Source: Pseudoxanthomonas dokdonensis (GTDB lineage: Bacteria; Pseudomonadota; Gammaproteobacteria; Xanthomonadales; Xanthomonadaceae). From it: DNA of 64,000 nt. The notes under the pieces were generated by a model. It did not search any database and was not told the origin of the DNA. It saw nothing but the letters and a program-made list of their open reading frames with translations. The number at the start of each line of letters is the position of its first letter. The first letter of the stretch is position 1. A program made the position numbers and the translations under genes. The stretch is taken from assembly GCF_001431405.1 (NCBI RefSeq), contig NZ_LDJL01000004.1, positions 124,001 to 188,000 of the forward strand, read 5' to 3'. Positions 1 to 64,000 of the stretch are shown in pieces.

Positions 1-83
1 TTGATTGAGATATGGACGCAGGACCGGCATGACGAGCTACGGAAAAATCGTGTGCTCGGCCTTGGTCGAGCAACCAGGTTCTG

Positions 84-190
84 CCCCTTCCTCCGCTTGC
101 GGGGGAAGGCGGGGATGGGGGGCGCTTTCCCTGCAGTCACCCCGTTCCCTTTTGCCCCAACCCCAACCCTCCCCGTGAACGGGGGAGGGG
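84..190. repeat. dispersed inverted-repeat element upstream of argG
   Basis: The 228 bases before argG show no convincing gene. Positions about 84-121 and 155-190 are imperfect reverse complements of each other. Each arm is C-rich on one side and G-rich on the other and contains a small hairpin of its own (TCCGCTTGCGGGGGA in the left arm, CTCCCCGTGAACGGGGGAG in the right). Short paired palindromes of this kind are common between genes in xanthomonads. It could act as a terminator for whatever lies upstream or stabilise mRNA. That role is inference; the symmetry is visible. Confidence 0.5.
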
Positions 191-228
191 CCTGAAAACA
201 AAATTGATGCAATCCAGAGAAAAATAAA

Positions 229-1428
229 ATGAACACTTCCAACAAAGACATCGTGCTGGCTTTTTCCGGCGGCCTGGATACCAGTTTCTGCGTGCCTTAT
301 CTGCAGGAGCAGGGCTACAACGTGCACACCGTGTTTGCCGACACCGGCGGCGTCGATGCCGAGGAGCGTGATTTCATCGAAAAGCGCGCGGCCGAGTTGG
401 GCGCTGCCAGCCACCTGACCATCGATGGCGGTCCGGCCATCTGGGACGGCTTCGTCAAGCCGTTCGTATGGGCCGGTGAAGGCTACCAGGGCCAGTACCC
501 GCTGATGGTGTCGGACCGTTATCTGATCGTCGATGCCACCCTCAAGCGCGCCGCCGAGCTTGGTACCCGCTCGATAGCCCACGGTTGCACCGGCATGGGC
601 AACGATCAGGTCCGCTTCGATCTGGCCGTCAAGGCGTCCGGCGACTACCACATCGTCGCGCCGATCCGCGAAATCCAGAAAGAGCACACCCAGACCCGCG
701 CCTACGAGCAGAAATACCTGGAAGACCGCGGCTTCGGCGTGCGCGCCAAGCAGAAGGCCTACACCATCAACGAAAACCTACTGGGGGTGACCATGTCCGG
801 CGGCGAAATCGACCGCTGGGAAGCGCCCGGTGACGGTGCCCGAGGCTGGTGCGCGCCGCGCAGTGCGTGGCCGAGCGAACCGTTGACCGTTTCGCTGAAG
901 TTCGTCAATGGCGAAGCCGTCGAGCTGGATGGCAAGCCGCTGGAAGGCGCCAGGATCCTGGCCAAGCTCAACACCTTGTTCGCGCAGTACGGTGTTGGCC
1001 GTGGCATCTACACCGGCGACACCACCATCGGCCTGAAGGGCCGCATCGTGTTCGAAGCCCCGGGCCTGGTGGCGCTGTTGACCGCCCATCGCGCGCTGGA
1101 AGAAGCCGTGCTCAGCAAGCAGCAGAACCGCTTCAAGCCCGAGGTCGCGCGCAAGTGGGTCGAGCTGGTCTATGAAGGCTTTTTCCACGATCCGCTGAAG
1201 ACCGATCTGGAAGCGTTCCTGGCGTCGTCGCAGTCCACCGTCAATGGCGAAGTGGTGCTGGAAACCCGTGGCGGTCGCGTCGATGCAGTGGCGATCAAGT
1301 CGCCGCACTTGCTGCATGCCAAGGGGGCGACCTACGCGCAGTCGGCCGACTGGGGCGTGGAAGAGGCCGAAGGCTTCATCAAGCTGTTCGGCATGAGCAG
1401 CACGCTGTGGGCGGAAATCAACCGCTGA
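229..1428 (+). CDS. argG: argininosuccinate synthase
   Basis: This 399-residue cytosolic enzyme joins citrulline and aspartate using ATP to make argininosuccinate, the penultimate arginine step. The N-terminal PP-loop SGGLDTS is at residues 13-19, and the citrulline/aspartate-binding stretch [13 protein letters not shown] follows near residue 120. The length is normal for the family. It is the first arginine gene in the window. A GNAT gene follows 16 bases later, then argE, argB, argC and argH on the same strand, so a long arg transcript is likely. The ATG is preceded by an A/G-rich stretch (CAGAGAAAAATAAA) that can serve as ribosome binding site. In xanthomonads the citrulline substrate is produced by deacetylation of acetylcitrulline, which fits the argE gene just downstream. 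Confidence 0.97.
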
Positions 1429-1444
1429 GCGCGGACCTGGGCAC

Positions 1445-1879
1445 ATGAGCGAACTGCGCATCAGCACTGACAAGGACGAGCTGGATCTGGCAATGATCCA
1501 TCGCTACCTGAGCAGCGAAGCCTACTGGAGCCGCGGCATCCCGATGGCGACGCTGGAGCAGGCGGTGGCGGGTTCGTTCTGTTTCGGCGGCTATCTGGCC
1601 GATGCTGGACAGGTGGCCTTCGCCCGGGTGGTGACCGATCACGCCACATTCGGTTACCTGGCCGATGTGTTCGTGTTGCCGGCCTGGCGCGGGCAGGGTT
1701 ACAGCAAGCAGCTGGTCGCCGCGATCATGGCCCACCCGCGCCTGCAGGGCCTGCGCCGGTTCATGCTGGCCACCGCCGATGCGCATTCGCTGTACGCACG
1801 GCATGGATTCGCCGCCCCGGCCAGGCCGCAAACGCTGATGGAAATCAGTCGTCCCGACATCTATCTGGCCAAGGCCTGA
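1445..1879 (+). CDS. GNAT-family N-acetyltransferase
   Basis: This is a 144-residue single-domain GNAT protein. The acetyl-CoA pyrophosphate-binding motif is visible as AWRGQGYSKQL (residues about 80-90), preceded by the beta-strand YLADVFVLP and followed by the typical Y-x-R-H-GF ending (LYARHGFAAP). The acceptor cannot be read from the sequence. It lies between argG and argE with gaps of 16 and 10 bases, so it is almost certainly co-transcribed with arginine genes. It is separate from the acetyltransferase domain that is fused to ArgB. A role in amino-acid or metabolite acetylation linked to arginine synthesis is only inference. Confidence 0.85.
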   Translation: MSELRISTDKDELDLAMIHRYLSSEAYWSRGIPMATLEQAVAGSFCFGGYLADAGQVAFARVVTDHATFGYLADVFVLPAWRGQGYSKQLVAAIMAHPRLQGLRRFMLATADAHSLYARHGFAAPARPQTLMEISRPDIYLAKA

Positions 1880-1889
1880 GACCGACTCA

Positions 1890-3008
1890 ATGACTCCTCT
1901 GTTGCAAAGCACGCTGACCCATCTGCAGGCGCTGGTGTCGTTCGATACCCGCAACCCGCCACGCGCCATCACCACCGGTGGCATCTTTGACTACATCCGC
2001 CAGCAACTGCCGGATTTCAGCATCGATGTCGTCGATTACGGTGCCGGTGCGGTGTCGTTGTTCGCGGTGCGCGGTCAACCAAGGCAACTGTTCAACGTCC
2101 ATCTGGACACGGTGCCGTCGTCACCGGCCTGGAGCCAGGACCCGCATACGCTGACCGTCACCGACGACCGCGCCATCGGCCTGGGCGCGTGCGACATCAA
2201 GGGCGCGGCCGCGGCCCTGATCGCGGCCGCGCAGTCCACCCAGGGACCGGCGGCGTTTCTTTTCAGCAGTGACGAAGAGGCCAATGACCCGCGCTGCATC
2301 GCCGGCTTCCTGGCCAGCGATCACGGTTTCAGCGAAGCGATTATCGCCGAGCCCACCAATGGCGAGGCGGTGCTGGCGCATCGCGGCATCAGCGCGGTGC
2401 GGATGGCCTTCACCGGCACCGCCGGTCATGCGTCGGCGGAGAACGCGTTGTCGCTGAGCGCCCTGCACAACGCCATGCGCTGGGGCACGACCACCCTGGA
2501 TTACGTGCAATCGCAGCATCACCTGCGTTTCGGCGGGCTGACCGGATTGCGCTTCAACATCGGCAAGGTCGAAGGTGGCATCAAGGCCAACATGATTGCG
2601 CCCAGCGCCGAAGTGCGTTTCGGTTTCCGGCCATTGCCGTCGCAGGACATGGATGCATTGCATGCCCGGCTCCGCGAATTCGCGGTCTCCGGTGCCGGCG
2701 CCAATCCGCAGGCGCTGGCCGAGTACGAGGAGACCTTCCGCGGCCCGTCACTGCCATCCGGTGACGTGGCACGGGCCGAGGAACGGCGCCTGGCCGCGCG
2801 TGACCTGGCTGATGAACTGGGTCTGCCGATCGGCAACGCGGTGGACTTCTGGACCGAGGCCTCGCTGTTTTCCGCCGCTGGCCTGACCGCGCTGGTGTAT
2901 GGCCCGGGCGACATCGCCCAGGCCCACACCGCCGACGAATTCGTCACCCTCGAACAACTCCACGGCTATGCCGAGCGCGTCCAGCGCATCCTCGGCGGCC
3001 AGCCATGA
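1890..3008 (+). CDS. argE: M20-family deacetylase, probable N-acetylcitrulline deacetylase
   Basis: This 372-residue M20 metallopeptidase-fold enzyme removes the acetyl group from an N-acetylated arginine precursor. Metal ligands are recognisable: H71 in VHLDTVP, D102 in GACDIKGA, the catalytic/bridging pair E129-E130 in SSDEEAND, and the C-terminal His in IAQAHTADEF. The dimerisation lid lies roughly at 170-280. Xanthomonads are known to carbamoylate acetylornithine and then deacetylate acetylcitrulline, and their enzyme sits in this same gene order, so acetylcitrulline is the likely substrate. Sequence alone does not separate acetylcitrulline from acetylornithine. The matching acetylornithine carbamoyltransferase gene is not in this window and would be expected just upstream. 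Confidence 0.92.
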   Translation: MTPLLQSTLTHLQALVSFDTRNPPRAITTGGIFDYIRQQLPDFSIDVVDYGAGAVSLFAVRGQPRQLFNVHLDTVPSSPAWSQDPHTLTVTDDRAIGLGACDIKGAAAALIAAAQSTQGPAAFLFSSDEEANDPRCIAGFLASDHGFSEAIIAEPTNGEAVLAHRGISAVRMAFTGTAGHASAENALSLSALHNAMRWGTTTLDYVQSQHHLRFGGLTGLRFNIGKVEGGIKANMIAPSAEVRFGFRPLPSQDMDALHARLREFAVSGAGANPQALAEYEETFRGPSLPSGDVARAEERRLAARDLADELGLPIGNAVDFWTEASLFSAAGLTALVYGPGDIAQAHTADEFVTLEQLHGYAERVQRILGGQP

Positions 3009-3074
3009 ACTGCTGACCGCCGCAACGCCACCACTGCCCACCGGCAACATCCGCCACGCATCGCCGAGTATTCA

Positions 3075-4391
3075 ATGTCCGCCCACAAACAAACCCGCCA
3101 GACCATCGTGCGCCTGCTGTCCAGCATGGCCAGCCAGAAAGAAATCAGCCAGTACCTCAAGCGCTTCTCGCAGCTCGATGCCAAGCGCTTTGCCGTGGTC
3201 AAGGTTGGTGGCGCGGTGCTGCGTGACGACTTGGATGCATTGACCTCGTCGCTGACCTTCCTGCAGGAAGTCGGGCTGACCCCGATCGTCATCCACGGCG
3301 CCGGCCCGCAGCTGGACGAGCAGATGAATGCCGCCGGCATCGAGAAGCAGACCGTCAACGGCCTGCGGGTGACCACGCCGGAAGTGCTGGCGATTGTGCG
3401 CAGGGTGTTCCTGCAACAGAACCTGGCGCTGGTCGAAGCCCTGCAGCAGGTCGGCGCGCGCGCCACCTCGATCGTCTCCGGGGTATTCGAATCGGATTAT
3501 CTCGATCAATCGACCTATGGCCTGGTTGGTGAGGTCAAGCAGGTCAACCTGGCGCCGATTGAAGCCAGCCTGCATGCCGGCTCGATACCGGTCATCGCCA
3601 GCATGGGTGAAACCATCGGCGGACAGATCCTCAACATCAATGCCGACTTCGCCGCCAATGAGCTGGTGCAGATCCTGCAGCCATACAAGATCATCTTCCT
3701 CACCGGCACCGGCGGCCTGCTCGATGCCGACGACAAGGTCATCGATTCGATCAACCTGTCGACCGAGTATGACGATCTGATGGCGCAGCCGTGGATCAAC
3801 GGCGGCATGCGGGTCAAGCTGGAGCAGATCCGCAACCTGCTGGAGCATCTGCCGCTGACTTCATCGGTGTCGATCACCAAGCCGGCCGAACTGGCCAAGG
3901 AACTGTTCACCCACAAGGGATCGGGCACGCTGGTACGCAAGGGCGAACGGGTGCTGCGTTTCGACAGCTGGGAAGGCGTCGATACCCAGCGCCTGCGCGA
4001 ACTGATCGAGTCCAGCTTCGGCCGTCGCCTGCTACCGGATTATTTCCAGCGCACCCGGCCACATCGCATCTACGTCAGCGAGAATTACCGCACTGCACTG
4101 GTGTTGACCCGGGAAGAGGGATTCACCTACCTGGACAAGTTCGCGGTCCTCGACGATGCCCAGGGCGAAGGCCTGGGGCGTGCGGTCTGGCATGTGATGC
4201 GCGAAGAGAACCCGTCGCTGTTCTGGCGCTCGCGCAACAACAACCAGGTCAACATTTTCTACTACGCCGAATCCGATGGCTGCTACAAGCAGGAACACTG
4301 GAAGGTGTTCTGGTACGGCATCTCCGATTTCGCCGACATCGAACGCTGCGTGCAACACTGCAGGACCCGCCAGCCCACGCTCACGGATTGA
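3075..4391 (+). CDS. argB: bifunctional acetylglutamate kinase / N-acetylglutamate synthase
   Basis: This 438-residue protein has an amino-acid kinase domain (residues about 35-285, with KVGGAVLRD at 43-51 and the [11 protein letters not shown] nucleotide-site loop) followed by a vertebrate-type N-acetyltransferase domain (about 290-438, with [17 protein letters not shown]). The fusion couples synthesis of acetylglutamate with its phosphorylation, the first two arginine steps. A stand-alone kinase is only about 300 residues, so the extra ~150 residues are diagnostic of the xanthomonad/Maricaulis-type NAGS-K. The ATG chosen gives the basic, helical N-terminal extension typical of this class. 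It follows argE by 66 bases and precedes a second GNAT gene by 3 bases. Confidence 0.95.
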
Positions 4392-4394
4392 ACG

Positions 4395-5030
4395 ATGAAC
4401 CAGCCCTTTGTATGTCCGACAACCAACGCCCCGGCCTGGGCCAGCCCCGTGCATCTGCGCGGCCGCCATGCGCAACTGGAGCCAATGACGGCGGCCCATG
4501 CCGATGGCCTGCGCCGGGCACTGCGTGGCGACGCCCTGGCCAGGTGCTGGTACACCAACGTGCCCAGCTGCGCCCATGTCGATGCCTATATCGAGGCGGC
4601 GCTGGTGCTGCAGTCACAGGGCCAGGCGCTGCCCTTCGTAGTGCGTGATGCGAACGGCGACATCATCGGCTGCACCCGCTATTACGATCTGGATCCCGGC
4701 GTGCGCCGCATGAGCATCGGTTACACCTGGTATGTGCCACGCGCGCAACGTACCGGCGTTAATACCGAAGCCAAGCTGATGCTGCTGCAACATGCCTTCG
4801 AGCAACTGGGTTGCGTCGCGGTCGCCTTCGAAACCAGCTGGTTCAACCAGGCATCGCGTGCCGCCATTGCCAGGCTGGGTGCCAAGCAGGACGGCGTGCT
4901 GCGCAACCACCGTCGTCACGCCGACGGCAGCCTGCGCGATACCGTGGTTTTTTCCATCATCGACAACGAATGGCCGGCGGTCGCGCACAACCTGCGCTCG
5001 CGGTTGGCCCAACACGAGTCCCAGCCATGA
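4395..5030 (+). CDS. RimJ/RimL-type GNAT acetyltransferase
   Basis: This 211-residue protein resembles the RimJ/RimL branch of GNAT enzymes. Visible hallmarks are an N-terminal [12 protein letters not shown] strand, the [11 protein letters not shown] strand, [21 protein letters not shown] as the acetyl-CoA region, and [21 protein letters not shown] near the C-terminus. In this branch the classic Q/R-x-x-G-x-G motif is often modified; here the segment is RAQRTGVN. Known members acetylate N-terminal or free amino groups, but the substrate here cannot be inferred. It is placed between argB and argC, 3 bases after argB and overlapping argC by 4 bases, so translation is probably coupled with the arginine genes. 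Confidence 0.85.
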
Positions 5031-5989
5031 GCAGTAAGACCATAGGCATCGTCGGCGCGCGGGGCCATACCGGCGTCGAGCTGATCAAGCTGATCGCCGC
5101 ACACCCACAGTTGCAGCTGGCGTTCGTCTCTTCGCGCGAGCTGGCCGGGCAAGCGGTTGCCGAACACGTGCCCGCGTATGCCGGACAGCTGCGCTACGAG
5201 AACCTCAGCCCACAGGAAATGGCTGCCAGGCACGCCGATGCGGTCGTGCTGGCATTGCCCAATGGCAAGGCCGCCGATTGGGTCGCCGCCGTCGATCAGC
5301 AGCATCGACAGACGCTGATCGTCGATCTGTCGGCGGACTACCGCTTCAATGACGACTGGTATTACGGCCTGCCGGAGCTGACCCGTGCTGGCTATGCCGG
5401 GCAGACAAGGATCAGCAACCCGGGTTGCTACGCCACTGCCATGCAGCTGGCGATCCATCCACTGCTGAAGCATCTGGCCGGGCCGCCGCAATGCTTTGGA
5501 GTGTCCGGTTACTCCGGTGCCGGTACCACGCCGTCGGACAAGAACAACACCGAACTGCTGCGCGACAATCTGATGCCTTACGCACTGACCGACCACATGC
5601 ACGAGCGCGAAGTGTCGCGGCAGCTGCATGTGCCGGTCGAGTTCATGCCGCACGTGGCGCCGCATTTCCGCGGCATCAGCCTGACCGCCAACCTGTGGCT
5701 GGACCGGGAGATGAAGCTGGACGATATCCGCGCCCTCTATCGCGCCGCCTATGCCGGCGAACCGCTGCTGCAGGTCGTCGATGACGCGCCGTGGGTAAGT
5801 CGCATTGCCGGCAGGCACGGCGCGCAGATTGGCGGCTTCAACGTCGCTCCCGGCGGCCGGCGGGTAGTGCTGGTGGCGACACTGGACAACCTGCTCAAGG
5901 GCGCCGCTACCCAGGCGATGCAGAACCTCAACCTGGCGTTTGGCTTCGACGAGCTGGCCAGCATTCCGTCAACGGAGATCCTTCCATGA
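5027..5989 (+). CDS. argC: N-acetyl-gamma-glutamyl-phosphate reductase
   Basis: This 320-residue enzyme reduces acetylglutamyl phosphate to the semialdehyde with NADPH, the third arginine step. The dinucleotide-binding G10-A-R-G13-H-T-G16 is at the N-terminus and the catalytic Cys is C134 in SNPGCYATA. The [10 protein letters not shown] segment of the dimerisation domain is present. The ATG at 5027 overlaps the stop of the upstream GNAT gene by 4 bases (ATGA), and the argC stop overlaps the argH start in the same way. This start gives the expected N-terminal beta strand [10 protein letters not shown]. Confidence 0.96.
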
Positions 5990-7284
5990 GTGAGTTGTTG
6001 TGGCAAAAACCCGGCGTGGCCGTGGACGCACAGATCCAAGCGTTCCTTGCCGGTGACGACGTGATCCTGGATCGCGAGTTCTTCCTGCACGACATCGAGG
6101 CCAGCCGTGCCCACGCCGAAGGACTGCAGCACATCGGCATTCTGTCGGACCAGGAACTGGCCGACCTGCGCCGCGAGCTGGCCCGCTTGGCGGAGGATTT
6201 CCGCAGCGGGACATTCGTGCTGGACGAGCGCTTCGAAGATTGCCATTCGGCGATCGAGTCGCGGTTGACCGAACGCCTCGGCGATGCCGGCCGCAAGATC
6301 CATACCGGCCGCAGCCGCAACGATCAGATCCTGGTCGCGACCCGGCTGTGGCTGAAGCAGAAACTGGCCCGGCTGGCCCAGCTCAATCGCGAGGTGGCCG
6401 CCATCGCGCTGAAACGCGCCGCTCACGAAAGCGGATTGCCGATTCCCGGCTACACCCATATCCAGCGGGCCGTGGTGTCGTCGGCGGGCATGTGGTGGGC
6501 CGGCTGGGCCGAGGCTTTCATCGACAACGCGGTTCGCGCCAACGACACCGCGCGCCTGCTCGACAGCAATCCACTCGGCACCGCCGCCGGTTATGGCGTC
6601 AACCTGCCGCTGGATCGCGAACACACGACCCGTGCGCTGGCATTCGGGCGCATGCAGATCAGCCCGGTATACGCGCAGCTGTCGCGCGGCAAGTATGAAA
6701 TGGCCGCGTTGGAAGCATTGGGCAGCGCCACCCTGGACCTGCGTCGGTTGGCGTGGGACCTGTCGTTGTTCACCAGCGCCGAATATGGATTCGTCGCGTT
6801 GCCGGCGCAGTACACCACCGGCAGTTCGATCATGCCGAACAAGCGCAATCCGGATGTCATCGAGCTGATGCGTGCCAGTCATGCCAGTGTTGCCGCGGCA
6901 CGTACCGAGATCGAGCAGTTGCTGTCGTTGCCATCCGGCTACCACCGCGATCTGCAGGCCAGCAAGGGCGCCATCTTCCACGGCTTTGGACGCGGCCTGG
7001 CGGCGCTGGAACTGTTGCCGGCGTTGCTGGCCAACCTGGAATGGCGCGAGCAAAAGCTGCGCGCGGCCGTGGATTCGGGTATGTACGCCACCGACGTGGC
7101 GGTCGAACAGGCAGCAGCGGGTGTGCCGTTCCGTGATGCCTATCGCGCCGCCGCCGAGGCGGTGGAATCGGCCGGGCAGGGACGCAGCCCGGAAGGCAGC
7201 CTGGCTGCCCGCACCTCGCCAGGCGCCGCCGCGGATCTGCGCCTGGACGAACTGCAGCACCGTTTGCAGGCGCTGGCCGATTGA
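5986..7284 (+). CDS. argH: argininosuccinate lyase
   Basis: This 432-residue member of the fumarase/aspartase superfamily splits argininosuccinate into arginine and fumarate. The family signature [11 protein letters not shown] lies at about residues 279-289, and the substrate-contact stretches HTGRSRNDQ and GYTHIQRA are intact. It is slightly shorter than enteric ArgH (about 457 residues). It starts inside the argC stop codon (4-base overlap) and closes the arginine part of the operon. A 495-base gap separates it from proB. Confidence 0.96.
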
Positions 7285-7779
7285 TGTGCTGCCACTCAAT
7301 GGCGCACAGATGAAGCATGCTGTGGTGCCGTCGCCTGGTCATGGCATGGCGGTTGCAAGCCGCCGCGGGCAGCTGGCGCAAAGGTATGCCATTGGCATCT
7401 ACAGGATGAATCGGAGTTTTATCGCGCGACTGTTTTTTTCACCGCCTGTATCTGGCAGCCGCGCGAGTCGCTGAAAGCCGGGCGGGGTAGGGGTTTGCCG
7501 GCGATGTCGTTTGATTCCAGTGGCAACGATCTCGGCTGATTCGCGCGCATTGCTGCTGTTTTCGTGGCGCCGTGGCGTGGTGACACGGGTTTCATTGAAG
7601 TACCCTGTGGAGCGGAATCGGCATGAGCTGCTGTTCGCTTCAACCGAACAAAGCTGATGGTTGATGATCCGTGTTGCACGCTGGATGGCGTGTATGTAGC
7701 GGGTGACGCAACACCGATACGCTCGCGAACAAGTAGTCGTTGCCGGTTCCCTCTCCCACGATTTTGAACGGAGCATGCG
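7285..7779 (+). other. non-coding gap between argH and proB
   Basis: No gene with credible coding features is seen on either strand in these 495 bases. The stretch looks less GC-rich than its flanks. The arms GTGTTGC (7671-7677) and GCAACAC (7708-7714) form a spaced inverted repeat of seven bases that could be chance. The end of the gap must hold the proB promoter and a good ribosome binding site (ACGGAGC at about 7768-7774). Confidence 0.5.
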
Positions 7780-8943
7780 TTGAGCCCCACCCCCATGAGC
7801 ACTCTCTCCACACTGCAGTTCATCGAGCAGGCGCAGCCGAACTGGCATCGCGCGGTCCTCAAGGTTGGCAGCAGCCTGCTGGCCAACAGCGAAGATGGCC
7901 TCAGCCCGCGCCATGCGCTGGGGCTGGCGCAGTTTGTCTCCGCCAGCCTGGCCGCTGGCAAGGAAGTGGTCATCGTTTCGTCCGGCGCGGTCGCGGTTGG
8001 GCGCGCCATCCTGCATCGCAAGGCCGAAGCCGGCGTTGCGCTGGCCGAACGCCAGGCACTGGCGGCGCTGGGACAGGCCGAGTTGATCGGACTGTGGCAG
8101 CGCTTTTTCGAACGACCGGTGGCGCAGGTGTTGCTGACCCATGACGACCTGCGCAACCGTCGCCGTTACCTCAACGCCCGCTCGATTCTGCAGGAACTGC
8201 TGCGCCTGGGCACGCTGCCGATCATCAACGAGAACGACACGGTGTCGGTCGATGAGTTGAAGCTCGGTGACAACGACAATCTGGCAGCAGTGGTGGCGGC
8301 GCTGATTGATGCCGATGCACTGTTCATCGCCACCGACATCGACGGTTTCTACACCGCCAATCCGCGCACCGACAAGGACGCGCGTCCAATCGATGCGGTC
8401 GAGTCGCTGACCCCGGAAATGTTCGCCATGGCCGGTGGTGCCGGCACTGCCGGCGGTACCGGTGGCATGCGGACCAAGCTGGAAGCGGCCGACAAGGCGA
8501 CCGCCGCCGGCATCGAAACCTGCCTGTTCAACGGCACCAGTCCCGATGCATTGCGTCTGCTGCTGCTGGGCAAGTTCCGTGGCACTCGTTTCCGGCCAGC
8601 GCAGAACCGTCTGGCCGCGCGCAAGTACTGGTTGCGCAACGTGCCGGTGGAATCGGGCGGGATCATCGTCGACGCCGGCGCCGCGCGGGCGTTGATGGAC
8701 AAGGGCGCGTCATTGCTGCCAGGTGGCGTCAGCACCGCCAAGGGCGATTTCCGTCGCGGCGACATGGTCGAAGTGGTGCTCAGCGATGACAGCGGCCAGC
8801 GCTGCATCGCCCGTGGCGTCAGCCAGTACTCGGCGATGGAAATCCGCCGCATCGCGCGTTGCCATTCGCGCGAAATAGACTCAATCCTTGGTTACAACTA
8901 CGGCGAGAACATCGTCCACCGCGACGATCTGGTGCTGCTGTAA
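7780..8943 (+). CDS. proB: glutamate 5-kinase
   Basis: This 387-residue enzyme phosphorylates glutamate in the first step of proline synthesis and is normally feedback-inhibited by proline. The amino-acid kinase domain covers roughly residues 20-275 (KVGSSLL, VSSGAVAVG, NENDTVS, GTGGMRTKLEAA) and a PUA domain follows (about 290-375). The TTG at 7780 is preferred because the ribosome binding site ACGGAGC sits about 6 bases ahead. The ATG at 7795 would give 382 residues but leaves 21 bases to the same site. An ATG at 7775 opens only a two-codon frame. proA follows after 54 bases. Confidence 0.94.
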   Translation: MSPTPMSTLSTLQFIEQAQPNWHRAVLKVGSSLLANSEDGLSPRHALGLAQFVSASLAAGKEVVIVSSGAVAVGRAILHRKAEAGVALAERQALAALGQAELIGLWQRFFERPVAQVLLTHDDLRNRRRYLNARSILQELLRLGTLPIINENDTVSVDELKLGDNDNLAAVVAALIDADALFIATDIDGFYTANPRTDKDARPIDAVESLTPEMFAMAGGAGTAGGTGGMRTKLEAADKATAAGIETCLFNGTSPDALRLLLLGKFRGTRFRPAQNRLAARKYWLRNVPVESGGIIVDAGAARALMDKGASLLPGGVSTAKGDFRRGDMVEVVLSDDSGQRCIARGVSQYSAMEIRRIARCHSREIDSILGYNYGENIVHRDDLVLL

Positions 8944-8997
8944 CCGCCCAAGGCGCCGCATTGCCTGACAGCGCGGCGCCCAAGAACGGAAGGTGAA

Positions 8998-10260
<1,263 letters not shown>

Positions 10261-10370
10261 ACCGGCAGGGCCGCTGGCGGGCGCGAATTGATCCAGCGCG
10301 CCTGCCAGCTGCTGGCCGCCGCGGCGTCGGGCCAGCAGAGGCACAACTAGCATGCAGCGGACACAAAAAA

Positions 10371-10386
10371 ACCGGCTTGCGCCGGT
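10371..10386. terminator. bidirectional intrinsic terminator between proA and tRNA-Pro
   Basis: ACCGGC-TTGC-GCCGGT forms a perfect six-pair stem. On the plus strand it is followed by TCTTTTT and on the minus strand by seven T (the A-run at 10365-10371). The two transcription units, proBA on plus and the tRNA on minus, converge here, so the element can serve both. Confidence 0.85.
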
Positions 10387-10410
10387 CTTTTTGTAACTTC
10401 TTGATTTTAC

Positions 10411-10487
<77 letters not shown>

Positions 10488-10602
10488 ATGAGCCGCCTAT
10501 TGTATGCAGTCCCGCGAAGGTCGGCAAGCGTTTGTTGCAACATCTGTGTAAGCGGGTCATTCGCGCCTAAAATGGGCGACTACTGTCAGTCGGAGTTATC
10601 GC

Positions 10603-12000
10603 TTGATCAAGCCGCGCACGCCGCCCGGGGTCATGGAGTTGCTGCCCCGCGAGCAAATCGCGTTCCAGCGGATGCTGGACACCATCCGCCGCAACTACGA
10701 ACGCTTCGGCTTCCTGCCGGTGGAGACGCCGGTGTTCGAGCTGTCGGAAACGCTGTTGACCAAGTCCGGGGGCGAGACCGAACGCCAGGTGTACTTCGTC
10801 CAGTCCACCGGTGCGCTGGCCAACGCCGCCGAGGCCGGGGCGACGGCGGGGTTGCCGGAGCTGGCGCTGCGCTTCGACCTGACCGTGCCGCTGGCGCGCT
10901 ACGTCGCCGAGCACGAACACGACCTGACATTCCCGTTCCGCCGCTACCAGATCCAGCGCGTCTACCGCGGCGAGCGCGCCCAGCGCGGCCGCTTCCGCGA
11001 GTTCTACCAGTGCGACATCGACGTCATCGGCAAGGACGCGCTGAGCATCCGTTTCGATGCCGAGGTGCTGGCGGTCATCCATGCGGTCTTCAGTGACCTG
11101 GGCATCGGTGCGTTCACCGTGCAGTTGAACAACCGCAAGCTGATGCGTGGCTTCTTCGAAGGCCTGGGCGTGGCCGACGGCGACCAGCAGATGGCGGTGC
11201 TGCGCGAGGTCGACAAGCTGGACAAGCGCGGCGCCGATTACGTGCGCGAGACGCTGACTGGCGCCGGTTTCGGTCTCGACGCCGACACCGTGCAGAAGAT
11301 CCTCGACTTCGTCGCGGTGCGTTCCAGCGGGCACGCCGACGCGCTGGCCAGGCTGGACGCGCTGGGCAGCGGCAGCGAGGTCTTCAACCAGGGCATCGCC
11401 GAACTGCGCGAGGTGCTGGCGCTGGTGCAGGCGCTGGGGGTACCGGAAACCGACTACAGCCTCAACCTGTCGATTGCCCGTGGCTTGGACTATTACACCG
11501 GCACCGTCTACGAAACCCAGCTGGATGACTATCCACAGATCGGTTCGATCTGTTCCGGTGGCCGTTACGAAAACCTGGCCAGCCAGTACAGCAAGTCGAA
11601 GCTGCCCGGCGTCGGCATCTCGATTGGCCTCAGCCGCCTGTTCTGGCAGTTGCGCGATGCTGGCCTGATCAGCGGCAGCGAAAGCAGCAGCGTGCAGGCG
11701 CTGGTGGCATTGATGGACGATGCCGGGCTGGCGGATTCGCTGGACATCGGCCGGCGCCTGCGCGCGGCGGGCATCAATACCGAAGTGCAGATGGAAAGCC
11801 GCAAGCTGGCCAAGCAGTTCCAGTACGCCTCGCGTGCCGGCATCCGCTTCGTGGTACTGGCCGGCGAGGACGAAAATGCCCGCGGCGTGGTCACCGTCAA
11901 GGACCTGTTCCGTGAGCAGCAGTTCGAAGTGCCACGCGACGATTTGGCCTCCAGCCTCAATGTCGAACTCGAGCAGGCACGGGTGCTGGCCGGCCGCTGA
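10603..12000 (+). CDS. hisS: histidyl-tRNA synthetase
   Basis: This 465-residue class II aminoacyl-tRNA synthetase charges tRNA-His. Motif 2-like segments [11 protein letters not shown] and [12 protein letters not shown], the histidine-specific loop [13 protein letters not shown], and [11 protein letters not shown] are intact, and a C-terminal anticodon-binding domain follows (about 365-460). The TTG at 10603 is chosen because a CGGAG ribosome binding site lies at 10591-10595 and the resulting N-terminus, MIKPRTPPG, suits the family. It lies directly before the histidine ammonia-lyase-like gene and less than 3 kb before the his operon, so histidine-related genes are grouped here. Confidence 0.96.
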
Positions 12001-12120
12001 CGCCGCCACTTTGTCTCCAGCACCAGCCAGACCCATCGCATGCCGCAGGCATGTGATCGGATGTACTCACCAGGAAGCAGGGCGCCGCCGCGTTGCTGCC
12101 GCAAGCAAAGGATTACCAAG

Positions 12121-14013
12121 ATGAAACCGATTCAACTGGATGGACGTTCGCTGACCCGCGACAAGCTGGTCGAAATCGCCTATGGCGCGTCCATCGAACT
12201 GGACGCCAATGCGCTGAAGGCAGTGGCCCGCGCCGCCGACTTCCTGGCCGAACAGGTGCGTCGCGAGGAGCCGATTTATGGCGTTTCCACCGGCTTTGGC
12301 AGCAATGCCGACAAGCTGCTGGGCGCGCGCCCGCTGCGCGACGACCTGCCGGGTGCGACCCGCTCCAATCACTCGCTGCATGAAGAACTGCAGTACAACC
12401 TGATCGTCACCCATGCGGTCTGCGTCGGCGAGCCGATGGCACCGGAAGTGGTACGGGCGATGCTCGGCATCCGCATCAACACCCTGCTCAAGGGCCATTC
12501 CGGAATCCGCGTGCAGACCCTGCAGGCGCTGGCCGACATGCTCAACAGCGGCATCGTACCGGTGGTGCCGGAACTGGGTTCGGTCGGTGCCTCCGGCGAT
12601 CTGGCGCCACTGTCGCACCTGGCCATCGTATTGCTGGGCAAGGGCGAAGCTTTCTACCAAGGCGAGCGGATGAGCGGTGCACAGGCGCTGCAACGTGCTG
12701 GCCTGCAACCGGTAACGCTGTCCTACAAGGAAGGCCTGGCGCTGAACAACGGCACCGCGCAGATGCTGGCGATGGGGGTGCTGGCGATCTACCGGATGGA
12801 AAAACTGCTGGACACCGCCGACCTTGCCGCGGCGATGACGATCGATGCATTTGCCGGTCGCCTGGGTGCCTTCGCCGAACAGGTGCATGCGTTGCGCCCA
12901 CATCCGGGCCAGGTCCAGGTGGCGGCACAGCTGCGTGATCTGCTGTCCGGCTCGACCCTGGCCGACATCGCCTATCACCTGGTACCGCGCTTCCGGCCGT
13001 GGCTGCCGAGCAGCTGGCAGACCGCCGAAGCCCAGCAGCTGCGCTTCGACATCGGCTGGGACTGGGTACCCAGCGATCAGCGCCACGGCCGTGAGAAGTT
13101 CTACCAGCGTTTCCGTCCGTTCCGTGGCGGCAAGAAGCACCAGCCGCAGGACAGCTACTCGCTGCGTTGCATCCCGCAGGTACACGGCGCCGTGCGTGAT
13201 GCGCTGGAACAGGCCAAGCGGGTGATGGAAGTCGAGTTGAATGCGGTCACCGACAACCCGCTGATCTTTCCCGACGACACCGACGCCAATCATGTTGAAG
13301 AGCAGGTGATTTCGGCCGGCCATTTCCACGGTATGCCGTTGGCGCTGGCGATGAGCTACCTGAAGGCTGCGCTGCCGACCCTGGCCTCGATTTCCGAACG
13401 TCGCCTCAACAAGCTGGTCGACCCGGCGACCAATGACGGCTTGCCGGCGTTTCTGATTGGCAACGAGGACGGTACCGAATCCGGTCATATGATCGTGCAG
13501 TACACCGCTGCGGCGATCGTCAATGATCTGGCCAGCCGCGCCCACCCGACCTCGGTGTACTCGGTGCCGACCAGTGCCAACGCCGAGGATCATGTATCGA
13601 TGGGGGCCAACGAAGCACGCCATGTGCTGGCCATGCTCAGCGACGTGTCCAAGGTCATCGCGCTGGAGATCTATACCGCCGCGCAGGCCCTGGATCTGCG
13701 CCGCGACATGATCAACGCCGCCCGTCAGCTGGCCCGTGAGGCGGATGCCGAAACCCTGGCCGGCAAGATCGCCGGTGGGCCAATGCCGGGCGCACCCGGC
13801 CGCGAAGCGTTCATCGCCGAAGTCGAAGCATTGCGCGCCGAGCTGGCCGCCAGCGAAGAGTTCCATCCCGGTACCGCCGTAGCCGCGGCCCATCGCGTCG
13901 TGCGTGAACGGATTCCGTTCCTCGAACGCGACCGCGCCCTCGATGGCGAAGTCGCCACCGCAATCCAGCTGATTGCCTCCGGCGATCTGCTGCGCGCCGT
14001 CCACCTGCGCTGA
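12121..14013 (+). CDS. histidine/aromatic amino acid ammonia-lyase family protein, enlarged
   Basis: This 630-residue protein belongs to the MIO-dependent lyase family, which removes ammonia from histidine, phenylalanine or tyrosine. The triad that forms the MIO cofactor is A157-S158-G159 in GSVGASGDLAP. The catalytic Tyr region YGVSTGFG is at 53-60, H98 occupies the selectivity position, NNGT is at 209-212, and SANAEDHVSM at 486-494 keeps the Glu-Asp-His seen in histidine ammonia-lyases. It is about 120 residues longer than a usual HutH. Some 60 extra residues rich in Trp, Arg and Phe (about 280-340) sit before QDSYSLRC, and the C-terminus is also extended. No hutU, hutI or hutG is nearby. 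Histidine is a plausible substrate but not proven; an aromatic substrate or a mutase activity is possible. Confidence 0.85.
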   Translation: MKPIQLDGRSLTRDKLVEIAYGASIELDANALKAVARAADFLAEQVRREEPIYGVSTGFGSNADKLLGARPLRDDLPGATRSNHSLHEELQYNLIVTHAVCVGEPMAPEVVRAMLGIRINTLLKGHSGIRVQTLQALADMLNSGIVPVVPELGSVGASGDLAPLSHLAIVLLGKGEAFYQGERMSGAQALQRAGLQPVTLSYKEGLALNNGTAQMLAMGVLAIYRMEKLLDTADLAAAMTIDAFAGRLGAFAEQVHALRPHPGQVQVAAQLRDLLSGSTLADIAYHLVPRFRPWLPSSWQTAEAQQLRFDIGWDWVPSDQRHGREKFYQRFRPFRGGKKHQPQDSYSLRCIPQVHGAVRDALEQAKRVMEVELNAVTDNPLIFPDDTDANHVEEQVISAGHFHGMPLALAMSYLKAALPTLASISERRLNKLVDPATNDGLPAFLIGNEDGTESGHMIVQYTAAAIVNDLASRAHPTSVYSVPTSANAEDHVSMGANEARHVLAMLSDVSKVIALEIYTAAQALDLRRDMINAARQLAREADAETLAGKIAGGPMPGAPGREAFIAEVEALRAELAASEEFHPGTAVAAAHRVVRERIPFLERDRALDGEVATAIQLIASGDLLRAVHLR

Positions 14014-14014
14014 G

Positions 14015-14803
14015 GTAGAGCGGAGCTCGCTCCGCTGCACCCTCCGAAGCTCGGTGTCCCGGCAATCGCAGCCGAGCAAGCTCGGCTCTACGGTCCAGTC
14101 GTGCATGCACCCTGCGTAGAGCGGAGCTCGCTCCGCTGCCTCCCTCCGAAGCCCGATATCCCGGTAAAAGCAGCCGAGCAAGCTCGGCTCTACGGTCCAG
14201 TCGTGCATGCACCCCGTGTAGAGCCGAGCTTGCTCCGCTGCCTCCCTCCGAAGCCCGATATCCCGGTAAAAGCAGCCGAGCAAGCTCGGCTCTACGGTCC
14301 AGTCGTGTATGCGCCCTGCGTAGAGCGGAGCTCGCTCCGCTGCACCCTCCGAGGCTCGATATCCCGGTAAAAGCAGCCGAGCAAGCTCGGCTCTACGGTC
14401 CGGTCGTGTATGCAGCCCGTGTAGAGCGGAGCTTGCTCCGCTGCACCGCTACGAGCCTTAATCTCCCGGTAAAAGCAGCCGAGCAAGCTCGGCTCTGCGG
14501 TCCGGTCGTGCATGCACCCCGTGTAGAGCGGAGCTTGCTCCGCTGCCTCCCTCCGAAGCCCGATATCCCGGTAAAAGCAGCCGAGCAAGCTCGGCTCTAC
14601 GGTCCAGTCGTGTATGCGCCCTGCGTAGAGCGGAGCTCGCTCCGCTGCACCCTCCGAGGCTCGATATCCCGTTAAAAACAGCCGAGCAAGCCCGGCTCTA
14701 CGGTCCAGTCGTGCATGCAGCCCGTGTAGAGCGGAGCTTGCTCCGCTGCATCCCTCCGAAGCTCGATATCCCGGTAAAAGCCGCCGAGCAAGCCCGGCTC
14801 TAC
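14015..14803. repeat. tandem array of eight BIME-like REP pairs (GTAG type)
   Basis: Eight units begin with GTAGAG at 14015, 14116, 14218, 14320, 14421, 14523, 14625 and 14726, a period of 101-102 bases. Each unit holds one REP palindrome (GTAGAGCGGAGC facing GCTCCGCTGC), a spacer of about 40 bases containing CTCCGAAGC-type sequence and CCGGTAAAAGC, then an inverted second REP whose stem is GCCGAGC/GCTCGGC and which ends in CTAC, then a linker of about 20 bases (CGGTCCAGTCGTGCATGC). The GTAG-headed palindrome matches the SMAG/GTAG class of REP elements known in Stenotrophomonas. The array starts one base after the lyase stop codon. Frames running through it are not genes. Confidence 0.95.
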
Positions 14804-14900
14804 GCCTACGCAATCAGTATCGCCAGCGGTAGCGGACGGAAAAATGAACAGTTCGGCCCAGAACCGCAGCCATGGTTGCCAGCGTTGCACCGTTGCGCTA

Positions 14901-14922
14901 ATGTACTAACGCGTTAATACAT
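14901..14922. promoter_or_regulatory. 22-bp operator palindrome ahead of hisR and the his operon
   Basis: The left half ATGTACTAACG and the reverse complement of the right half, ATGTATTAACG, match at 10 of 11 positions. It ends 10 bases before the hisR ATG and overlaps the probable -10 region (TAATAC at 14915-14920), with TTGCGC at 14893-14898 as a candidate -35. The half-site TGTACTA resembles the half-site of the enterobacterial TrpR operator, which suits a TrpR-family regulator controlling itself and the his genes. Confidence 0.8.
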
Positions 14923-14932
14923 AAGCATAGCC

Positions 14933-15262
14933 ATGAAACGTCGTTCCATCGTCGAAAAAGCATCGGAATTCCCCGCCCTTGATGCACTTGCCGCGGCCCT
15001 GGCAGCGCTGCCCAGGGCCGACGATGTGCGCGCATTCCTCGAGGATCTGTGCACGCCGGCCGAGCTGGAGGCGATGTCGGACCGCTGGCGGGTAGTACCG
15101 TTGCTGCTGAAGGGCGTGCCGTATCGCGAAATCCATGAACTTACCCAGGTCAGCGTGACCACCATCGGCCGCGTCGCCCGCACCCTGGAACGCGGTGCCG
15201 GCGGTTACGCCATTGCCGCGCGCAAGGCCAGCCGCGCCTCCGCCTCCAACCGGGCTTCCTGA
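14933..15262 (+). CDS. hisR: TrpR/YerC-family transcriptional regulator, probable histidine repressor
   Basis: This 109-residue protein has the all-helical TrpR/YerC fold. The region [17 protein letters not shown] (about 40-56) and the helix-turn-helix [20 protein letters not shown] (about 64-83) are typical. It lies immediately in front of hisG, one base apart, and just after a 22-bp palindrome. Predicted regulons of Xanthomonadales include a TrpR-family HisR acting on histidine genes, and the symbol is used in that sense. No Shine-Dalgarno sequence is visible before the ATG, and the presumed transcription start is only a few bases upstream, so a leaderless or nearly leaderless mRNA is likely. 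The corepressor is presumably histidine, by inference. Confidence 0.88.
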
Positions 15263-15263
15263 C

Positions 15264-16178
15264 ATGACCCCTTTGAGCAACGGCACCTCGCGTGACCGTC
15301 TACGCATCGCCATCCAGAAAAGCGGCAGGCTGGCGGAACCGGCACGCGCCTTGTTGTCGGCCTGTGGCCTGAGCTGGCGCGAAAGCCGCGACAAGCTGTT
15401 CTGCTACGGCGAATCGCTGCCGGTTGATCTGTTGCTGGTCCGCGACGACGACATTCCGGGCTTGATTGCCGATGGCGTCTGCGACTTCGGCGTGGTGGGA
15501 CGCAACGAGCTCAACGAACAGGCCGGCGCCCGCCAGAGCATCGGTCTGCCGGCGGCCTATCAGGAGCTGCGCGCACTCGGCTTCGGTGGTTGCCGACTGA
15601 TGCTGGCGGTGCCGGAGGCCTGGCAATGGAGTGGTCCCGAGCAGCTGCAGGGCACCCGCATTGCCACCAGCTACCCGGCGATCCTGGCCCAGTGGTTGCA
15701 GGAGCAGGGCGTGCAGGCGAGTGTGGTCGAATTGTCCGGCTCGGTGGAAATCGCCCCCAAGCTGGGGACCGCGGATCTGATCTGCGATCTGGTCTCCAGC
15801 GGCGCCACCCTGGCTGCCAATCAGCTCAAGCCGGTGCAGACCTTGCTGGAAAGCGAAGCGGTGCTGGCCGGGCCGGTGCGCCGCTTCGAGGATCAGCGTG
15901 CGCAACTGGCGGCGATGCTGTTGCGACGGATGGATGGCGTGCTCAAGCTGAAGGACAGCAAGCTGCTGATGTTCCGCGCCGAACGCGCCACCGTCGCTGA
16001 ACTGACTCGATTGCTACCTGATGCCGAACCATTGACCACGCTAGCAGGCAGCGAAGAAGGTCCGCTGTCGTTGCAGACCATGTGTCACGGCGCGGTCACT
16101 TGGCAGCGGCTGGAAGAGCTGGAGCGCGCTGGCGCCCAGGGCCTGATGGTGTTGTCGGTCGAGAGGTCGCTGGCATGA
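15264..16178 (+). CDS. hisG: ATP phosphoribosyltransferase, long form
   Basis: This 304-residue enzyme condenses ATP with PRPP, the first and normally feedback-inhibited step of histidine synthesis. [12 protein letters not shown] begins the catalytic domain, [13 protein letters not shown] near residue 172 is the PRPP-binding signature, and residues from about 220 onward form the regulatory HisG-C domain that distinguishes the long, hexameric form from the HisZ-dependent short form. It starts one base after hisR and its stop overlaps the hisD ATG by 4 bases. Confidence 0.96.
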
Positions 16179-17473
16179 AGCGATTGCAGTGGGCGGCCTT
16201 GAGCGCGGTCGAGCGCGAACAGGCCTTGACCCGACCCGTGCAGGAAGTGGCGCTGAAAACCCGCGACATCGTTGCCGATTTGCTGCGCCAGGTGCGCGAA
16301 GGTGGCGATCAGGCGCTGAGCGAGATTACCCAGCGCCTGGATCGGACCCGGATGGATTCGTTCAAGGTCGATGACGACGAGTTCGCCGCGGCAGAAGCCG
16401 CCATAGACAGCGACTTGCGTGAAGCGATGACGCAGGCCGCCGAACGCATCCGCGCCTTCCATGCCGCCGGCATGATTGTCGATTACACGGTGCAGACCGC
16501 ACCCGGGGTCAGCTGCGAGCGGATGATGCGACCGATTGGCCGGGTTGGGTTGTATGTACCGGCGGGCAGTGCGCCTTTGCCATCCACCGCGTTGATGCTG
16601 GGAGTGCCATCGCAGTTGGCCGGTTGCTCACAAGTGGTGTTGTGCACACCACCACGCCAGGACGGCAGCGCCGATCCGGCGGTGCTGGTGGCGGCGCGGA
16701 TGTGTGGCATCGAGCAGGTGTTCAAGCTTGGCGGCGCGCAGGCGATTGCGGCGATGGCCCATGGCACCGCCAGCGTGCCGAAATGCGACAAGTTGTTTGG
16801 TCCCGGCAACAGCTATGTCACCGAAGCCAAGCAGCAGGTCGCGCAAAGCGGTGTTGCCGCCATTGACATGCCGGCCGGTCCCTCGGAAGTGCTGGTGATC
16901 GCCGATGCTGGTGCCAACCCGGCCTTTGTCGCCGCGGATCTGTTGTCGCAGGCCGAACATGGCCCGGATTCGCAGGTGCTGTTGTTGTCCGACAGCGCGG
17001 CAATGATCGAGCAGGTGCAGGCTGATATCGAGCGTCAGCTACCGCTGCTGCCTCGGGCAGAGATCGCGCATCAGTCATTGCAGCAATCGAGGTTGATCGA
17101 GGTCGATACGCTGGAAGATGCCTTTGCAATCAGCAATCGCTACGCGCCGGAACACCTGATCCTGGCGCTGCGCCAACCGCGTGACTGGCTGGCCAGGGTT
17201 CAGGCGGCCGGTTCGGTATTCCTTGGCGATTACACCCCCGAAGCACTCGGTGACTATTGCAGCGGTACCAACCATGTGTTGCCGACCAATGGCGCGGCGC
17301 GCGCCTACAGTGGGGTCAGCGTTGGCAGCTTCCAGAACGCGATCAGTGTGCAGGCCGCCAGCGCCCACGGCATCGCCGGCATCGGTGGCGGCGCGGTGGT
17401 GATGGCCCAGGCCGAAGGCCTGCATGCGCACGCCAATGCGGTTGCGTTGCGTCTGCAGGCGGTATCGATATGA
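16175..17473 (+). CDS. hisD: histidinol dehydrogenase
   Basis: This 432-residue zinc enzyme carries out the last two oxidations, from L-histidinol to histidine. The NAD-binding stretch [12 protein letters not shown], the catalytic Glu-His pair in [12 protein letters not shown] (about residues 258-269) and the C-terminal [13 protein letters not shown] segment are present. The ATG lies inside the hisG stop (ATGA) and the stop overlaps the hisC start in the same manner. The order G-D-C-B-H-A-F-I equals that of enteric bacteria. Confidence 0.96.
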
Positions 17474-18552
17474 GCAACGTGCTGGAACTGGTACGCGCGG
17501 ATTTGCGCGGATTTGCCGGCTACAAATCGGCCCGCAGCGAATCCCTACAAGGCGATGTCTGGCTCAATGCCAATGAATCGGCCTGGGCCAATCCGGCCGA
17601 CAGCAGCGGCAGCAGCCGCCGCTACCCGGAACCGCAACCATCACGGTTGCGGCAGACGCTGGCGCAGCTGTATCAATGCCGACCTGAGCAGTTGCTGCTC
17701 GGCCGTGGCAGTGATGAAGCCATCGACCTGCTGGTCCGCGTGCTGTGCGAGCCAGGCCGTGATGCAGTGCTGGTGACGCCGCCGGTATTCGGCATGTATG
17801 CGGTTTCCGCACGCCTGCAGAACGCGGTGTTGGTCGAGGTGCCATTGCAGGACGGGCCGGAGGGTTTTGTCTGTGATCTGGCTGCAGTCGAGAGCAGGGC
17901 CCGGCAGACCCGCAGCAAACTGGTGTTCCTGTGCTCACCGTCGAATCCGACCGGTGGACTGGTGCCGTTGGACGCCATCGCCACGTTGGCGCGGCAGTTG
18001 CGCGGGCAGTCGCTGGTGGTGGTGGATGAAGCCTACGCGGAATTTTCCAGTCAGGCTTCAGCGGTCAGCCTGATGACCGAACACGACAACATCGCGGTGT
18101 TGCGGACCTTGTCCAAGGCACATGCACTGGCGGCGGCGCGGGTCGGCGTGGTGATCGCTGAGGAGGCGTTGATTGCTGTGCTGCGCGCCTGCCAGGCCCC
18201 TTATCCGCTGCCGACGCCGTGCGTGGAGCTGGCGTTGGCGGGGCTCTCGGCCGAAGCACTGCAACAGACCGGCGAACGTGTCGCCAGCATCATCAGCGAG
18301 CGCGAGCGCATGCAATTGCAGTTGCAGCAGATGTCGGGGGTGCGCTCGGTCTATCCGTCGCAGGGCAACTATCTGCTGGTCCGTTTTGACGATGCGCAGG
18401 CAGCATTCGAGCGCCTGCTGGCAGCCGGCGTGGTGGTGCGTGATCAACGTGGCGCACCACAGTTGCAGGATGCCTTGCGCATTACCATCGGCCTTGCCGA
18501 ACACAACCAGCGCGTGCTGCAGGCATTGCGCCAACAGGAGATCGCGGCGTGA
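17470..18552 (+). CDS. hisC: histidinol-phosphate aminotransferase
   Basis: This 360-residue pyridoxal-phosphate enzyme of aminotransferase fold I transfers an amino group from glutamate to imidazole-acetol phosphate. The PLP lysine is in [16 protein letters not shown], preceded by the Asp of [10 protein letters not shown] and by SNPTG. It starts in the hisD stop codon (ATGA) and ends inside the GTG start of hisB, so it is coupled to both. The start at 17470 gives the usual N-terminus with a short helix and GYKSAR before the conserved LNANES. Confidence 0.95.
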
Positions 18553-19622
18553 AACCGATTCTTTTCATCGACCGCGACGGCACCTTGATTGAAGAGCCGG
18601 CGGACTTCCAGATCGACGCTTACGAAAAACTACGCCTGGTCCGCAACGTGGTGCCGGCACTGATCAAGCTGCGCGATGCCGGCTACGAATTTGTCATCAT
18701 CAGCAATCAGGACGGCTTGGGCAGCGAATCGTATCCGCGTGCCAGCTTTGATGGTCCCAATGATCTGATGCTGCAGATATTCGCCAGCCAGGGCATTCAC
18801 TTCCGTGATGTGTTGATCGACGAGAGCTGGCCGCACGAAAACAAGCCGACTCGCAAACCGGGTATTGGTCTGGTCACTGCCTATCTTCAGGATCGCAATA
18901 TCGACTGGCCGCGTTCGGCAATGGTCGGTGACCGCGAAACCGATATCCAGTTTGCCGACAATCTGCGCATCCGTGGTTTCCAATTGAGGACCGCGCAGTT
19001 TGGCGGCGAATGGGATTGGGACGGTATCGCCCACGAGCTGGCTGATGCCCCGCGCCGTGCCAGCGTGCAGCGCAATACCCGCGAAACCCGCATCCGCGTT
19101 GATGTCGATCTGGACCGGGTGGCCGAACCCAAGATCCAGACCGGGCTGCCGTTCTTCGACCACATGCTGGAACAGATCGGCAAGCACGGCGGTTTTTCGC
19201 TGTCGATCCGGACCGACGGCGATCTGCATATCGACGAGCACCACACGGTCGAGGACACCGGACTGGCGCTGGGGCAGGCGCTACGCGAAGCACTCGGTGA
19301 CAAGCGCGGCATCGGCCGTTACGGGTTCACCCTGCCGATGGATGAAACCCTGGCCTCGGCGGCGCTGGATTTCAGCGGCCGACCGTACTTTGTATTCAGC
19401 GGCGAGTTCAAGCGTGAGCGGGTCGGCGACCTGCCCACCGAGCTGGTCCCGCATTTCTTCCGTTCGCTATGCGACGCCTCGGGCTTGAACCTCAACCTCA
19501 GCGTGCAGGGCGACAACGATCACCACAAGGTCGAGGCCTGCTTCAAGGTATTGGCACGGGCATTGCGGCAGGCGATCCGGCGCGAAGGCGCGGAGCTGCC
19601 ATCGACCAAGGGCAGCCTGTAA
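18549..19622 (+). CDS. hisB: bifunctional histidinol-phosphatase / imidazoleglycerol-phosphate dehydratase
   Basis: This 357-residue fusion has an N-terminal HAD phosphatase domain (residues about 1-165, with FIDRDGTL carrying D8 and D10) and a C-terminal dehydratase domain (about 168-357). The manganese-binding histidine clusters of the dehydratase are seen in [23 protein letters not shown] and [12 protein letters not shown]. The fusion is shared with enteric bacteria and xanthomonads. Translation starts with GTG overlapping the hisC stop (GTGA), and the TAA stop shares its last base with the hisH ATG. Confidence 0.97.
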
Positions 19623-20221
19623 TGCAGGTCGCGCTCATTGATGCCGGCGGCGCCAACATTGGTTCGGTGCGCTATGCGCTGCAGCGGCTGGGAGTGGAGG
19701 CCGAACTGACCACCGATGCCGAGTGCATCCGAGCCGCCGATCGGGTCATCCTGCCCGGGGTCAGCACCGCGGCGATGGTCATGGACGGCCTGCGTCAGCG
19801 CGGACTGGTCGAGGTGCTGCGCACGCTGCGCACGCCCTTGCTCGGGGTCTGCGTCGGCATGCAGTTGTTGTTCGAGCATTCCGAAGAGGATCAGACCGAC
19901 TGCCTGGGCCTGTTGCCGGGGATAGTACGCAAACTGCCGCTGGCCGCTGGCATCCGGGTGCCGCATATGGGCTGGAATGGCTTGGCGCGGCGGCGTGATG
20001 CGTCGCTGATTGTCGGCATTGGCGAAGGCGCGCATGCCTATTTCGTGCACAGTTATGCAGCGCCGGTGAGCGATGATTGCCTGATGAGTTGCGAGCATGG
20101 ACTGGCCTTCGCCGCTGTGGTCCAGCGCGGCAACGTCGCCGGCGCCCAGTTCCACCCCGAACGCTCGGCCGACATCGGTGCGCGACTGTTGAACAACTTC
20201 CTGGAAACCGGTCTGGCATGA
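19622..20221 (+). CDS. hisH: imidazole glycerol phosphate synthase, glutaminase subunit
   Basis: This 199-residue class I glutamine amidotransferase supplies ammonia to HisF. The nucleophile Cys is in [12 protein letters not shown], and the catalytic His-Glu pair is in GAQFHPERS near the C-terminus. It works as a heterodimer with the HisF product encoded 728 bases downstream. The start codon overlaps the hisB stop by one base and the stop overlaps hisA by four. Confidence 0.95.
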
Positions 20222-20955
20222 GCAAGTTCACCGTATATCCGGCGATTGACATCCGCGACGGCCGCGTCGTGCGGCTGGCGCAGGGCGATTACCAGCGCGA
20301 GACCCGCTATGAGGGCGACCCACTGACAGCCATCCAGGCATACGCGGCGCAGGGCGCGGAGTGGTTGCATCTGGTCGATCTGGATGCCGCCCGCGCCGGT
20401 GGTTACACCCTGGCGCCGTTGTTGCAGGCGATCACTGCCTCGACCGGACTCAAGGTGCAGACCGGTGGTGGCGTGCGCAGTCGTGACGATGTCGCCCGCA
20501 TCCTGCAAGCCGGCGCACAGCGGGTGGTGATCGGCTCGCTGGCCGTGCGCGACAGCAAACGGGTGCTGCAGTGGCTGGCCGAGTTCGGTCCCGAACACAT
20601 CACCGTGGCCCTGGACGCCCGCCAGGACGCATCCGGCGTGTGGCGGTTACCGGTGCATGGCTGGACCGAGACTGCGGCGGAAATCCTCGACCAGAAACTG
20701 CGCCAGTTCGCCGACGCCGGCCTGAGCCATCTGCTCAGCACCGACATCCAGCGCGACGGCATGTTGACCGGGCCCAATCTGGATCTGTATGGCCACATCC
20801 AGGCGCATGCGCCGACTTTGCGGGTGCAGGCCTCCGGTGGCGTCGAAAAGCTGGCCGACATCGCTGCTGCGCGGGCCGAGGGTTGCGCTGGCATCGTGCT
20901 CGGCAGGGCGCTGCTGGAAGGACGCTTCAGCCTGGCGGAAGCACTGGCATGTTGA
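20218..20955 (+). CDS. hisA: ProFAR isomerase
   Basis: This 245-residue TIM-barrel enzyme isomerises ProFAR to PRFAR. The first catalytic Asp is in [14 protein letters not shown], and the phosphate-binding GGGVRSRDD and [10 protein letters not shown] loops are present. The second catalytic Asp is in [12 protein letters not shown] or VALDAR. It overlaps hisH by 4 bases and hisF by 7. The half-barrel repeat shared with HisF is visible. Confidence 0.95.
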
Positions 20956-21725
20956 GTCGCCGGCTGATTCCGTGCCTGGACGTGCGCGACGGTCGCGTGG
21001 TCAAGGGCGTGCGTTTTCGCGACCACGTCGACATGGGCGACATCGTCGATCTGGCGCTGCGCTACCGTGATGCCGGCGCCGACGAACTGGTGTTCTACGA
21101 TATCGGCGCCAGTCCCGAGGGCCGCTCGGTCGATTACGGCTGGGTCGAGCGGGTGTCGCGACTGCTGGATATCCCGTTCTGCGTGGCCGGTGGCATCCGC
21201 GACGTGGCCACCGCACGCGCGGTGCTGCATGCCGGTGCCGACAAGATTTCGATCAACACGCCGGCGCTGGAAAGACCGGCGCTGATTACCGAACTGGCGC
21301 AGGCCTTTGGCGTGCAATGCGTGGTCGTTGGCATCGATTCGGTGCGCGAGGCCGACGGCCAGTGGCGGGTGCGCCAGTACACCGGCGATCCCGACAAGAC
21401 CCGCGCGTTGACGATGCGCACGCTGGACTGGGTGGTCGAAGCGCAGGAACGCGGCGCCGGTGAAATCGTGCTCAACTGCATGGACAGCGATGGCGTGCGC
21501 CGTGGCTACGACATTGAACAACTGCGCCAGGCCCGCGCGCTATGCCGGGTGCCGCTGGTGGCCTCCGGTGGTGCCGGCGAAGCGGTGCATTTTGCCGAGG
21601 TATTCCGCCAGGCCGACGTTGACGGCGCCCTGGCCGCCAGCGTATTCCACAGCGGCGCCATCGCCATCCCCGAACTGAAACAATTTCTGGCCGCGCAGGC
21701 CATCGAGGTGCGTGATGGGCTCTGA
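20949..21725 (+). CDS. hisF: imidazole glycerol phosphate synthase, cyclase subunit
   Basis: This 258-residue TIM-barrel cyclase uses ammonia from HisH to make imidazole-glycerol phosphate and AICAR. The catalytic Asp pair is in [17 protein letters not shown] and [19 protein letters not shown], and the phosphate loops AGGIRDV and ASGGAGE are intact. The start ATG TTG AGT lies inside hisA, with a 7-base overlap. The gene runs into hisI by 14 bases if hisI begins with GTG. Confidence 0.95.
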
Positions 21726-22344
21726 TTCGCAGCCAATCCGGATCGATGGCGATCTGTCGGCACTGGACTGGGACAAGGGCAATGGCTTGTTGCCGGTGGT
21801 GGTGCAGGACGCCGGCAACCTGCGCGTGCTGATGCTGGGCTACATGAATGCCCAAGCCTTACAGGTCACCCTCGACAGCGGCAAGGTCACCTTTTTCAGC
21901 CGCAGCAAGCAGCGCCTGTGGACCAAGGGCGAAAGCTCGGGCCATGTGTTGCAGGCGGTGTCGGTGCAGGCTGATTGCGACAACGACACCCTGCTGATAA
22001 GCGCCCATCCGCATGGGCCAACCTGCCATCTACAGCGTGCCAGCTGTTTTCCGCGGGCGCCGTCGGCGTTCCTGGCCGAGCTGGATCAACTGGTCGCCAG
22101 TCGTGAGCGTGACCGTCCGGCGGGTAGTTACACCACCCAGCTGTTTGATGGTGGCATCCGCCGGATCGCCCAGAAAGTTGGCGAAGAGGGCGTGGAGACC
22201 GCGCTGGCCGCGGTCGCCCAGGATGATGCGGCGCTATTGGGCGAAAGCGCGGATCTGCTGTACCACCTGATCGTGGCGCTGCGGGCGCGGGGGCTGTCGT
22301 TGCAACAGGCGGTCGAGGTGCTGGCACAACGCCATGCGCGTTAG
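21712..22344 (+). CDS. hisI: bifunctional phosphoribosyl-AMP cyclohydrolase / phosphoribosyl-ATP pyrophosphatase
   Basis: This 210-residue fusion (HisIE) performs the second and third histidine steps. The N-terminal HisI part has [28 protein letters not shown] and the zinc cysteine/histidine stretch HGPTCHL; the C-terminal HisE part has the MazG-like [13 protein letters not shown] and [11 protein letters not shown]. Start is ambiguous between GTG at 21712 and ATG at 21715, a one-residue difference, both within hisF. It is the last his cistron; no clear terminator is seen in the 55 bases before the next gene. Confidence 0.95.
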
Positions 22345-22399
22345 GCAGCGACGGCACGCCGGGCGATAATGCACCGGTCCTCGTTGTCCGGAAACCGCC

Positions 22400-24031
22400 A
22401 TGCGCTGGAGTAATTTCGCATCCCTGCTACTGCTGTCGAACGCGATCCTGCTCAACGCGGTATCGACGAATACCGCGGTGGCGGGCGAAGTGGCGGTACC
22501 GATCTGCAGCAGTGGCATGGTCTGGGAAGACCGCAATGGCAATGGCCAGCGCGACCCCGGCGAGCGCCCGCTGGCAGGCATCAAGCTGTCCGATGGCCAG
22601 CAGCTGGTGACGACCGATGCGCAGGGCCACTATCGCCTGCCGGCCAATGACGGGCGCACTGTTTTCATCATCAAGCCGGCCGCTTACGCATTGCCGGAAC
22701 GTGCTGACGGGCTGCCCGATGCATGGAAGAACAGTCCGTCGCCGACCTCGTCCACACTCAAGTACGGCGGCCTGCGTGATGCCAGGGCGGCATGCAAGGA
22801 TTTCGGCCTTGTGCCGCAGCCGCGGCAACGCATGAGCGCAGACTCGATGCGGATGCTGGTGTTCAGCGATACCCAGACCAAATCGATGCAGGATGTGGAT
22901 TATTACCTGCGCGATATCGTTCAGCCATTGCTGGCCCAGCGCGATCAGTACCAGCTCGGCACCACGCTCGGTGATGTGGTCAATGACGATCTGTCGCTGT
23001 ATCCACAGCTGAAGCAGGTGACCGCGCAGTTGGGGCTGCCCTGGCTGCATATCCCAGGCAACCACGACCTGGATTTCGATGCTGGCAGTGACGAGGAATC
23101 ACTGCTGAGCTATCGCAACCAGTTTGGTCCCGACACCTTCGCCTGGGAAGAACCGTTGCTGACCTTCATCGGCCTGGATGATGTGGTCTACCAGCCGGGT
23201 GTCAAACCGGCCTATGTCGGCGGTCTACGCGAGGACCAGTTCCGCTTCCTGCAGGAGTACCTGCCGACCGTGCGCAAGGACCGGCTGCTGGTACTGGCCA
23301 TGCATATCCCGACCTTCCTGCCGGACCCGGGTCGCGAAACCTTCCGCCTGGCCGACCGGCAGCGACTGTTTGATCTGCTCAAGGATTTCCCCCACGTACT
23401 GCTGCTGAGCGGCCACAGTCATACCCAGCAGCAGTGGTTCCATGGTGCCGACGAAGGCTGGCACGGCACGCAACCGCTGCATGAGTACAACGTCGGTGCC
23501 GCCTGCGGAGCGTTCTGGTCGGGAGTGAAGGACGCGCAGGGCATTCCCGACAGCCGCATGGCCGATGGCACCCCCAACGGCTATGCCGATCTGCGGGTTG
23601 CCGGCGATGGCAGTTACGCGCTGGCCTGGCACGCCGCCCGCGATCCGGAAGGCAGCCATATCGGCCTGCATCTGCCGCAGGTGTTGCGCCAGGGTGCATA
23701 TCCGGCGTGGGGCGTATATGCCAACGTGTACATGGGCGATGCTGCTTCCCGGGTCGAATTCCGCGTCGACGGCGCTGACTGGAAACCGATGACGCAGGTG
23801 CGACAGCCCGACCCGGGGCTGCTGGCGGAAAACGTGCGTGATGATCAGGCACCGGCACTGCGTGGCTACGACCGCTCGCCGGAAGCGGTGCCGTCCGCGC
23901 ACCTGTGGCGTGGTGCGCTGCCGACGGATCTGTCGATTGGCGAGCACCAGGTCGAAGTGCGGGTGTTCGACCGCTGGCAGGGCGAGCAGCGCGTTCAGGG
24001 GCATTACCGGTTGCAGGATGCGAAGCCTTGA
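22400..24031 (+). CDS. secreted calcineurin-like metallophosphoesterase
   Basis: This 543-residue protein begins with a Sec-type signal peptide (residues about 1-29, hydrophobic LLLLSNAILLNAV, then AVAGE). An SdrD/Cna-B-like beta domain follows (WEDRNGNGQRDPGERPLAG to GHYRLP, about 42-80). The calcineurin fold covers roughly 150-350, with metal-site motifs VFSDTQ, GDVVNDD, GNHDLDFD and LLSGHSHTQ. In the first motif the usual D-x-H is D-T-Q. A C-terminal beta-rich domain typical of this family follows. It probably acts on a phosphoester in the periplasm; the substrate is unknown. It starts 55 bases after hisI with its own ATG. Confidence 0.85.
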   Translation: MRWSNFASLLLLSNAILLNAVSTNTAVAGEVAVPICSSGMVWEDRNGNGQRDPGERPLAGIKLSDGQQLVTTDAQGHYRLPANDGRTVFIIKPAAYALPERADGLPDAWKNSPSPTSSTLKYGGLRDARAACKDFGLVPQPRQRMSADSMRMLVFSDTQTKSMQDVDYYLRDIVQPLLAQRDQYQLGTTLGDVVNDDLSLYPQLKQVTAQLGLPWLHIPGNHDLDFDAGSDEESLLSYRNQFGPDTFAWEEPLLTFIGLDDVVYQPGVKPAYVGGLREDQFRFLQEYLPTVRKDRLLVLAMHIPTFLPDPGRETFRLADRQRLFDLLKDFPHVLLLSGHSHTQQQWFHGADEGWHGTQPLHEYNVGAACGAFWSGVKDAQGIPDSRMADGTPNGYADLRVAGDGSYALAWHAARDPEGSHIGLHLPQVLRQGAYPAWGVYANVYMGDAASRVEFRVDGADWKPMTQVRQPDPGLLAENVRDDQAPALRGYDRSPEAVPSAHLWRGALPTDLSIGEHQVEVRVFDRWQGEQRVQGHYRLQDAKP

Positions 24032-24077
24032 ACCGGCACCCGCGTCGTCGCGGCGGCGGCCCGGTAGCGGACGCGTG

Positions 24078-24953
24078 CTAGCGCAGGCGCCGGGCCACGC
24101 GAGCGGCAGTGCCCCACAGCTGTGACTTCAGCGCCACGCCGTCTGCGTCCAGTGCCACTCGGCGCGGCGCCATGCCAATCCGCTTCATCCATTTGCGGCA
24201 CTGATGGTTCAGTGCCAGGGCCCGCATCAGGCTGCGGGTCTGTTCGGTGTTGAAAATGATCGACAGCGAAATGGACACGTCATCGCTGCCGTTGCGCACG
24301 TGATGGCCGGCGACGAAGGGAATATGCAAGGCCTGGCCCGGTGAGAATTCAAAGCGGGTGCCGAGTGACTGCACCTCCGGTCGCCATGCCGGGCGACGGC
24401 CGGTCTGGGCGAAGAAATGCTCGGTGTCCTCGTCGCTGACCACGCGCGGGTCCCACGGGGGGTAGACCGTCACCTGCTTGCTGCCGCGGAATTGCAGCAG
24501 GAACGTCGAGTAGCGATCGATATGGAACGGGGTCACGCTGTTGGGAGAGGCGATGAACAGATACAGCATCGCTTCATCGATGCCACCGCTGATGCCGGCC
24601 TCGCGCACCAGGGATTGCACGTCGGCCTTCAGCTCCTGCAGCAAGGGCTTGAACGAATCGGCGGTTTCCGGTTGCCGCACCATGATGTAGGCATCGGTAT
24701 GGCGCAACCGTTCCAGGGTTTCCTCAAGCCCCAGTTCGGCCTGGTGTTCGAGATGGGCGCGGTCGAAATTATCGCTGTTGTCGAGCAGACCGCTGGAGTG
24801 GAACACTTGTGCCGGCGGCAATGCCGGGATGACCTTGGCCAGGTTTTCCAGCGACAGCGCAGGGTGTCCGAGCAGACGGTGATGGAACAACGAGCCCCGG
24901 CGATCCAGGTGCCCGCGCTCGAAATCGTTGTCGAAACAGTTCAACTTGTCCAT
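24078..24953 (-). CDS. JmjC/cupin_8-like non-heme iron protein
   Basis: This 291-residue protein has a JmjC/cupin-like core. The H-x-D iron ligands are in SVTPFHIDRYSTFLLQ and the distal His in VAGHHVRNGSDD, with the strand FSPGQALHIPF just before it. Related proteins are 2-oxoglutarate-dependent hydroxylases, some acting on ribosomal or other proteins. The N-terminus DFERGHLDRRGSLFHHRL resembles that branch. The C-terminal basic helix ends at RRLR. The target is unknown. It is convergent with the phosphoesterase gene (46 bases between stops) and forms a separate unit from mtnBDC. Confidence 0.75.
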   Translation of the reverse strand: MDKLNCFDNDFERGHLDRRGSLFHHRLLGHPALSLENLAKVIPALPPAQVFHSSGLLDNSDNFDRAHLEHQAELGLEETLERLRHTDAYIMVRQPETADSFKPLLQELKADVQSLVREAGISGGIDEAMLYLFIASPNSVTPFHIDRYSTFLLQFRGSKQVTVYPPWDPRVVSDEDTEHFFAQTGRRPAWRPEVQSLGTRFEFSPGQALHIPFVAGHHVRNGSDDVSISLSIIFNTEQTRSLMRALALNHQCRKWMKRIGMAPRRVALDADGVALKSQLWGTAARVARRLR

Positions 24954-25061
24954 GAATCCGCTTTCCCTGACGTCCGCCTGCTAGAACGCAGCGGGGGTGC
25001 GGGAACGGCCATCGACACGGCGCTGGCAGCATGGGCAGGCCAGCGCCGATGGTTACCGGCT

Positions 25062-25094
25062 CACAAAAAGCAGAACGCCTCCTGGCGGAGGCGT
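25062..25094 (-). terminator. intrinsic terminator downstream of mtnC
   Basis: Stem ACGCCTCC/GGAGGCGT with loop TGGC (25075-25094) is followed on the minus strand by TCTGCTTTTTGTG. It lies about 135 bases after the mtnC stop and before the JmjC gene, so it most likely ends the methionine salvage transcript. Confidence 0.7.
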
Positions 25095-25228
25095 CATCGG
25101 ATTCGGCTGGCTGGCGTGTGGCTGGCTGGCATGAATCGCCGGGTCACTGGCGGGCGTTGCGCTGGCGGGTGACCGGGACGGATTCTAGCGGGGCGGCACC
25201 GGTCGCGTTGAAGCGGGAATCACTCGCA

Positions 25229-25924
25229 TCAACCCAGCGGGATCTGATCGAAGCCGGTGACCCGGGCATGGCCGTGGGCATCGTCGCCAAGCCGCGCTTG
25301 CGGATAGTCCTGCAGGCGATCGACCAGACAGGTCTGCATGCCGGCCTCGCGCGCCGCGTCGAGTTCGGCGACCACATCGGACAGGAACAGGATGTCCGCT
25401 GCCGGCAGGGCGATGGCCTCGGCAATCCGGCGGTAGCTGTCCGCTTCACGCTTGCCGCCGGTTTCGGTATCGAACCAGCCCGAAAACAACGCAGTCAGAT
25501 CGCCGGCATCGCTGTGGCCGAAGAACAGCTTCTGCGCCGGCACCGAGCCGGACGAGTACACATGCAGCGGCAGTCCCTGCGCGTGCCACTGCCGCAACGC
25601 GGGGGCCGCATCGGGATAGATGTGCGCGGTGAAATCGGCATCACGGTAGCCGGCGTCCCAGATCATCCCCTGCAACGCCTTCAGCGCCGTGTGCTTGCGG
25701 TCCTGGTCAATCCAGCCCTGCAGGGTCTCGACGATGACATCGTCGCTGCAGATGCCGCCATGTTCGGTCGCGACCTGGTCCAGCCACTGGCGCACGTCCG
25801 GGCGCTGGCCATGTTCGCGGACGAAGCCGGGCAGGGCACGCCGGGCGTAGGGAAACAGCACATCCTTGACGAACGAGATGCTGCTGGTGGTGCCTTCGAT
25901 ATCGGTGAGGATGGCGCGGATCAT
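25229..25924 (-). CDS. mtnC: acireductone synthase (enolase-phosphatase E1)
   Basis: This 231-residue HAD-family enzyme enolises and dephosphorylates diketo-methylthiopentyl phosphate in methionine salvage. The N-terminal [23 protein letters not shown] is the family hallmark (first Asp is the nucleophile, second acidic residue is Glu as usual), [15 protein letters not shown] is motif II/III, and [16 protein letters not shown] is the last motif. The start overlaps the mtnD stop by 4 bases, so the two are translated together. Confidence 0.96.
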
Positions 25925-26478
25925 TTATCGCTCAGGCCTTGGTAGCGCGGGAACCTGCCGGCGATGTCCTGGCCGGTGAAGTGGCCGACCCAGCCATCGG
26001 GCTCGGTGAAGAAGCGGATGGCGATGAACTGCGGTTCCGGACCCATGTCGAACCAGTGCCGGGTACTGTCCGGTACCGCGATCAGATCGTCCTTCACGCA
26101 CTCGACCTCGTAGACCTTGCCATCCACGTGCAGGGTGAACAGGCCCGAGCCGGCGACGAAAAAGCGCACCTCGTCTTCCTTGTGGTAATGCTCGTCGAGG
26201 AACTTGGCGCGCATGGCTTCGCGCTGCGGGTTGTCTGGCGCAATGCTGACCACGTCGACCGACTTGAAGCCACGCTCGGCCACAAGCCGGTCGATGTCGG
26301 CGCGATAGGCATCCATCACCTGTTCCGGGCTGGCACCGGGCGCCAGCGGCTGGTTGGCCTGCCAGCGTTCGAAGGTGACGCCGATCTTGTGCAGTTCGGT
26401 GGCGATGAAGTCCGGGTCGTAGCTGGCGAACTCGGGCGTGTCGGGGGTGTTTTCGTCAAAGATGCGCAGACGGCTCAT
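25921..26478 (-). CDS. mtnD: acireductone dioxygenase
   Basis: This 185-residue cupin oxidises acireductone to the methionine keto-acid precursor (iron form) or to an off-pathway product (nickel form). Metal ligands are in [12 protein letters not shown] (two His, one Glu) and the distal His in DSTRHWFD. The ATG at 26478 ([10 protein letters not shown]) is chosen because an in-frame upstream extension lacks family similarity. It lies between mtnB and mtnC on the same strand, 72 bases after mtnB. Confidence 0.95.
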
Positions 26479-26550
26479 GGCGGTGGCGAGTTCCGTGGGA
26501 TGAGGGAGCTTAACAAGGCCCGGCGTAGCGCCAGGTGACGGCATCCGTGG

Positions 26551-27192
26551 TTACTGGCGACAGCCCAGCTTGCGCAGTTCCAGCTCGCAGTGGAGCAGGA
26601 ACTCGAAAGCTTCCAGATGCCGGCGCGCCTGGGCCATGTCCTGGCCCCAGGCATACAGGCCATGGCCATCGATCAGATAGCCCCACATGCATTGCCGGTC
26701 CAGCAAGGCATCGACCTGCGCGGCCAGCACATGCATGTCCTGGGTGTTGGAAAACACCGGCACGTCGACCGCGGTTTCGTGGGTGCTGTTGCCGTGGAAG
26801 GCCTTCAGCAACTCGTAGCCTTCCAGGCGTACGTGGCCGGCGCCGGCATACAGGCGCGAGGCAATCGTCTGCACTGGCGAGTGGGTATGCAGTACGCAGC
26901 CGATTTCCGGGAAGCGCTTGTACAGCTGGGTGTGCAGCAGGGTTTCGGCGGACGGCCGTTGATCGGTCGCGACCGGTTTGCCATCCCAGTCGACGACCAT
27001 GATGTCGTCGCGGCCCAGCCGGCCCTTGTCCTTGCCCGACACGGTGATCGCGGCATGCTGGCCATCGAGGCGATGCGAGAAGTTGCTGCTGGTCGCCGGC
27101 GTCCAGCCGGCGCGCGCCAGCTCGCCGACGTTGCTGATCAGGACATCGGCCAGTTGCTGCAGCCGGTCGCTGTCGTAGGGGAGAGTGCTCAT
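26551..27192 (-). CDS. mtnB: methylthioribulose-1-phosphate dehydratase
   Basis: This 213-residue class II aldolase-family enzyme dehydrates methylthioribulose 1-phosphate. Zinc histidines are in [10 protein letters not shown], and the catalytic Glu is in [12 protein letters not shown] or nearby. The SSNFSHRL and SGKDKGRLG segments contact the phosphate. It begins the mtnB-mtnD-mtnC order. The isomerase gene mtnA is not in this window. A permease gene ends just upstream on the same strand. Confidence 0.94.
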
Positions 27193-27235
27193 GCGCCGAT
27201 CTTAGCGCGAGCATCCCGGCGGGGCGAGCACCGTC

Positions 27236-28540
27236 CTAGGCGACAGGCCGGCCGCGGCGGGCGAAACCACGATAGGCGGCCAGCGACAACAAGGCGATGA
27301 CCACGCCACCGACCAGGGTGCGGATCGAGGACGAATACACCAGCAGCCCGCAGGCCACCAGCGCGCCCATGCCGATGATCCGGTCCGAGCGCGTGGCCAG
27401 CCGTTCAGGCGAACCCAGCAGCAGCGCCAGCCCTGCGGTCGCATAGGCCATGATCACGAGGGTGACGACCATTTCAATCAGGGTTTCGAACTGGCTGGAA
27501 ACGGTCGGCGCCAGGGTGAACACCGCCAGCAGCGTCATCGAGGCGGCGATGATGAACAAGCCCCAGCCGGCCGAACCATTGGCCCGCAGGCGACCGAAGA
27601 TCGGCGGCAGGAAGCCGCGCTGGGCGGCGCGGGCACCGGATTCGCCGCTGACCAGCATCCAGCCACCGAGGGTACCGGTGGCCTTGAGCGCGGCCGCCGC
27701 GGCGATGATCGGAATCGCCCAGGCGCCGAACATCTGCCCGGCCACCAGCGCGAACGGTGCGCTCGACTGCGACAGTTGCGCGGCCGGCACGATGCCCATC
27801 ATCAGCACCGAAGACAGCAGGTAGACGATGCCGGCAATGACGATGCCGCCAATCGTCGCGATCGGCACGTTACGCTGTGGATTGCGGACCACGCCGGCGA
27901 CCATCGCCCCGGTTTCCAGGCCGACGAAGGCCCAGAATATCGGCGCCAGTGAACTGAACACCACGCTGGCGTCGCTGCGGTCGGTGACATTCCACGAGGC
28001 ACGGTAGATGTCGCCGTCAAAACTGCCCCAGCCCCAGATCAGAATCACCGCCACCGGCAACAGGCCCAGTACCACGCAGAACGACTGGAAGCGTGCGATC
28101 TGGCGCGGGCCCATCAGGTTGAGGCCGAACATCAGCCAGATCAGCAGCAACTGCCCGATCAGACGGGTGACGCTGCCATCGCCGACCGGCAGCAGGATGA
28201 CCAGATAGCCGAACGCGGCCACGGCGATGGCGTTGTTGCCCATCCACGATGAAATCCAGTACAGCGTGGTGGCCAGGAAACCCATGTCGCGCCCCAGTGA
28301 TGGCCGCACGTAGTCATCCGGCGATTCCAGGTTCGGGTAGTGGCGCGCCAGCCGCGCGAATGCCGAACCCAGCACCACCGCCAGCACCGTGCCCAGCAGC
28401 CAGCTGAGCGCGGTGACCCCGCCGGATTTGGCCAGCGTCGCTGGCAACAGGAAGAAACCCGAGCCGATCATGTTGTTGGCGACCACGAAGGTCGCCAGCA
28501 CCGGACCAATCTTTGCGCTGCTGTCAGCCGTCATCGGCAT
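27236..28540 (-). CDS. APC-family amino acid permease, AdiC-like
   Basis: This 434-residue inner-membrane transporter has about twelve hydrophobic helices. The first helix has the substrate-binding G-S-G motif (NNMIGSGFFLLP) typical of the basic amino acid/polyamine antiporter branch, and WAFVGLETGAMVAGVVRNP marks helix 6 with its conserved region. The best analogy is to arginine:agmatine exchangers, but the substrate is not readable. It lies 43 bases upstream of mtnB and may be transcribed with the methionine salvage genes. Start at 28540 or six bases later (MTADSS). Confidence 0.85.
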   Translation of the reverse strand: MPMTADSSAKIGPVLATFVVANNMIGSGFFLLPATLAKSGGVTALSWLLGTVLAVVLGSAFARLARHYPNLESPDDYVRPSLGRDMGFLATTLYWISSWMGNNAIAVAAFGYLVILLPVGDGSVTRLIGQLLLIWLMFGLNLMGPRQIARFQSFCVVLGLLPVAVILIWGWGSFDGDIYRASWNVTDRSDASVVFSSLAPIFWAFVGLETGAMVAGVVRNPQRNVPIATIGGIVIAGIVYLLSSVLMMGIVPAAQLSQSSAPFALVAGQMFGAWAIPIIAAAAALKATGTLGGWMLVSGESGARAAQRGFLPPIFGRLRANGSAGWGLFIIAASMTLLAVFTLAPTVSSQFETLIEMVVTLVIMAYATAGLALLLGSPERLATRSDRIIGMGALVACGLLVYSSSIRTLVGGVVIALLSLAAYRGFARRGRPVA

Positions 28541-28628
28541 ACCCGAAAGTCAATGAATCGAGGTCGCCCTGCAGCGACCGTCATGCCATCGCTGTACGGT
28601 CCCGCGGCATGGCGGGACCGCGCTCGCA

Positions 28629-30095
28629 TCAGGCGTTGCGCAGTTTGCTGTGGCGATAACCGTACACGGCGTAAATCAGCAGGCCGATTGCAATCCAGCC
28701 CAGCAGCAGGTGCCAGTGTTCCTTGAACGGTTGCCAGAACAGGTACAGGCAGGTGACCACGCCCAGCGGGCAGACCAGAATGGCCGCCGGCACCCGGAAC
28801 GGGCGGGGCAGTTCCGGCCGGGTGTAGCGCAGGATCAGGACCCCGGCCGAGACCGTCGCGAACGCCAGCAGCGTGCCCATCGACACCATCTCGCCTAGCA
28901 GGCTCAGCGGCAGCAGCCCGGCCAGGCCGGCGGCAATCACGCCGACGATGAGGGTGCCGACGTAAGGCGTGTGGTACTTGGGATGGACCTTGCCGAACAG
29001 CTTGGGCATCAGCCCGTCCTTGGACATGGTGTAGAAGATGCGCGGCTGGGCCATCAGCATCACCAGGATCACCGACGACAGACCGGCGATGGCGGCGATT
29101 TCCACCAGCGTCTGCAGCCAGCCCAGCGAGGGATAGTTGTTGAGCGCGGTGGAGACCGGTTCGGGCGTGTCGAGCAGGCGGAACGGCATCATCCCGGTCA
29201 GCACCGCGCAGACCACGATGTACAGGATGGTGCAGATGATCAGCGAGCCGAGGATGCCGATCGGCATGTCGCGCTGCGGATTTTTGGCCTCGCCAGCGGC
29301 GGTGGATACCGCGTCGAAGCCGATGTAGGCGAAGAAGACGATGGCCGAGGCGCGGATGACGCCTTCAAAGCCGAACTTGCCCGGGCCTTCATTGGCGGGG
29401 ATGAAGGGGTGCCAGTTGGCCGGGTCGACGTACTTGGCACCGAGCGCGATGAACAACACGATCACGGTGACCTTGATCGCAACCACGAACGAGTTGACGA
29501 ACGCCGACTGGGTGATGCCGAAGTAGCCGATGGTGGTGACCGCGGCGATGATCAACACCGCCGGCAGGTTGACCAGCCCGCCGGTATGGACCAGCGCGCC
29601 ATTCTCGATGGTGTACGGCGCGCTGGCCAAGGCCGTCGGCAGGGCCAGGTCCCAGTTGCTGAGGAAGGCATTGAGATAGCCCGACCAGCCCACTGCCACG
29701 GTCGATGCGGCAAACAGGTACTCCAGCACCAGGCACCAGCCGATGAACCAGGCAACCGCCTCGCCGAGGGTGGCGTACGAGTACGAATAGGCACTGCCCG
29801 AGACCGGCAGCATCGCCGCGAATTCGGCATAGCAGAGCCCGGCGAAGGCGCAGGCGATGCCGGCCAGCACGAAGCTCAGCATGATCGCCGGCCCGGCGTG
29901 CTGGGCCGCGGCCTGACCGGTCAGCACGAAGATGCCGGCGCCGATGACCGCGCCGATGCCCAGCAGGATCAGCTGGGTGCCGGTCAGGGTGCGCTTGAGA
30001 GTTGCTTCGCCTTCCAGGCTTCCTTCAAAGGGTTCCCCCGCATCGACGTGGCCGGCGGGTTCGACCGGTTTGACCCTGAATAGCGATTTGAACAT
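28629..30095 (-). CDS. APC-family amino acid permease, cationic amino acid transporter type
   Basis: This 488-residue protein has a hydrophilic N-terminal tail of about 40 residues and then 12-14 membrane segments. The first helix has LGIGAVIGAGIFVLTG, the YCE-like AGLCYAEFAAMLPVSGSAYSY follows, and FFAYIGFDAVSTAAGEAKNP marks helix 6; these are typical of the CAT/YfnA branch. The ATG at 30095 is preceded by AAGGAA at a 7-base spacing. The 88 bases between the two permease genes leave room for a promoter. They are only distantly similar to each other, so this is not a recent duplication. Confidence 0.88.
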   Translation of the reverse strand: MFKSLFRVKPVEPAGHVDAGEPFEGSLEGEATLKRTLTGTQLILLGIGAVIGAGIFVLTGQAAAQHAGPAIMLSFVLAGIACAFAGLCYAEFAAMLPVSGSAYSYSYATLGEAVAWFIGWCLVLEYLFAASTVAVGWSGYLNAFLSNWDLALPTALASAPYTIENGALVHTGGLVNLPAVLIIAAVTTIGYFGITQSAFVNSFVVAIKVTVIVLFIALGAKYVDPANWHPFIPANEGPGKFGFEGVIRASAIVFFAYIGFDAVSTAAGEAKNPQRDMPIGILGSLIICTILYIVVCAVLTGMMPFRLLDTPEPVSTALNNYPSLGWLQTLVEIAAIAGLSSVILVMLMAQPRIFYTMSKDGLMPKLFGKVHPKYHTPYVGTLIVGVIAAGLAGLLPLSLLGEMVSMGTLLAFATVSAGVLILRYTRPELPRPFRVPAAILVCPLGVVTCLYLFWQPFKEHWHLLLGWIAIGLLIYAVYGYRHSKLRNA

Positions 30096-30271
30096 CCGCG
30101 GAATTCCTTGGCAGTTGGCTGGTGGGCGGCGACGCCCGGAGGCGCTTTGTCTTAACGCCACCTGTCGCAGGAGGCATCCGAGTTACCTTGCCAAAGCGGC
30201 GCGGGAAGCACAAGCGCAAGCGCAGCATGAGCGGCGATAATGGCCGGCCTTGCCGCACCGGATAGCCGTTT

Positions 30272-30826
30272 ATGTGGGATGTCGCTCCCTTGACCATGGC
30301 CCTGCAGGATTACCGCCGTCGCTGGCCGCAGGAACAGGCGGTCATCGAACAGTTCGAACGATTGCTGGCCGAGCCGGCCAACCCGTTCGTGCGCGAGCGC
30401 CTGGCCGGCCACCTGACCGGCAGTGCCTGGCTGGTCAGCGCCGATGGCAAGCGGTTGCTGCTGACCCATCACCGCAAGCTGCAACGCTGGCTGCAACTGG
30501 GCGGTCACGCCGATGGTGACTGCGACATGGCGCAGGTGGCGCTGAAGGAAGCGCGCGAGGAATCCGGGCTGCCGGATCTGGCGCTGGAGTCGGACGCCAT
30601 CTTCGATCTGGACCGGCACTGGATACCGGAACGCGCCGAGGTACCCGGCCACTGGCACTACGACGTGCGCTACGTCATCCGTGCCGGCAGCGACGAGCGC
30701 TTCGTGGTCAGCGAGGAATCACTGCAGCTGGCCTGGCGCGAGATCCCGCCGCTGCTTGACGATGCTGATCCATCAATGGCACGGATGGCAGGCAAGTGGT
30801 TGCAGCGGGGCCATTCCGAAACCTAG
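30272..30826 (+). CDS. Nudix hydrolase with a degenerate Nudix box
   Basis: This 184-residue protein has a Nudix fold from about residue 45 to 150. The Nudix box is recognisable as GGHADGDCDMAQVALKEAR followed by EESGL. Compared with G-x5-E-x7-R-E-U-x-E-E-x-G-U, the first Glu is Cys and the Arg is Lys, while the metal-binding EE pair is retained. The N-terminal helical part (VIEQFERLLAEPANPF) is of a type seen in xanthomonad Nudix proteins. The substrate is unknown. It is divergent from the permease gene (176 bases apart) and is followed by a repeat-rich gap. Confidence 0.85.
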   Translation: MWDVAPLTMALQDYRRRWPQEQAVIEQFERLLAEPANPFVRERLAGHLTGSAWLVSADGKRLLLTHHRKLQRWLQLGGHADGDCDMAQVALKEAREESGLPDLALESDAIFDLDRHWIPERAEVPGHWHYDVRYVIRAGSDERFVVSEESLQLAWREIPPLLDDADPSMARMAGKWLQRGHSET

Positions 30827-30967
30827 CGCCGCGGTGCCAGCGGGGCCGGGGGCCGCAGCAGCTGGTCGTGACTCACGACTGATCGCCGAGCCAACGCAAC
30901 GCGAGGCGTGCTTACGCGCCAGAAATTGCAATGCTCCAGGAAACCCCCGGGATAGCCCAATTTTCCT

Positions 30968-31072
30968 CGTCATTCCGGCGAACGCCGGGTTTTCAATCAA
31001 CGAATATTGGGTCATCTAGCTTTTGCTGTCAGCAGCGATAAGTGCTGGATCCCGGCGTGCGCCGGGATGACG
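30968..31072. repeat. 105-bp element with 22-bp terminal inverted repeats
   Basis: The left end starts CGTCATTCCGGCGAACGCC and the reverse complement of the right end (31051-31072) starts CGTCATCCCGGCGCACGCC; over 22 bases only two differ. Each end is also a small hairpin. The centre is AT-richer and has no coding capacity. Structure and size fit a miniature inverted-repeat element or dispersed palindrome family common between genes in many proteobacteria. Confidence 0.75.
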
Positions 31073-31095
31073 ACTTTTGCTTATTCTGACCACAT

Positions 31096-31128
31096 GTAGA
31101 GCGGAGCTTGCTCCGCTGCTCTTTCTAC
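31096..31128. repeat. single GTAG-type REP palindrome
   Basis: GTAGAGCGGAGCTTGCTCCG then CTG and a short tail ending in CTAC. The stem AGCGGAGC/GCTCCGCT is identical to that of the large array at 14015-14803. It lies seven bases before the serA-like remnant, in the gap between the Nudix and grpB genes. Confidence 0.9.
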
Positions 31129-31134
31129 GATATT

Positions 31135-31252
31135 TCAGTACAGCACCCGCGTGCGCAGGGTGCCTTCAATCGCGGACAACGCATTCTTCAATTCGGTGGC
31201 CTGCTCATCGCAGGCGGTGACTTCGATCACCATGTAACCGAGGTGGGCGTCA
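31135..31252 (-). pseudogene. remnant: second copy of the serA 3' end
   Basis: These about 118 bases repeat the last 39 codons of serA (31838 onward), including the stop, with about 15 differences by eye (roughly 87 percent identity). On the minus strand it reads as a frame ending SAIEGTLRTRVLY and stop, identical to SerA there. Upstream residues are conservative variants (for example GYMVIEVTA against GYVVIDVTA). No start or dehydrogenase part is present, so it cannot work alone. It follows the grpB gene by 8 bases; together with intact serA it flanks grpB as direct repeats. Confidence 0.9.
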
Positions 31253-31260
31253 CTGGATGC

Positions 31261-31779
31261 TCAGCGCTGATCGTCCACCCAACGCAACGCAATACGTTCG
31301 TGCTCCTTGACGAAGCTGTCCTTGCCATCGTTGTAGGCGCCAAGATCAGCAGGGTGCTGTTGCGCGAGCTGTTGTTTGAGCAGGCCATACTGGTCGGCAA
31401 CCGCCCGATGTGCGCGCAGATAATCGCGGAACGCGAGATGTCGGCGGACATTGGCGGTATCCGCCGCGAAGGCATGGATCTGATGGCTGCGGATGCCTTG
31501 CGCATCATCTCGGCGGAAATAGCGGCGACCGGAAATTCCAAACTCGCCCATGGCCTCATAACCGAGATGTTCGATCGCCGGGGTGACGCGGTCCAAGGCA
31601 TCCAGCGAGGTCACTTCAAGCAGCATGTCGATGATCGGCTTGGCCGCAAGGCCAGCGACCGACGTGCTGCCGATGTGATGGAGGGCGATCAGCGGAGCGC
31701 CGACAGCAGCGGTGACCTGCCTGGCTTCTGCCTGGTACTGCGCCGCCCAGTCCGGATCATGCGGGACGACCCGGATCAT
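31261..31779 (-). CDS. GrpB-domain (UPF0157) nucleotidyltransferase-like protein
   Basis: This 172-residue protein is a GrpB/UPF0157 family member, a nucleotidyltransferase-like fold of unknown biological role. Visible family segments are VVPHDPDWAAQYQAEA, LHHIGSTSVAGLAAKPIIDML (the G-S-T-S and D motif, about 38-57), and a C-terminal YNDGKDSFV. The ATG at 31779 gives the normal N-terminus; an in-frame extension towards serA is not supported. It sits between intact serA (58 bases upstream) and a diverged duplicate of the serA 3' end, which suggests it arrived by an insertion event at the end of serA. Confidence 0.88.
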   Translation of the reverse strand: MIRVVPHDPDWAAQYQAEARQVTAAVGAPLIALHHIGSTSVAGLAAKPIIDMLLEVTSLDALDRVTPAIEHLGYEAMGEFGISGRRYFRRDDAQGIRSHQIHAFAADTANVRRHLAFRDYLRAHRAVADQYGLLKQQLAQQHPADLGAYNDGKDSFVKEHERIALRWVDDQR

Positions 31780-31837
31780 GCCGGGCACCGGTACCGCCCT
31801 GATGTTGCAGGATGATGCGATGCTGGCCGATACCGGG

Positions 31838-33076
31838 TCAGTACAGCACCCGCGTGCGCAGGGTGCCTTCAATGGCGGACAACGCGTCCTTAAGTTCGGC
31901 TGTCTGTTCCTCGGAGGCGGTGACGTCGATCACCACGTAACCGACGTTGGCGTCGGTGCGCAGGAACTGGCCATCGATATTGACGTTGTGCTTGCCGAAG
32001 ATGTCGTTGATCCGCGACAGCACGCCAGGCACGTTGCGATGGATGTGCAGGATGCGCCGGCTCTGGTCATGGCCGGGCAGGGTGACTTCGGGGAAGTTGA
32101 CCGCCGACAGGGTCGAGCCATTGTCGCTGTAGCGCACCAGTTTGGCCGCCACTTCAATGCCGATGTTGTCCTGCGCTTCCAGCGTGCTGCCGCCGACGTG
32201 CGGGGTCAGGATGACGTTGTCGAGGCCGCGCAACGGCGATTCGAACTGATCAGCATTGCCTTTGGGCTCGAGCGGGAACACGTCCACCGCCGCGCCGCCG
32301 ACATGGCCGCTTTCCAGTGCCTGGCGCAGCGCGTCGATATCGACCACGCTGCCGCGCGAGGCATTGATCAGATGCGCACCGGGTTTCATCGCGGCGATTT
32401 CGGCGGCGCCGAACATGCCCTGGGTGCTGGCGGTTTCCGGCACGTGCAGGGTAACCACGTCGGCACTGGCCAGCAGTTCCTGCAGGCTGGCCGCGGCACG
32501 GGCATTGCCCAGCGACAGTTTGGTTTCGATATCGTGGAACATCACCTGCATGCCCAGCGCTTCGGCCAGCACGCCAACCTGGGTGCCGATATGGCCGTAG
32601 CCGATGATGCCGAGGATCTTGCCGCGCACTTCATGGCTGCCGGCGGCCGACTTCGACCAGCCGCCGCGGTGGCACTGCGCGTTCTTCTGCGGGATGCCGC
32701 GCATCAGCATGATGCTCTGGGCGATGACCAGTTCGGCCACGCTGCGGGTGTTGGAATAGGGTGCATTGAAGACCGGGATGCCGGCCAGCTCGGCGGTTTC
32801 CAGATCGACCTGGTTGGTGCCGATGCAGAAGCAGCCAACCGCCATCAGCCGGCGCGCATGCGACAGCACCTCGGCGGTGAGTTGCGTGCGCGAACGCAGG
32901 CCGACGATATGCGCTTCAGCGATGCGGGCCTTCAGTTCGTCCTCCGGCAGCGACTTCTCGTGATACTCGATCTGGGTATAGCCGGCGGCGTGGAAGGTGT
33001 CCACGGCGGTCTGGCTGACGCCTTCCAGCAGCAGCACGCGGATGTCCTGCTTGGGGTAGGAGGTCTTCTTGGACAT
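31838..33076 (-). CDS. serA: D-3-phosphoglycerate dehydrogenase
   Basis: This 412-residue NAD-dependent enzyme oxidises 3-phosphoglycerate, the first serine step. It is the enteric-type form with a C-terminal ACT domain (about 340-412), which usually binds serine as inhibitor. The Rossmann motif is LGIIGYGHIGTQVG. The catalytic Arg (NASRGSVVD), Glu (DVFPLEP) and His (LTPHVGGST) are intact. The ATG at 33076 (MSKKTSYPK) is chosen; another ATG lies 21 bases upstream. Enzymes of this type also reduce 2-oxoglutarate to D-2-hydroxyglutarate, and the divergent neighbour encodes a likely enzyme to remove it. Confidence 0.95.
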   Translation of the reverse strand: MSKKTSYPKQDIRVLLLEGVSQTAVDTFHAAGYTQIEYHEKSLPEDELKARIAEAHIVGLRSRTQLTAEVLSHARRLMAVGCFCIGTNQVDLETAELAGIPVFNAPYSNTRSVAELVIAQSIMLMRGIPQKNAQCHRGGWSKSAAGSHEVRGKILGIIGYGHIGTQVGVLAEALGMQVMFHDIETKLSLGNARAAASLQELLASADVVTLHVPETASTQGMFGAAEIAAMKPGAHLINASRGSVVDIDALRQALESGHVGGAAVDVFPLEPKGNADQFESPLRGLDNVILTPHVGGSTLEAQDNIGIEVAAKLVRYSDNGSTLSAVNFPEVTLPGHDQSRRILHIHRNVPGVLSRINDIFGKHNVNIDGQFLRTDANVGYVVIDVTASEEQTAELKDALSAIEGTLRTRVLY

Positions 33077-33260
33077 GTAGGCAGCGAAGTGGGGCATGAC
33101 GGGCCGATCACTATGCCAGAACGGTGGCGGCTTTTGCTGCGTCGCATCAGCACTGCAAGCGGCTGTTTTTGTTGCTTCTGAAACCAATCGCGCACGCCTG
33201 CCATCTGGACGCGACCCCGCGACGCTGGCACGCTGACGCACCCCCACGCCACCGACCAAG

Positions 33261-34646
33261 ATGACCGATTCCCGTCTGCAATCGTTGCAACAGGCCGTGC
33301 CCGGCCTGCGCCTGAAGTCCGACCCTGCCGACCTGGAACACTACGGTCGCGACTGGACCCGGCGCTGGACCCCGGCGCCGCTGGCCATCGCCTTGCCGGC
33401 CAGCATCGAGGAGGTCCAGGCCATCGTGCGCTGGGCCAACCAGCAGCAGGTGGCGCTGGTGCCTTCCGGCGGCCGCACCGGGCTGTCCGGTGGCGCGGTG
33501 GCCGCCAATGGCGAGCTGGTGATCAGCATGGAACGGATGAACAAGGTGCTGGCCTTCAATGCGGTCGACCGCACCCTGACCGTGCAGCCGGGCATCGCGC
33601 TGGAAGCAGTGCACAACGCCGCCAGCGAACACGGCCTGGCTTATCCGGTCGATTTCGCCGCCCGTGGTTCATGTTCGATTGGCGGCAATATCGCCACCAA
33701 TGCCGGTGGCATCCGGGTCATCCGCTATGGCAACACCCGCGAATGGATTGCCGGCCTCAAGCTGGTGACCGGCACTGGCGAGCTGCTGGATTTGAACCGG
33801 GCCTTGATCAAGAACTCCAGTGGCTACGATCTGCGCCATCTGGTCATCGCCTCCGAAGGCACGCTGGGGATCGTGGTCGAAGCCACCCTGCGGCTGACCG
33901 ATCCGCCGTCGCCCAGCAACGTCATGCTGCTGGCGCTGCCATCGTTTGAGGTACTGATGCAGGTGTTCGCCGCATTCCGCGAACGACTGCAACTGGAAGC
34001 CTTCGAGTTCTTTACCGACCGCGCGCTGCATCATGTGCTGGCGCATGGCGCGCAGAAACCGTTCGATGACGTGCATCCATATTACGTGGTCACCGAGTTC
34101 GCCAGCGGCGACGAGGCCAGCGAAGCCGCGGCGATGGCGGCGTTCGAAACCTGCATGGACAACGGCTGGGTCAGCGATGGCGTGATCAGCCAGTCCGACG
34201 CCCAGGCAGCGCAGCTGTGGCGGCTGCGCGAAGGCATCACCGAAAGCCTGGCCGCCTACAAGCCGTACAAGAACGATGTGTCGGTGCGGATTTCGGCGAT
34301 GCCGGCGTTCCTGGCCGAAACCCAGGCCCTGCTCGGCCAGGCCTATCCGCATTTCGAGGTGGTGTGGTTTGGCCATATCGGCGATGGCAACCTGCACATC
34401 AACGTGCTGAAGCCGGGCGACGTCGATTACCCGCTGTTCGTGCAGCAGTGCGAGCATGTCACCGAGTTGCTGGCGCAGGCCCTGCAGCGTTGTGGTGGCA
34501 GCATTTCGGCCGAGCACGGCATCGGCCTGGTCAAGAAGGGTTATCTGGGCAGCACCCGCAGCGACGCCGAGATTGCGGTGATGCGTGGCATCAGGCAGGT
34601 ACTGGATCCGAATGGACTGATGAATCCGGGCAAGCTGTTCGACTGA
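33261..34646 (+). CDS. FAD-linked D-2-hydroxyacid dehydrogenase, probable D-2-hydroxyglutarate dehydrogenase
   Basis: This 461-residue flavoprotein of the GlcD/D2HGDH/D-lactate dehydrogenase family has an FAD-binding PCMH domain (about 35-215) with PSGGRTGLSGGAV and GGNIATNAGGIRVIRYG, and a C-terminal FAD-oxidase domain ending in AEHGIGLVKKGYL and LDPNGLMNPGKLF. The metal-site histidines are in FGHIGDGNLHINV. It is divergent from serA with 184 bases between starts. In Pseudomonas the same pairing recycles D-2-hydroxyglutarate made by SerA and passes electrons to an electron-transfer flavoprotein, so this substrate is favoured. D-lactate or glycolate are alternatives. Confidence 0.88.
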   Translation: MTDSRLQSLQQAVPGLRLKSDPADLEHYGRDWTRRWTPAPLAIALPASIEEVQAIVRWANQQQVALVPSGGRTGLSGGAVAANGELVISMERMNKVLAFNAVDRTLTVQPGIALEAVHNAASEHGLAYPVDFAARGSCSIGGNIATNAGGIRVIRYGNTREWIAGLKLVTGTGELLDLNRALIKNSSGYDLRHLVIASEGTLGIVVEATLRLTDPPSPSNVMLLALPSFEVLMQVFAAFRERLQLEAFEFFTDRALHHVLAHGAQKPFDDVHPYYVVTEFASGDEASEAAAMAAFETCMDNGWVSDGVISQSDAQAAQLWRLREGITESLAAYKPYKNDVSVRISAMPAFLAETQALLGQAYPHFEVVWFGHIGDGNLHINVLKPGDVDYPLFVQQCEHVTELLAQALQRCGGSISAEHGIGLVKKGYLGSTRSDAEIAVMRGIRQVLDPNGLMNPGKLFD

Positions 34647-34769
34647 TCGGGCAAGCCGTCGTCTCGTCGCCCAAGAGGCCGATGCTGCCGTCTGCGCGCG
34701 GCCGCCTGTTCATCCGCCTCGCGTTGGATTCGGTAAAATCTCACAATCAGTTTCCGCTCCGGATCTCCC

Positions 34770-35072
34770 ATGTCGCGTTGCCTCGTGTTGATTGGCCTGT
34801 TGCTGTTCAGTGGTTCGCTGTTGGCCTCCAGTTTTGCCGGTACCTCGGCCGGTGCGTCCTCGGCCGGCAGCTCCGACTCCAGTGGCAGTTCTTCCGGTGA
34901 CGATGACAAAGTGGTTGCCCAGGCACGCGAGGACGCGGCGGTATTTGTCGCCACCGATGGCCGTGTCCGCAGTGCCCGTCTCGAAGCCGCGCTGCGCCAA
35001 TTGCGTGAAACCAGCGCGCAGTCGGGTGAGGCAAGCGACCTGCAACTGGCCCACGCCATCCTCAGCCGTTGA
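34770..35072 (+). CDS. DUF2388 small exported protein
   Basis: This 100-residue protein has a signal peptide (residues about 1-19, LVLIGLLLFSGSLLAS), a Ser/Gly-rich linker, then the DUF2388 segment DDDKVVAQAREDAAVFVATDG followed by RVRSARLEAALRQLR. This family occurs in Pseudomonas and xanthomonads as small periplasmic proteins without known function, often beside large DUF4105 proteins as here. A -10-like TAAAAT lies at 34734-34739. Its stop overlaps the next gene's TTG start. Confidence 0.8.
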   Translation: MSRCLVLIGLLLFSGSLLASSFAGTSAGASSAGSSDSSGSSSGDDDKVVAQAREDAAVFVATDGRVRSARLEAALRQLRETSAQSGEASDLQLAHAILSR

Positions 35073-36898
35073 TCCCGCGTCGGCGCCTGCGCTGGGCGCT
35101 GCTGGCGTGGCTGCTGCTGGCGTCGCCGGCCTGGGCACGAGTGTCATTGCAGCTGCAGTCCGAAGGGCTGTCGGCAGCCGAGATCGGCGCCAGCACGGCG
35201 ATGTTCGAACAAGCCCTGCAGCGACTGCCGCCTTCCTGGCGCGACGGCAGCGAGCAGGTCATCCCGGTGCAATGGCGCGACGATCTTCCGGCGAAGGTAC
35301 ACGGCCGGGCCAAATCACGGGCGATCTGGTTGAACCGGCAGTTGTTGCTGGACTGGATGGCGGCCGGCGCGACCAAACCCGACACCGGCAGCGAAGTCCT
35401 GGCTGCCCGCCAGGCCGTGCTGGCCGCGTTGATCCATGAGCTGGCGCATTTCCATGATCGGTCCGCGCAAGGACAGCTGTCGCGCAATCCACGACTGCTG
35501 GACCTGGCCGGCTGGCAACTGGATCTGGCGCGACCGCGCCGGCGCGTGGCCGGCAATGCCTTCAGTGACCGCAGCCCGGACCGCTACGAGCTGACCAGCG
35601 CCAGTGAGTATGTGGCGGTGAACCTGGAATATTTCCTGCTCGATCCGCAATACGCCTGTCGCCGGCCAGCGCTGTATCGGTTGTTTGCCGAGCATTTCGC
35701 CTGGTCGCCGCCGGCCAGCGCGTGCGCGCCGGACCAGGTGTTCGTGCAGTCGCTGGTCGATGATGCGGTGCGGGCTTTGCCGCACCTGGAGCCGGACCGT
35801 GTCTACGCGGTCGACTATCTGTTGGCCGAGGGCAACCAGCAGGCGATGAGTCGCTGGGGCCACGCCATGTTGCGGCTGGTGATCTGCAAGCCGGGACGCA
35901 GGCCGGGGCCGGATTGCCGGCTGGACCTGCAGTATCACCAGGTACTGTCGTTCCGTGCCTTCGTCGACGACGTGCAGGTATCCAGCTGGCGCGGACTGAC
36001 CGGTTCGTATCCGTCACGGATGTTCGTGCTGCCGCTGTCGCAGGTCATTGACGAGTACAACAAGGTCGAGCTGCGTGGCCTGCAATCGATTCCACTGCGA
36101 CTGTCGCCGGCGGAGATAACGCAGCTGCTCGAGCGTGCCGCACAGCTGCACTGGAGCTATGACGGCCGTTATTACTTCATCAGCAACAACTGCGCGGTGG
36201 AAGTATTCAAGCTGCTGCACGATGGCGTGCCGCGGCTGGCCGGCGAGGGTTTGGACAGCATCACTCCGCGCGGTCTGCTGCGCAAACTGCAGCGGCGCGG
36301 TGTCGCCGATGCCAGCGTGCTGCAACCGCGTGACCAGGCCGAACGGATGGGCTATTACTTCCCGTCGGCGGATCAGCATTACCAGCAACTGCTGGATGTG
36401 GTGCGTGCGGGCCAGCCAATCGCGCAGGCACGGGTACGGGACTGGTTGCGGGCACCGGCGACGGAGCGCGCGCGGGCCATCGAACACGCGGATCTGAAAG
36501 CCAGCGCGGCGTTACTGGTGCTGGAAAACGCCGCCCTGCGGCAACAGGAAGTGTTGGCGCGGGACGAACTGAAACACCGCTTGCTGCGGCCACCGGCCAT
36601 GGGCGAGCTGAGCGGGCAATCGGAACAGACGATGCTGGCCGATTATCTGCGCGCCAGCGAACGGCTCAGTCGCCCGGCCTTGTTGATTGAGGGTGGTTAC
36701 GGGCTGCCGCAGGCAGCGGAGCGCGAGCGCCTGCAACGGGCGGCAACCGATCAGATGCAGGCACTGCAGGCCGCCCGTTCACGCCTGCATGACTCCGCAA
36801 AGGAATGGTTGGACAGCGAGCTTGCCCGGCAGATGCACGGCACCCGCGACAATCTGCAGCGCCTGGGAGCGCAAGTGCGGGCGTTCGCATCGCCGTAG
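35069..36898 (+). CDS. exported DUF4105 protein with HExxH motif
   Basis: This 609-residue protein begins with an arginine-rich signal peptide (RRRLRWALLAWLLLASPAWA). A possible zinc-protease motif ALIHELAHFHD lies near residue 127. The DUF4105 core spans about 245-450 (MSRWGHAMLRLVICK, YYFISNNCAVEVFKLL with a conserved N-N-C-A), and a long helical region follows. Start: no ATG is available before the signal peptide; the TTG at 35069 overlaps the DUF2388 stop and gives an intact signal peptide. Function is unknown; an envelope protease or scaffold is a guess. Its TAG stop codon lies inside a GTAG REP element (36895 onward), so the last codons abut the repeat. Confidence 0.8.
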   Translation: MIPRRRLRWALLAWLLLASPAWARVSLQLQSEGLSAAEIGASTAMFEQALQRLPPSWRDGSEQVIPVQWRDDLPAKVHGRAKSRAIWLNRQLLLDWMAAGATKPDTGSEVLAARQAVLAALIHELAHFHDRSAQGQLSRNPRLLDLAGWQLDLARPRRRVAGNAFSDRSPDRYELTSASEYVAVNLEYFLLDPQYACRRPALYRLFAEHFAWSPPASACAPDQVFVQSLVDDAVRALPHLEPDRVYAVDYLLAEGNQQAMSRWGHAMLRLVICKPGRRPGPDCRLDLQYHQVLSFRAFVDDVQVSSWRGLTGSYPSRMFVLPLSQVIDEYNKVELRGLQSIPLRLSPAEITQLLERAAQLHWSYDGRYYFISNNCAVEVFKLLHDGVPRLAGEGLDSITPRGLLRKLQRRGVADASVLQPRDQAERMGYYFPSADQHYQQLLDVVRAGQPIAQARVRDWLRAPATERARAIEHADLKASAALLVLENAALRQQEVLARDELKHRLLRPPAMGELSGQSEQTMLADYLRASERLSRPALLIEGGYGLPQAAERERLQRAATDQMQALQAARSRLHDSAKEWLDSELARQMHGTRDNLQRLGAQVRAFASP

Positions 36899-37000
36899 AG
36901 CGGAGCGTGCTCCGCTGCGTTCTGCTCGCTGGATTTTTCAGCGGAGCAAGCTCCGCTCTACGGTGTGGTGGGTTTTTCAGCGGAGCAAGCTCCGCTCTAC
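36895..37000. repeat. cluster of three GTAG-type REP palindromes
   Basis: The first palindrome (36895-36918) starts GTAGAGCGGAGCGTGCTCCG and provides the stop codon of the gene before it. Two inverted copies follow at 36939-36961 and 36978-37000, each reading CAGCGGAGCAAGCTCCGCTC and ending in TAC, in a direct repeat of 39 bases that includes GGTTTTTCA-like sequence. They belong to the same family as the array at 14015-14803. The cluster lies between convergent genes, where such hairpins may also act as terminator. Confidence 0.93.
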
Positions 37001-37036
37001 GCGGGGGCATATCGGGTGGCGAACAGTCCGCAGGCC

Positions 37037-37603
37037 TCAGTCGGCGCGGCCGCCGAATTCGCCGGTGGTGGTGTTGACCAGGATGCGCTCGCCGTTGCTG
37101 ATGTATTCCGGCACCATGATTTCGATGCCGGTGCTGAGCTTGGCTGGCTTCGGCCGTTTGGTGGCGGTGCCGCCTTTCAGTTCCGGCGGGGTTTCCACCA
37201 CTTCCAGGACCACGTGCTGCGGCAGTTGCAGTGCCACCGGCTGGTCCTCGACCACCTGCACGTAGCAGCCGCTCAGGCCATCGGTGATGTAACCGGCCTG
37301 ATCGCCGAGCGCGTCCGGGTCCAGCGTGTACGGGGTGTAATCCTCGTCATCCATGAACACGAATGCCTCGCCGTCCTTGTAGGAGAACGTCGATTGGCGG
37401 CGGACCATGTCGACTTCGCGCAGGTCATCGTCGGCATCGAAGCTGGCATCCAGCTTGCTGCCGCCGGGAATCGAATACATGGTGAAGCGGAAGCGCACGT
37501 TGCCGCCACGGCCCTGCGGTGAGCTGCGGTCGATGTCGCGGATCTGATAGACGCCGTTGTTGTGTTCGACGACGTTGCCTTTCTTGATTTCGTTGGCTTT
37601 CAT
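37037..37603 (-). CDS. yeiP: elongation factor P-like protein YeiP
   Basis: This 188-residue protein has the three beta-barrel domains of EF-P. The YeiP branch is recognised from [30 protein letters not shown], the P-A-K-L-S-T-G segment, and the C-terminal tail ending in GRAD. At the position of the EF-P modified lysine the tip loop is SSPQGRGGN, without the usual lysine, as in other YeiP proteins. It binds ribosomes by analogy with EF-P; its particular role is not settled. It ends 37 bases from the REP cluster. Confidence 0.95.
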
Positions 37604-37630
37604 GGAAGTGGCTTGGTGAGGTGTTGCCGA

Positions 37631-37954
37631 TCAGGCAAACGGGTTGATGGATTTGAGGATGTCGACGCCGAGCAGTTGTTCCGGCGCGTCTGGTTGCGGG
37701 CCCCAGAGGGCGGCCCACTCGGGGTTGTTCTGTTCAAAATCAGTGCGCGCGCCGAAATCAGCCAGGCTGGCGTAATCGATGTCGAGAATGACGATGTCGG
37801 CATCCTGGCCGGGCAGGGCATCGACATAAAAACGGAACGCCTGCGGCATCACCGCCGAATTGAAACGCGCATCTGCGGCGGCCTTGAGCTTGGCGACGAA
37901 CTCATCCATGCGCCCGGGCTGGATGCGGTAGGTGAAGCGTGCGGTGATGGTCAT
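37631..37954 (-). CDS. small hypothetical protein, possible dimeric alpha-beta barrel
   Basis: This 107-residue protein starts at ATG 37954 (MTITARFTYRIQPGRM). An N-terminal strand, the helix MDEFVAKLKAAADARF and a second strand FRFYVDALPGQDADIVILDIDY suggest a ferredoxin-like dimeric barrel, as in ABM/NIPSNAP proteins. No catalytic residues can be pointed out. It is 16 bases downstream of the SDR gene on the same strand and probably co-transcribed with it. Function unknown. Confidence 0.7.
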   Translation of the reverse strand: MTITARFTYRIQPGRMDEFVAKLKAAADARFNSAVMPQAFRFYVDALPGQDADIVILDIDYASLADFGARTDFEQNNPEWAALWGPQPDAPEQLLGVDILKSINPFA

Positions 37955-37970
37955 GTGCCTGGTCCCGTGT

Positions 37971-38741
37971 TTACTTGGGCGCCAGCCGCACCGCGCCATC
38001 GAGGCGGATGGTTTCGCCGTTGAGGTAAGGCGTGGCGAGAATGAAGGCAACGGTATCGGCGAATTCTTCCGGCTTGCCCAGCCGCGACGGGAACGGAATC
38101 GAGGCGCTCAGCGACTGCTGCACCGCTTCAGGCATGCCATCGACCATCGGCGTCCAGAAAATACCCGGCGCCACGGTCATCACCCGGATGCCGAAGCGCG
38201 ACAGCTCGCGGGCCATCGGCAAGGTCATCGCCACCACGCCGCCTTTGCTGGCGGAGTAGGCGGCCTGGCCGATCTGGCCTTCATAGGCGGCGACGCTGGC
38301 GGTATTGACGATGACGCCGCGCTCGCCGTCGTCGCCGGCGGTGTTGTGCTGCATCAGGTTGGCCGCGGCCTTGCCCACGTTGAAGCTGCCGACCAGGTTG
38401 ACCATCACCGTGGTCTGGAACGTCGCCAGCGGCATCGGTGCTTCCTTGCCCAGCACCCGGCCAGCGCCGAGGATGCCGGCGCAGTTGATTGCCGCGTTGA
38501 GGCCGCCGAGGAACTCGCTGGCCTCGGCCAGGGTGTTGGCGACCGCATTTTCATCGGTGACATCGGTCTTGAAGTAACGTGCGTTGCCCGCGCCGAGACC
38601 GGCGACCGCGACCGCGCCTTTTTCGTCGTTGACATCCAGCAGCGCGACCTTGCCGCCCTGTGCGACCAGCCGCGTGGCCACGGCCAGTCCGAGGCCGGAA
38701 ACGCCTCCGGTGATGACGGCACGAGTGAGATTGGCTTGCAT
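37971..38741 (-). CDS. SDR-family dehydrogenase, HSD10-like 3-hydroxyacyl-CoA dehydrogenase
   Basis: This 256-residue short-chain dehydrogenase has the NAD-binding TGGVSGLGLA, LDVND specificity acidic residue (NAD preference), NCAGI, the catalytic Ser in NTASVAAYEG and Y-x-x-x-K in AAYSASKGG. The sequence style, including the C-terminal NGETIRLDGAVRL, resembles type-10 hydroxysteroid/3-hydroxy-2-methylbutyryl-CoA dehydrogenases of branched-chain amino acid breakdown. Its position next to leucine catabolism genes supports an acyl-CoA role, but the exact substrate is inferred. Confidence 0.85.
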   Translation of the reverse strand: MQANLTRAVITGGVSGLGLAVATRLVAQGGKVALLDVNDEKGAVAVAGLGAGNARYFKTDVTDENAVANTLAEASEFLGGLNAAINCAGILGAGRVLGKEAPMPLATFQTTVMVNLVGSFNVGKAAANLMQHNTAGDDGERGVIVNTASVAAYEGQIGQAAYSASKGGVVAMTLPMARELSRFGIRVMTVAPGIFWTPMVDGMPEAVQQSLSASIPFPSRLGKPEEFADTVAFILATPYLNGETIRLDGAVRLAPK

Positions 38742-38826
38742 GCTGGCTCCTGTTGCGATGGCGATGAGGCGTGACCGGCCATTCTAAACGAGGGCCGGCG
38801 GGCCAGCGAGGCGGCGGCGCCCGCGG

Positions 38827-41424
38827 TCAGGTCATCGATGCCAGCGGCAAAGCCAACCGGCGGGCGAAGTCGTCGGCGGGCAATCCAGGCGAGAACAGGA
38901 ACCCCTGGCCCACCGGCACCCCCAGCTCCAGCAGGAACTGGCGCTGGGCTTCGGACTCCACGCCCTCGGCCACCAGCCCCAGTCCCAGGCTGTGGGCGAT
39001 CGCGGCGACCGCCTTGCAGACGGCCACGTCGGAGCGGTTGTGCGGCACCCCTTCGGTGAACAGCTGGCTCAGCTTGAGCCCGTGGATGGGCAGCCGGCGC
39101 AGATAGTTGAGCGCGCTGTAGCCCTCGCCAAAGTCGTCGATGGTCAGGACGATGCCGAGTGCGCGCAGGTCGGCGAATATCCTCAGCGTGGCCGGCGCAT
39201 CCTCGATCAACACCCGTTCGGTGAATTCGAGTTCCAGCGCCGAACCCGGCAGGTTGAATTCCTGCAGCAGTGCGCGCACGCGCTTGGGCAGGTCATCGCC
39301 GGCGAACTGGCGGTAGGAGACATTCACTGCCACCCGCACCAGGCCCATGCCGGCGTCACGCCACTGGGCAATCTGCCGGCAGGCTTCGCGCAGTACCCAA
39401 CTGCCGATGCGGACGATGTCGCCGGTGTTTTCGGCGTGGTTGATGAATACATCCGGCCGCAGTTCGCCCAGTTGCCGGCTTTGCCAGCGGATCAGCGCCT
39501 CGGCGGCGATCACCCGGCCATGTTTCAGATCCACCTGCGGCTGGTAGACCAGGCGGAATTCCTCGTTGTCGACCGCGCGCCGCAACTGGGTTTCGATATG
39601 CAGCCGATCCTGCTGCTGTTGCGCCAGTTCGCTGGTGAAGTGCTGCCAGCCGTTGCGCGCACGATGCTTGCTCTCGTACATCGCCACGTCGGCGTTCTGG
39701 ATCAGCTGTTGCGGGCGTAGCGCATGGCCTGGCGAACGGGCGATGCCGATGCTGGCGGTGATCGGAAATTCGTCCTTGCCGACATGGAACGTGGGCGTGA
39801 ACGCATCCAGCACCGACTGCGCCAGGCGCTCGGGCAGATCGGGCTCGCGTGCGCAGTTGCAGACGACCAGGAACTCATCGCCACCGAAGCGGGCAATCAT
39901 GCCGCGCTGGGCGACCGCCGCGCGGATCCGTTCCGCCGCCTGCACCAGCAACTCGTCACCGGCCGAATGGCCGAGCAGATCGTTGACCATCTTGAAGCGG
40001 TCCAGATCGATGTACAGCACCGCCATTTCCTCATCGCTGGCCGCCGCCAGCCGGGCGCCGAGTTCGGTCAGCACCGCATCGCGGTTCATCAGTCCGGTCA
40101 GTGGATCGGTGCGCGCGCGCAGGCGCAGTGATTCCTCGGCCAGTTTGTCGGCCGAGATGTCCTGCAGCGTGCCGGTGACCCGTGAGGTGCCGAGATCGCC
40201 GGGTTCGGCTTCGCCGATGACCCGGATCCAGAATGGCTGGCCATCGTCGCGACGGCCCTGCACCTCCATGTCGAACGCCGGCGCACCGGCCCTGACCTGG
40301 TTGATGGCCGCGCACAGCCGCGGGCGCTCATCCGGCAGCAGGCAGGCGAGGAACTGTTGCCGGTTGAGCAACGGCTGGCGGGTACCGAGGATGCGCAGGG
40401 CCTCGTCGGTGAGGTACATCCGGTCGGGGGCCACGTCCCATTCCCAGCCGCCGATATGGGCCAGTGCCTGGGCGCGATCGAACAAGGTGCTGTCGCGCTT
40501 GAGCTCGGTAACGTCACTGAACAAGGTGGTGGCGCGTGACGGCGTTGCGGTGCCGGGTTCGAATTGCGGTACCGCGGTGACCGACAGCCACAGCAGTTGC
40601 CGGTCGTGGCGGTGGTACATGCCGACCAGTTCGCTGTCGACCACCTTGCCGGTGCGCAGGGCGCGATATACCGGCAGGTCGTGCTGCTGGATCTCATGGC
40701 CGCCGGCATCGACAAACCGCCACTGCTCCAGTTGCAGGGCCGAGCTGTCCTGGCCTTCGTGGAAGCCGAGGATCCGCATTGCCGCGCTGTTGCAGTACAC
40801 GATGTCGCCATTGGCGGCGTGCACGACGATGCCCTTGTCGATGGCTTCCATCAGTTCGCGGTAGCGCAGCTCGGCTTCCTGCCGGCTGCTGAGGTCGCGG
40901 GCCACGGCGACCAGGCATTTGCGGCCATCGAAGGACATGTTGGCCGAATGCACTTCGACCGGGAAGCGGCTGCCGTCAGCGCGCCGGTTGGTGACCTCGA
41001 TGACGTAGGTGCCGCCGCGTTTGAGGGTTTCCCAGACCGGCACCATGTGATCGCGCGGCAACTCCGGGTTGAGCATGTTGATGTTCTGGCCGACCACTTC
41101 AGCGCGCGACATCCGGTAGGCCTGCATGCCGGCGCGGTTGAGGTCGAGCACGGTGCCATCCTCGGCCAGGATGCTGACCGGGTCGGGCACCGCGTCAAAC
41201 AGATTGCGATAGCGCAGCCGTTGCTCCTCGACCGCGCGTGCCAGCGTTGTCAGTCCATTGGCCGCCTGCTGCAGCAACTGCCGGGTCGCGGCAGGCAGCG
41301 TCGCGTCCTGGCTGGCAGCCAGCAAGCGTGGGGACAGGTCCTGCGCGGGCTTTTCGTTTGCCGCAGCCGCGCCAGGCGTGGGGCTGGGATGACCTTCCTG
41401 GGGCAGAAAGGTCGGCGGCTTCAT
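38827..41424 (-). CDS. PAS-GGDEF-EAL cyclic di-GMP protein
   Basis: This 865-residue cytosolic protein without membrane segments has PAS-type sensor repeats over about 80-430 (for example RYRNLFDAVPDPVSILAEDG, and WEWDVAPDRMYLTDEAL), a GGDEF domain with intact G514-G-D-E-F518 (RFGGDEFLVV) and an EAL domain with E642-A-L644. No RxxD inhibitory site precedes GGDEF. In the EAL domain most catalytic residues are recognisable (NVSYRQF, ELEFTE, DDFGEGYS, AEGVE, GQGFLFS), but the usual Asp two residues after the catalytic Lys (K-x-D) is Ser786 in LKLSQLF. Phosphodiesterase activity may therefore be weak. The ATG at 41424 overlaps the mvaB stop, so it is translationally coupled to leucine catabolism. 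Confidence 0.92.
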   Translation of the reverse strand: MKPPTFLPQEGHPSPTPGAAAANEKPAQDLSPRLLAASQDATLPAATRQLLQQAANGLTTLARAVEEQRLRYRNLFDAVPDPVSILAEDGTVLDLNRAGMQAYRMSRAEVVGQNINMLNPELPRDHMVPVWETLKRGGTYVIEVTNRRADGSRFPVEVHSANMSFDGRKCLVAVARDLSSRQEAELRYRELMEAIDKGIVVHAANGDIVYCNSAAMRILGFHEGQDSSALQLEQWRFVDAGGHEIQQHDLPVYRALRTGKVVDSELVGMYHRHDRQLLWLSVTAVPQFEPGTATPSRATTLFSDVTELKRDSTLFDRAQALAHIGGWEWDVAPDRMYLTDEALRILGTRQPLLNRQQFLACLLPDERPRLCAAINQVRAGAPAFDMEVQGRRDDGQPFWIRVIGEAEPGDLGTSRVTGTLQDISADKLAEESLRLRARTDPLTGLMNRDAVLTELGARLAAASDEEMAVLYIDLDRFKMVNDLLGHSAGDELLVQAAERIRAAVAQRGMIARFGGDEFLVVCNCAREPDLPERLAQSVLDAFTPTFHVGKDEFPITASIGIARSPGHALRPQQLIQNADVAMYESKHRARNGWQHFTSELAQQQQDRLHIETQLRRAVDNEEFRLVYQPQVDLKHGRVIAAEALIRWQSRQLGELRPDVFINHAENTGDIVRIGSWVLREACRQIAQWRDAGMGLVRVAVNVSYRQFAGDDLPKRVRALLQEFNLPGSALELEFTERVLIEDAPATLRIFADLRALGIVLTIDDFGEGYSALNYLRRLPIHGLKLSQLFTEGVPHNRSDVAVCKAVAAIAHSLGLGLVAEGVESEAQRQFLLELGVPVGQGFLFSPGLPADDFARRLALPLASMT

Positions 41425-42314
41425 GCCGGTGCCAGGGCCTTGCCGACCTTGCTGCCGGTCTGCCGCCCGAGCAGGGCAGCCAGCCAGCGGCCGGTAGCGG
41501 CCAGCGCTTGCAGATCCACGCCGGTGGCCATGCCCATGCCATGCAGCAGGTAGACCACGTCCTCGCTGGCGACATTGCCACTGGCGCCCTTGGCGTAGGG
41601 ACAACCACCGGTACCGGCGACGGCGGCATCCACTACCCGCACACCATCTTCCAGGCAGGCCAGGATATTGGCCAACGCCTGGCCGTAAGTGTCATGAAAG
41701 TGCACCGCCAGCGCGGTCATCGGCACCTCCTGGGCAACCGCGCGCAGCATCTGGCTGGCGTGGTGCGGGGTGCCGACGCCGATGGTGTCGCCCAGCGAGA
41801 TTTCGTAGCAGCCCATCGCGTGCAGGCGGCTGGCCACCCGGACCACGTCGGCGACCGGCACCTGTCCCTGGTAGGGGCAACCGAGCACGGTGGACACGTA
41901 GCCGCGTACCTTGACCCCATCGCTGGCGGCCTGCGCCAGCACCGGTTCAAAGCGCTGCAGTGATTCTTCGATGCCGGCGTTGATGTTCTTCCGGTTGAAG
42001 GCTTCGGAGGCGGCGGTGAACACCGCAATCTCGGTCACCCCCACCTCGCGTGCGCGCTGGTAGCCCTGCTGGTTGGGCACCAGCACCGGATAGCTGACAC
42101 CGTCGCGGCGCTGGATGCCGGCGTAGACTTCGGCGGCATCGGCCAGCTGCGGCACCCAGCGCGGGCTGACGAAGCTGGTGGCCTCGATGCTTTGCAGCCC
42201 GGTCTGCGACAGGCGATCGATCAAGGCGATCTTGTCGGCGGTCGCGATGATGCTGCTTTCATTCTGCAGGCCATCGCGCGGGCCCACTTCCACCAGTCTG
42301 ACGAAGTCGGTCAT
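41421..42314 (-). CDS. mvaB: hydroxymethylglutaryl-CoA lyase
   Basis: This 297-residue TIM-barrel enzyme splits HMG-CoA to acetoacetate and acetyl-CoA, the last step specific to leucine degradation. EVGPRDGLQNE is the N-terminal substrate loop, VHFHDTYGQALAN carries metal-binding histidines, and GGCPYAKGASGN holds the catalytic cysteine loop. It overlaps the carboxylase alpha-subunit gene by 4 bases upstream and the PAS-GGDEF-EAL gene by 4 bases downstream. Confidence 0.95.
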   Translation of the reverse strand: MTDFVRLVEVGPRDGLQNESSIIATADKIALIDRLSQTGLQSIEATSFVSPRWVPQLADAAEVYAGIQRRDGVSYPVLVPNQQGYQRAREVGVTEIAVFTAASEAFNRKNINAGIEESLQRFEPVLAQAASDGVKVRGYVSTVLGCPYQGQVPVADVVRVASRLHAMGCYEISLGDTIGVGTPHHASQMLRAVAQEVPMTALAVHFHDTYGQALANILACLEDGVRVVDAAVAGTGGCPYAKGASGNVASEDVVYLLHGMGMATGVDLQALAATGRWLAALLGRQTGSKVGKALAPA

Positions 42315-44308
42315 TCCTGCTCCAGGCTTACCAGCACGGCATCGGCTTCCACGAAGTCGCCTTCGCGGGCGTCAATGGCCTTGACCACGCCTGCGCGCGG
42401 GGATTTCAACGCCAATTCCATTTTCATTGCCTCCATCACCAGTAGTTCCTGCCCCGCGCTCACCTGTTCGCCCGGCTTGGCCTTGACCAGCACCACCCGG
42501 CCCGGCATTGGCGCGGTGACCCGGTGGCCGCCACCATCGACGCCCTGCTGCTGGCGCTGATAGGCGGGCACGGCTTCCAGGCTGAGCCGTTGCTGGCCAT
42601 CGTGCACGCTGAGGTGGTTGTCGGCGGTGAAGACGGTGAAACGTTTCCCTTGTCCCTGCAAACGCAGGCTCAGGGCATCTCCGGTCAGGCGTGCGCCTTC
42701 CACCTGCAACGACTGCTCATCCCATTGCAGTCGATAGTCGCCGGCATCGCCTTGTGCCTGCACCCGCACGATCTCGCCGCGCAGCAGGAATGCCAGCGGA
42801 TGCTGGTGCGAATGTCCCAGCCGCCAGCCGTCGGTGGCGGCCCACGGCGAACCCGGATCCGTTGACGTGGCGGCCTGCTGGCGGGCGCGTTGTTCTTCGG
42901 TCAGCAGGTGGCTGACGACGGCGGCGGCCAGCAGCGCGGGATCGGCCTCGGCCTGTGGCAGGAATTCATCCAGATGGCGGTCCAGATAGCCGGTATCGAT
43001 GGTCGCCTCGACCACCGCCGGATGCCGCAGCAGCCGCTCCAGGAAACCGATATTCGATTTCGGGCCGACAATGTACGACTGCGCCAGTGCCTGTCGCATC
43101 CGCGCCAGCGCACGTGGACGGTCCTGGTCCCAGACGATCAACTTGGCGATCATCGGGTCGTAGAAAATGCTGACGGTGTCGCCGCTGACGATGCCCGAAT
43201 CGATGCGCACGTGCCGCGAGGGCGTCGGCAGCCGCAGTTGCCGGCATTTGCCCGAGCCCGGCAGGAAGCCGGCTTCCGGGTCTTCGGCATACAGCCGCAC
43301 TTCGATCGCATGCCCGTGTTGTGGCACCTGTGCCTGCTGCAGCGGCAACGGTTGCCCGGCAGCGACCTGTAATTGCCAAGCGACGAGATCCAGCCCGGTG
43401 GTCATCTCGGTGACCGGGTGCTCGACCTGCAAACGGGTGTTGATCTCCATGAAGAAGAATTCGCCACTCGGCGCGACGATGAATTCGACGGTACCGGCGT
43501 TGACGTAATCGATCGCGTGGCCAGCCTTGACCGCGGCCGCGCCCATTGCCTGGCGCAGGGCAGGGGTCAGGAACGGCGATGGCGATTCTTCCAGCACCTT
43601 CTGGTAGCGCCGCTGTGCCGAACACTCGCGCTCGTTGAGATGGATGATGTTGCCGTGGCTGTCGCCGAAAATCTGGATTTCGATATGACGGGGCGATTCG
43701 ACGTAGCGCTCCAGCAACACCCGGTCACGGCCAAAGGCATTGCGTGCTTCGCGCTGACAGCTTTCCAGCTGGGCCAGGAACTCACCCGGTTCGCGGACGA
43801 TGCGCATGCCCTTGCCGCCACCACCATGCGCGGCCTTGATCATCAGCGGATAACCGATGCGATCGGCTTCGCTGGCCAGCAGTGCAGGTGACTGATCCTC
43901 GCCGGTATAGCCGGGTACCACCGGCACCCCGGCCGCCGCCATCAGATCCTTGGCCCCGGCCTTGCTGCCCATCTTGCGCATGCTGCTGCCGCTGGGACCG
44001 ATGAAGACCATGCCAGCGGCGGCGACGGCGTCGGCGAAGTCCGCGTTTTCCGACAGGAATCCATAGCCGGGATGGATCGCATCGGCGCCATGCGTGCGCG
44101 CGACCTCGATGATGGCATCGCCACGCAGGTAGCTTTCGGCCGGGCGCGGGCCACCAATCGGGTAGGCCTCGTCGGCCAGGCGGACGTGCTGGGCATCGGC
44201 ATCGGCTTCGGAGTAGACGGCGATGGTGCGGATGCCCCATTGGCGGCAGCTGCGGATGACGCGACAGGCGATTTCGCCGCGATTGGCGATCAGGACGGTG
44301 GAAAACAT
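42311..44308 (-). CDS. liuD: methylcrotonyl-CoA carboxylase, biotin-containing alpha subunit
   Basis: This 665-residue protein has a biotin carboxylase part (about 1-445: VLIANRGEIACRVIRS, HGGGGKGMR, EINTRLQVEHPVTEM) and a C-terminal biotinyl domain with VMEAMKMEL, biotin lysine K629. With the beta subunit encoded at 49075-50682 it carboxylates 3-methylcrotonyl-CoA in leucine catabolism. The ATG at 44308 (MFSTVLIANRG) is the family-like start and overlaps the VOC-gene stop by one base (TGATG). Confidence 0.93.
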   Translation of the reverse strand: MFSTVLIANRGEIACRVIRSCRQWGIRTIAVYSEADADAQHVRLADEAYPIGGPRPAESYLRGDAIIEVARTHGADAIHPGYGFLSENADFADAVAAAGMVFIGPSGSSMRKMGSKAGAKDLMAAAGVPVVPGYTGEDQSPALLASEADRIGYPLMIKAAHGGGGKGMRIVREPGEFLAQLESCQREARNAFGRDRVLLERYVESPRHIEIQIFGDSHGNIIHLNERECSAQRRYQKVLEESPSPFLTPALRQAMGAAAVKAGHAIDYVNAGTVEFIVAPSGEFFFMEINTRLQVEHPVTEMTTGLDLVAWQLQVAAGQPLPLQQAQVPQHGHAIEVRLYAEDPEAGFLPGSGKCRQLRLPTPSRHVRIDSGIVSGDTVSIFYDPMIAKLIVWDQDRPRALARMRQALAQSYIVGPKSNIGFLERLLRHPAVVEATIDTGYLDRHLDEFLPQAEADPALLAAAVVSHLLTEEQRARQQAATSTDPGSPWAATDGWRLGHSHQHPLAFLLRGEIVRVQAQGDAGDYRLQWDEQSLQVEGARLTGDALSLRLQGQGKRFTVFTADNHLSVHDGQQRLSLEAVPAYQRQQQGVDGGGHRVTAPMPGRVVLVKAKPGEQVSAGQELLVMEAMKMELALKSPRAGVVKAIDAREGDFVEADAVLVSLEQE

Positions 44309-44700
44309 CAGGCGTGCTGCTCCGGGCAATGGCAAACGGCTTCAATGTTGTGTCCATCGGGGTCGAGGACGAACGCGCCGTAATAATCAGGGTGGTAGTG
44401 CGGCCGCAGGCCGGGCGCGCCGTGGTCACGGGCGCCAGCGGCCAGCGCGGCACGGTGGAACGCGTCGACCTGCTGCCGCGATGTGGCAGCGAGTGCGACA
44501 TGGACTGGACTGCCGACCGTGCCGGGACTGATCCAGAAATCCGGCTTGATGCCGCGGCCGAAACCGGCGGCCGGCTCGCTGCCGGTGTCGGCGGCGCTGA
44601 CTTCCATCACCAGTCCGGCATCGATGGCCGCCATCACTGCCAGGTAGAACTGCTTGCTGCGCGGGTAATCGGATACCGGCAAGCCGACGTGGTCGATCAT
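44308..44700 (-). CDS. VOC-family (glyoxalase/bleomycin resistance fold) protein
   Basis: This 130-residue protein has one vicinal-oxygen-chelate domain. It begins IDHVGLPVSDYPRSKQFY and ends YYGAFVLDPDGHNIEAVCH, the usual first and last motifs with potential metal-binding His and Glu. Free-standing proteins of this type have varied or unknown substrates. It is wedged between liuC and the carboxylase alpha subunit with 4-base and 1-base overlaps, so it is part of the leucine operon. A role in handling an acyl-CoA or aldehyde by-product would be a guess. Confidence 0.85.
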   Translation of the reverse strand: MIDHVGLPVSDYPRSKQFYLAVMAAIDAGLVMEVSAADTGSEPAAGFGRGIKPDFWISPGTVGSPVHVALAATSRQQVDAFHRAALAAGARDHGAPGLRPHYHPDYYGAFVLDPDGHNIEAVCHCPEQHA

Positions 44701-45509
44701 GAGCGGTCCTCCATGGTCCAGGCGGGCGGGCGTTTGTCGAGGAACGCGGACAGGCCTTCCTGGCCTTCGGCCGATACCCGCAGGCGCGCGATCAAGGTGG
44801 CGTTGGCCTGGTCCAGCGCATCGCGATCGCCCGGCGCATCGACAACCGACCGTACCAGTTGCTTGGCCTGCGCGACGGCCACCGGGCCGGCCTTGAGCAA
44901 CAGCGCGACTTGCCGATCAACCGCGGCGTCAAGCTGTCCGGCTTCGACGACCTGGTGCAACAGGCCCATCCGCAGTGCCTGGCCGGCATCGAAGATTTCC
45001 GCGCTGGCAAACCAGCGGCGGGCCTGGCGGGCACCGATGGCGCTGATCACATACGGCGAGATCACCGCGGGCAGCAGGCCAAGCTTGCTTTCGGTCAGCC
45101 CGAACTTGGCCTCCTCGACGCCAATGGCGATGTCGCAGCAGGCGACCAGGCCGACGCCGCCACCAAAAGCCGCGCCCTGGACCCGCGCAATCGTCGGCTT
45201 GGGCAATTCGTCGAGCACCCGCATCAGTCGTGCCAGCGCCAGCGCGTCGGTCTGGTTGTCGGCTTCGCTGGCCTGCGCCATGCCGCGCATCCAGTTGAGG
45301 TCGGCGCCTGCCGAAAACGACGGCCCGGCGCCTTCCAGTACCAGTACCCGCACCCGCTCATCGCTGCCGGCCTGCTGCAGCGCCAGGGTCAGCTGGGCGA
45401 TCAACTGGTCGTCAAAGGCATTGTGGAGGGCAGGGCGGTGGAGCTGGACGCGCAGCACCGGCCCCTGTTGCCGGGTTACCAGGGGTGGGGGTGTTGCAAA
45501 CTCCGTCAT
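44697..45509 (-). CDS. liuC: enoyl-CoA hydratase family, probable methylglutaconyl-CoA hydratase
   Basis: This 270-residue crotonase-fold enzyme has an oxyanion-hole motif (GPSFSAGADLNWM) and GAAFGGGVGLVACCDIAI, followed by KFGLTESKLGLLPAVISPYV, which resembles AUH-type methylglutaconyl-CoA hydratases rather than generic hydratases. It would hydrate methylglutaconyl-CoA, the product of the carboxylase encoded downstream, to HMG-CoA, the substrate of the lyase next in the operon. It is the first gene of the tightly overlapping five-gene run and is divergent from feoA. Confidence 0.9.
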   Translation of the reverse strand: MTEFATPPPLVTRQQGPVLRVQLHRPALHNAFDDQLIAQLTLALQQAGSDERVRVLVLEGAGPSFSAGADLNWMRGMAQASEADNQTDALALARLMRVLDELPKPTIARVQGAAFGGGVGLVACCDIAIGVEEAKFGLTESKLGLLPAVISPYVISAIGARQARRWFASAEIFDAGQALRMGLLHQVVEAGQLDAAVDRQVALLLKAGPVAVAQAKQLVRSVVDAPGDRDALDQANATLIARLRVSAEGQEGLSAFLDKRPPAWTMEDRS

Positions 45510-45557
45510 CGCACAGCTCCTCGTGATTCAGCGTCCATGATAGCGGTTGGGGCGCAT

Positions 45558-45588
45558 TTGGCTTTCGTGCAATGCGGCGAGGTACAAT
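45558..45588 (+). promoter_or_regulatory. candidate feoA promoter
   Basis: TACAAT at 45583-45588 is a good -10 hexamer; TTGGCT at 45558-45563 is a weak -35 with a 19-base spacing. The Fur box starts inside the -10, a position suited to repression. Confidence 0.5.
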
Positions 45589-45604
45589 GAGAACAATTCG
45601 CATT
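45586..45604. promoter_or_regulatory. Fur box in front of feoAB
   Basis: The 19 bases read AATG-A-GAA-CAA-TTC-G-CATT: the outer AATG/CATT and the inner GAA/TTC are perfectly symmetric. This matches the palindromic Fur consensus. It ends 12 bases before the feoA GTG and overlaps the likely -10. Iron-dependent repression by Fur is expected. It also lies 77 bases upstream of the divergent liuC start. Confidence 0.85.
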
Positions 45605-45616
45605 TGAGAATTCTCC

Positions 45617-45877
45617 GTGACCCTGATCGAACTGCCTGCGCGGACCCCGGCCATCGTGGACCGCGTCGAGGACGTGGGAACCGACGACAACATCGCCCGC
45701 CGCCTGCGCGAGCTGGGATTCATCCAGGGCGAGCAGATCGAGATTGTCGCCGCCGGCCCGCTGGGCAGCGAGCCATTGCTGGTGCAGATTGGCTTTACCC
45801 GGTTTGCGCTGCGGCGTAGCGAGGCCGCGCGGGTACGGCTGCTGGCCGACGGTGCCGAAGTGAGGAGCGTCGCGTGA
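45617..45877 (+). CDS. feoA: ferrous iron transport protein A
   Basis: This 86-residue SH3-like protein is the cytosolic partner of FeoB. The family pattern RRLRELGFIQGEQIEIV followed by GPLGSEPLLVQIGFTRFALRRSEA is clear. GTG at 45617 is the start; it lies just after the Fur box, and the preceding GAGAA may serve as a ribosome binding site. The stop overlaps the feoB GTG by 4 bases. Confidence 0.94.
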   Translation: MTLIELPARTPAIVDRVEDVGTDDNIARRLRELGFIQGEQIEIVAAGPLGSEPLLVQIGFTRFALRRSEAARVRLLADGAEVRSVA

Positions 45878-47736
45878 GTGCGGAGGCAATCCCGCTGCGG
45901 CTGGCGCTGGTCGGCAACCCAAACTGCGGCAAGACGGCGCTGTTCAATCAATTGACCGGCAGTCGCCAGAAGGTGGCCAACTACGCCGGCGTCACCGTTG
46001 AACGCAAGGAAGGCCGCCTGCGCACGCCGGCTGGGCGCTCGTTCGCGCTGCTGGACCTGCCGGGTGCCTACAGCCTGCATGCGGCCAGCCTGGACGAGGC
46101 CATCACCCGCGATTTCTGCCGAGGTTTCCTGCCCGGCGAGGCGGCGCCGGATCTGCTGGTCTGCGTGGTCGATGCGACCAACCTGCGCCTGCACCTGCGT
46201 TTCGCGCTGGAAGTGCGCCAGCTGGGCAAGCCGATGATCGTGGCGGTCAACATGGCCGACGTCGCGCGCCGGCGTGGCATCACCATCGATCTGCAGGCGC
46301 TGGCGCGCGAGCTGGGCGTGCCGGTGGTCGAAACCGTCGCCGTGCAGCGCCATGGCGCACGTGCGCTGCTGGAGCAGATCGATGCGACTTTCAATGGCCA
46401 TCTGCATCCGCCGACCGTCACCCTGGACCATCATGCCGACCTGCATCAGGAAACCCGCCGTCTGCTGGAACTGAGCGTCAGCATGCCGCGCCGTACCGCG
46501 CGCGTGGACGATGCGCTGGACCGATGGCTGCTGCACCCGGTGCTGGGGTTGCTGGCACTGGTGGTGGTGATGTTCCTGATCTTCCAGGCGGTGTTCGCCT
46601 GGGCCACGCCGGTGATGGACTGGATCGAAGGCATCACCGGCAGTCTCGGCGAAGCCGTCGCTGCAAGTTTGCCCGCCGGTCCGCTCAACAGCCTGCTGGT
46701 GGACGGCATCATCGCCGGCCTGGGCGGGGTCATCGTGTTCCTGCCGCAGATCCTGATCCTGTTCGCCTTCATTCTGGCGCTGGAAGAGTCCGGTTATCTG
46801 CCGCGGGCGGCATTCCTGCTGGATCGGACCATGGCGTCGGCTGGATTGTCCGGGCGCTCGTTCATCCCGTTGCTGTCCAGCTTTGCCTGCGCGGTGCCGG
46901 GGATCATGGCGACCCGTTCGATCCAGGACCCGCGCGACCGGCTGGCGACGATCCTGGTCGCACCGCTGATGACCTGTTCGGCACGGCTGCCGGTGTATAC
47001 CTTGCTGATTGCCGCCTTCATCCCGCAGAAGCAGGTCTGGGGCGTATTCAACCAGCAGGGGCTGGTGTTGTTCGGGCTGTATGTGGCCGGCATCGTCAGC
47101 GCGCTGCTGGTGTCGTGGGTGATGAAGAAGTGGCGGCGCGACAAGACCGAGCACCCGCTGCTGATGGAACTACCGTCATACCGGGTGCCGCATCCGCGTG
47201 ATCTGCTGATCGGCCTGTGGGAGCGCGCCGCGATCTTCCTCAAGCGGGTCGGCGGCATCATCCTGGCGCTGACCATCCTGTTGTGGGTGCTGTCCTCGTT
47301 CCCGGCGCCGCCAGCCGGCGCGGTCGGGCCGGCCATCGATTACAGCTTTGCCGGCCGGATCGGCCATGCGATGACCACGGTATTCGCGCCGCTGGGCTTC
47401 AACTGGCAGATCTGCATCGCGCTGATTCCGGGCATGGCCGCACGCGAAGTGGCGGTGTCTTCGCTGGCCACGGTGTATGCCTTGTCCGCGGCCAACGACG
47501 ATCTCGCCGCACAGGCGCTGCAGCCGTTGATCAGCCACGGCTGGAGCCTGGCGACCGCGCTGTCGCTGCTAGTATGGTTCATCTACGCGCCGATGTGCAT
47601 CTCGACGCTGGCGACGATCAAGCGCGAGACCAACTCCTGGCGGACGATGGCGTGGTCGACGTTCTATCTGTTCGCGCTGGCCTACCTGGCTTCGCTGGTG
47701 ACCTATCAGGTCGCCGTTGCCCTGGGGGCTGGATGA
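45874..47736 (+). CDS. feoB: ferrous iron transport protein B
   Basis: This 620-residue inner-membrane Fe(II) transporter has an N-terminal GTPase domain with the P-loop GNPNCGKT (14-21), the DLPGAYSL G3 motif and NMADVARRRG as G4. A membrane domain follows with two Gate motifs (FIPLLSSFACAVPGIMATR and AREVAVSSLATVYA). It is shorter than the 770-residue E. coli protein, as often in this group. GTG start within the feoA stop; a small membrane protein gene overlaps its end. Confidence 0.95.
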   Translation: MSAEAIPLRLALVGNPNCGKTALFNQLTGSRQKVANYAGVTVERKEGRLRTPAGRSFALLDLPGAYSLHAASLDEAITRDFCRGFLPGEAAPDLLVCVVDATNLRLHLRFALEVRQLGKPMIVAVNMADVARRRGITIDLQALARELGVPVVETVAVQRHGARALLEQIDATFNGHLHPPTVTLDHHADLHQETRRLLELSVSMPRRTARVDDALDRWLLHPVLGLLALVVVMFLIFQAVFAWATPVMDWIEGITGSLGEAVAASLPAGPLNSLLVDGIIAGLGGVIVFLPQILILFAFILALEESGYLPRAAFLLDRTMASAGLSGRSFIPLLSSFACAVPGIMATRSIQDPRDRLATILVAPLMTCSARLPVYTLLIAAFIPQKQVWGVFNQQGLVLFGLYVAGIVSALLVSWVMKKWRRDKTEHPLLMELPSYRVPHPRDLLIGLWERAAIFLKRVGGIILALTILLWVLSSFPAPPAGAVGPAIDYSFAGRIGHAMTTVFAPLGFNWQICIALIPGMAAREVAVSSLATVYALSAANDDLAAQALQPLISHGWSLATALSLLVWFIYAPMCISTLATIKRETNSWRTMAWSTFYLFALAYLASLVTYQVAVALGAG

Positions 47737-47993
47737 ACATGGAGCTTTCGCTGGCCCTGCAATATGCGGTGATCGTGCTGGCGGCACTGGCCAGCGTGCT
47801 GGTGGTGTGGAAAAAACAGTTCCCACGCAGCCTGCGCCGGCTGCGTTCGGCGATTGCGCTGCGCCTGCTGCGGGAACAGGCACCGGCATGGCAGCGACGT
47901 CTCGGCCGGCGGATTGCGCCACCGGCGCAGTCCATCGGTGCCGCTGCCTGCGGCGGCTGCGACAGTTGCGGACCGTCCAGGCCAGGCAAGTAA
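47733..47993 (+). CDS. small membrane protein with cysteine cluster (DUF6587-like), feo operon
   Basis: This 86-residue protein has one N-terminal membrane segment (YAVIVLAALASVLVVW), a basic region with many arginines, and a C-terminal cysteine cluster AACGGCDSCG. It overlaps the feoB stop by 4 bases and takes the place where feoC is found in enteric bacteria, but it has no winged helix. The Cys-x-x-Cys-x-x-Cys arrangement could bind iron or a cluster and report on iron to FeoB; this is inference from position and composition. Confidence 0.8.
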   Translation: MNMELSLALQYAVIVLAALASVLVVWKKQFPRSLRRLRSAIALRLLREQAPAWQRRLGRRIAPPAQSIGAAACGGCDSCGPSRPGK

Positions 47994-48041
47994 GCGCGGC
48001 GCTGCGGAATCGCTGTTGCGGTACCTGGCGGGCGGCAGCGG

Positions 48042-48413
48042 CTAGTGGCGGGTGAAGCGTTTGCCGAAGCCCTTGGCCGGGGTCGGCGTCACTTCCACCG
48101 ACAGGCTGAAGGTGCGTGCTTCATTGGGTTGCATCGCGCCCACGCCGACCACCTGGCGGGTCACTTCCTCGCCTTTGTCGTTCTTGATTGACAGCACCAC
48201 GCAGTATTCCCACGGGCCGCCGTCAGCCGGATGGCGGATGCTGCCCTCGACCTTGAGCGGGGTGATGGTCTGCACCGCCTGTGCATCCGCGTCGGCGGAG
48301 AAGCGCAGGTGGTGGCGGCACGACGGACATACCGTCGCGCTTTCCAGAATCACCGTCTTGCAGTGCGGGCAGGTGCGGGTTGCACCTGCCGTGCCGGGGC
48401 GCGGTGCGCTCAT
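48042..48413 (-). CDS. zinc-ribbon protein
   Basis: This 123-residue protein starts with an N-terminal zinc ribbon, CPHC followed by CPSC (about residues 15-32), and then a beta-rich domain (VEGSIRHPADGGPWEYCVVLSI). It overlaps the bactofilin gene by 4 bases and is its downstream partner. Function is unknown; association with the bactofilin polymer is inferred only from the coupling. Confidence 0.8.
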   Translation of the reverse strand: MSAPRPGTAGATRTCPHCKTVILESATVCPSCRHHLRFSADADAQAVQTITPLKVEGSIRHPADGGPWEYCVVLSIKNDKGEEVTRQVVGVGAMQPNEARTFSLSVEVTPTPAKGFGKRFTRH

Positions 48414-48961
48414 GCGCCGGCGCCGGACTCCGCGCCATTGCGCTTGCCGGAGGACGCGGACTTGTCGCCGCCCTTGCTGTCTTCCCAGCCGAAGTCGGCG
48501 TTGCCGCGCATGCGCGAACCGGCGGCGACGGTCAGCGAACCGGCTTTGACGTCGCCGATCAACACCCCGGATGCCAGCAGTTCGACCCGCGACGCGGATT
48601 CGATGTTGCCTTCCAGTTCGCCGGCGATGATCACCTTCTTGGCCCTGACGCCGCCATTGAGCTTGGCACCGGTCTCGATGGTCAGATCGCCCTGCACGTT
48701 GACGTCGCCCTTGAATTTGCCGGCGATGCGGATGTGCCCGGCGCCTTCAATCTTGCCCTCGATGGTCAGATCGGCGGCAATCACTGATTCCTTCGCAGCC
48801 GCCGATGGCTCGGCCATGCGCGTGGGCGTGGCGGCCGGCAGCGGTGGCACCACCGAGGCGGGTGGTTCGGTTTGGGCGGAGGCATCGCGCACTGCGGGTT
48901 CGGCCGGCGGTGGCGCGGGCGAATCCTTGCGCGGTTGGAACTGATCCTTCCAGCTAGACAT
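48410..48961 (-). CDS. bactofilin (polymer-forming cytoskeletal protein)
   Basis: This 183-residue protein has a proline-rich N-terminal tail (about 1-65), a right-handed beta-helix core (SVIAADLTIEGKIEGAGHIRI through LIGDVKAGSLTVAAGSRM, about 70-150), and a charged C-terminal tail (GGDKSASSGKRNG). Bactofilins form filaments at the membrane and place cell-wall or polar enzymes. The ATG at 48961 (MSSWKDQFQP) is the natural start. Together with the zinc-ribbon gene it forms a two-gene unit between feo and the carboxylase beta subunit. Confidence 0.9.
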   Translation of the reverse strand: MSSWKDQFQPRKDSPAPPPAEPAVRDASAQTEPPASVVPPLPAATPTRMAEPSAAAKESVIAADLTIEGKIEGAGHIRIAGKFKGDVNVQGDLTIETGAKLNGGVRAKKVIIAGELEGNIESASRVELLASGVLIGDVKAGSLTVAAGSRMRGNADFGWEDSKGGDKSASSGKRNGAESGAGA

Positions 48962-49074
48962 GAGCAGGGGCTCCGTTGGGGACAGGGGAAACCGGACTAT
49001 GGCGCGCAAGTTGCAGGCGCGTTGTGATGTATTTCACCTAACTGGAAGATATTGCAAGGAATTTCTGCTGCCGG

Positions 49075-50682
49075 CTACATCCGGAATACGCCGAACCGGG
49101 TCTCCACGACCGGTGCATTCAGCGAGGCCGAGATGGCCAGACCGAGCACCCGGCGGGTATCGGCGGGGTCGATGATGCCGTCGTCCCACAACCGCGCGGT
49201 GGCGTACCAGGGACTTCCCTGGTGTTCGTACTGATCGCGGATCGGCTTCTTGAATGCTTCTTCCTCGTCGCTGCTCCACTGGCCGCCGCGGGCTTCGATG
49301 CCATCGCGCTTGACCGTGGACAGCACGCTGGCGGCCTGCTCGCCGCCCATCACGCTGATACGGGCGTTTGGCCACATCCACAGGAAGCGGGCGCCATAGG
49401 CGCGCCCGCACATCGCGTAGTTGCCGGCGCCAAAGCTGCCGCCGATGATCACCGTGAACTTGGGCACCGACGAACAGGCCACGGCGGTCACCATCTTGGC
49501 GCCGTCCTTGGCAATACCGGCGTTCTCGTATTTCTTGCCGACCATGAAGCCGGTGATGTTCTGCAGGAACACCAGCGGGATGCCGCGCTGGTTGCACAGT
49601 TCAATGAAGTGCGCGCCCTTGAGCGCGCTTTCGGCAAACAGGATGCCGTTGTTGGCGACGATGCCAACCGGATAACCATGGATGTGGGCGAAGCCGGTGA
49701 CCAGGGTCGCGCCGAAACGCGCCTTGAACTCGTCGAAGCGCGAACCATCGACCAGCCGTGCGATCACTTCGCGCACGTCGAATGGGCGCCGGGTGTCCCT
49801 GGGTACGATGCCGTACAACTCGTCAGCCGGGTAGGCCGGCTCGCGCGGTTCCTGCACCGCCACCGGCAGGTGCTTGCGGCGGTTCAGATGGCGGACCACG
49901 TTGCGGGCGATGTCCAGCGCGTGGCGGTCATCCTCGGCGAAATGATCGGCTACCCCGGAGACCCGCGTATGCACGTCGGCACCGCCCAGGCTTTCCGCGT
50001 CGACCACTTCGCCGGTTGCCGCTTTCACCAGTGGCGGGCCACCGAGGAAAATCGTGCCCTGTTCGCGGACGATGATGCTTTCATCGCACATCGCCGGCAC
50101 GTAGGCACCGCCGGCGGTACAACTGCCCATCACCACTGCTATCTGCGGGATGTTGGCGGCGCTCAATCGCGCCTGGTTGTAGAAGATGCGGCCGAAGTGC
50201 TCGCGATCCGGGAATACCTCGTCCTGCAGCGGCAGGAACGCGCCACCGGAATCGACCAGATAGATGCAGGGCAGGTGGTTCTCGGCGGCGATCTCCTGCG
50301 CGCGCAGGTGCTTCTTGACCGTCATCGGGAAGTAGGTGCCGCCCTTGACGGTTGCATCGTTGGCCACGATCACTACTTCCAGGCCGTTGACGCGGCCGAT
50401 GCCGGCGACCATGCCGGCGGCCGGGGCGGCGCCGTCGTACATGTCTTCGGCCGCCAGCGGCGCTATTTCGAGAAACGGCGAGCCGGGGTCGAGCAGCGCG
50501 GTAATGCGATCCCGCGCGGGCAGCTTGCCGCGCTCGGTGTGCTTGTCACGTGCCTTCTGGCCGCCACCTTCGGCCGCGCGCGCCAGTCGCTTCTGCAGTT
50601 CTTCGGCAAGGGCGCGATGGTAGGCGGCGTTTTCAATGAAATCCGCCGAGCGCGGATCAAGTTGCGAAGTCAGGACGGTCAT
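49075..50682 (-). CDS. liuB: methylcrotonyl-CoA carboxylase, carboxyltransferase beta subunit
   Basis: This 535-residue carboxyltransferase transfers CO2 from biotin to 3-methylcrotonyl-CoA. Typical segments are [41 protein letters not shown], the oxyanion [16 protein letters not shown], and [16 protein letters not shown]. It is separated from the alpha subunit gene by 4.8 kb that hold bactofilin, zinc ribbon and feo genes. In many bacteria the two subunits are adjacent, so this layout is a rearranged liu cluster. Confidence 0.94.
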
Positions 50683-50768
50683 GCAAAAAGCCGGTACGGG
50701 AAAACGGCCATCACATCATGAAACGCCACGTCGCGCCAATCGATGCGCGAGCCGGGACAACGAAAACA

Positions 50769-50794
50769 ACAAGGCCCGCGTTCGCGGGCCTTGT
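50769..50794 (-). terminator. intrinsic terminator after the alanine-rich lipoprotein gene
   Basis: ACAAGGCCCGC and GCGGGCCTTGT are perfectly complementary with a GTTC loop. It begins 22 bases past the stop of the lipoprotein gene and on the minus strand is followed by TGTTTTCG. It separates that gene from liuB. Confidence 0.8.
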
Positions 50795-50815
50795 CGAATC
50801 ACAATCGCGAAGCGA

Positions 50816-51211
50816 TTACTGCTTGGCTTCTTCCTTGGCTTCGTCAGCCTTGGCTTCAGCCTTGTCGGCCATTTCAGCGGCCTTGTCGGCGGTTGCCTGG
50901 GCAGCGTCGGCGACCGAAGCAGCAGCGTCGGCGGTGGCTTCGGTAGCGGCGGCCGACGCGTCGGTGGCGGCATCAGCGGCAGCGTTGCCGGCAGCGGCAG
51001 CGGCGTCGCCAGCAGCGGCGGTGGCTTCAGCGGCGCTGTCGGCGGCCGAGGCAGCGGCTTCGGCGGTCGCGTCGGCGGCATCGCCAGCAGCGGCGGCAGC
51101 CTGATCGGCGGCCGAAGCGGCGTCGTTGGCAGCCTCATCGGCAGCCTGCTTGGAGCAGGCGCTCATGGCCAGGATGGAGGCAACCAGCAGGACGTAGAAT
51201 TTGGTCTTCAT
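50816..51211 (-). CDS. alanine-rich helical lipoprotein A
   Basis: This 131-residue protein has a lipoprotein signal with lipobox LAMSAC (Cys19). Almost all of the rest is Ala with Asp, Glu, Ser, Thr and a few Lys in repeating AADAA-type blocks, predicted to be one long amphipathic helix or coiled coil. The last 25 residues are richer in Lys and Glu (DKAEAKADEAKEEAKQ). Such proteins resemble Lpp-like or LEA-like helices and may span the periplasm. It is a paralogue of the next gene (51398-51742). Own ribosome binding site GGGGAATG precedes the ATG. Confidence 0.85.
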   Translation of the reverse strand: MKTKFYVLLVASILAMSACSKQAADEAANDAASAADQAAAAAGDAADATAEAAASAADSAAEATAAAGDAAAAAGNAAADAATDASAAATEATADAAASVADAAQATADKAAEMADKAEAKADEAKEEAKQ

Positions 51212-51333
51212 GAAAACATTCCCCGAGGATGGTGGATTGAGAAGAAGTGCTTCGGTGGATGACGGTCGTTGATCGATGTCGGCAACACCCTCAGGGCAAG
51301 CGCGGACAATGACCAGCTTCCGACATAAGACAA

Positions 51334-51355
51334 GGCCGCCAGATGACTGGCGGCC
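51334..51355 (-). terminator. hairpin downstream of second lipoprotein gene
   Basis: GGCCGCCAG-ATGA-CTGGCGGCC is a perfect nine-pair stem, extendable by GACA/TGTC on the outside. It lies about 43 bases after the stop of the lipoprotein gene at 51398. The T-run on the minus strand is weak, so it may terminate partly. Confidence 0.6.
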
Positions 51356-51397
51356 CTGTCAATTTTAACGCTAACCAGGTAAAGCAACGCAAGCAGA

Positions 51398-51742
51398 TTA
51401 CTGCTCGGTGGCTTCCTTGGCGGCGTCGGTAGCAGCTTCGGCGGTGTCGGCAGCCTGTTCGGCGGTGTCGGCAGCAGCGTCAGCAGCTTCGCTGGTGGTG
51501 GCGGCAGCAGCGTCCATCGCAGCGTCGCTGGCAGCGTCGGCAGCGGTGGCGGCGGCGTCAGCCGATTCCTGGGCGGCGTCGGCGGTGGCTTCACCGGCCG
51601 AAGCGGAAGCGTCGGCAGCAGCCTGGGCTTCAGTGGCAGCAGCGGAAGCGTCAGCAGCAGCGTCGGCAGCCTGGTCCTGGTTAGAGCAGGCGGCCAGAGC
51701 GAAACCCAGGGCCAGCGCAATCAGAGCCTTGTTCATGGTCAT
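51398..51742 (-). CDS. alanine-rich helical lipoprotein B
   Basis: This 114-residue paralogue of the preceding protein has lipobox LAAC (ALGFALAACSNQD). The mature part is about half alanine with regular acidic residues (ATEAQAAADASASAGEATAD type). There are no cysteines besides the lipidated one and almost no lysine. Start is ATG 51742 or 51736 (MNKALIALA); the second is closer to a usual signal peptide. A TTGACA promoter lies upstream. Each gene has its own hairpin downstream, so they seem to be separately expressed. Function unknown. Confidence 0.85.
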   Translation of the reverse strand: MTMNKALIALALGFALAACSNQDQAADAAADASAAATEAQAAADASASAGEATADAAQESADAAATAADAASDAAMDAAAATTSEAADAAADTAEQAADTAEAATDAAKEATEQ

Positions 51743-51795
51743 TTGTTATTCCTCGTCAATAAAATTAGGCAACGCGCAATTTGCGCGCCGGCAAC

Positions 51796-51823
51796 ATGAT
51801 GACAAGCCGGTTACGGCTGTCAA
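51796..51823 (-). promoter_or_regulatory. candidate promoter of lipoprotein B
   Basis: Minus strand TTGACA (51823-51818), 16-base spacing, CATCAT (51801-51796). The region is AT-richer than its surroundings. Expected start is about 45 bases before the gene. Confidence 0.4.
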
Positions 51824-51944
51824 GCGGTTGGCCAGTTATTTTTGTCAATACCGCGTTAAAGTCAAGCAGCAGCGCCTTGCGGTGCCGATGCCTTGGGCAA
51901 AAAAACCTTTTGCCAACATGGCTTAGCTACAGCCCAGGCGGGCC

Positions 51945-53120
51945 TCAGACGACCTCGATGGCGATGGCGGTGGCTTCACCACCACCGATGCACAGCGAGG
52001 CCACGCCACGTTTCAGGCCACGATTGCGCAAAGCGTTAACCAGGGTCACAACCAGGCGCGCGCCCGATGCGCCGATCGGATGACCCAGCGCGGTGGCGCC
52101 ACCATTGACGTTGACCTTGGCATGCGGGATGCCGAGGGTCTTGATCGGGGTCATGGCCACGACGGCGAAGGCTTCATTGATCTCGAACAGATCGACATCG
52201 TCCACACTCCAGCCGACGTTCTTCAACACGCGTTCGATGGCGTGCACCGGGGCGGTGGTGAACCATTCCGGTTCCTGCGCATAGGTACTGTGACCGAGAA
52301 TGCGGGCCAACGGCTGCAGGCCGCGCTTGGCGGCTTCATCGGCGCTCAGCAGGACGGTGGCGGCGGCGCCGTCGGAAATGCTGGACGAACTGGCGGCGGT
52401 CACCGTGCCGTCCTTCCTGAAGGCCGGGCGCAGGCTGGGGATCTTGTCGATGTTGGACTTGCCCGGCTGTTCGTCGGTGTCGATTTCGACATCGCCCTTG
52501 CGGGTGCTGACCTTGACCGGCGTGATTTCGTCGGCGAAGGCACCGGACTGCTGGGCGGCCTGTGCGCGTTTGACCGATTCGATCGAATAGGCGTCCTGGT
52601 CTTCGCGGCTGAAGCCGTGCTTGTCGGCGGTGGCTTCGGCAAACACGCCCATGGCCTGGCCGTCGTACGGATTGGTCAGGCCATCCCAGGCCATGTGGTC
52701 GACAGCCTTGAAGTCACCGAAACGATTGCCGGTGCGCGAATTGGGAATCATGTGCGGGGCGTTGGTCATCGACTCCATGCCGCCGGCGACGACGATGCTG
52801 GCCGAGCCGGCCTTGATCAGATCGTGCCCCAGCATGATTGCCTTCATGCCCGAACCGCAGACTTTGTTGATGGTGGTGCAGCCGGTGCCAAGCGGCAGGC
52901 CGGCGGCCAGCGCGGCCTGGCGGGCGGGGGCCTGGCCCAGGTTGGCCGGCAGCACGCAGCCCATGATCACTTCGGAGACGTCGGCGGCCGGGATCCCGGA
53001 CTGGGCCAGCGCCGCTTCGATGGCGGCGGCCCCGAGCGTGGGCGTGGGTACGCCGGTGAACTGGCCCATGAAAGAGCCGATGGCAGTACGCTTGGCGGCG
53101 GCGATGACGATATCGGACAT
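51945..53120 (-). CDS. acetyl-CoA C-acetyltransferase (thiolase)
   Basis: This 391-residue thiolase has the nucleophile Cys in INKVCGSGMKAIM, the catalytic His in GGATALGHPIGASGARL and the second Cys in ASLCIGGGEATAIA. The start ATG 53120 (MSDIVIAAAKRTAIGSFMG) is family-like. It could cleave acetoacetyl-CoA produced at the end of leucine breakdown, or act in short-chain fatty acid or polyhydroxyalkanoate metabolism. Its position between leucine genes favours the first. Confidence 0.93.
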   Translation of the reverse strand: MSDIVIAAAKRTAIGSFMGQFTGVPTPTLGAAAIEAALAQSGIPAADVSEVIMGCVLPANLGQAPARQAALAAGLPLGTGCTTINKVCGSGMKAIMLGHDLIKAGSASIVVAGGMESMTNAPHMIPNSRTGNRFGDFKAVDHMAWDGLTNPYDGQAMGVFAEATADKHGFSREDQDAYSIESVKRAQAAQQSGAFADEITPVKVSTRKGDVEIDTDEQPGKSNIDKIPSLRPAFRKDGTVTAASSSSISDGAAATVLLSADEAAKRGLQPLARILGHSTYAQEPEWFTTAPVHAIERVLKNVGWSVDDVDLFEINEAFAVVAMTPIKTLGIPHAKVNVNGGATALGHPIGASGARLVVTLVNALRNRGLKRGVASLCIGGGEATAIAIEVV

Positions 53121-53305
53121 GGAGCGGAACCTCAGGGGAGTAGAACCGCGATTATCCGCCGCGCGCCCGGCAGCGGCAAATGGCCGGCGCTGAAAGAGCC
53201 CGGATGCACATGTTGCATGGTTCGCTGCCGGCGCGCCGGCCTCGGGGTTTTTTTCAGTTAGATTGATCGCTGGAAGGAGCACCGCAGGGGCGAGGATCAG
53301 GCAAC

Positions 53306-56131
53306 ATGGGCAAGCAGAAACTGTTGACGCGTTACATCGTGCTGGCCATCGCCAGCGGCATGCTGTCGGCATGCGGTGGCGGCGGTGGTGGCAACACCCG
53401 GCCGGATCCGCCACCGCCAGCACCGCCGTCGCCGCCACCGACCGCACCCCCGGGCAAACCGGTAGTAGCCACGCCCAACCCTGGCTACTCCCACCATCTT
53501 GCATGGACCGGCGCCGATGCCGCACGCGCCAGCGGCCTGACCGGCAAGGGCGTCACCGTCGGCATTGTCGACAGCGGGGTCAACCGTTACCACCCCGCGT
53601 TGTACCCGCGAGTGGTATCCAACCTGACCTATCTGGATCCGGCCAGCAACGACCTCTCCAGGGACGATGTGGTCGGCCATGGCACCGCGGTCGCGCAGGC
53701 GCTGGGCGGCACCGCGTTCGGTCAGTGGCCGGGCGGGGTGGCCCCGGGGGTGTCGATTGTTTCGGCACGCATCATCGGCGACACGCCACCGGAGGATGAT
53801 GGTTCCGGTGAAGGTAACGAAGTCGATGGCGCACTGGGCCTGAAGTCGATCCACCAGGATCTGATCAATCGCGGCGCCCGGATCATGAACAACTCGTGGG
53901 GTGGCCTGTACTGGAACAACCGATCCGCAACCGCGCCGATTGCCGACGAGTACCGGCCCTTCATCACCAGTAACGGTGGCTTGGTGGTGTTTGCTGCCGG
54001 CAATGAATCACGCACTGATCCCAGTGACATGGCGGCTCTGCCAAGCCAGACTGGGGTCAACGGCAGTCTGCCGGCGCGGGATCTGGAGGCTGGCTGGCTG
54101 ACCGTGGTCGCGTTGGACGAGAACGACCGCACCGCACTGGCGGGCTATTCGAACGCCTGCGGTGTGGCCAGGGACTACTGCCTGGCAGCCCCGGGCTCGG
54201 TGGTGGTGACCGGAACCGAAGATACTTCTACCGAGCCGAAGTACTACGAATGGCAAGGCACTTCATTGGCGGCGCCGCTGGTATCCGGTGCAGCGGCGCT
54301 GGTGTGGGAGAAGTTTCCCTATTTCAGCAATGACCAGGTCCGGCAGACCTTGCTTGGCACCGCCACCGATCTGGGCGCCGCCGGCACCGACGCGGTGTTT
54401 GGCCATGGGGGTTTGAATGTCGAAGCGGCGATCAATGGTCCCGGGCGCCTCGACTGGGGATTGATGAGCGTCGATTTCAGCGGCGAATCCATCTGGAGCA
54501 ACGTGCTGAGCGGCGCCGGCGGTGTGATCAAGCGGGGGAGTGGCACGCTGACCCTGTCCAGCGATGCGCTGTACAGCGGCCAGACCCGGGTGTTGGCTGG
54601 CACGCTGGTGGCAGAGCATGGCCTGTCGGCTGATGCGCTGGTCGAAGCCGGCGCCAGTCTCGAACTGATCGGGCGTGATATCGGCGGCAGCCTCGACAAC
54701 CGCGGCTACACCACGTTCAACGGTGCCAGCGCCGCGGGACCGCGCCAGGTGGGCGGCGACCTGCGTCAGGCCGCTGGCGCCACGCTCGGCGTGCAGATCG
54801 GTGCGCCTTTGCAGATTGCCGGCAGCGCGCAGTTGGACGGCACCCTGCAGGTTGAAGGGATCGCGCCGGGCTACGTCTGGCAGAGCCGCGAACTGGTAGT
54901 CAACGCAAGCGGTGGACTCAGCGGCAGCTTTGCCCAGGTGCAGGGCGCATCCAACGTATTCCTGCAGGCCAGCGCCGAATACGATGCCAACAACGCTTGG
55001 CTTGAAATCAGCCGACTGGATATCACTGCCGCTGCCCGGGCGATGGCCAATGCCAGTCCGCTGGCGCTGGCGTCGGCACGGCGCGTGGAATCAGCATTCC
55101 AGCAGATCGATCAGCAACTGGACGCGGCAACCGGCCCGCGCGCTTTGGCCCCGTCGTTGATCGAGCTGGCCGGTCATCTGCAGGCGGCGTCGACCGAGGC
55201 CAGCGCGCTGTCTTCGCTGGACAGCCTGTCGGGTCAATTGCACGCACGCGCCGATGCGATGACCCTGGACAGCCTGGACATGAATCGCCGCGCCATCGGC
55301 CAACGTGCCGATGTGCTGTTGGCCGGCCGTGGCAGCGGCAACTGGTACCAGGCGTTGGCGGGCGCCGGACGGGGTGGCCTGTCCGCCGATGGCTTCCAGC
55401 TCGATGGCTGGATGATGGGACATGAGCAACGACTCGCTGGTGGCGCCGTACTCGGCATGGCCTTCGGCGAGAGCCATGCCAGCAACCGCGACAACAGCGC
55501 CGATCGTGGCCAGGACCGCCAGGCCATGGGTGTGCTTTACGCGGGCATGCAGTGGAACAATGGCTACCTGCTCGGCCAGGCTGGCTGGGGTGACTATCAA
55601 CGCCAGGTACAGCGGAGTCTGCAGTTCGGTGACCGCTACAGCCGGGTTGGTACCGATTATGGCGGGCAGACGTTCAATGCCACCCTTGAAGCCGGCTATC
55701 GCTGGGGCAACCAGCAGCGTGCGCTGACCCCGTATCTGGGGCTGGATCACACCCGCCTGCAGCGGGATGGCTTCATCGAGGCCGGTGGTGGCGGATTCGG
55801 CCTGCGCACCGTCGACAGCAGCAGTGAACTCTGCCGCGGCATCGCCGGTGTGCGCGCCAACCTCATCCAAGGCCGTTGGCAATTGCGCGGCTTCGCCGAA
55901 TGGCAGCAGCTGCTGGGGCAGGGCGGGCAACCGTTGCAGGCCAGTTTCACCGGCCTGGATGCATGGTCGCCGTTGTCGCCCGGCAACGGTTACCAGTCAC
56001 ACGGGGTTGTCGGCATGGCGCTGGACCGGTACTGGGGCCAGCGCACGCGGATGAGCCTGGGTTATGACCAGACACTGGGTTCGGTGCAGAGTGACCACCA
56101 GGTCTCCGCGCAGCTGAGTGTCGGCTTCTAG
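53306..56131 (+). CDS. lipidated subtilisin-family autotransporter protease
   Basis: This 941-residue protein starts with a signal peptide with lipobox L20-S-A-C23, then Gly6 and a proline-rich linker (about 31-55). The S8 protease domain (about 60-375) has the catalytic triad D89 (GIVDSGV), H125 (VVGHGTAVA) and S320 (QGTSLAAPLVSG). A passenger strand repeat (GVIKRGSGTLTLSSDALYSG, about 408-427) is the autotransporter-associated beta strand. The last ~270 residues form an outer-membrane beta barrel ending in Phe (QLSVGF). Such enzymes process surface proteins or degrade host proteins. The lipobox recalls the Neisseria NalP autotransporter. It is divergent from the thiolase gene. Confidence 0.93.
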   Translation: MGKQKLLTRYIVLAIASGMLSACGGGGGGNTRPDPPPPAPPSPPPTAPPGKPVVATPNPGYSHHLAWTGADAARASGLTGKGVTVGIVDSGVNRYHPALYPRVVSNLTYLDPASNDLSRDDVVGHGTAVAQALGGTAFGQWPGGVAPGVSIVSARIIGDTPPEDDGSGEGNEVDGALGLKSIHQDLINRGARIMNNSWGGLYWNNRSATAPIADEYRPFITSNGGLVVFAAGNESRTDPSDMAALPSQTGVNGSLPARDLEAGWLTVVALDENDRTALAGYSNACGVARDYCLAAPGSVVVTGTEDTSTEPKYYEWQGTSLAAPLVSGAAALVWEKFPYFSNDQVRQTLLGTATDLGAAGTDAVFGHGGLNVEAAINGPGRLDWGLMSVDFSGESIWSNVLSGAGGVIKRGSGTLTLSSDALYSGQTRVLAGTLVAEHGLSADALVEAGASLELIGRDIGGSLDNRGYTTFNGASAAGPRQVGGDLRQAAGATLGVQIGAPLQIAGSAQLDGTLQVEGIAPGYVWQSRELVVNASGGLSGSFAQVQGASNVFLQASAEYDANNAWLEISRLDITAAARAMANASPLALASARRVESAFQQIDQQLDAATGPRALAPSLIELAGHLQAASTEASALSSLDSLSGQLHARADAMTLDSLDMNRRAIGQRADVLLAGRGSGNWYQALAGAGRGGLSADGFQLDGWMMGHEQRLAGGAVLGMAFGESHASNRDNSADRGQDRQAMGVLYAGMQWNNGYLLGQAGWGDYQRQVQRSLQFGDRYSRVGTDYGGQTFNATLEAGYRWGNQQRALTPYLGLDHTRLQRDGFIEAGGGGFGLRTVDSSSELCRGIAGVRANLIQGRWQLRGFAEWQQLLGQGGQPLQASFTGLDAWSPLSPGNGYQSHGVVGMALDRYWGQRTRMSLGYDQTLGSVQSDHQVSAQLSVGF

Positions 56132-56195
56132 CCAGCCCGACAGCGTCGACCTGGGCGCGTCGCCGGGCGGGTTGCTGGCGATGATGCGGGATGAA

Positions 56196-56219
56196 GCCGG
56201 GCTGCGCGGACAGCCCGGC
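56196..56219. terminator. hairpin between convergent autotransporter and ivd genes
   Basis: GCCGGGCTG-CGCGGA-CAGCCCGGC is a perfect nine-pair stem placed 64 bases after the autotransporter stop and 15 before the ivd stop. No T-run follows on either strand, so Rho-independent activity is uncertain. Confidence 0.5.
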
Positions 56220-56234
56220 ATCGCAGCCAATGCC

Positions 56235-57407
56235 TCAATCGCGGCCGTCGAACAGTTCGCGACCGATCAGCATGCGGCGGATTTCGTTGGTGCCGGCGCC
56301 GATCGCGTACAGCTTGGCATCGCGCAGCAGTCGGCCGGTGTCGTACTCGTTGATGTAACCGTTGCCGCCCAGGGTCTGGATGGCTTCCAGAGTCACCTGC
56401 ACCGCCGATTCGGACGCATGCAGCAGGCAGCCGGCGGCGGCCGAACGCGATGAAATGCCGTTGTCGTAATCGCGTGCGACCTGGTAGGCAAACGCACGGC
56501 TGGACTGCAGCGCTACGTACATGTCGGCCAGCTTGCCCTGCATCAGGCCAAAGGTGCCGATCGGCGCGTCGAATTGACGGCGTTCACGTGCATACGGCAG
56601 GGCGATGTCCAGCGCTGCCTGCATCAGGCCAATCGGTCCGCCGCTGAGTACCAGACGCTCGGTATTCAGCCCGCTCATCAACACCCGCACGCCTTGGTTG
56701 ACTTCGCCGAGGACATTTTCTGCGGGGATTTCGCAGTCCTGGAAGACCAGTTCGCAGGTATTGCTGCCGCGCATGCCCAGCTTGTCCAGCTTCTGCGCGG
56801 TGGAGAACCCTTTCATGCCTTTTTCGACGATGAACGCGGTCATGCAGCGCGAACCGGCGCTCTTGTCGGCGGTGCGCATGTAGACCAGCAGCACGTCGGC
56901 TTCCGGGCCGTTGGTAATCCACATCTTGTTGCCATTGGCGACCCAGACGCCATCGCGCAGCTCGGCGCGACAGCTCATCGAACCGACCACGTCGGAGCCG
57001 GCGCCCGGCTCACTCATCGCCAGCGCGCCTTTCCATTCGCCGCTGCACAGCTTGGGCAGGTATTTGCGGCGCTGCGCCTCATTGCCATTGAGGTACAGGT
57101 TGGAAACGCAGAGGTTGGAGTGCGCACCGTAGCTCAGGCCGACCGAACCGGAGGCGCGCGAGATTTCCTCCATCGCCACCAGGTGCGCCATGTAGCTCAT
57201 GCCGCTGCCGCCGTACTCGGGGTCCACGGTCAGGCCCAGCAGGCCCAGTTCGCCCAGCTTCGGCCACAGGTCCTGCGGAAACGCGTTGTCGTGATCGATA
57301 CGTGCCGCGCGCGGTGCGATCTCGGCGTCGGCGAAGCGCCTTACTGCTTCGCGCAGTGCATCGATTTCCTCGCCCAATGAAAAAGTACGGGTTGAAACAG
57401 CTTGCAT
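56235..57407 (-). CDS. ivd: isovaleryl-CoA dehydrogenase
   Basis: This 390-residue flavoprotein oxidises isovaleryl-CoA to 3-methylcrotonyl-CoA, the step before the carboxylase. Family segments are [14 protein letters not shown] (FAD/substrate), [35 protein letters not shown] and the C-terminal [15 protein letters not shown]. The acyl-CoA dehydrogenase family is broad, but together with liu genes and a leucine dehydrogenase the isovaleryl substrate is well supported. GGGAGG is a good ribosome binding site before ATG 57407. A nested palindrome lies 62-93 bases upstream. Confidence 0.93.
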
Positions 57408-57468
57408 TCTGGCCTCCCAGCCGTATGCGCCGTCGACGAAGCCAACGGCGTTGGAAAGCAGGAATCGT

Positions 57469-57500
57469 ACAACGGTTGTGTTGCACCGCCGTTGTGCAAC
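57469..57500. promoter_or_regulatory. nested inverted repeats upstream of ivd
   Basis: ACAACGG (57469-57475) pairs with CCGTTGT (57489-57495), and GTTGCAC (57480-57486) pairs with GTGCAAC (57494-57500); the two palindromes interleave. They lie in the ivd promoter region and may be a regulator's operator. No known family motif is recognised. Confidence 0.45.
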
Positions 57501-57641
57501 GCGGTCGCACTGGCGCCGACCTTGCCCGGAGGGCGGCGGAACATGGATGGCGCAGGCCGCCAGCGTGATTCGCGCGACAGTCCCAGTCAGCCGGCGGCCG
57601 CTGTCACGCCTGTGCCGCAGCAGCGCCGGGGCGGAGCTGGC

Positions 57642-58742
57642 TCAGCGCTCGCCGCGCAGATGGCCCATGAAGCGCGGGGCGGTACGACCCAGCGGCAGTT
57701 TGAGTTTGCCGATCGAGCGGATGCGGTTCTCGGCAATGCGGTCGGCGGCATATTGCGGGGCGATGTTCTCGCGCTCGGAGACGTTGAAGATGTTGTTCAC
57801 CGTGTGGTAGATCGTGCGCATCATCCGCATGGCCCGTTCGCGGTTGTAACCGTCGATTTCCAGCGACACGTTCATCACGCCACCGGCATTGACCGCGTAA
57901 TCGGGCGCGTAGAGGATGCCGCGCTTGGCGGCTTCATCGCCGGTCACGTGTGACATCTGGTTGTTGGCGGTACCGCAGATGACCTTGGCCTTGAGTCGCG
58001 GCAGGGTCTGTTCGTTGATCGAATATTCCATCGCGCACGGGGCGAACACATCGACCGGCAGGTCATAGATTTCATCGGGCTTGACCGCTTCGGCACCGTA
58101 CTCCTCGACCGCCATTTCGACCAGATCGCTACGCAGGTCGGTGACGAACAATTTGGCGCCGCGTTCGCGCAGCAGCTTGACCAGTTCCATGCCGATATGG
58201 CCCAGCCCCTGCACGGCAATGCTGTAACGGCCGATTTCCTCGTTGCCGAACTTGCGGCTGAGGCTGGCCATCAGGCCCTGCAGAGCGCCATAGGCGGTAA
58301 ACGGTGCCGGGTCGCCGGAGCCGCCATGGACCTGGTGCACGCCGACCACGTATTCGGTTTCGCGGTAGACGTTTTCCATGTCGTTGACGTCGGTGCCCAC
58401 GTCCTCGGCGGTGATGTAGCGGCCGCCCAGCGAATCAACGTAGCGGCCGAAGGCGCGGAACAGCACTTCGGTCTTTTCCTGGGTCGAGTCGCCGATGATC
58501 ACCGCCTTGCCGCCGCCGACACTGAGCCCGGCCAGCGCATTCTTGTAGGTCATGGTCCGGCTCAGTCGCAGCGCATCGGTCAGTGCCATGTCGCTGTCCG
58601 CGTAGGTCCGCATGCGCACACCTCCCAGCGCGGGGCCCAGCACCGTGCTGTGGATGGCGATGATCGCTTTCAGGCCGGCATCGGGGTTGTGGCAGAAGAC
58701 AACCTGTTCGTGGCCGGAGGTGTCGAGCGTTTCAAAAATCAT
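57642..58742 (-). CDS. leucine dehydrogenase (Leu/Phe/Val dehydrogenase family)
   Basis: This 366-residue NAD-dependent enzyme deaminates branched-chain amino acids to keto acids. The glycine-rich substrate site is VGGGKAVI with catalytic K79; the second conserved Lys is K67 in [11 protein letters not shown]. The Rossmann dinucleotide motif is VQGLGHIG, and [13 protein letters not shown] and GTANNQ complete the nucleotide domain. Located upstream of ivd on the same strand, it would feed leucine-derived carbon into isovaleryl-CoA. Phenylalanine dehydrogenase is an alternative, but the surroundings favour leucine. Confidence 0.92.
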
Positions 58743-59134
58743 GGTGGCTCCGTTGCGGCGTGGTGCACTGCAATACGTGCTGCGGACAATGCAAACAACT
58801 GATTAGAAAGAAAAAAAGCGACGTTTCCGGAGATATTTCCAGGCGGTCGCTGGTGCATAGTCTAATCCAATCCGCTGCTGGCGGCGGTCAATCCGCTGTC
58901 ACTTCGCGCCGCGACGACGTGCGGTCGCTGGCGGGCGCCAGGGCGGGGCCGGGAAAACAGAGGCTTGCGCTGACCGGCCGCTATCGAGGGCTGGCGCTGG
59001 CGGGTCTGCCGTGCCGGTGGAGTCTGCACGCGCCGGCAATACGCACGCGTATGCATGGCCTTGTGCCTACAGGGATGCCGGGGGCGCACGGTACAATCCA
59101 ATGCCATACCAGTATTCGAGGCAGCAAGAGGCGC
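58743..59134. other. divergent gap between leucine dehydrogenase and icmF
   Basis: No gene is supported in these 392 bases. The frame of the plus-strand mutase stays open back to 58760, but that extension has no similarity to the family and no coding character. The first 100 bases (around 58790-58860) are A-rich and probably hold promoters for both directions. An AAGAGG ribosome binding site at about 59126-59131 marks the real icmF start. Confidence 0.6.
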
Positions 59135-62100
59135 ATGAGCACACCGGCTCCACAGGTTCCCGCAGTACAGGCCGTGCCTACCCAGGCCACATCCACGCCG
59201 CTGCGTTTCGTCACCGCGGCCAGCCTGTTCGACGGGCACGATGCCGCCATCAACATCATGCGCCGGCTGATCCAGGCGCAGGGTGCGGAGGTCATCCACC
59301 TGGGCCATAACCGCAGCGTCGAGGACGTGGTCCGCGCGGCGCTGCAGGAAGACGCCGACGCCATTGCCCTGTCCAGCTACCAGGGCGGGCATGTCGAGTA
59401 CTTCAAATACATGGTCGACATGTTGAAGGAACGCGGCGCCGGCCATGTGCGGGTATTCGGCGGTGGCGGTGGCACCATCACCCCGGAGGAAATCGCCGAG
59501 TTGCAGGGCTACGGCGTCGAACGCATCTATCACCCCAATGACGGCATGAAGATGGGCCTGGTGGAGATGATCGAGGACGTGGTCGAGCGTACCGGGGCCG
59601 CGCGCGCGCAGCTGCAGGAAAGCGGTGCCGCTGATGACGTGGAGCAGGCGGTCATTGCCGATGAGTCCAGCATCGGGCGAATGCTCAGTGCCATCGAGGA
59701 CGGGATTTTTTCCGAATCCGAACTGGTCCAGTTGCGCAGGCAATGGGCCAACGCTTCCGGTTCGCGCTTCGCCGCGACCAGTGCCAGCCAGAGCCCGGTC
59801 ATCGGCATCACCGGCACCGGCGGCGCCGGCAAGTCCAGCGTCACCGACGAGCTGATGAACCGCTTCCTGGCCAGCTTCCCGAAGATGCGGATGGCAGTCA
59901 TCTCGGTCGACCCGACCCGGCGCCGTACCGGTGGCGCGCTGCTCGGTGACCGCATCCGCATGAACACCCTGCGCAGCGACCGCATCTACATGCGCTCGAT
60001 GGCCACCCGCCGCCAGAACGTGGCGACCAACGCGGTATTGAAGGACTGCATTGCGTTCCTGAAGTCGCTGGGCTTCGACCTGGTCATCGTCGAGACCGCC
60101 GGCATCGGCCAGAGCGATTCGGAAATCGTCGATCTGGTCGATTTCCCGATGTACGTGATGACCAGCGATTACGGTGCGGCCAGCCAGCTGGAAAAGATCG
60201 ACATGCTCGATTTCGCCGAGCTGGTGGTGCTGAACAAGTACGACAAGCGCGGTGCCGAGGACGCCCTGCGCGACATCCGCAAGCAGTGGAAGCGCAACCG
60301 GGTCGCGTTCCAGACTCCGGATGAGCAGGTGCCGGTTTATCCGACCATCGCCAGCCAGTTCAATGATCCGGGCATCAGCTGGATGTTCGCCAACCTGTGC
60401 CGGTTGCTGCGCGAGAAACTGTCATTGCCGGCCAACGCCTGGTCGCCGCAGCTGGACACTTCGATCAAAGAGCCGCGTGCGACGGTGTTGATTCCCGGCA
60501 GCCGGGTGCGCTATCTGGCCGAGATCGCCGAACAGGGTCGCTCCATCAACCGCCAGATCGAAACCCAGTCCGAGATCGCCGATCGTGCGCAGTCGCTGTG
60601 GCAGGCCTTGCGGGAACTGGACGATGCCGCGCTGCCGAAGGCACTGGAGTTGTATCCGGCCGAGGCGTTGCTGGATCCGAGCGGTGGTGCCGAGCACGGC
60701 CATGTCGCTGATCGCTCGCTGCTGACGTTGCGTCAACGCTACAACGATGCCATCCAGTCGCTGTCCAGCGATTCGCTGAAGCTATTGCGCGAATGGCCGG
60801 CACGGCGCAAGTCGGTCACCGACGAGGTCAACCAGTACGAAGTGCGCGGCAAGACCATCCGCATCGATAACTACACGACTTCGCTCAGCCACCAGCAGAT
60901 ACCGAAAATCGCGCCGCCACCGTACAAAGGCTGGGGTGAGCTGCTGGGCTTTCTGCAGAAAGAAAACCTGCCGGGCAGCTATCCGTATACCGGTGGCGTC
61001 TATCCGTATCGGCGCACCGGTGAAGATCCGATCCGGATGTTTGCCGGCGAAGGCACCCCCGAACGCACCAATCGCCGTTTTCATTACCTGAGCGTGGGCC
61101 AGCCGGCGGCACGTTTGTCGACCGCATTCGACAGCGTCACCCTGTATGGCGAAGACCCGGCGCCGCGGCCTGACATCTACGGCAAGATTGGTAACTCCGG
61201 GGTCAATATCCCGACCCTGGATGACATGAAGAAGCTGTATTCCGGCTTTGATCTGTGTGCGCCAACCACCAGCGTGTCGATGACCATCAATGGTCCGGCG
61301 CCGATCATCCTGGCGATGTTCATGAACACCGCCATCGACCAGCAAGTCGAGAAATACCTGAAGGCCGATGAGCAACGCTGGGCGCAGGCGCAGGCCTGGC
61401 TGGATGAATGGTTTGCGCAGCGCCCACGTCCGCACTACCACGGCGAGCTGCCGCCGACCAACAACGGACTGGGGCTGGGCCTGCTGGGGGTGACCGGGGA
61501 TCAGCTGGTCGATGCCGAAACCTATGCACGGATCAAGGCCGAGACCCTGCGCACTGTGCGCGGTACCGTGCAGGCCGACATCCTCAAGGAAGATCAGGCG
61601 CAGAACACCTGTATCTTCAGCACCGAATTCGCCCTGCGGATGATGGGCGACATCCAGCAGTACTTCGTCGACAACGGCGTGCGCAATTTCTATTCGGTGT
61701 CGATTTCCGGTTACCACATCGCCGAAGCCGGGGCCAACCCGATTTCGCAGTTGGCCTTCACCTTGTCCAATGGCTTCACCATCGTCGAGTATTACCTGGC
61801 GCGGGGGATGCGGATTGATGACTTCGCGCCCAACCTGAGCTTCTTCTTCAGCAACGGCATGGACCCGGAATACACCGTGATTGGCCGCGTTGCCCGTCGC
61901 ATCTGGGCGCGGGCGATGCGTGAGCGTTATGGCGCCAGTGCACGCAGCCAGATGATGAAGTACCACATTCAGACATCCGGCCGTAGCCTGCACGCGCAGG
62001 AGATCCAGTTCAACGACATCCGCACCACGTTGCAGGCCCTGTACGCGCTGTTCGATAACTGCAACAGCCTGCACACCAATGCCTATGACGAGGCCATCAC

Positions 62101-62731
62101 CACGCCGACCGAGGAAAGCGTGCGCCGTGCGGTGGCAATCCAGATGATCATCAACAAGGAACTGGGCCTCAACTTCAATGAAAACCCGTGGCAGGGCAGT
62201 TTCATCGTCGAGCAGTTGACCGATATCGTCGAAGAAGCGGTGTACAAGGAATTTGAAGCGATCAGTGAACGTGGCGGCGTACTCGGTGCGATGGACACCA
62301 TGTACCAGCGCGGCAAGATCCAGGAAGAGTCGCTGTATTACGAACACAAGAAGCACGATGGCAGCCTGCCGCTGGTTGGCGTCAATACCTTCCTGCCGCG
62401 CGAGCATGGCGGCGAGATTGCAACCGAGATCGAGCTGATTCGTTCCACCGAACCGGAAAAGGCCCAGCAGATCACCAACGTGCAGGCCTGGCAGACCAGC
62501 CGTAATCCATTGGCCCCGGCCGGTGAAACCGAGCATGGGCATTCGGTGGCGCTGGAGGAGCATGGCAGCGACGAAGTCCATGATGGCCATGGCCTGGCCT
62601 ATCTGCAGCGCACCGCGCGCGAACGCGGCAACGTGTTCGCGTCACTGGTCGAGGCGGTGAAGACCCACAGCCTGGGTCAGATCAGCCATGCCCTGTACGA
62701 CGTCGGTGGCGAGTACCGGCGCAACATGTGA
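59135..62731 (+). CDS. icmF: fused isobutyryl-CoA mutase with G-protein chaperone
   Basis: This 1198-residue B12 enzyme has three parts. First comes a cobalamin-binding domain (about 20-150) with the D-x-H motif in [10 protein letters not shown]. Second is a MeaI-type GTPase chaperone (about 215-450) with P-loop GTGGAGKSS near 228 and NKYD near 366. Third is the mutase TIM barrel (about 560-1198) with [44 protein letters not shown] and a helical dimer region. The order B12-GTPase-mutase defines IcmF, which interconverts isobutyryl-CoA and butyryl-CoA and can isomerise isovaleryl-CoA slowly. ATG 59135 follows AAGAGG. It is divergent from leucine dehydrogenase. Confidence 0.93.
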
Positions 62732-62764
62732 CCAGGAAGCGTTGATGCAGCAAGCAGGGGGTGC

Positions 62765-62995
62765 TCAGGCGTCCCCTTCTTTTTTGCTGCCTTTCAGCAA
62801 TGCGTAGATGGCCATTGCGTGGCCATGGCCGAGGTCAAAGTCCTGCTTGAGCCAGGCCACGATCTGGCCAGCCTTGACGCCCTCGTGCAGATGGCTGCCA
62901 TCACTGAAACCCTGCCTGGCAGCCAGCCTGCGGAAGTCGGCCGGCGATTTGCCGGTCCTGGCCTGGATGTTGTCGAGATAAGCCTGGAATGACAT
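62765..62995 (-). CDS. DUF4287 small protein
   Basis: This 76-residue protein has the DUF4287 pattern: SFQAYLDNIQARTGKSPADFR, then EGVKAGQIVAWLKQDFDLGHGHAMAIYALLKG. It is soluble and helical and of unknown function; related domains occur in stress and DNA-associated contexts, which is not evidence for a function here. It follows the GST gene on the same strand (26 bases), so both may be one transcript. Confidence 0.82.
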   Translation of the reverse strand: MSFQAYLDNIQARTGKSPADFRRLAARQGFSDGSHLHEGVKAGQIVAWLKQDFDLGHGHAMAIYALLKGSKKEGDA

Positions 62996-63021
62996 GGCGT
63001 TTCACCTGTTGGTATGGAGAT

Positions 63022-63690
63022 TCAATCGCGGTCCGGCGCGCCAAGCGGAAAAAGATGGCGGTAAGGCCGGGCCTCATCGACCACGCGCTGCATGCTCGGG
63101 CGGGCCAGCAGTCGGCGCCGGTAGGCGTGCACGTGGGTGTGCTGCGCGGGTATCCGATGGGTCCAGTCGGCATAGAACAGGAACGGGGCGGCGGCGCAGT
63201 CGGCCAGACTGAAGGCATCGCCACCGGCCAACTGCCGCTGGCTCATGTACTGGTCCAACCAGGCGTAGGCGGTGTCCAGCATCCGCCGCGCTTCGTCGAC
63301 GCCATGTGGGTCGCGGGACGCTGGCGGTCTGATGCCGTCGAACACGATCTTCTGCTGCGGGGTGGCGATGTAGTTGTCGAAAAACCGGTCGAGCATGCGC
63401 ACCTGCAACGCCTGCCGCGGGTCATCCGGCAACAATCGGACCGGACCGGGGTGGTACAGCTGCAGGTGCTCGATGATGATGCTGGCTTCGAGCACCGTCT
63501 GCTCGCCATCGACCAGCAGCGGGAAGCGTTTCATCGGCCAGCGCCGTGCCAGCTCCTGCATGTTGGCTGGCTCTTCCAGACTGCGGTACTGGAAGCTGGT
63601 CTGGTTTTCATACAGGGCCAGCAGCGCCTTCTGGCAATAAGACGAGAACGGATGGGCGAACAGGACCAGTGGCTTGGCTGTGGTGGACAT
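63022..63690 (-). CDS. glutathione S-transferase family protein
   Basis: This 222-residue protein has an N-terminal thioredoxin-fold domain (about 1-80), with the active-site region FAHPFSSYCQKALLALYE and the cis-Pro segment MKRFPLLVDG, and then the E-A-S glutathione contact VLEASIIIEHL. The C-terminal all-helical domain (about 95-222) has AGGDAFSLADCAAAPFLFYADW. It conjugates or reduces electrophiles with glutathione, or acts as a stress protein; the substrate is unknown. Confidence 0.88.
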   Translation of the reverse strand: MSTTAKPLVLFAHPFSSYCQKALLALYENQTSFQYRSLEEPANMQELARRWPMKRFPLLVDGEQTVLEASIIIEHLQLYHPGPVRLLPDDPRQALQVRMLDRFFDNYIATPQQKIVFDGIRPPASRDPHGVDEARRMLDTAYAWLDQYMSQRQLAGGDAFSLADCAAAPFLFYADWTHRIPAQHTHVHAYRRRLLARPSMQRVVDEARPYRHLFPLGAPDRD

Positions 63691-63811
63691 GGTGGCTCCA
63701 GCGATGTCGACAAGGATGTCTGGCAGCCGGCGGCTGCCTCATCATCCATGACGTCCGGGCAACGGCCGGATCGACAGCGTGCTGGTGAATCGATTGCCTG
63801 ATCGGCAGCGA

Positions 63812-63964
63812 TCAGCCGGCGATGAAGAACAGGCCCAGCACGCCGGCGGCATAGACGCCCACCAGCAGCCAGCTGTCAATGCCCATGCCGGCGTACTTGC
63901 GTGGCGCCTTCACCAGCAGTCCGGCGACGAACACCGCGCTGAGCAGGATACCCAGCGCGGTCAT
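63812..63964 (-). CDS. small two-helix membrane protein
   Basis: This protein of about 50 residues starts at ATG 63964 and has two hydrophobic segments (ALGILLSAVFVAGLLV and WLLVGVYAAGVLGLFFIAG) joined by a basic loop (KAPRKYAGMGIDS). No function can be assigned. The frame stays open towards the window end, and a GTG at 63997 would add 11 residues, so the start is uncertain. Confidence 0.6.
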   Translation of the reverse strand: MTALGILLSAVFVAGLLVKAPRKYAGMGIDSWLLVGVYAAGVLGLFFIAG

Positions 63965-64000
63965 GTACAGGTCGGTCGGGGCGGCCGCCGGCAACACCGC

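Follow-up and report, generated by a model that had tools for sequence, protein, structure and literature searches.

Examining the 64,000-nucleotide window (the whole stretch of Pseudoxanthomonas dokdonensis DNA that was analysed), we find that positions 14015 to 14803 hold eight head-to-tail units of 101-102 bp, the last of them without its linker, which together form a tandem array of heterodimeric REPINs directly behind a lyase gene. Most probably, a RAYT-associated heterodimeric REPIN landed behind the lyase and was then duplicated locally into a BIME-like tandem array, mainly as a by-product of repeat proliferation. The array is explainable without a dedicated function at the locus, and we regard it as a clean example of a locally expanded REPIN.

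Each unit consists of a REP on the plus strand (R1, a GTAG head with a AGCGGAGC stem of the GCGGAGC type), an inner spacer of ~32 bp, a REP on the minus strand (R2, with a AGCCGAGC stem of the GCCGAGC type), and a linker of ~24 bp. The lengths of units 1 to 8 are 101, 102, 102, 101, 102, 102, 101, and 78 bp, the last value being that of a unit without linker; because of this missing linker, the array (14015..14803) both starts and ends with a REP, and no linker is present at either end. Performing a mismatch-tolerant scan, we detected 16 REPs in strict plus/minus alternation, which bears out the preliminary description of eight paired GTAG REPs with different stems. The plus-strand heads are at 14015, 14116, 14218, 14320, 14421, 14523, 14625, and 14726, and the minus-strand heads are at 14091, 14193, 14295, 14396, 14498, 14600, 14701, and 14803. 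In the nomenclature of PMC3733652, these pairs count as HH dimers, because their GTAG heads face outward, and as heterodimers, because their two stems differ. Tandem Repeats Finder placed the repeat at 14015-14804 (period 102, 7.8 copies, 88% matches, score 1207), and a 305-bp period, corresponding to three units, scored still higher (1361).

All the units read on the plus strand, and four of the 16 REPs are imperfect (R1 of unit 3 and R2 of units 5, 7, and 8). Unit 1 (14015..14115) is composed of a REPIN at 14015-14091 plus the linker, and it is followed by unit 2 (14116..14217). In unit 3 (14218..14319), one R1 arm is changed to the GCCGAGC form, leaving a mismatched stem; unit 4 is at 14320..14420. 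Unit 5 (14421..14522) has the most diverged inner spacer of the array and a GCAG head in its R2. The R2 stems are mismatched in unit 7 (14625..14725) and in unit 8 (14726..14803), which is a REPIN without linker. Aligning the units, we find that unit 6 (14523..14624) differs from unit 3 at 1 position, and that unit 7 is nearest to unit 4, with 5 positions differing. Like a tandem REPIN cluster or BIME-2, the array has several tandem copies of a REP pair plus linker, here eight. Three ORFs (89, 89, and 173 aa) are contained in it fully or almost fully, and plus- and minus-strand ORFs running through the array might be taken to encode a 34-residue repeat protein. The chance of this is negligible, as the reading frame is shifted by the 101-bp units and the REPs are palindromes repeated at many places in the genome.

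We compared the 102-nt unit with the whole genome, scoring 40 of 78 candidates, and obtained 27 matches at E <= 1e-6. Eight of these are the array units themselves (88-99% identity). The other 19, from the same scored candidates, are REP-type matches elsewhere, none of which extends beyond base 83, where most of the linker lies. Between arrays, there were also looser matches of 64-70% identity. Since the matches elsewhere stop short of the linker, the array was most likely duplicated in place, and the 305-bp period together with the near-identical pairs 3/6 and 4/7 fits block duplication of two or three units. We propose that a heterodimeric GTAG REPIN came to sit just behind the lyase stop codon, presumably by RAYT-mediated movement. 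This REPIN and ~24 bp of linker would then have been duplicated in place by recombination or replication slippage, with two- to three-unit blocks probably included, as the unit alignment and the 305-bp period suggest. The array would be mainly a by-product of repeat proliferation. A search for a single-unit ancestor of the array found none; the REPIN behind the P. yeongjuensis lyase was considered and rejected, its spacers being unrelated.

The genome (3.55 Mb) is assembled in 34 contigs, which raises a question of whether the copy number comes from misassembly. Contig C30 ends inside a REP array, contig C3 begins with a REP, and units 3 and 6 differ by one base. We find this explanation very improbable, because the units carry distinct differences, similar arrays are present at many loci, and assemblers tend to collapse repeats rather than expand them. 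The end of C30 and the start of C3 do tell us that these repeats are the site of some of the assembly breaks, so that care is needed with copy numbers taken from draft genomes.

The arms of the REPs vary less than the spacers. Here, variation is seen in 4 of the 40 columns of heads and stems compared with 22 of 58 spacer columns (Fisher p = 0.002), and as its units also follow from the period alone, a bias from choosing units by similarity is not at issue. Pooling nine arrays gave 17 of 340 variable arm columns versus 172 of 566 spacer columns, a comparison that selects units by REP similarity and thereby favors conserved arms. The nine are regular dimer arrays, the C9 array (L171), L182, and the monomer arrays being excluded, and in one of them (C29_43) the columns of an unlabelled REP were counted as spacer. 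The contrast is weaker in the C34 array (9 of 32 stem versus 32 of 72 spacer columns). The lower variation of the arms suggests that they are maintained and do not drift freely. It could be due to selection, to gene conversion with the many other copies, or, for arrays other than this one, to the choice of units.

The host and Pseudoxanthomonas mexicana fall in one GTDB genus, and the host does not belong to Stenotrophomonas. We searched its genome with a REP family pattern that spans the stem variants GCGGAGC, GCCGAGC, and GCGCAGC. This yielded 285 exact matches, a few of which have a mismatched stem as the pattern allows the two arms to differ, and the reversed control yielded 0. These counts, along with the folds of four units (z -4.9 to -6.6), led us to reject a chance origin of the repeats. 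The array has the marks of GTAG REPs, a GTAG head followed by a short palindrome at high, dispersed copy number. At least one family match is present in 29 of the 38 genus genomes, our own included. Elsewhere in the window, a cluster at 36895-37001 contains three REPs of this family (one plus, two minus) with a 39-bp period, and a single REP of the family is at 31096.

Exact REPs of the GCCGAGC type are few, as the genome has 12 of them: this array contains five, the C9 array four, a C32 cluster two, and C30 one. Nine of the 12 are thus found in two arrays. The preliminary description had proposed searching the genome for a RAYT transposase recognizing GTAG palindromes, and a RAYT-type gene with GTAG-REP arrays on both sides was located at G000:C3:472742. 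The gene gave a Y1_Tnp match above the cut-off and has four heterodimers on each side. In a five-sequence RAYT alignment, H64, H66, and Y123 are invariant; we take H64/H66 and Y123 to be the catalytic HxH and Tyr. A second Y1-like gene in the genome has no REPs of the family beside it. The REPs flanking the RAYT are of the GCGCAGC and GCGGAGC types, and the GCCGAGC type of the array is not among them. This counts against our preferred explanation, as do the seemingly maintained arms, the missing single-unit ancestor, and, as described below, the REP-like palindromes behind the lyase in relatives, the pairing between units when the array is folded whole, and the ordinary stability of the lyase end with the first REP alone.

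We inspected RAYT homologues in eight other genomes of the genus, eight of 19 such loci, and in all eight we find GTAG palindromes on both sides. An association between RAYTs and REPs has been published before (PMC2817692), and our finding is in line with it. The flanking stems are of the array's form or variants of it, and they differ between species: GCGGAGC with GCCGAGC in G012, GCGGAGC in G004, GCCGAGC in G041 and G048, TCCGAGC in G003, G042, and G052, and GCGCAGC with a variant in G002. The R2 subtype is rare in our genome but flanks the RAYT of a related species. Family REPs are more numerous in the nine genomes with a close RAYT than in the remaining 29 (one-sided p = 0.02), with a cut for 'close RAYT' that was set after the scores were seen. 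G007 is an exception, with 100 REPs but without a RAYT match at E <= 1e-10, and so are G002, G003, and G052, which have a close RAYT and at most two REPs. In G003 and G052, the REPs next to the RAYT are variants missed by the family pattern.

The array may preserve an older REP pairing. An account that goes further, and that we hold to be unlikely, sees in it the record of a REP generation that has since been replaced. On this account, the GCCGAGC subtype would have nearly disappeared from the genome, with the resident RAYT now flanked by the GCGCAGC and GCGGAGC types, and the older heterodimer would have been kept behind the lyase by tandem amplification and by maintenance of its arms through gene conversion or selection, where its several hairpins would also slow the translation of the lyase and limit read-through.

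The array is one of 18 arrays or clusters examined in this genome, so at least 17 more exist; the survey used exact-REP patterns, and its count is a minimum. Among the dimer arrays seen in the genome, the largest has 13 heterodimer units of ~116 bp (L170, G000:C34:179500-186000, at 2329-3806). This C34 array is 15 nt past an AIR-synthase-like gene. Eight pairs had been described at first as a large array, but they are not exceptional given these 13 units and the S. maltophilia alleles reaching 17 repeats (PMC2613905).

We also searched the genus for a pattern of three REPs in a row. With a period of 94-124, it matched 35 times in our genome, 3 times in G012, 2 times in G007, once in G004, and never in the other 34 of the 38 genus genomes. 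With a period of 63-93, it matched 17 times here, 13 times in G012, 2 times in G011, and in none of the remaining 35. The matches of the period classes (35, 17, and 17) overlap and are not counts of arrays, and two of the three classes were compared across the genus, the 32-62 class having been searched in our genome only. The genome is array-rich among the 38. As G004 has more family REPs (335 versus 285 here) yet fewer array matches, array richness is not set by the number of REPs alone.

The location of the array relative to genes is the usual one for this genome. An ORF 3′ end is within 16 nt in 16 of the 18 arrays examined, and of the 34 array sides that were called, 29 are next to the 3′ end of an ORF (binomial p = 4e-5, with one half as the expectation). 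For this count, from which L181 and L186 were left out, ORFs were filtered by length and third-position GC and the nearest was taken; six of ten tested have a Pfam match and four have none. The filter missed hisR, the true right neighbor of our array, where a 5′ end is faced either way. At seven array sides, the TAG of the GTAG head is itself the stop codon, and four of these seven genes have Pfam support above the cut-off (a thioesterase, a GyrI-like protein, a diphthamide synthase, and the RAYT), the other three having no match. Thus at L173, L176, L185, and L183, the TAG of a REP head ends a Pfam-supported gene, the RAYT itself included. GTAG REPs have been reported to supply TAG stops often and to sit downstream of genes (PMC3733652). 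The position behind the lyase is usual for the genome and not special to the lyase.

The upstream neighbor of the array is a HutH-like lyase gene (12040..14013, plus strand; Pfam Lyase_aromatic, PF00221). Its stop codon at 14011-14013 puts the first REP head, at 14015, one base further on, as had been noted from the start, and the first REP stem begins five bases past the stop. At the other end, an operator-like palindrome (14901..14922) begins 97 bases after the array, agreeing with the earlier estimate of about 100. Next comes the first gene past the array (14933..15262, plus strand), a Trp_repressor family member (PF01371) for which we assume the name hisR. Allowing up to 6 mismatches in 22, we found a similar palindrome ahead of hisR at 71 of 73 loci in relatives compared with 19 of 1460 random segments. 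The lyase gene sits between hisS and hisR, and its product has, by eye, an apparent insertion of ~60 residues before the DSYSLRC stretch.

We examined the lyase 3′ end in relatives, using the best 80 of 417 related stretches, most of them from Lysobacteraceae. In many of them (L003-L082) the gap between lyase and hisR is ~2 kb; in the window, it is occupied by the array alone. Our guess is that the intervening gene in these relatives encodes a minus-strand GGDEF protein. A REP-like palindrome is present within 25 nt past the lyase stop in 10 of the 80 relatives, compared with 11 of 461 other ORF stops (p = 0.0003), where the control stops include many operon-internal or spurious ORFs, most of the 11 control matches come from the same intergenic region as seen from its other-side or next gene, six of the ten relatives share one sequence class (GTRGGAGCGACG) and are not independent, and two of the ten (L015 and L081) may not be true REPs. 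Of 4000 shuffled stretches, 33 had a REP-like palindrome. The relatives' palindromes are 5-19 nt past the stop, and since they represent at least three classes of sequence, REPs have arrived behind the lyase on more than one occasion. Their enrichment might mark a favored or a useful site.

A rival explanation is a selected 3′ device, in which the hairpins would reduce transcription running on from the lyase into hisR-his, shield the lyase mRNA at its end, or tune lyase translation through the hairpin five bases past the stop codon. We folded four of the eight units as RNA and obtained long hairpins with single mismatches (z -4.9 to -6.6), three with energies of ~-44 kcal/mol and the fourth, folded without its first base, with -37.7 kcal/mol. 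The inverse REPs of these HH dimers can therefore form one hairpin, as defines a REPIN. When 13990-14830 was folded whole (z -17.25, 20 shuffles), the units paired with each other and not as eight separate hairpins. The lyase end with the first REP alone was not unusually stable (z -1.19, with 24 of 200 shuffles as good). Scanning the array, we found no terminator-like site on the plus strand and no promoter-like site, and two terminator-like sites on the minus strand, where shuffles average 0.9. In an Rfam scan of 13700-15300, the five matches at E <= 0.1 were all to microRNA families and fell well short of the gathering scores, and we dismissed them as chance hairpins.

BIMEs are reportedly able to attenuate transcription. 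If the array is transcribed, strong hairpins would be expected at the 3′ end of the lyase mRNA, and, by analogy with E. coli REPs, they could slow translation termination, RNA polymerase, or 3′ exonucleases. E. coli REPs less than 16 nt from a stop codon cause ribosome stalling and reduced translation, according to an earlier study cited in PMC12306157. On this analogy, the array could plausibly have a mild influence on how strongly the lyase is expressed or on read-through. A selected device is possible, and we remain doubtful of it. Speaking for it are the start of the array one base past the stop and of the hairpin stem five bases past, the reduced translation reported for E. coli REPs this close to a stop (PMC12306157), the stable folds of four units, arms that are more conserved than spacers, a plus strand without a terminator-like site, and REP-like palindromes of at least three classes 5-19 nt past the lyase stop in 10 of 80 relatives. 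Against this, 16 of 18 arrays hold the same position whatever the gene, so a lyase-specific function is not needed; six of the ten relatives belong to a single class (GTRGGAGCGACG) and cannot be counted as independent cases; taken by itself, the first REP has no unusual stability (z -1.19); and a single REP might do, with no obvious need for eight units.

The array may alternatively act as DNA, in the manner of BIME-2, binding gyrase or IHF and absorbing supercoils between two co-directional transcription units. Its architecture does resemble that of E. coli BIME-2, a reported gyrase binder (PMC2817692), but the exact IHF consensus is missing from the array, and we judge such a role improbable. 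The motif searched was WATCAANNNNTTR, which we take to be the IHF consensus, and its only exact match in the window is at 10394. By the same exact search, the array lacks the IHF site between REPs that marks BIME-1 or RIB elements. The preferred reading, local duplication of a REPIN as a by-product of repeat proliferation, calls for no such activity.

The class of element is known and its setting typical, the eight-unit array is within the known range, and it leaves the picture of REP biology unchanged. Among the matches listed for literature on REPs in Pseudoxanthomonas, none was on the subject by its title, which does not imply that no such work exists. With its many arrays of different unit length and its array-flanked RAYT, the genome would suit a study of how arrays grow and of intact arms versus diverging spacers.

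Comparing the array with known systems, we find a close likeness in the SMAG arrays of S. maltophilia, where GTAG palindromes are repeated in tandem as monomers or dimers with their flanking DNA in intergenic regions (PMC2613905). That 2008 study described units such as 50 and 103 bp and alleles of up to 17 repeats, used for strain typing; the repeat number varied among isolates and did not change in five days' subculture. The 103-bp units of SMAG locus XII are built on a dimer, like the 101-102 bp units here. The stem and the host are different, and in our array the two REPs of a pair differ in stem (PMC2613905). The SMAG consensus stem (GTAGTGCCGGCC...) was not found in the array, whose stems are AGCGGAGC and AGCCGAGC.

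The clusters of P. fluorescens SBW25 are similar in that near-identical REPINs are repeated with flanking sequence; a REPIN cluster is located beside each of three RAYTs, and mixed GI-GIII tandem arrays reach 12 REPs (PMC3116915). The largest REPIN cluster there has four REPINs plus one REP, compared with eight REPINs here and 13 elsewhere in our genome. Like E. coli BIME-2 and atypical BIMEs, our array has alternating REPs in repeated pairs, and in E. coli, too, the RAYT is flanked by BIME-2 (PMC2817692, PMC8266576). It is unlike the E. coli BIMEs in REP sequence, length, and loop, and it has no exact IHF site (PMC2817692, PMC8266576). The GTAG heterodimers or hybrid dimers described in 2013 (PMC3733652) share with it dimers of REPs with different stems, TAG stops, and a location downstream of genes; no Pseudoxanthomonas case was noted in the part of that paper available. 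What our data add to this earlier literature is that the arms are less variable than the spacers, that this genome is array-rich among 38, and that an R2 subtype rare here flanks the RAYT of a related species.
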